NCBI GenBank assembly: GCA_018897155.1
Contig: JAHILE010000001.1
Location: forward strand, 1 to 13,605
Direction of reading: 5' to 3'
Source of the DNA: Nanoarchaeota archaeon
Lineage (GTDB): Archaea > EX4484-52 > LFW-46
DNA: 13,605 bases
This document shows positions 1 to 13,605 of this stretch, piece after piece. How positions within the stretch are numbered: position 1 is the stretch's first letter; the number at the start of each line of letters is the position of its first letter. Made by a program: the position numbers and the translations under genes. Below the pieces are notes generated by a model. The model had not been told where the DNA came from. It saw only the letters and a list, made by a program, of their open reading frames with translations, and made no database searches.

Positions 1-73
1 ATTCAGGCGCAGTAATGCCTGTAAATGACCTGAAAGAATTCGTTTTTTTATACAGTTTTTCATAGGTTATCAT
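1..73 (-). CDS. Transposase N-terminus, IS5-like, cut by window edge
   Basis: The minus strand from ATG 73-71 reads out of the window as a 24-residue N-terminus containing YEKL, then FRSFTG, then TAPE. This resembles the start of IS5-type (DDE_Tnp_4-like) transposases, where a YEKLL...FRSLTGL...EEF pattern precedes the helix-turn-helix. A purine-rich AGGGGAG lies 6 bases before the ATG, so this start is well placed. Only the N-terminus is visible; no catalytic residue or terminal repeat can be checked. The family call is from recall of the N-terminal pattern. The far end of the insertion sequence probably lies somewhere in 97-136, just before the open frame of the next gene. Confidence 0.55.
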   Translation of the reverse strand, partial: MITYEKLYKKTNSFRSFTGITAPE

Positions 74-96
74 GTTATCTCCCCTGAGATAACATG
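71..96 (-). promoter_or_regulatory. Hairpin over the transposase start codon
   Basis: CATGTTATCTC (71-81) and GAGATAACATG (86-96) form a perfect 11-bp inverted repeat with a 4-base loop. Read on the minus strand, the AGGGGAG ribosome site lies in the loop and 3' arm, and the ATG is the last three bases of the 3' arm. In a transcript reading in from outside, the start would be paired. Such shielding is known for other insertion sequences; its action here is inferred. It could also be a transcription-factor dyad. Confidence 0.6.
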
Positions 97-250
97 GTTT
101 TTGGAGTTTATGTGGTTAATTGCGCAAGAGGTTTAATATATTAAAAAACTTTCTTCTGATTATGAACGGGAAAAAAATAGTATAGTTGATTATGCATCTT
201 ATAAGTATGCAAAAAGGAAATTTGTTGCTGCAAACGTCGGATCCGGAAAA

Positions 251-916
251 TTGATTAATGAGGTTGTAGAAAGTTTTTTGAACTCTAACTCAGGTGCAGA
301 AGAAATTGAACTAGCCGGTTATAGGTATCTCAAGAATTCGGAATTGACATGTACTGAGATGACTCCTAAAATGAGAGAAAGTGTACGCAAAAAATTGACT
401 ATCGAACTTCGCAGTAGTCTTCGTTCTAAGGAAAGGTTGGATGGGGAACTATTCAATAACTTTAATGAATTTACAAAAGAATATCATAACGAAGATATTG
501 AAAAACTCAAGAAATTGAAAAAATCATCTCAAGAATACAGAGATGAGATGGATTCAAAATTAAATTATGTTGATACTCATTATGGAGCTAAATCTAACGC
601 ATATTTTGTTGAAGCGTTACAAAAATATACGGAACATCAGAACGTAAATAAGTCTTCTGATGTAGATTCTTCATTACAAAAAAACTTCAGTCCATTAACT
701 GAATCTTTTGCATATTACCTGAATATACAACGCGGCGACCGACTTAAAGAAGAAGCAAAAGAAACGCTGCTCGAAAACGGAATATACGCTAAAAACAACA
801 AAGAACGTCTGAAGTACGAAATTGCTCTTAGAACCGTTTTCAAGATGCATGATGAAGTCAAGAAATACGGAAATTTAAGCGACGAAGATGCCTTAAATAC
901 ACTTTCAACTAAATGA
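251..916 (+). pseudogene. 5' part of an unknown gene split by IS630
   Basis: A 221-aa product from TTG 251, charged and mostly helical, with a Lys/Glu-rich likely coiled coil around residues 70-105. I do not recognise the family and see no signal peptide or membrane segment. The frame is open back to a stop at 134-136 and the extra 38 codons look protein-like, but hold no ATG, GTG or TTG, so the native start is probably lost to the insertion sequence at 1-136. A TATA-like stretch lies at 132-145. The native sequence ends at codon 893-895; the last residues (NTLSTK) are encoded by the end of the IS630 element. Joining codon 895 to base 2177 continues the frame for 66 residues, giving an original protein of at least 281 aa. 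Whether the truncated product is made is unknown. Confidence 0.65.
896..905 (+). repeat. Left terminal inverted repeat of the IS630 element
   Basis: AATACACTTT, preceded by TA at 894-895. It pairs with 2165-2174 with one mismatch. The transposase stop (TCA on the plus strand, 905-907) starts on its last base. The flanking TTA is shared, so the core TTAARTACACTTT is 12 of 13 identical at both ends. Confidence 0.75.
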
Positions 917-1432
917 TAGCTCTTTTTCTATGTATGCGCCGATAGCATTCATGCCTTCTCTTACAGTTTGAAAATCGCTGTTGTTCAAAACAAATCGTTG
1001 TATCAATCCAAAATCCCGTTCAATAGGATTCAGCCATGAAGATCTTTTCGGCAGCGGAAGGATTTTTATCCTCGGATTCAGGTCAAGAAATATCTGTGTG
1101 TCTTTTGAAGTATGTGCGCTCCAGCCATCCCAAATAAGACATATGTCTTTATCCGGATATATTTCAAGAAGCTTTTGCATAAATTGAATAACAATAAACG
1201 AATTTTTCCAATCATAAAATGAATAATGAACTGCTCTTGTATGGATGTTCCTTGCGGCAAATAAATCGCATATCCCTTTCACTTTTTGGCCGTAAGGGAT
1301 GTGATAATATCCTTTGAAAGTGTATTTTTGTCCGCCATATTCTTTTATGGCTGTTTTTCCTTTTTCGTCAAATGAAATAACAACGCTATTTGCGGGCGGA
1401 TTTGCTATTGCCTGTTCTATAATCTGCTTTTT
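905..1432 (-). CDS. IS630 transposase, catalytic DDE part (orfB, -1 frame)
   Basis: This frame holds the RNase H-like catalytic core: first Asp in VVISFDEKG, second Asp in CLIWDGWSAHTSK, and Glu in SSWLNPIERDFG, with 35 residues between the last two. WLNPIE and the SAHTSK context are typical of IS630. The frame opens only after a TAA at the 5' edge of the A7 run, so the shift must occur within that run. A GTG at 1282-1280 could start a shorter product, but that lacks the first catalytic Asp, so fusion to the upstream part is required for activity. The stop lies at the left terminal repeat. Confidence 0.8.
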   Translation of the reverse strand, partial: KKQIIEQAIANPPANSVVISFDEKGKTAIKEYGGQKYTFKGYYHIPYGQKVKGICDLFAARNIHTRAVHYSFYDWKNSFIVIQFMQKLLEIYPDKDICLIWDGWSAHTSKDTQIFLDLNPRIKILPLPKRSSWLNPIERDFGLIQRFVLNNSDFQTVREGMNAIGAYIEKELSFS

Positions 1433-2064
1433 TTAAAAAAGTTCTTATCAGGGCTGTATTGCCAACGCTTGCTTTTTTCAAGCTTTGCTCCGGATTTATT
1501 CAGTATCTGTCGGACGCTTTCAATGCTTATTGATTTTACAACATTTTTTTCAACAAGATGTTTTTTGAATCTTGGAAGAGTCCATGCAGTAAAAACATAG
1601 CCGAATTCTTTCGGCTCTTTTGAGAAATTCAAAAGAATATTTTTCTTTATTTCCTCAGTAAATTTAGGCTCTGCTCCTTTTGCTTTTTTTCTTTCTAGGG
1701 AGTTCAATCCGTTTTTATTAAATGCTTTTATAGCGTCCCTTACTTTTCTTTCTTCACATCCGACTCTTTCTGCGATTGGTTTTGAAAATAATTTTTCTGC
1801 TGAAAGCAGAATAATTCTTGCCCGATCTTTTGTAAACGAACTTGTTGATTTTGAAGCGTTTTTCAACGCTTCAAATTCTTCTTTCGTTGGTTTTCTTGCA
1901 TAAATCGATGCATTTGATTTATGGCGTTTTCCGAATTTGTAAACCGGTTCAATCGGCCCTAAATACCGGATTACTTTTTGTTTTACCGAACCGTCAATTC
2001 TTTTTCCAGTTACGAAGTATTTGTATTTTCTTCCATTTACGATTTTTATTCGCACATAAGACAT
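1417..2064 (-). CDS. IS630 transposase, N-terminal part (orfA)
   Basis: A 215-aa DNA-binding half. Residues 1-60 form a basic beta-rich leader (YVRIKIVNGRKY, then VIRYLGP). Residues about 60-200 resemble the paired helix-turn-helix / winged-helix region of IS630 transposases, with KDRARIILLSAE, then SKPIAERVGCEERKV and a second helical unit ending SIESVRQILNKSGAK. An AGGTG lies 6 bases before ATG 2064 and a weak ATTATA further upstream. Zero-frame translation ends shortly after a T6A7 run; the catalytic domain continues in the -1 frame, and a full enzyme would be about 386 aa. Either translation or transcription slips there, or the gene is broken. Confidence 0.8.
   Translation of the reverse strand: MSYVRIKIVNGRKYKYFVTGKRIDGSVKQKVIRYLGPIEPVYKFGKRHKSNASIYARKPTKEEFEALKNASKSTSSFTKDRARIILLSAEKLFSKPIAERVGCEERKVRDAIKAFNKNGLNSLERKKAKGAEPKFTEEIKKNILLNFSKEPKEFGYVFTAWTLPRFKKHLVEKNVVKSISIESVRQILNKSGAKLEKSKRWQYSPDKNFFKKSRL
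1428..1440 (-). other. T6A7 slip site joining the two transposase frames
   Basis: The minus strand reads TTTTTTAAAAAAAG, with zero-frame codons TTT TTT AAA AAA AGC. A -1 slip on the A run gives AAA AAG CAG and enters the catalytic frame. It does not fit a standard tandem X XXY YYZ heptamer in this phase, so RNA polymerase slippage or single-tRNA slippage on A7 is more likely. A one-base sequencing or assembly error in a homopolymer is possible. Confidence 0.55.
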
Positions 2065-2161
2065 CCAAACACCTACTATAATTTAGGCACAACATAAATA
2101 TATACTTTTCGGTGTGAATTGAACAAATATATTGAGATAGATTAAAGTTACTCAAATCAAT

Positions 2162-2168
2162 TATAAAG
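2162..2168 (+). promoter_or_regulatory. Outward TATA-like box at the IS right end
   Basis: TATAAAG sits inside the right end of the IS630 element, about 27 bases before ATG 2192 of the host-gene 3' fragment. This is the spacing of a leaderless archaeal start, so the insertion may drive the fragment. Inferred from position only. Confidence 0.35.
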
Positions 2169-2174
2169 TGTACT
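2165..2174 (-). repeat. Right terminal inverted repeat of the IS630 element
   Basis: On the minus strand it reads AGTACACTTT. It is bounded by TA at 2175-2176. It overlaps a TATAAAG box that points out of the element into the 3' fragment of the host gene. Confidence 0.75.
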
Positions 2175-2176
2175 TA

Positions 2177-2377
2177 AAAATAATTCTTCCGATGTCGAAA
2201 TACGTCCGGTCAGTTGATGAGCTGGAAAAGTTTGCGGGTGATGAAAGGAACATTAAGGAGCTCGTACACTATTCAAAGATTGCTTCAAATATGGGTGGTG
2301 ACAAAACAGATTCTTTTGGCGAATATCGCGGTCTTCAAGCACTAAAACACTATAAGAATACTGGCAAAATCCATTAA
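2177..2377 (+). pseudogene. 3' part of the unknown gene split by IS630
   Basis: These 66 residues continue the 5' part at 251-895 in frame once the insertion and one TA are removed: ...DEDAL joins KIILPMSKYV. An internal ATG at 2192 could start a 61-aa product behind the TATA box in the insertion end. The sequence is polar, rich in Lys and Tyr, and ends QALKHYKNTGKIH. I do not recognise it. Its stop overlaps the end of the minus-strand remnant that follows. Confidence 0.65.
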
Positions 2378-2508
2378 TTGCTTTTTCTTTCTCTAATCAG
2401 CTTCATCAGCGCGAGCAGCCCCTTTAAAATCTCCTTTGGAGATGGCGGGTTTCCCGGGATTCTGGCATCAACCGGAATTACCTTATCCGCGCACCATAAT
2501 TCATAGAT
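2374..2508 (-). pseudogene. C-terminal relic of a NuoB/[NiFe]-hydrogenase small subunit
   Basis: The last 40 codons read WCADKVIPVDARIPGNPPSP then a helix KEILKGLLALMKL and stop at 2376-2374. This closely follows the C-terminal signature of the oxidored_q6 family (NuoB, EchC, MbhJ): DK-IPVD-x-x-IPGCPP-x-P followed by an amphipathic helix. The cluster-binding Cys of IPGCPP is Asn here. There is no ATG, GTG or TTG in frame and a stop lies just upstream (2511-2509), so it is a decayed fragment. It overlaps the 3' end of the LCIB-like gene by 8 bases. Assignment rests on motif recall over 40 residues. Confidence 0.5.
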
Positions 2509-3268
2509 TCATTAAATCTATTTCGCTTTTAGTGCCTTCATATGTTTTAATTAACACCGCATCCCGGAAATGCGACATATCCTCAAATCCCGGATCTGTG
2601 TTTATATCAACGGCTCCAAAAACCACGCCGTTTTTTACAGTGGTTGTTAAATGATGCATTGAAAGATCATATAATTTGTCTGTTATGGCTTTTATTTCCA
2701 GTTCGGGATTTTTCAGCGAGAGTATGGCGTCCTTATAATTGGATAGTGTGTCTTCCATACTTTTGAATTCCCAATGATGATCGGGATTGAACTTACCTCC
2801 ATGCCATTTACTCAAAAGGCCCAGAAGTGCGCCGCAACCTAAAGAAATATTTTCTATTGTGGGCCGCTCTACTTTTCCGAGAACGCCATTTTTGTTCATA
2901 GTCGTATGAACGTTTAGTATGAAACATGGATAGTATGGCTCTTCAAAATGATGTTTATACGGCGCAAGTGATTTAATATTAAAATATGTTGCGTTCCCGC
3001 CATAAACCGCAAGATCAAATACTGCTGCAAAAGGGGCATTGTTGACATAGTTTCTCATTTTTCTTTCCACTTCATCCCTGCAGGTAATTGAGCCAACAAA
3101 CGCATTTTCGGGCTCCAAGCCATTATCTTTCAGCAGGTCCAGTATTTTTGGAACAAAATCTTTTGAAGGAATTGCTCCCGGATAATGTTCGTTGATTTTA
3201 TTATAAACATCCTTTTCTGCAAGAATCTTTCGATATTCTATTGTTGCAGCATCCAAATCATTCATCAT
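2501..3268 (-). CDS. LCIB-family carbonic anhydrase homologue
   Basis: A 255-aa soluble protein. Motifs match the LCIB_C_CA family, beta-type zinc carbonic anhydrases known from algal CO2-concentrating systems. GSITCRDEVER (Cys63, Asp65, Arg69) gives the first zinc Cys and the Asp/Arg pair; YGGNATYF with HHFEEP (about 89-111) fits the GG...HH segment; VHTTMNKNGVLGKVERP (His121) gives the zinc His; SLGCGALLG (Cys145) gives the second Cys. All three predicted ligands are present, so activity (CO2 + H2O to HCO3- + H+) is plausible, though some family members are inactive. ATG 3268 is followed by a second ATG; GGTGAT lies just upstream. It is divergent from a beta carbonic anhydrase with 120 bases between. 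Assignment is from motif recall, not a search. Confidence 0.65.
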   Translation of the reverse strand: MMNDLDAATIEYRKILAEKDVYNKINEHYPGAIPSKDFVPKILDLLKDNGLEPENAFVGSITCRDEVERKMRNYVNNAPFAAVFDLAVYGGNATYFNIKSLAPYKHHFEEPYYPCFILNVHTTMNKNGVLGKVERPTIENISLGCGALLGLLSKWHGGKFNPDHHWEFKSMEDTLSNYKDAILSLKNPELEIKAITDKLYDLSMHHLTTTVKNGVVFGAVDINTDPGFEDMSHFRDAVLIKTYEGTKSEIDLMNL

Positions 3269-3388
3269 ATCACCATTGATTATTGTATGACGTTAGCTAC
3301 TGTAGTTACGAGCTAAGTGTTACACAACCTCTTTCATTGAATGTTTTAAGCTTTTAAATGTTTCGCATTTAATAGTGAATGTGATTTT
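3269..3388. promoter_or_regulatory. Divergent promoter region between two carbonic anhydrase genes
   Basis: On the plus strand TTTTAAAT (3352-3359) lies about 33 bases before ATG 3389 and is the likely TATA box. No convincing box was found for the minus-strand gene. TTAGCT (3293-3298) and AGCTAA (3311-3316) form an inverted repeat, with a smaller CTAC-T-GTAG dyad overlapping its left arm. A regulator acting on both genes could bind here. Confidence 0.4.
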
Positions 3389-4177
3389 ATGGAGCTTGCG
3401 GACGTATTTCTTGGAAACCTGAATCATGTTAAAACTGCCGGAAACGGCGCATATGTGCCGCATATGGCTGGCCAGCATCCGTCATTATGCATTTTGCATT
3501 GTTCGGATTCGCGCGAGAATTTCAATCTTATTGCAGATGTGAAGCCTTCTATGGGCGAGATATTCAAAGTGGAAAATGCCGGAAATGTGCTTGACGGCTC
3601 TGTTTCGGCTTTAGGCGGTGTGGCTTATTCTGTTGTGCATCTTGGCATAAAAAACGTGCTTGTATTCGGGCACACCGGATGCGGCGCAATAAAGGCGGCA
3701 TTTGGGAATTATGCTGTTGATGCATGGCCCATAGCAGACCATATACGTTTGCTTGAGCCTGTTGCAAGGCTTTCACAGATAATCATTTCCAGGATAGAAG
3801 GCAGGAATGTTTCGCGGGAAGAAATCTGCAAAAATGATTTGTTTCTTACAAAGGCTGCCGAATTGAATGTGGCTTACCAGGTGAATTATCTGAACCAGGT
3901 ATTCGCAGGCATCGGGATATCCCACATCAAAGTATATGGTGCGATGCACGATCTTCACGGCCATTACGGAGGGGATAACGGTAAATTGTATCTTGTAGAA
4001 TCTCCGAAAGAAGATGGTTTGGATGCATATTTAAGCGCATATAAAAAGAATCTTGCAGTTCTTGACAAACCATTTGGAGATATTTTTTCTGATTTGGGAA
4101 TTTCGTACAACATACCGCTAAAATCATATGCGGTTACCCCTGTGCATGAAGAACATATCGAACAGCAGGCCAAATAG
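3389..4177 (+). CDS. Beta-class carbonic anhydrase
   Basis: A 262-aa cytoplasmic enzyme interconverting CO2 and bicarbonate. All beta-class zinc-site residues are visible: CSDSR (Cys38, Asp40, Arg42), then FGHTGCGA (His95, Cys98), with the VENAGN segment at 61-66 and hydrophobic strands before each motif. The length is slightly above the usual 190-230 aa owing to a C-terminal extension of about 50 residues (LDAYLSAYKKNLAVLDKPF onward) that I cannot assign. ATG 3389 follows the TATA box at 3352-3359. It converges with the DUF4239 gene 44 bases downstream and is divergent from the LCIB-like gene. Class assignment is firm; physiological role is inferred. Confidence 0.93.
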   Translation: MELADVFLGNLNHVKTAGNGAYVPHMAGQHPSLCILHCSDSRENFNLIADVKPSMGEIFKVENAGNVLDGSVSALGGVAYSVVHLGIKNVLVFGHTGCGAIKAAFGNYAVDAWPIADHIRLLEPVARLSQIIISRIEGRNVSREEICKNDLFLTKAAELNVAYQVNYLNQVFAGIGISHIKVYGAMHDLHGHYGGDNGKLYLVESPKEDGLDAYLSAYKKNLAVLDKPFGDIFSDLGISYNIPLKSYAVTPVHEEHIEQQAK

Positions 4178-4221
4178 TTTGAATGCGGTTCATTATCTTG
4201 GATGCCATTGCAGGCCGTAGA

Positions 4222-4956
4222 TTATTGCGCACATTCATCTGATTTTATTATGCGCACAACCTGCCGGTAAGGCTCGTTTGAGACTTCTTCTTCGGCAAGT
4301 TTCATGGATTCAAGCTCATATATCACTATTAGAATCATAAGAACTGCGGCAATCATTGACGATACAATAAAAATTGAAAGCAAATAATTGGGCAATGAAG
4401 TCAATATCAAACCTGTAATCAAAATGCCTGAAAGGAATATGTTGAGAATCCATTGTACTTTCGAAATCTTTGTCTGCGAAAGCACAAGCTGCGAGTTTCT
4501 TGCAGCCGAAGCATCCCGCAATTCATCACCGATGTCGTCAAACAGTTCGACGTCTTTCTGGGTTTTTAATTTTATGTTCGCGAACAATTCCAGAATCTGC
4601 CTGAAAGTCCTGTGCGTTTTTTCGCTTTTCCAGTAGTCGCGCCACTCGATTTCCGGAACCTGTAGGCAGTATTCTATTATTTTGTCTTTCATCCTGGTTG
4701 CCGATACTTTATCCGAAAGCTTTTTTGCAAAGATGTTCGCAGTTATCAGCGAATTGGTTTCCTCTGCTATCGCATCCCTTATCTTGCTGAAGCGCTCCCA
4801 GGCATTATTTATCGTAAATGCGGAAATGAGGCCGTAAATCAGCCCGATTACAGTAAGAAACAGGCTCATTTCATCCAAAGAAAATACGTTTATTGTGTTT
4901 AAAGAAAGCAGGAACGCAGATAATACCGCAAAAACCATGTACGTGTAGGTTCTCAT
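4222..4956 (-). CDS. DUF4239 bestrophin-like membrane protein
   Basis: A 244-aa protein with two N-terminal membrane helices (about 5-26 and 31-50), a soluble helical middle, and two C-terminal helices (about 168-190 and 194-214). The segment after helix 2, AFTINNAWERFSKIRDAIAEE, is the signature of DUF4239, a family distantly related to bestrophin anion channels. A role in bicarbonate or chloride passage is possible; no substrate can be read from the sequence. It lies beside two carbonic anhydrase genes, which makes bicarbonate worth considering. The promoter probably uses the AT tract at 4986-4995 on the minus strand, shared back to back with htpX. Confidence 0.7.
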   Translation of the reverse strand: MRTYTYMVFAVLSAFLLSLNTINVFSLDEMSLFLTVIGLIYGLISAFTINNAWERFSKIRDAIAEETNSLITANIFAKKLSDKVSATRMKDKIIEYCLQVPEIEWRDYWKSEKTHRTFRQILELFANIKLKTQKDVELFDDIGDELRDASAARNSQLVLSQTKISKVQWILNIFLSGILITGLILTSLPNYLLSIFIVSSMIAAVLMILIVIYELESMKLAEEEVSNEPYRQVVRIIKSDECAQ

Positions 4957-5041
4957 ATTTGTCGAATAATATTAGGGATTCTTTCATATATATATGTTTA
5001 AGACGACTTGCGAATACCTATTTAAAAATTGAAGTTCTATT
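4957..5041. promoter_or_regulatory. Divergent promoters of the DUF4239 gene and htpX
   Basis: The alternating AT tract at 4986-4995 lies about 34 bases from minus-strand ATG 4956. TATTTAAA at 5019-5026 lies 19 bases before ATG 5042 and 25 before ATG 5048. Neither start has a clear Shine-Dalgarno site. Confidence 0.5.
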
Positions 5042-5956
5042 ATGCGCATGACTTCAAAACAACCTCTTGCGCGCATCGACATGCAGGACCAGATATCTGC
5101 GAACCGCAGGAATTCGATTCTATTAATGCTGATTGTACCGGCAATAATGGTGCTTCTGATATATTCAATCGGAATGGTGTATAATCCAAGTGCGATTTTC
5201 ACATTCCTCATCATAGGCACGATTTTCTCAATGGTTTTCACAATAGGCTCATATTACTATAGCGATAAAATCGTTCTTGCGACAACAGGCGCAAGGCCGG
5301 CAACAAAGCAGGAGAACGCGTTTTTAGTTAATACTGTCGAAGGACTTGCGCTTGCGGCAGGAATGCCTGCGCCAAGAATCTATGTTCTTGACAGCCCGGA
5401 TATCAACGCTTTTGCAACAGGCAGGGATCCTGCGCACGGAATAATTGTTGTCACAACAGGAATCATGCAGCGCCTGAACCGCCAGGAGCTTGAAGGGGTG
5501 GTTGCGCACGAAATGTCGCATATAGCGAATTTTGACATAAGATTCGCAACGCTTATCGCAGTTCTTGTCGGAATGGTCAGCATCATCAGCCAGATGTTTC
5601 TGAGAAGCCTGTGGTTCAACTCAGGCGGCAATGACAGAGGGCGCGGAAATGCTATTTTTGTTGTTATAGGCATTGTTCTAGCAATACTTGCGCCGATTGT
5701 AACTCACTTGATACAATTGGCTGTTTCGCGCCAGAGAGAATATCTGGCAGACGCAAACGGAGCGTTTTTGACGCGATATCCTGAAGGATTGGCGTCTGCG
5801 CTTGAGAAAATTTCAAAGTCAGCGACAACAATCAAGCCATCGGGAGCCGTGTCTCATCTTTTCTTTGCAAACCCGGTAAAGCGCCTGAACGCAGAAAGCA
5901 TGTTCTCGACGCATCCGCCGATAGATGAGCGAATCAAAAGATTAAGGGCGATGTAA
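5042..5956 (+). CDS. htpX: Membrane zinc metalloprotease HtpX (M48)
   Basis: A 304-aa membrane-anchored protease, a membrane quality-control enzyme that cleaves misfolded membrane proteins. It shows two N-terminal membrane helices (about 26-46 and 51-73), the HEMSH zinc motif at 156-160 (HExxH), two further helices (about 166-190 and 204-226), then SRQREYLADANGAF with Glu233 as third zinc ligand. The C-terminal LFFANP...FSTHPPIDERIKRL is the standard M48B ending. Length and architecture are normal. The second ATG (5048) fits a leaderless transcript from the TATA box at 5019-5026 better, so the true start may be two codons later. It is divergent from the DUF4239 gene. Confidence 0.95.
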   Translation: MRMTSKQPLARIDMQDQISANRRNSILLMLIVPAIMVLLIYSIGMVYNPSAIFTFLIIGTIFSMVFTIGSYYYSDKIVLATTGARPATKQENAFLVNTVEGLALAAGMPAPRIYVLDSPDINAFATGRDPAHGIIVVTTGIMQRLNRQELEGVVAHEMSHIANFDIRFATLIAVLVGMVSIISQMFLRSLWFNSGGNDRGRGNAIFVVIGIVLAILAPIVTHLIQLAVSRQREYLADANGAFLTRYPEGLASALEKISKSATTIKPSGAVSHLFFANPVKRLNAESMFSTHPPIDERIKRLRAM

Positions 5957-6004
5957 TTCGATTTGTGCTCCAAAATCTCATATACGGCAGATATTGCGCA
6001 TCCG

Positions 6005-6038
6005 TTAGTGTTATCACTAATGAGAAACGTATTTAAAG
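6005..6038 (+). promoter_or_regulatory. Promoter with upstream dyad for the 218-aa gene
   Basis: TTTAAAG (6032-6038) lies about 28 bases before ATG 6063. Upstream, TTAGTG (6005-6010) and CACTAA (6015-6020) make a perfect 6-bp inverted repeat with a 4-base spacer. Its position just before the box suits a regulator site, or the 3' end of the htpX transcript. Confidence 0.5.
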
Positions 6039-6062
6039 TTATGTTGTCCAGTATTGGTTGTT

Positions 6063-6719
6063 ATGCAAACAGAAACTAACAATTCGCTTACAGGGCATGA
6101 TTGCGGAAGAAAATACAGAATAGTGGATACAAAATACTTCCCCCGGAATGATCTCCTGATAACAAACGTGTTTAGCAGAATAAAAAAATATTCTGACGGG
6201 GAACTTGTCAATGAGATTCTTCTCGGGCATAAATATGTGAATAAAGACGCGAGTCTGGTATTCAACTACTCAGTCATACGGATCGGCATGACCGAACTCG
6301 GTGTTGCGCCCAATTATGCAAAGATTCTTAATTCCGGCGGGGATTTCAAGGAATTTCAGATGGAAAACATCTTAAGTACACATATTCTTAATGGAGAAGA
6401 AAAAAAGCTCGCATTTGATCCATATAGCGATTTTTGCAAATCCTGTGAAAAGAACCTGAAGAGTTCAAGGTCTCGTCTTGATTCAGATGCAATCTGCTGG
6501 TTCATTGCTTACGGCAAAAAACACCTGCAGGATTTTGTAACTGACCCGAAAAATAAGACTGCCGAAGATGAACCCGCAGGAGATCTTGCATGGTATTCCA
6601 AAATGAATGAGAAAGAAATCGATGACATCTTCTGGTTTCTTGAAAAAAAGCTTGGCGTTGATACACTTTATAAATCATGGACTGACGGTATGAAAATTGA
6701 GAACCCGAACGGGGTTTGA
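6063..6719 (+). CDS. Unknown 218-aa protein
   Basis: I do not recognise the family. The protein looks soluble, with mixed alpha/beta character. FCKSCEKN (around 119-126) has a CxxC pair, with another Cys near 142 (ICWF); a metal or redox site is conceivable, but no full four-ligand set is seen. The C-terminal half has acidic and aromatic helices (EIDDIFWFLEKKLG). The start at ATG 6063 is chosen over TTG 6054 because it fits the TATA box at 6032-6038. The stop is TGA 6717-6719; the same frame stays open 40 more codons, but those run into the next promoter and are probably not translated. Confidence 0.7.
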   Translation: MQTETNNSLTGHDCGRKYRIVDTKYFPRNDLLITNVFSRIKKYSDGELVNEILLGHKYVNKDASLVFNYSVIRIGMTELGVAPNYAKILNSGGDFKEFQMENILSTHILNGEEKKLAFDPYSDFCKSCEKNLKSSRSRLDSDAICWFIAYGKKHLQDFVTDPKNKTAEDEPAGDLAWYSKMNEKEIDDIFWFLEKKLGVDTLYKSWTDGMKIENPNGV

Positions 6720-6755
6720 AATATTCTTGAAAACATGGGCCTTGTTGATATGTGG

Positions 6756-6801
6756 ATGAGCGAAATCGAGGTAATTCGGCGGTTGGCAGTTTTCGGACGT
6801 T
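6756..6801 (+). repeat. Diverged copy (D) of an intergenic repeat
   Basis: ATGAGCGAAA at 6756 and TTCGGACGTT at 6792-6801 match the two conserved blocks of the repeats at 8192-8245 and 9661-9727, in the same order and orientation, with similar spacing. The middle differs. It lies between the 218-aa gene and the promoter of the 125-aa gene. Chance similarity cannot be excluded. Confidence 0.35.
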
Positions 6802-6811
6802 GTTCAAAAGA

Positions 6812-6819
6812 TTTAAATA
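6812..6819 (+). promoter_or_regulatory. TATA box of the 125-aa gene
   Basis: TTTAAATA is centred about 27 bases before ATG 6842, with no ribosome site between, as in leaderless archaeal transcripts. Confidence 0.6.
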
Positions 6820-6841
6820 CTTTTAACGACTAAGTTGTAAC

Positions 6842-7219
6842 ATGAGCTACAAAGTCGACCTTTTGTATAAAGATTTGACAGGCAAAGACCTCAATGGAGG
6901 TGGTAACTCCGTACCTTTAGACACCAAAATGGGTGATCTATTCAGGGGTGATATATTCCTTTCAGATGATGCGAATGGATTAGTGGGATATTCACCAGAA
7001 TTTCGGGAAGTAACTGTTAAGTGCGTTGAGAAGCACAATAACGGTAGTATCAAATATACTTTATCTGCGGGTCGCAATTTCTGCGGTATTGACAATCTAG
7101 AAATAATAGATGATGCTGTGAAACTCGATATTCTGACAAAAAATAATATGATCGGTGAAGAGAAGGAAAAACTTAGAAATGCATGGAAAAACTTTCTCGA
7201 AAAATATATAATCGAATGA
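6842..7219 (+). CDS. Unknown 125-aa protein
   Basis: A small soluble protein I do not recognise. The first 85 residues look beta-rich with Gly/Asp turns (GDIFLSDDANGLVGY, REVTVKCVEKHNNGS); the last 35 are a charged helix (EEKEKLRNAWKNFLEKY). The start is supported by the TATA box at 6812-6819. The stop overlaps the ATG of a doubtful small ORF. It sits between two weak copies of the intergenic repeat and before a toxin-antitoxin pair, suggesting accessory DNA. Confidence 0.65.
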   Translation: MSYKVDLLYKDLTGKDLNGGGNSVPLDTKMGDLFRGDIFLSDDANGLVGYSPEFREVTVKCVEKHNNGSIKYTLSAGRNFCGIDNLEIIDDAVKLDILTKNNMIGEEKEKLRNAWKNFLEKYIIE

Positions 7220-7410
7220 TACGGCTATTAATGCCTATTCGGCGGCACTACAAGCGCTTTGCATATCGGGCATTCTGGAAAGACGCGCTTTATTGGCTTG
7301 CAGAATGGCGCGTTTCTTATAAGAAGCGTAAACTTAGATATCATCATTTGATGCCGCTTGATTTCAGTTTATCATTTATCAGAAAGTTCTTGTTTCTTTT
7401 TTTCAGTTAG
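7216..7410 (+). CDS. Doubtful 64-aa basic ORF
   Basis: ATG 7216 overlaps the previous stop as ATGA, allowing translational coupling. The product is very basic and aromatic (RRHYKRFAYRAFWKDALYWL). The opposite strand of the same DNA (7228-7344) encodes a 38-aa stretch ending FPECPICKALVVPPNRH with a CPIC pair, equally protein-like. The two readings are hard to reconcile; one may be a relic. No homologue recognised. Confidence 0.2.
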   Translation: MIRLLMPIRRHYKRFAYRAFWKDALYWLAEWRVSYKKRKLRYHHLMPLDFSLSFIRKFLFLFFS

Positions 7411-7583
7411 ATGAAGATAATTTTCGCCAGAAACAATTGGTTTGCTTATCTTTTTTTCGAGTTCGCGCCTTGCCGACATGAGCGAAAAGGCGCTGCATGA
7501 TTCATATTCGTGATTTTGCGGAGTTTGGCATGTATATTGATGAGTTAGACAATTATGGATACATTTCATCGATATCAAAGATG
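7411..7583. other. Non-coding gap before hicB
   Basis: No convincing gene. The minus strand of about 7372-7490 reads SARRELEKKISKPIVSGENY onward, which looks like a broken coding remnant with no proper start or end. A weak copy of the intergenic repeat begins at 7471. Confidence 0.4.
7471..7520 (+). repeat. Diverged copy (C) of an intergenic repeat
   Basis: TGCCGACATGAGCGAAAAGG at 7471-7490 matches 9651-9670 of the best copy at 17 of 20 bases. A TTTGCGG block follows at 7514 as in the other copies, but the central hairpin and TTCGGACGTT block are not recognisable. Same orientation as the other copies; probably decayed. Confidence 0.4.
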
Positions 7584-7592
7584 TTTTTAAAC
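7584..7592 (+). promoter_or_regulatory. TATA box of hicB
   Basis: TTTTTAAAC is centred 26 bases before ATG 7614. A second CTTTAAAC follows at 7592-7599. The spacing decides the hicB start at 7614 rather than the in-frame ATG at 7497. Confidence 0.55.
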
Positions 7593-7613
7593 TTTAAACG
7601 GCAATATAATAAC

Positions 7614-7826
7614 ATGGCTAAAGAATATACGGTAATAATCGAGCAGGGAGAAGACGGCTACTTAATTGCTTCAGTAGTGGAGCTTCCCGGCTGCCATACT
7701 CAGGCAAAGACTATGGAAGAATTATTAAGCCGCATAAAAGAAGCGATTTCTTTATATCTGGAAGTTGAAAAGGATATCGAACCCACCAGATTCGTAGGTA
7801 TTCAAAAGGTAGAGGTTATTGCATAA
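7614..7826 (+). CDS. hicB: HicB-family antitoxin
   Basis: A 70-aa protein with the HicB partial RNase H-like fold: YTVIIEQGEDGYLIASVVEL, PGCHTQAKTMEELLSRIKEAI, then SLYLEVEKDIEP. The GYLIASVVELPGC and helix match HicB closely. In the family it binds and neutralises the HicA toxin. This short form ends soon after the fold and lacks the ribbon-helix-helix or helix-turn-helix domain many HicB proteins use to repress their operon. The longer frame from 7497 adds 39 residues that do not look like HicB. hicA follows after 106 bases, an unusually wide gap for a pair that normally overlaps or nearly so. Confidence 0.88.
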   Translation: MAKEYTVIIEQGEDGYLIASVVELPGCHTQAKTMEELLSRIKEAISLYLEVEKDIEPTRFVGIQKVEVIA

Positions 7827-7844
7827 CTCATATTATATTCTACA

Positions 7845-7862
7845 ATATATATATATATATAT
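7845..7862. repeat. AT dinucleotide tract between hicB and hicA
   Basis: About nine AT units. It may act as an extra TATA-like element or be a slippage-prone spacer. Confidence 0.7.
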
Positions 7863-7879
7863 TATGAAGATACGGGCGT

Positions 7880-7919
7880 ATATTTAAACCATTAAGTACA
7901 TATTATAGTACAAATGTAC
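7880..7919 (+). promoter_or_regulatory. hicA promoter with GTAC dyads
   Basis: The box ATATTTAAACC (about 7880-7890) predicts a transcript start near 7912-7917. GTAC occurs at 7896-7899, 7908-7911 and 7916-7919, making GTAC-ATATTATA-GTAC and GTACAAATGTAC palindromes over that start site. A repressor here would control hicA separately from hicB. Confidence 0.45.
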
Positions 7920-7932
7920 CATATGTGATTTT

Positions 7933-8160
7933 ATGGATGGATTGAAGCCGATAAAGCCTGAAAAGCTAATCAAGATTATCGGAAGCCTCGGCTTTCTTAT
8001 TTTACGGCAAAGCGGCAGTCACGTCATTATGAAACATCCCGATGGAAGAACAACCGTTGTGCCTTTTCATAAAGGCGAATTAATTGACCGCGGGCTTCTC
8101 CGAAAAATAATTCGCGATGAACTGAAAATCTCAAGGGACGAATTTTTGGAGTTGGTGTAA
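7933..8160 (+). CDS. hicA: HicA-family mRNA interferase toxin
   Basis: A 75-aa double-stranded-RNA-binding-like fold toxin. KPIKPEKLIKIIGSLGF, then RQSGSHVIMKHPDG with the catalytic GSH (His30), TTVVPFHKGELIDRGLLRKI and a final helix: all standard HicA features. HicA cleaves mRNA and is held inactive by HicB. Length is typical and no inactivating change is visible. It follows hicB on the same strand, the reverse of the common hicA-hicB order, and has its own likely promoter. A GTGGCAA-T-TTGCCAC palindrome starts 9 bases after the stop. Confidence 0.92.
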   Translation: MDGLKPIKPEKLIKIIGSLGFLILRQSGSHVIMKHPDGRTTVVPFHKGELIDRGLLRKIIRDELKISRDEFLELV

Positions 8161-8161
8161 T

Positions 8162-8280
8162 ATGGGGTGTGGCAATTTGCCACCATCCTTTAGCGAGAAA
8201 GCGCATACGCGTGCGGCTCGCGCTTCGGACGTTTGCGGGGGCGAGATGGGGTGTGTATGAATGATTTGCGCAGCAATCAT
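8162..8280. other. Dyads and direct repeats around repeat copy A
   Basis: ATGGGGTGTG occurs at 8162-8171 and again at 8246-8255, bracketing repeat copy A. GTGGCAA-T-TTGCCAC (8169-8183) is a perfect palindrome just after hicA and may end its transcript. ATGATT...AATCAT (8261-8280) forms another hairpin over the ATPase stop codon. No gene is seen. Confidence 0.55.
8192..8245 (+). repeat. Intergenic repeat copy A
   Basis: It shares two exact blocks with copy B: 15 bases at 8192-8206 (= 9661-9675) and 26 bases at 8218-8243 (= 9698-9723). Between them the sequence differs in length (11 versus 22 bases). CTCGC (8217-8221) and GCGAG (8241-8245) enclose the second block. It lies between hicA and the 3' end of the ATPase gene. 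Confidence 0.85.
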
Positions 8281-9539
8281 AGTCCTAAAAACCATTTCCA
8301 AATCGGTGTGTATTTTATTTTTTTGCCGCCGGATTTTTCCTCACCTTCATAATTCCAAGTTATGATCAGAAGATTGTTGCATTTTAAATCATCGGATGCT
8401 TTCAAAAGACCTTTTATTTCACGCTCTTTTGTATCTGGGTTCCCAACATCATAGCATACCTGTATCAGCTGACGAATCTTTGAACCTTCCTTTATTACAA
8501 AATCCGTTTCTTTTCCGAAATAATCTTTATAGTAGTATATCTCAGTATTCATCCCTTCCAAAGATTGCCTTCTTAATAATTCTACTGCAACGGCGTTTTC
8601 CATAATGCGGCCGAAATTCGATGCAGATTGGAACGCAATAGCGTTTATCATTCCCGTATCTATCGCATATATTTTTTTCGGAGAGGTTATCCGTTCTTTC
8701 TGCTTGAATGAAAACCGGTCAAGGGAAAAAATAAGATACGTTTCCTCTATATAGCTTACGTAATTTTGGACGGTGTGGACGCTTCTGAAATTCAGCATAT
8801 TTTTAAGATTCGTAAAAGACGCCTCTTGGGCAAATCCGGACATAAGGTATTTTGCAAGGTTGTACAAAGCGTCCGAATACTTTATGCGATATCGCTTTAC
8901 GATGTCCTTGAATATGATGCTGTCAAAAAGGCTCTGAAGATATGCATAATCATATCCTTTAACGACTACTTCCGGAAATCCCCCTGTTTCAAGGTATTTT
9001 TTTAATCTGTTCATTATATCTCCGGTTTCTTCCTGAGTATATTCTTTTTTGAATTCAAAGCCAGATGCCTCTAAAGATTCTTTGAACGAAAACGGGAACA
9101 TTTCAAATGACAAATGTCTTCCTGTAAGGTGAGTTGCAAGCTCGGCGCTGAGAAGCTTTGCGTTTGAGCCAGTAATCATGAGGTTGTATCCCCTTCTTTT
9201 CAGGCTGTTTGCCCAAAGCTCCCATTTGGGCAGGTTTTGTATTTCATCCAGAAGAAGGTACGTTACATCGCCGTAAAATTCCTTTATGTATTTCAGGATT
9301 TCATCATAGTTCTTTGCTTCTGCCAGCTCTTTTTCATCGAAATTCACATACGCAAATTCTTTATCGTGAAGCGCCATAAAGCAGAATACTGATTTGCCGC
9401 ATCGCCTTATGCCAGCAACTACTTTTATCATATCGCTCGGCATGTATTTTTCAATATTTTTTGAAACCTCGCGCCCGACGAAAGCCGTTTTTAATATCCG
9501 TTCTTTTTCCTGCTTCTGACGCAATATGACTTCTCTCAT
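8277..9539 (-). CDS. AAA_14 / DUF4143 ATPase
   Basis: A 420-aa protein of the archaeal-type ATPase family. Residues 40-135 hold the AAA_14 domain: Walker A GIRRCGKS (43-50), Walker B YLLLDEIQN (94-102), sensor ITGSNAKLLS. Residues about 205-380 form DUF4143, ending with YYYKD..GKETDFVIKEG..LIQVCYD, a PD-(D/E)xK-like end. The family is common in archaea and anaerobic bacteria, often in many copies, and its role is not settled. Start ATG 9539 lies about 27 bases from a TATATATA box on the minus strand. The gene is flanked by direct repeats (copies A and B), suggesting acquisition as a unit. All ATPase motifs look intact. Confidence 0.88.
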   Translation of the reverse strand: MREVILRQKQEKERILKTAFVGREVSKNIEKYMPSDMIKVVAGIRRCGKSVFCFMALHDKEFAYVNFDEKELAEAKNYDEILKYIKEFYGDVTYLLLDEIQNLPKWELWANSLKRRGYNLMITGSNAKLLSAELATHLTGRHLSFEMFPFSFKESLEASGFEFKKEYTQEETGDIMNRLKKYLETGGFPEVVVKGYDYAYLQSLFDSIIFKDIVKRYRIKYSDALYNLAKYLMSGFAQEASFTNLKNMLNFRSVHTVQNYVSYIEETYLIFSLDRFSFKQKERITSPKKIYAIDTGMINAIAFQSASNFGRIMENAVAVELLRRQSLEGMNTEIYYYKDYFGKETDFVIKEGSKIRQLIQVCYDVGNPDTKEREIKGLLKASDDLKCNNLLIITWNYEGEEKSGGKKIKYTPIWKWFLGL

Positions 9540-9553
9540 ACAGCATTATTTAA

Positions 9554-9600
9554 CTGCACAAATATATATAGTTTTGTGCAGTATGATGTATGAACTGCAC
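9554..9600 (-). promoter_or_regulatory. ATPase promoter: TATA box inside an inverted repeat
   Basis: CTGCACAAA (9554-9562) and TTTGTGCAG (9573-9581) form a perfect 9-bp inverted repeat. The 10-base spacer contains TATATATA (9563-9570), centred about 27 bases from ATG 9539. A third half-site CTGCACA lies at 9594-9600. A protein bound to both arms would block TBP, so this looks like a repressor operator, possibly autogenous. Confidence 0.6.
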
Positions 9601-9650
9601 AGCACATATGGCAGCGAGGTATTCGCGTATGGCTGTATGATGGCTATATT

Positions 9651-9727
9651 TGCCGATATGAGCGAGAAAGCGCATGCACATGCGCATACTCGCGCAATCG
9701 CGCTTCGGACGTTTGCGGGGGCGCGAG
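9651..9727 (+). repeat. Intergenic repeat copy B
   Basis: The longest copy. GCGCATG-CA-CATGCGC (9670-9685) is a perfect hairpin, and CTCGCGC (9689-9695) pairs with GCGCGAG (9721-9727). Exact blocks 9661-9675 and 9698-9723 are shared with copy A. It lies between the ATPase promoter and the 3' end of hsdM. An open frame runs through it on the plus strand but looks like chance. Confidence 0.85.
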
Positions 9728-9730
9728 AAG

Positions 9731-11200
9731 TTATAGACTTAAACCCTTTAAAGACTCTGCAATTTTATTCTCAAGATCCAATATCTTCTTCTTTATAACT
9801 TCCGGCTTTTCATATTCGATTTCTTCATACTCTATTTCTTTATACTTCGATATGCTCAAGTCGTAATCCTTCTCTTTAATTTCTTTTATTGGAACAAAGA
9901 AACATTTTCCTTTCCTGTCTGATTGGTCTTCTTTGTGTCTTTTTTTGAATCGTTCAATAATATCCGGAATATCATTTTTGTCAGTCATGGTTCTTTTGTC
10001 ATCCAAACTGAAGCCATCGCTTTGCATATCATAGAACCACACTTCTTTTGTTGGCTCGCCTTTTGTGAAAAACATCACAGCAGTTGATACCCCGGCATAT
10101 GGCTTAAATACGCCAGACGGCATAGATATTATCGCATCAAGACGGCACTTTTCAAGCAAAAGTTCTCTAATCATCTTATGTGCTTTTGAATTTCCGAATA
10201 ATACGCCATCTGGAACGATTACTGCACATTTTCCGCTGTTTGTCAGTAGGTTGTACATAAGTTCCAAAAACAATAACTCTGTTTTGGTTGTATGAGTCCT
10301 GAAATTTTCCCCGATTTCAGATTCATCAAGACTTCCCTTAAACGGCGGATTTGCCAATATTACATCATAGCAATTTGATTCGTCATATCTTTTTGATAAG
10401 GTATTTTTCTGCTCAATGTTGGGATTGTTAATCCCGTGCATCATTAAGTTCATTAAAGATATTCTCACCATCGTCTGGTCAAAATCATACCCGTATAGCG
10501 TTTCTTCTCTTAGCATCCTCCACTGGTGTTCGTTTAATTTGTCCCCCGCCAAGTTTCCTGCTTTAACTAATTCTTTTGAGGTGTTGTCCATTAAGATGTA
10601 TTCATAAGCAGTAAGCAAAAATCCGGCAGTTCCGCAGGCAGGATCGCATATTCGATCCCCGTATTTTGGCTCAAGAATCTCAGCCATCATTTTAATAATG
10701 TGCCTTGGAGTCCTAAACTGCCCGTTTTTTCCGGCAGTTTGCAATTGCCCTAAAAGGTATTCATACATATCGCCTTTAGTGTCCCTATTCTGCTCTTTTA
10801 TGTGCATGTCGTTGATTATTTTTACCGCTTCAACAAGCAAAGATGCGGTAGGAATAGAAAAGCTTGCATCCTTCATATATTTTGAATATATGGAATTTTC
10901 TCCGCCGTTAATCTTTCTTAAGAAAGGAAATACTTTATCCCTTACGTGCTCAAGCATTTGTTCTGCAGGATACTCCGCCCACACAGACCATTTATAGTCT
11001 TCATGGCCTTTGAATATTGAATCAAACGGCTTTTCTAAAAGATTGGCATTTTGCTTTCTTGAAACCTCCTCGTCTTCCAGCCGTTTCATAAAGATAAGGT
11101 AAGACATCTGCTCTATCGCCTGAAGCGGATTTGATATTCCCCCGCTCCAGAATTTATTCCACAGCAAGTTTATTTTTGATTTTAGTTCTGAGTCTAGCAT
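9731..11200 (-). CDS. hsdM: Type I restriction-modification methyltransferase subunit HsdM
   Basis: A 489-aa adenine-N6 methyltransferase subunit. The HsdM_N helical domain is at about 1-135 (LWNKFWSGGISNP, SYLIFMKRLED). GQFRTPRHI (160-168) leads into the Rossmann-type domain with SAM motif I DPACGTAGF (186-194) and catalytic motif IV NPPF (284-287). A C-terminal helix (KKKILDLENKIAESL) fits the HsdS-contact region. With HsdS it methylates the recognition sequence; with HsdR it restricts foreign DNA. GAGGT lies about 8 bases before ATG 11200. It is the last gene of a four-gene operon, 5 bases after the Bro-N gene. Confidence 0.95.
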   Translation of the reverse strand: MLDSELKSKINLLWNKFWSGGISNPLQAIEQMSYLIFMKRLEDEEVSRKQNANLLEKPFDSIFKGHEDYKWSVWAEYPAEQMLEHVRDKVFPFLRKINGGENSIYSKYMKDASFSIPTASLLVEAVKIINDMHIKEQNRDTKGDMYEYLLGQLQTAGKNGQFRTPRHIIKMMAEILEPKYGDRICDPACGTAGFLLTAYEYILMDNTSKELVKAGNLAGDKLNEHQWRMLREETLYGYDFDQTMVRISLMNLMMHGINNPNIEQKNTLSKRYDESNCYDVILANPPFKGSLDESEIGENFRTHTTKTELLFLELMYNLLTNSGKCAVIVPDGVLFGNSKAHKMIRELLLEKCRLDAIISMPSGVFKPYAGVSTAVMFFTKGEPTKEVWFYDMQSDGFSLDDKRTMTDKNDIPDIIERFKKRHKEDQSDRKGKCFFVPIKEIKEKDYDLSISKYKEIEYEEIEYEKPEVIKKKILDLENKIAESLKGLSL

Positions 11201-11205
11201 GATAA

Positions 11206-12069
11206 TTACCTCTTTTTAATCTTTTTTTCATCTATTTCAAAAGCATTATTTGATGACAACTCCAAAAGATTGTCTTTTGCATTTTTTGATGTCACTATGC
11301 TTTCGCCCAATTGTTTTTCTATATCTTTTCTTGTATTTCCTGCAACCTTGCCACCCAATATCGCCACATTCCTGCTGTGATTGAATGTTTTAGGATCTTC
11401 TTTTTTTGAAAATTCTGTTGTTGTGGCTTCTGCAAGCATGTTCAAAACAAGTTCAAGATTAGACATGTTATCCCGCAGATTTTCTTTCTTTAAGTTTTTT
11501 AGGTTTTTGTATTCTGCGATTGTTTTTCCAGACCATGCTTTTGTAATTTCGTTTGTAAGTATGGCAAAGTCCGATTCTTTTTCTATTCCAACCCTATTCC
11601 ATTCATCAGTCAGGTCCTTTCTCACTTCGATTGTTTTTAATCTCTGATTAATCCATTCCTTTGAATACCCTTTATGCAAGTATGTTTTCATGACCCTGTC
11701 AAGTCCCAGTTCAGGGTCATAAGTTTCATTTATTCGTTCATTGCCGACTTTTGCAAGCCAGATTTTGAACGGCTCTGCCTTTTTTGAAGGTATTGACTGG
11801 ATTAGCCTTAGAATCTGCTCGGTGTTGCCTACATCTGTAAGATATTGCTTTCCATCCGAGGATTGCATTTTCAGTTGGCTACAATTTGTAGCCAACTGGC
11901 TTCCCTCTGCTTTTAGCCGTGTCTTAAGAACGCTCCAATATTTTCTTGGGTTCTGGCTTTCTGTAAGAATGGCAATCACATCAATTATCGAAAAATACCA
12001 TTCGTTTTCAAACCACATGGTTCTGACATTATTGTTTTCAAAAAGCTTTATTGAATGTTCTTCAGCCAT
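11206..12069 (-). CDS. Bro-N / DinD-like protein embedded in the RM operon
   Basis: A 287-aa protein. Residues 1-110 are a Bro-N domain (LFENNNVRTMWFENEWYFSI, IDVIAIL, LTDVGNTEQILRLIQSIPS, EPFKIWLAKVG), found in phage antirepressors and baculovirus BRO proteins. The rest (ETYDPELGLDR, KGYSKEWINQR, LTDEWNRVGI, ITKAWSGKTIAEYKNLK, KENLRDNMSNLELVLNMLAEA) matches long chromosomal relatives of DinD. Such genes are often found within type I RM loci; DNA binding is likely but function is not established. GAGGTGA lies 4 bases before ATG 12069 and overlaps the stop of the preceding gene, so translation is probably coupled. A 27-base DNA palindrome lies within the coding region at 11872-11898. Confidence 0.82.
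   Translation of the reverse strand: MAEEHSIKLFENNNVRTMWFENEWYFSIIDVIAILTESQNPRKYWSVLKTRLKAEGSQLATNCSQLKMQSSDGKQYLTDVGNTEQILRLIQSIPSKKAEPFKIWLAKVGNERINETYDPELGLDRVMKTYLHKGYSKEWINQRLKTIEVRKDLTDEWNRVGIEKESDFAILTNEITKAWSGKTIAEYKNLKNLKKENLRDNMSNLELVLNMLAEATTTEFSKKEDPKTFNHSRNVAILGGKVAGNTRKDIEKQLGESIVTSKNAKDNLLELSSNNAFEIDEKKIKKR
11872..11898. repeat. Perfect palindrome inside the Bro-N gene
   Basis: CAGTTGGCTACAA (11872-11884), one central base, then TTGTAGCCAACTG (11886-11898). It encodes SQLATNCSQL at the end of the first part of the Bro-N domain. Related proteins keep a similar SQLVTNCxQLK peptide there, as I recall, so the site may be conserved at both protein and DNA level. Confidence 0.85.
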
Positions 12070-12078
12070 AATTTCACC

Positions 12079-12720
12079 TCAATTACTATCTTTCGCACCA
12101 AATTCTTCTTTTTCCTCGTCATCTAAAATGCGTTTGTATTTCTCGCAAAGCTGATTGTATTGGCTTTGGTCTTTTTTTAATTCTGCAAATTCCAAAAGAA
12201 AATAAACAATATCATAAAGCGCATAATCATCTTCTTTGATATTTTCCGCTTCTTTTTCAGCCAATTCTTTGAATCTGCTTAATTTTTCTTCACCCAAATT
12301 AGACATTATCGTTTTATGTGCAGATTCAAAACCATATTCGTCTTTTGCTTTTAGAAACTCCATATATTCCTTAAAAATATCTTCAACTGAAAAGGCATTT
12401 ATGAGGCATAAAAAATAGTTTGCGACAATCTTTTCAAAGTTAAACTTTCCGACAATGTCCTCATAATCAAAATAATTGTATTCATTCTGCAAAAGAAAGA
12501 ACATCAGCTTTTTGTAGCATTTTTGGCATTCGGCATAATTTTGTTTTTTGAACTCGTCTTCAATCATCCGAAAATACGCCTTAAGTAGCTTAAGCCCTTC
12601 CTGGCCGCATTTATAATCATAATGATACGCGCCGTTTTTCGCATTGATTATGAATTTATCAATATCTTTTTCCAAGCTTTCCTCGCTTAGAGTATACTGT
12701 TTTATTACTTTCACTTTCAT
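12079..12720 (-). CDS. Unknown 213-aa helical protein in the RM operon
   Basis: Almost entirely helical and acidic, with repeated aromatic/Lys patterns (GLKLLKAYFRMIEDEFKKQN, CQKCYKKLMFFLLQNEYNYF, DIVYFLLEFAELKKDQSQYN) that recall TPR-like or four-helix scaffolds. No catalytic motif or known family recognised. CQKC is a possible CxxC, but isolated. ATG 12720 overlaps the hsdS stop as ATGA, so it is translated after hsdS, and the Bro-N gene follows after 9 bases. Its place between hsdS and hsdM suggests an accessory to the RM system, perhaps a regulator or partner protein; this is inferred. Confidence 0.7.
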   Translation of the reverse strand: MKVKVIKQYTLSEESLEKDIDKFIINAKNGAYHYDYKCGQEGLKLLKAYFRMIEDEFKKQNYAECQKCYKKLMFFLLQNEYNYFDYEDIVGKFNFEKIVANYFLCLINAFSVEDIFKEYMEFLKAKDEYGFESAHKTIMSNLGEEKLSRFKELAEKEAENIKEDDYALYDIVYFLLEFAELKKDQSQYNQLCEKYKRILDDEEKEEFGAKDSN

Positions 12721-13605
12721 ACAGCCAACTCCCCCTTGAAAGCTTTCTGCATAAGCGCGTTGAAAAGATCGTCAATTCGCCCTTTTGACTGCTTTTGATG
12801 CTCTTTTATTTGCTCAACCCGCTCAACAATTGCGGCGAATTTTTGCTGAAGTTCGATAGGTGGAAATAAAATCTCAATATTTTCAATTTGTTTTGAACTA
12901 ACATTTGGTTGCAGAGAAGTAGAACAAAACTTATCAACTTCTTTTAAAAAAAACTCAGTAAGACAGAAATGCTTTAGATAAGTGGGATTCAATTCTTTGG
13001 AGTTGATTACAAAACGTCCAACTCTTTGATTTAATAAAGCCGGTAAGTCATTTTCAATTATCGCTATAATTTTAACTGTACTTAGCGATTTAATGATCGG
13101 ACGAGTCATTGCCATAACAATATCGCCGGGTTTTAAAAGAAACTCAGGATATTTCACATTATATCCCTCAGGGACATATGTTATATCATCCCAGTTTACA
13201 AAACCATAATGAACATTCGTTATTTTAACTAATTTAATTCCAGCGTCTCGATAATCTTTACTTTTAAATGCAAAACCGCCTTGAAACTTTGCACCTCGCG
13301 ATATTTTTTCTTTTGTAAATTTCTTATTATTTGTGATGGGGTCCCCAAACATCTCCATAAAAACGCTTTTCAAGAAATCCTTTGTCAGTTCATCGGCTTC
13401 TTTGCGCCATTCCTTTGCTTTCTCTGCTTTCTCCAAGATGGAGACGATTTTTTGCTGGGTGGGAAGTGGTGGGAGAGGGATTTTAATATGTTGATAGTTA
13501 GATAAATAATACCTTTTATGTGTGGTGGAATCAACATTTATTGTTTGCATCAGCCAGAAAACAAACTTTAAATCAATATCTTTAGTTTTGGGAGTTAACA
13601 ATTTC
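12717..13605 (-). CDS. hsdS: Type I RM specificity subunit HsdS, 5' end beyond window
   Basis: At least 296 codons, with the frame open through the window edge; a TTG at 13601 is not a convincing start. Visible parts in order: the end of target-recognition domain 1 (QHIKIPLPPLPTQQKIVSIL), the central conserved coiled coil (EKAEKAKEWRKEADELTKDFL, then MFGDP), target-recognition domain 2 (about 95-250, GGFAFKSKDY...RPIIKSLSTVK...NQRVGRFV), PPIELQQKFAAIVERVEQI and the terminal coil ending NALMQKAFKGELAV. HsdS chooses the DNA sequence through its two recognition domains and holds two HsdM. It stands upstream of hsdM, with two other genes between. Confidence 0.93.
   Translation of the reverse strand, partial: KLLTPKTKDIDLKFVFWLMQTINVDSTTHKRYYLSNYQHIKIPLPPLPTQQKIVSILEKAEKAKEWRKEADELTKDFLKSVFMEMFGDPITNNKKFTKEKISRGAKFQGGFAFKSKDYRDAGIKLVKITNVHYGFVNWDDITYVPEGYNVKYPEFLLKPGDIVMAMTRPIIKSLSTVKIIAIIENDLPALLNQRVGRFVINSKELNPTYLKHFCLTEFFLKEVDKFCSTSLQPNVSSKQIENIEILFPPIELQQKFAAIVERVEQIKEHQKQSKGRIDDLFNALMQKAFKGELAV

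Follow-up and report, generated by a model that had tools for sequence, protein, structure and literature searches.

A recurrent position of carbonic anhydrase (CA) genes in the archaeal A-type ATPase operon, between atpB and atpD, is a stronger result of our analysis than the trio of neighbouring genes found in the window, the 13,605-nucleotide stretch of DNA analysed here, which is one entire contig of a 1.43-Mb source genome assembled in 62 contigs. In nine genomes, atpB and atpD have a CA gene between them, on the same strand as both: the CA is LCIB-type in G008, G013 and G018 and beta-type in G006, G011, G020, G336, G587 and G441 (loci L025, L026, L029, L035, L036, L096, L098, L126 and L127; three LCIB-type and six beta-type). 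These genomes are spread over five archaeal families and two phyla, with LCIB in family f2, beta-CA in family f6, and beta-CA again in three families of the other phylum. What is directly observed for the CAs in this slot is gene content, order, strands, spacing, conserved active-site residues and the differing CA families.

In f2, the slot contains two tandem LCIB genes in G008 and G013, and a single one in G018. Another f2 genome, G002, has an LCIB gene after atpB (L027:7320-8126) and an LCIB-like gene before atpD (L028:4867-5727), located at the ends of two contigs, and these are probably one tandem pair split by assembly. The G002 gene adjoining atpD stays below the Pfam cut-off (22.3 bits vs. 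25); all other slot CAs that were tested are confirmed by Pfam, as are AtpB and AtpD in one genome per group. In the f6 genomes (G006, G011 and G020), a beta-CA occupies the exact position of the f2 LCIB, between atpB and atpD. The best match to this f6 beta-CA outside the phylum, in G336, is likewise found between atpB and atpD, and comparison of the G336 protein with the phylum of G336 (236 genomes sampled) reveals the same gene order in two further families, represented by G587 and G441. The junctions within the slot range from -17 nt (overlap) to +14 nt, except for 182 nt in G018 and 74 nt in G441. As no membrane segments are detected in the slot CAs, they are most simply seen as cytosolic, on the side of the ATPase head.

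In the home phylum, 10 of the 18 CA genes, both families included, are located in the atpB-atpD slot or abut it; for eight of the ten, a single contig spans both flanks. When CA-free clusters are taken for comparison, namely those of f3 and the examined ones of f4 and f7 except G007, atpD directly follows atpB. G007 carries between the two genes a 178-aa ORF that is not CA-like (G007:C25, L051:914-1447). Of the two A-ATPase clusters in G018, one (L029) has LCIB in the slot and the other (L081) has atpB next to atpD; two atpD genes are also present in several other genomes of the phylum. Outside the phylum, LCIB was detected in a single archaeon, G336; this LCIB (L082) is off-slot, beside a glutamate-dehydrogenase-like gene, and it is the beta-CA of G336 that sits in the slot (L098). 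The relatives are MAGs, 57-99% complete, and a shared assembly fault in f2 is unlikely, because the names of the f2 MAGs come from several sampling projects.

Phylogeny bears on how the slot came to be occupied. The AtpB sequences of f2 (LCIB) and f6 (beta-CA) group as sisters in a tree (99/97), the operons of the other phylum falling elsewhere. Either the f2/f6 ancestor had a slot CA and one family then replaced the other, or the CAs were gained independently in each group. The six slot beta-CAs are close together in the tree of their family, with two proteins not seen beside an ATPase among them, and the slot label needs at least two changes. It looks as if one CA family had been exchanged for another at a fixed operon position, and the presence of different CA families in one slot is suggestive of selection for CA activity beside the ATPase.

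One possibility, which we put forward tentatively and which is perhaps somewhat more likely to fail than to hold, is that CA serves the A-type ATP synthase as a dedicated accessory in several archaeal lineages. It would couple CO2/bicarbonate chemistry to rotary proton transport, the LCIB- and beta-type enzymes being interchangeable at the same operon position. The slot CA would be made together with the ATPase and would supply or absorb protons on its cytosolic side via the CO2/bicarbonate couple. When ATP drives pumping, the protons could come from CO2 hydration; during ATP synthesis, bicarbonate could take up the incoming protons and leave as CO2. The genomic context thus read suggests that these CA relatives may serve to balance protons and pH, and not to concentrate carbon. 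Many ATPase operons in the phylum are without a CA, which counts against such a role.

The window contains two CA genes, and neither is between atpB and atpD. The first, on the minus strand (2501..3268; 255 aa), encodes an LCIB-type CA, which matches PF18599 (LCIB_C_CA) in a Pfam scan (4.8e-15; 55.9 bits for a curated cut-off of 25) and algal LCIB 5k5w by sequence (2.9e-6). Its zinc residues were correctly predicted as Cys63, His121 and Cys145: they align with the Cys/His/Cys of 5k5w and, together with Asp65, His107 and Arg135, are invariant among the archaeal and Nitrospirae LCIB relatives. The AlphaFold2 model, built from 8 sequences, is of low confidence (pLDDT 58, pTM 0.60); its best PDB match is PtLCIB4 5b60 (2.1e-9), and of the eight PDB matches with E <0.001, seven are LCIB-family chains and the eighth is an entry titled 'CCM related protein'. 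After the LCIB structures come classical beta-CAs, with weaker scores, and in a review LCIB is counted as a beta-CA on account of its fold and zinc motif (PMC5876011); the two CA families of the window, described as unrelated in the original prediction, are therefore better regarded as related.

LCIB is rare in archaea, being found in 8 of 394 genomes, seven of which belong to the window's phylum. A query of the genome contigs with the single LCIB protein gave no relative, and a four-sequence LCIB alignment was used instead for the scan of these contigs. No relative of the f2 LCIB was found in viral contigs, and no LCIB relative in plasmids. In one bacterial MAG, Nitrospirae JADFYO01 (L088:6995-10843), LCIB is located two genes downstream of a gene that, by eye, resembles those of SulP-type anion transporters.

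The second CA gene of the window, on the plus strand (3389..4177; 262 aa), encodes a beta-CA that matches PF00484 (Pro_CA; 1.5e-20; 74.4 bits for a cut-off of 25.7) as well as beta-CAs of the PDB (down to 1.9e-20). Its active site is complete, as predicted, with the CxDxR...HxxC residues at positions 38, 40, 42, 95 and 98 (Cys38-Asp40-Arg42, His95 and Cys98). Its closest relatives are f7 proteins, 45-46% identical, with which it forms a clade (100/100) separate from the slot beta-CAs. No membrane segment is detected in either window CA. Both CAs probably work in the cytosol as active zinc enzymes, bringing CO2, bicarbonate and protons into equilibrium in what is a DPANN-type archaeon with a small genome.

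The best explanation for the window, in which our confidence falls just short of even, is that its CAs are cytosolic CO2/bicarbonate/proton enzymes whose role can be read from the ATPase-slot CAs of relatives. The same chemistry would then be performed in the window's genome by CAs unlinked to the ATPase. As the window CAs are off-slot, and as the atpD gene of this genome (G000:C48, L080:10586-11197) has no atpB beside it, the role is carried over by family only. Furthermore, the window LCIB is only 17-25% identical to the ATPase-slot LCIBs and to the Nitrospirae LCIB, and the window beta-CA belongs to another clade than the slot enzymes, which both count against an ATPase role.

Alternatively, carboxylating enzymes, for example RuBisCO in the AMP pathway, could receive their CO2 or bicarbonate from the CAs, but this seems unlikely. 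In its favour, the window's genome has two RuBisCO-family genes (G000:C43, L132:1477-2778, and G000:C2:5023-5859), one of them with a KDDE motif that we read as a putative catalytic site, and in this genome carbon supply is a possible CA role. However, G001, of the same genus, has RuBisCO and none of the CAs; conversely, no RuBisCO match is found in the four f6 genomes (MAGs, 57-84% complete), three of which have a slot beta-CA. Carbon fixation is hence a poor explanation for the f6 slot CAs, and RuBisCO supply is disfavoured as the reason for a CA in the slot. Close to the first RuBisCO-family gene is another gene for an HtpX-like protease, more distantly related (G000:C43:20555-21274).

Other explanations concern the third gene of the trio and the arrangement of all three. 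This gene, on the minus strand (4222..4956; 244 aa), encodes a putative bestrophin-like membrane protein, which matches PF14023, formerly DUF4239, well above the cut-off (4.1e-25; 89.2 bits vs. 32). Hydrophobic stretches are found near its two ends (7-49 and 170-212) and are compatible with the four membrane helices that had been predicted. It has no sequence match among solved structures, its single-sequence model is poor (pLDDT 57), and searches for relatives gave none in viral contigs and one weak match in plasmids. The three genes at 2501-4956 are thus adjacent and all assigned to their families above curated cut-offs, in agreement with the original prediction. It had furthermore been proposed that they constitute a compact unit for bicarbonate uptake or CO2 trapping, and this second part does not stand. 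The LCIB and beta-CA genes are head-to-head, 120 nt apart, and the beta-CA and bestrophin-like genes are tail-to-tail, 44 nt apart; with strands -, + and -, followed by + for the HtpX gene, the trio cannot be one operon or transcript. From the gene coordinates and sequence, the gap between the two CA genes (3269..3388) could house control sites for both, and TTTAAA sites around it show no excess over chance level, so that no shared promoter signal is seen.

Conservation is also lacking. Among 34 genomes of the phylum, PF18599 is found in 7, PF14023 in 2 and PF00484 in 8, the window's genome being alone in having the full set; in the same-genus G001 (89% complete), none of the three families gave a match. 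PF14023 is present in eight surveyed archaeal genomes including the window's, below the curated cut-off in three of them, and no CA is found within 1.5 kb on each side of the other seven loci. The trio is therefore rejected as a conserved unit, on the condition that the original prediction had itself set, namely that the neighbours stay together in related genomes. The best explanation for the two CA genes being side by side is lineage-specific gene gain rather than a conserved operon with the bestrophin-like gene. A local gain in the window lineage is the simplest reading of the absence from G001; alternatively, G001 may have lost the genes, or its assembly may have a gap there.

It could also be that genes gained horizontally near mobile elements have come together in the trio by chance, with no function in common, which we consider improbable as a full account. 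Left of the trio, a split transposase, the remnant of a mobile element, is found on the minus strand (905..2064), with a DDE_3 part (905-1282; PF13358, 6.4e-15) and a helix-turn-helix part (1417-2064; PF13565 and PF13551). On the other side, the trio is flanked by a gene outside the proposed unit, for an HtpX-like M48 protease (5042..5956, plus strand; PF01435, 6.3e-34). The HtpX gene of G001 (G001:C63) has as neighbours, read by eye, transposase-like ORFs, which it adjoins, and a hydrogenase-4/complex-I-like membrane-complex cluster. The absence of the three families from G001 and their patchy distribution across the phylum point in the same direction. Further along, the window contains a gene for a HicB-like antitoxin domain protein (7497-7826; PF15919, 5.3e-7) and, at 8277-13604, type I restriction-modification genes (N6 methylase and specificity subunit) with those of a Bro-N protein and an AAA_14/DUF4143 ATPase. 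On the other hand, two adjacent CA genes are unusual for a 1.4-Mb genome, and a chance neighbourhood accounts for the window but not for the recurrent ATPase slot in relatives. For the window itself, it is compatible with the best explanation given above, in which the CAs are cytosolic enzymes of proton and pH balance.

Still less likely is the uptake or trapping unit itself, in which the bestrophin-like protein would conduct bicarbonate and the two CAs would interconvert bicarbonate with CO2. All three families are plausible for such a role and are adjacent, the concentration of carbon in algae involves bestrophin-like proteins and LCIB (PMC6708349; PMC5876011), and the LCIB of one Nitrospirae MAG is near a gene that looks by eye like one for a SulP-type transporter. 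Against it, there is no operon, and the arrangement is not conserved in the 34 genomes of the phylum or in the other sampled archaea; moreover, the PF14023 protein does not match the PF01062 bestrophins in the Pfam scan, and in the literature found, no tested function, bicarbonate transport included, is described for a DUF4239/PF14023 protein. Finally, a misbinned contig is unlikely, because the window HtpX is 79% identical to that of G001, the sole same-genus genome compared, and the contig is thus probably binned correctly.

Several known systems resemble parts of what is described here. The window LCIB is like the LCIB/LCIC of algae and diatoms (PF18599; 5k5w, 5b5x, and PtLCIB4 5b5y/5b60) in its fold match, its Cys/His/Cys zinc residues, its Asp and Arg, and its predicted cytosolic location. 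The archaeal proteins differ in having no pyrenoid setting and, in relatives, in being encoded inside the ATPase operon, singly or as a tandem pair. The beta-CAs have the complete CxDxR...HxxC active site of their class (PF00484), but the slot members are unusual in lying between atpB and atpD, and that of the window in being head-to-head with LCIB. The bestrophin-like protein shares with the PF14023 family a clear profile match and predicted helices at both ends. In acid-secreting animal cells, carbonic anhydrase II works with the V-ATPase, so that a cytosolic CA serving a V/A-type rotary proton pump may have an analogue there; carbonic anhydrase II is an alpha-class enzyme without an operon, and the likeness would be functional. 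Among the published systems that we found, the DAB2 vectorial CA (DabA/DabB) comes nearest, its beta-CA-like chemistry being tied to transmembrane proton movement. Its architecture is different, as DAB2 is a dedicated CA/antiporter-like membrane complex (PMC13144422), whereas here a soluble CA is encoded in the A-ATPase operon, any physical coupling being putative. With regard to activity, a review gives a structural explanation for its absence in algal LCIB and LCIC (PMC5876011). A literature search on CA with ATPase operons, ATP synthase, V-ATPase or DPANN, partial in its coverage, returned no description of an atpB-CA-atpD order, and an earlier report may exist.

The window adds an LCIB-type CA to the few that archaea possess. 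In its relatives, the apparent exchange of CA families at a fixed operon position is a sign that it is the activity itself that is retained there. The operon slot suggests that in small-genome archaea proton buffering by CO2/bicarbonate may be linked to the ATP synthase, the coupling of a CA to a proton pump being known mainly from animal cells.
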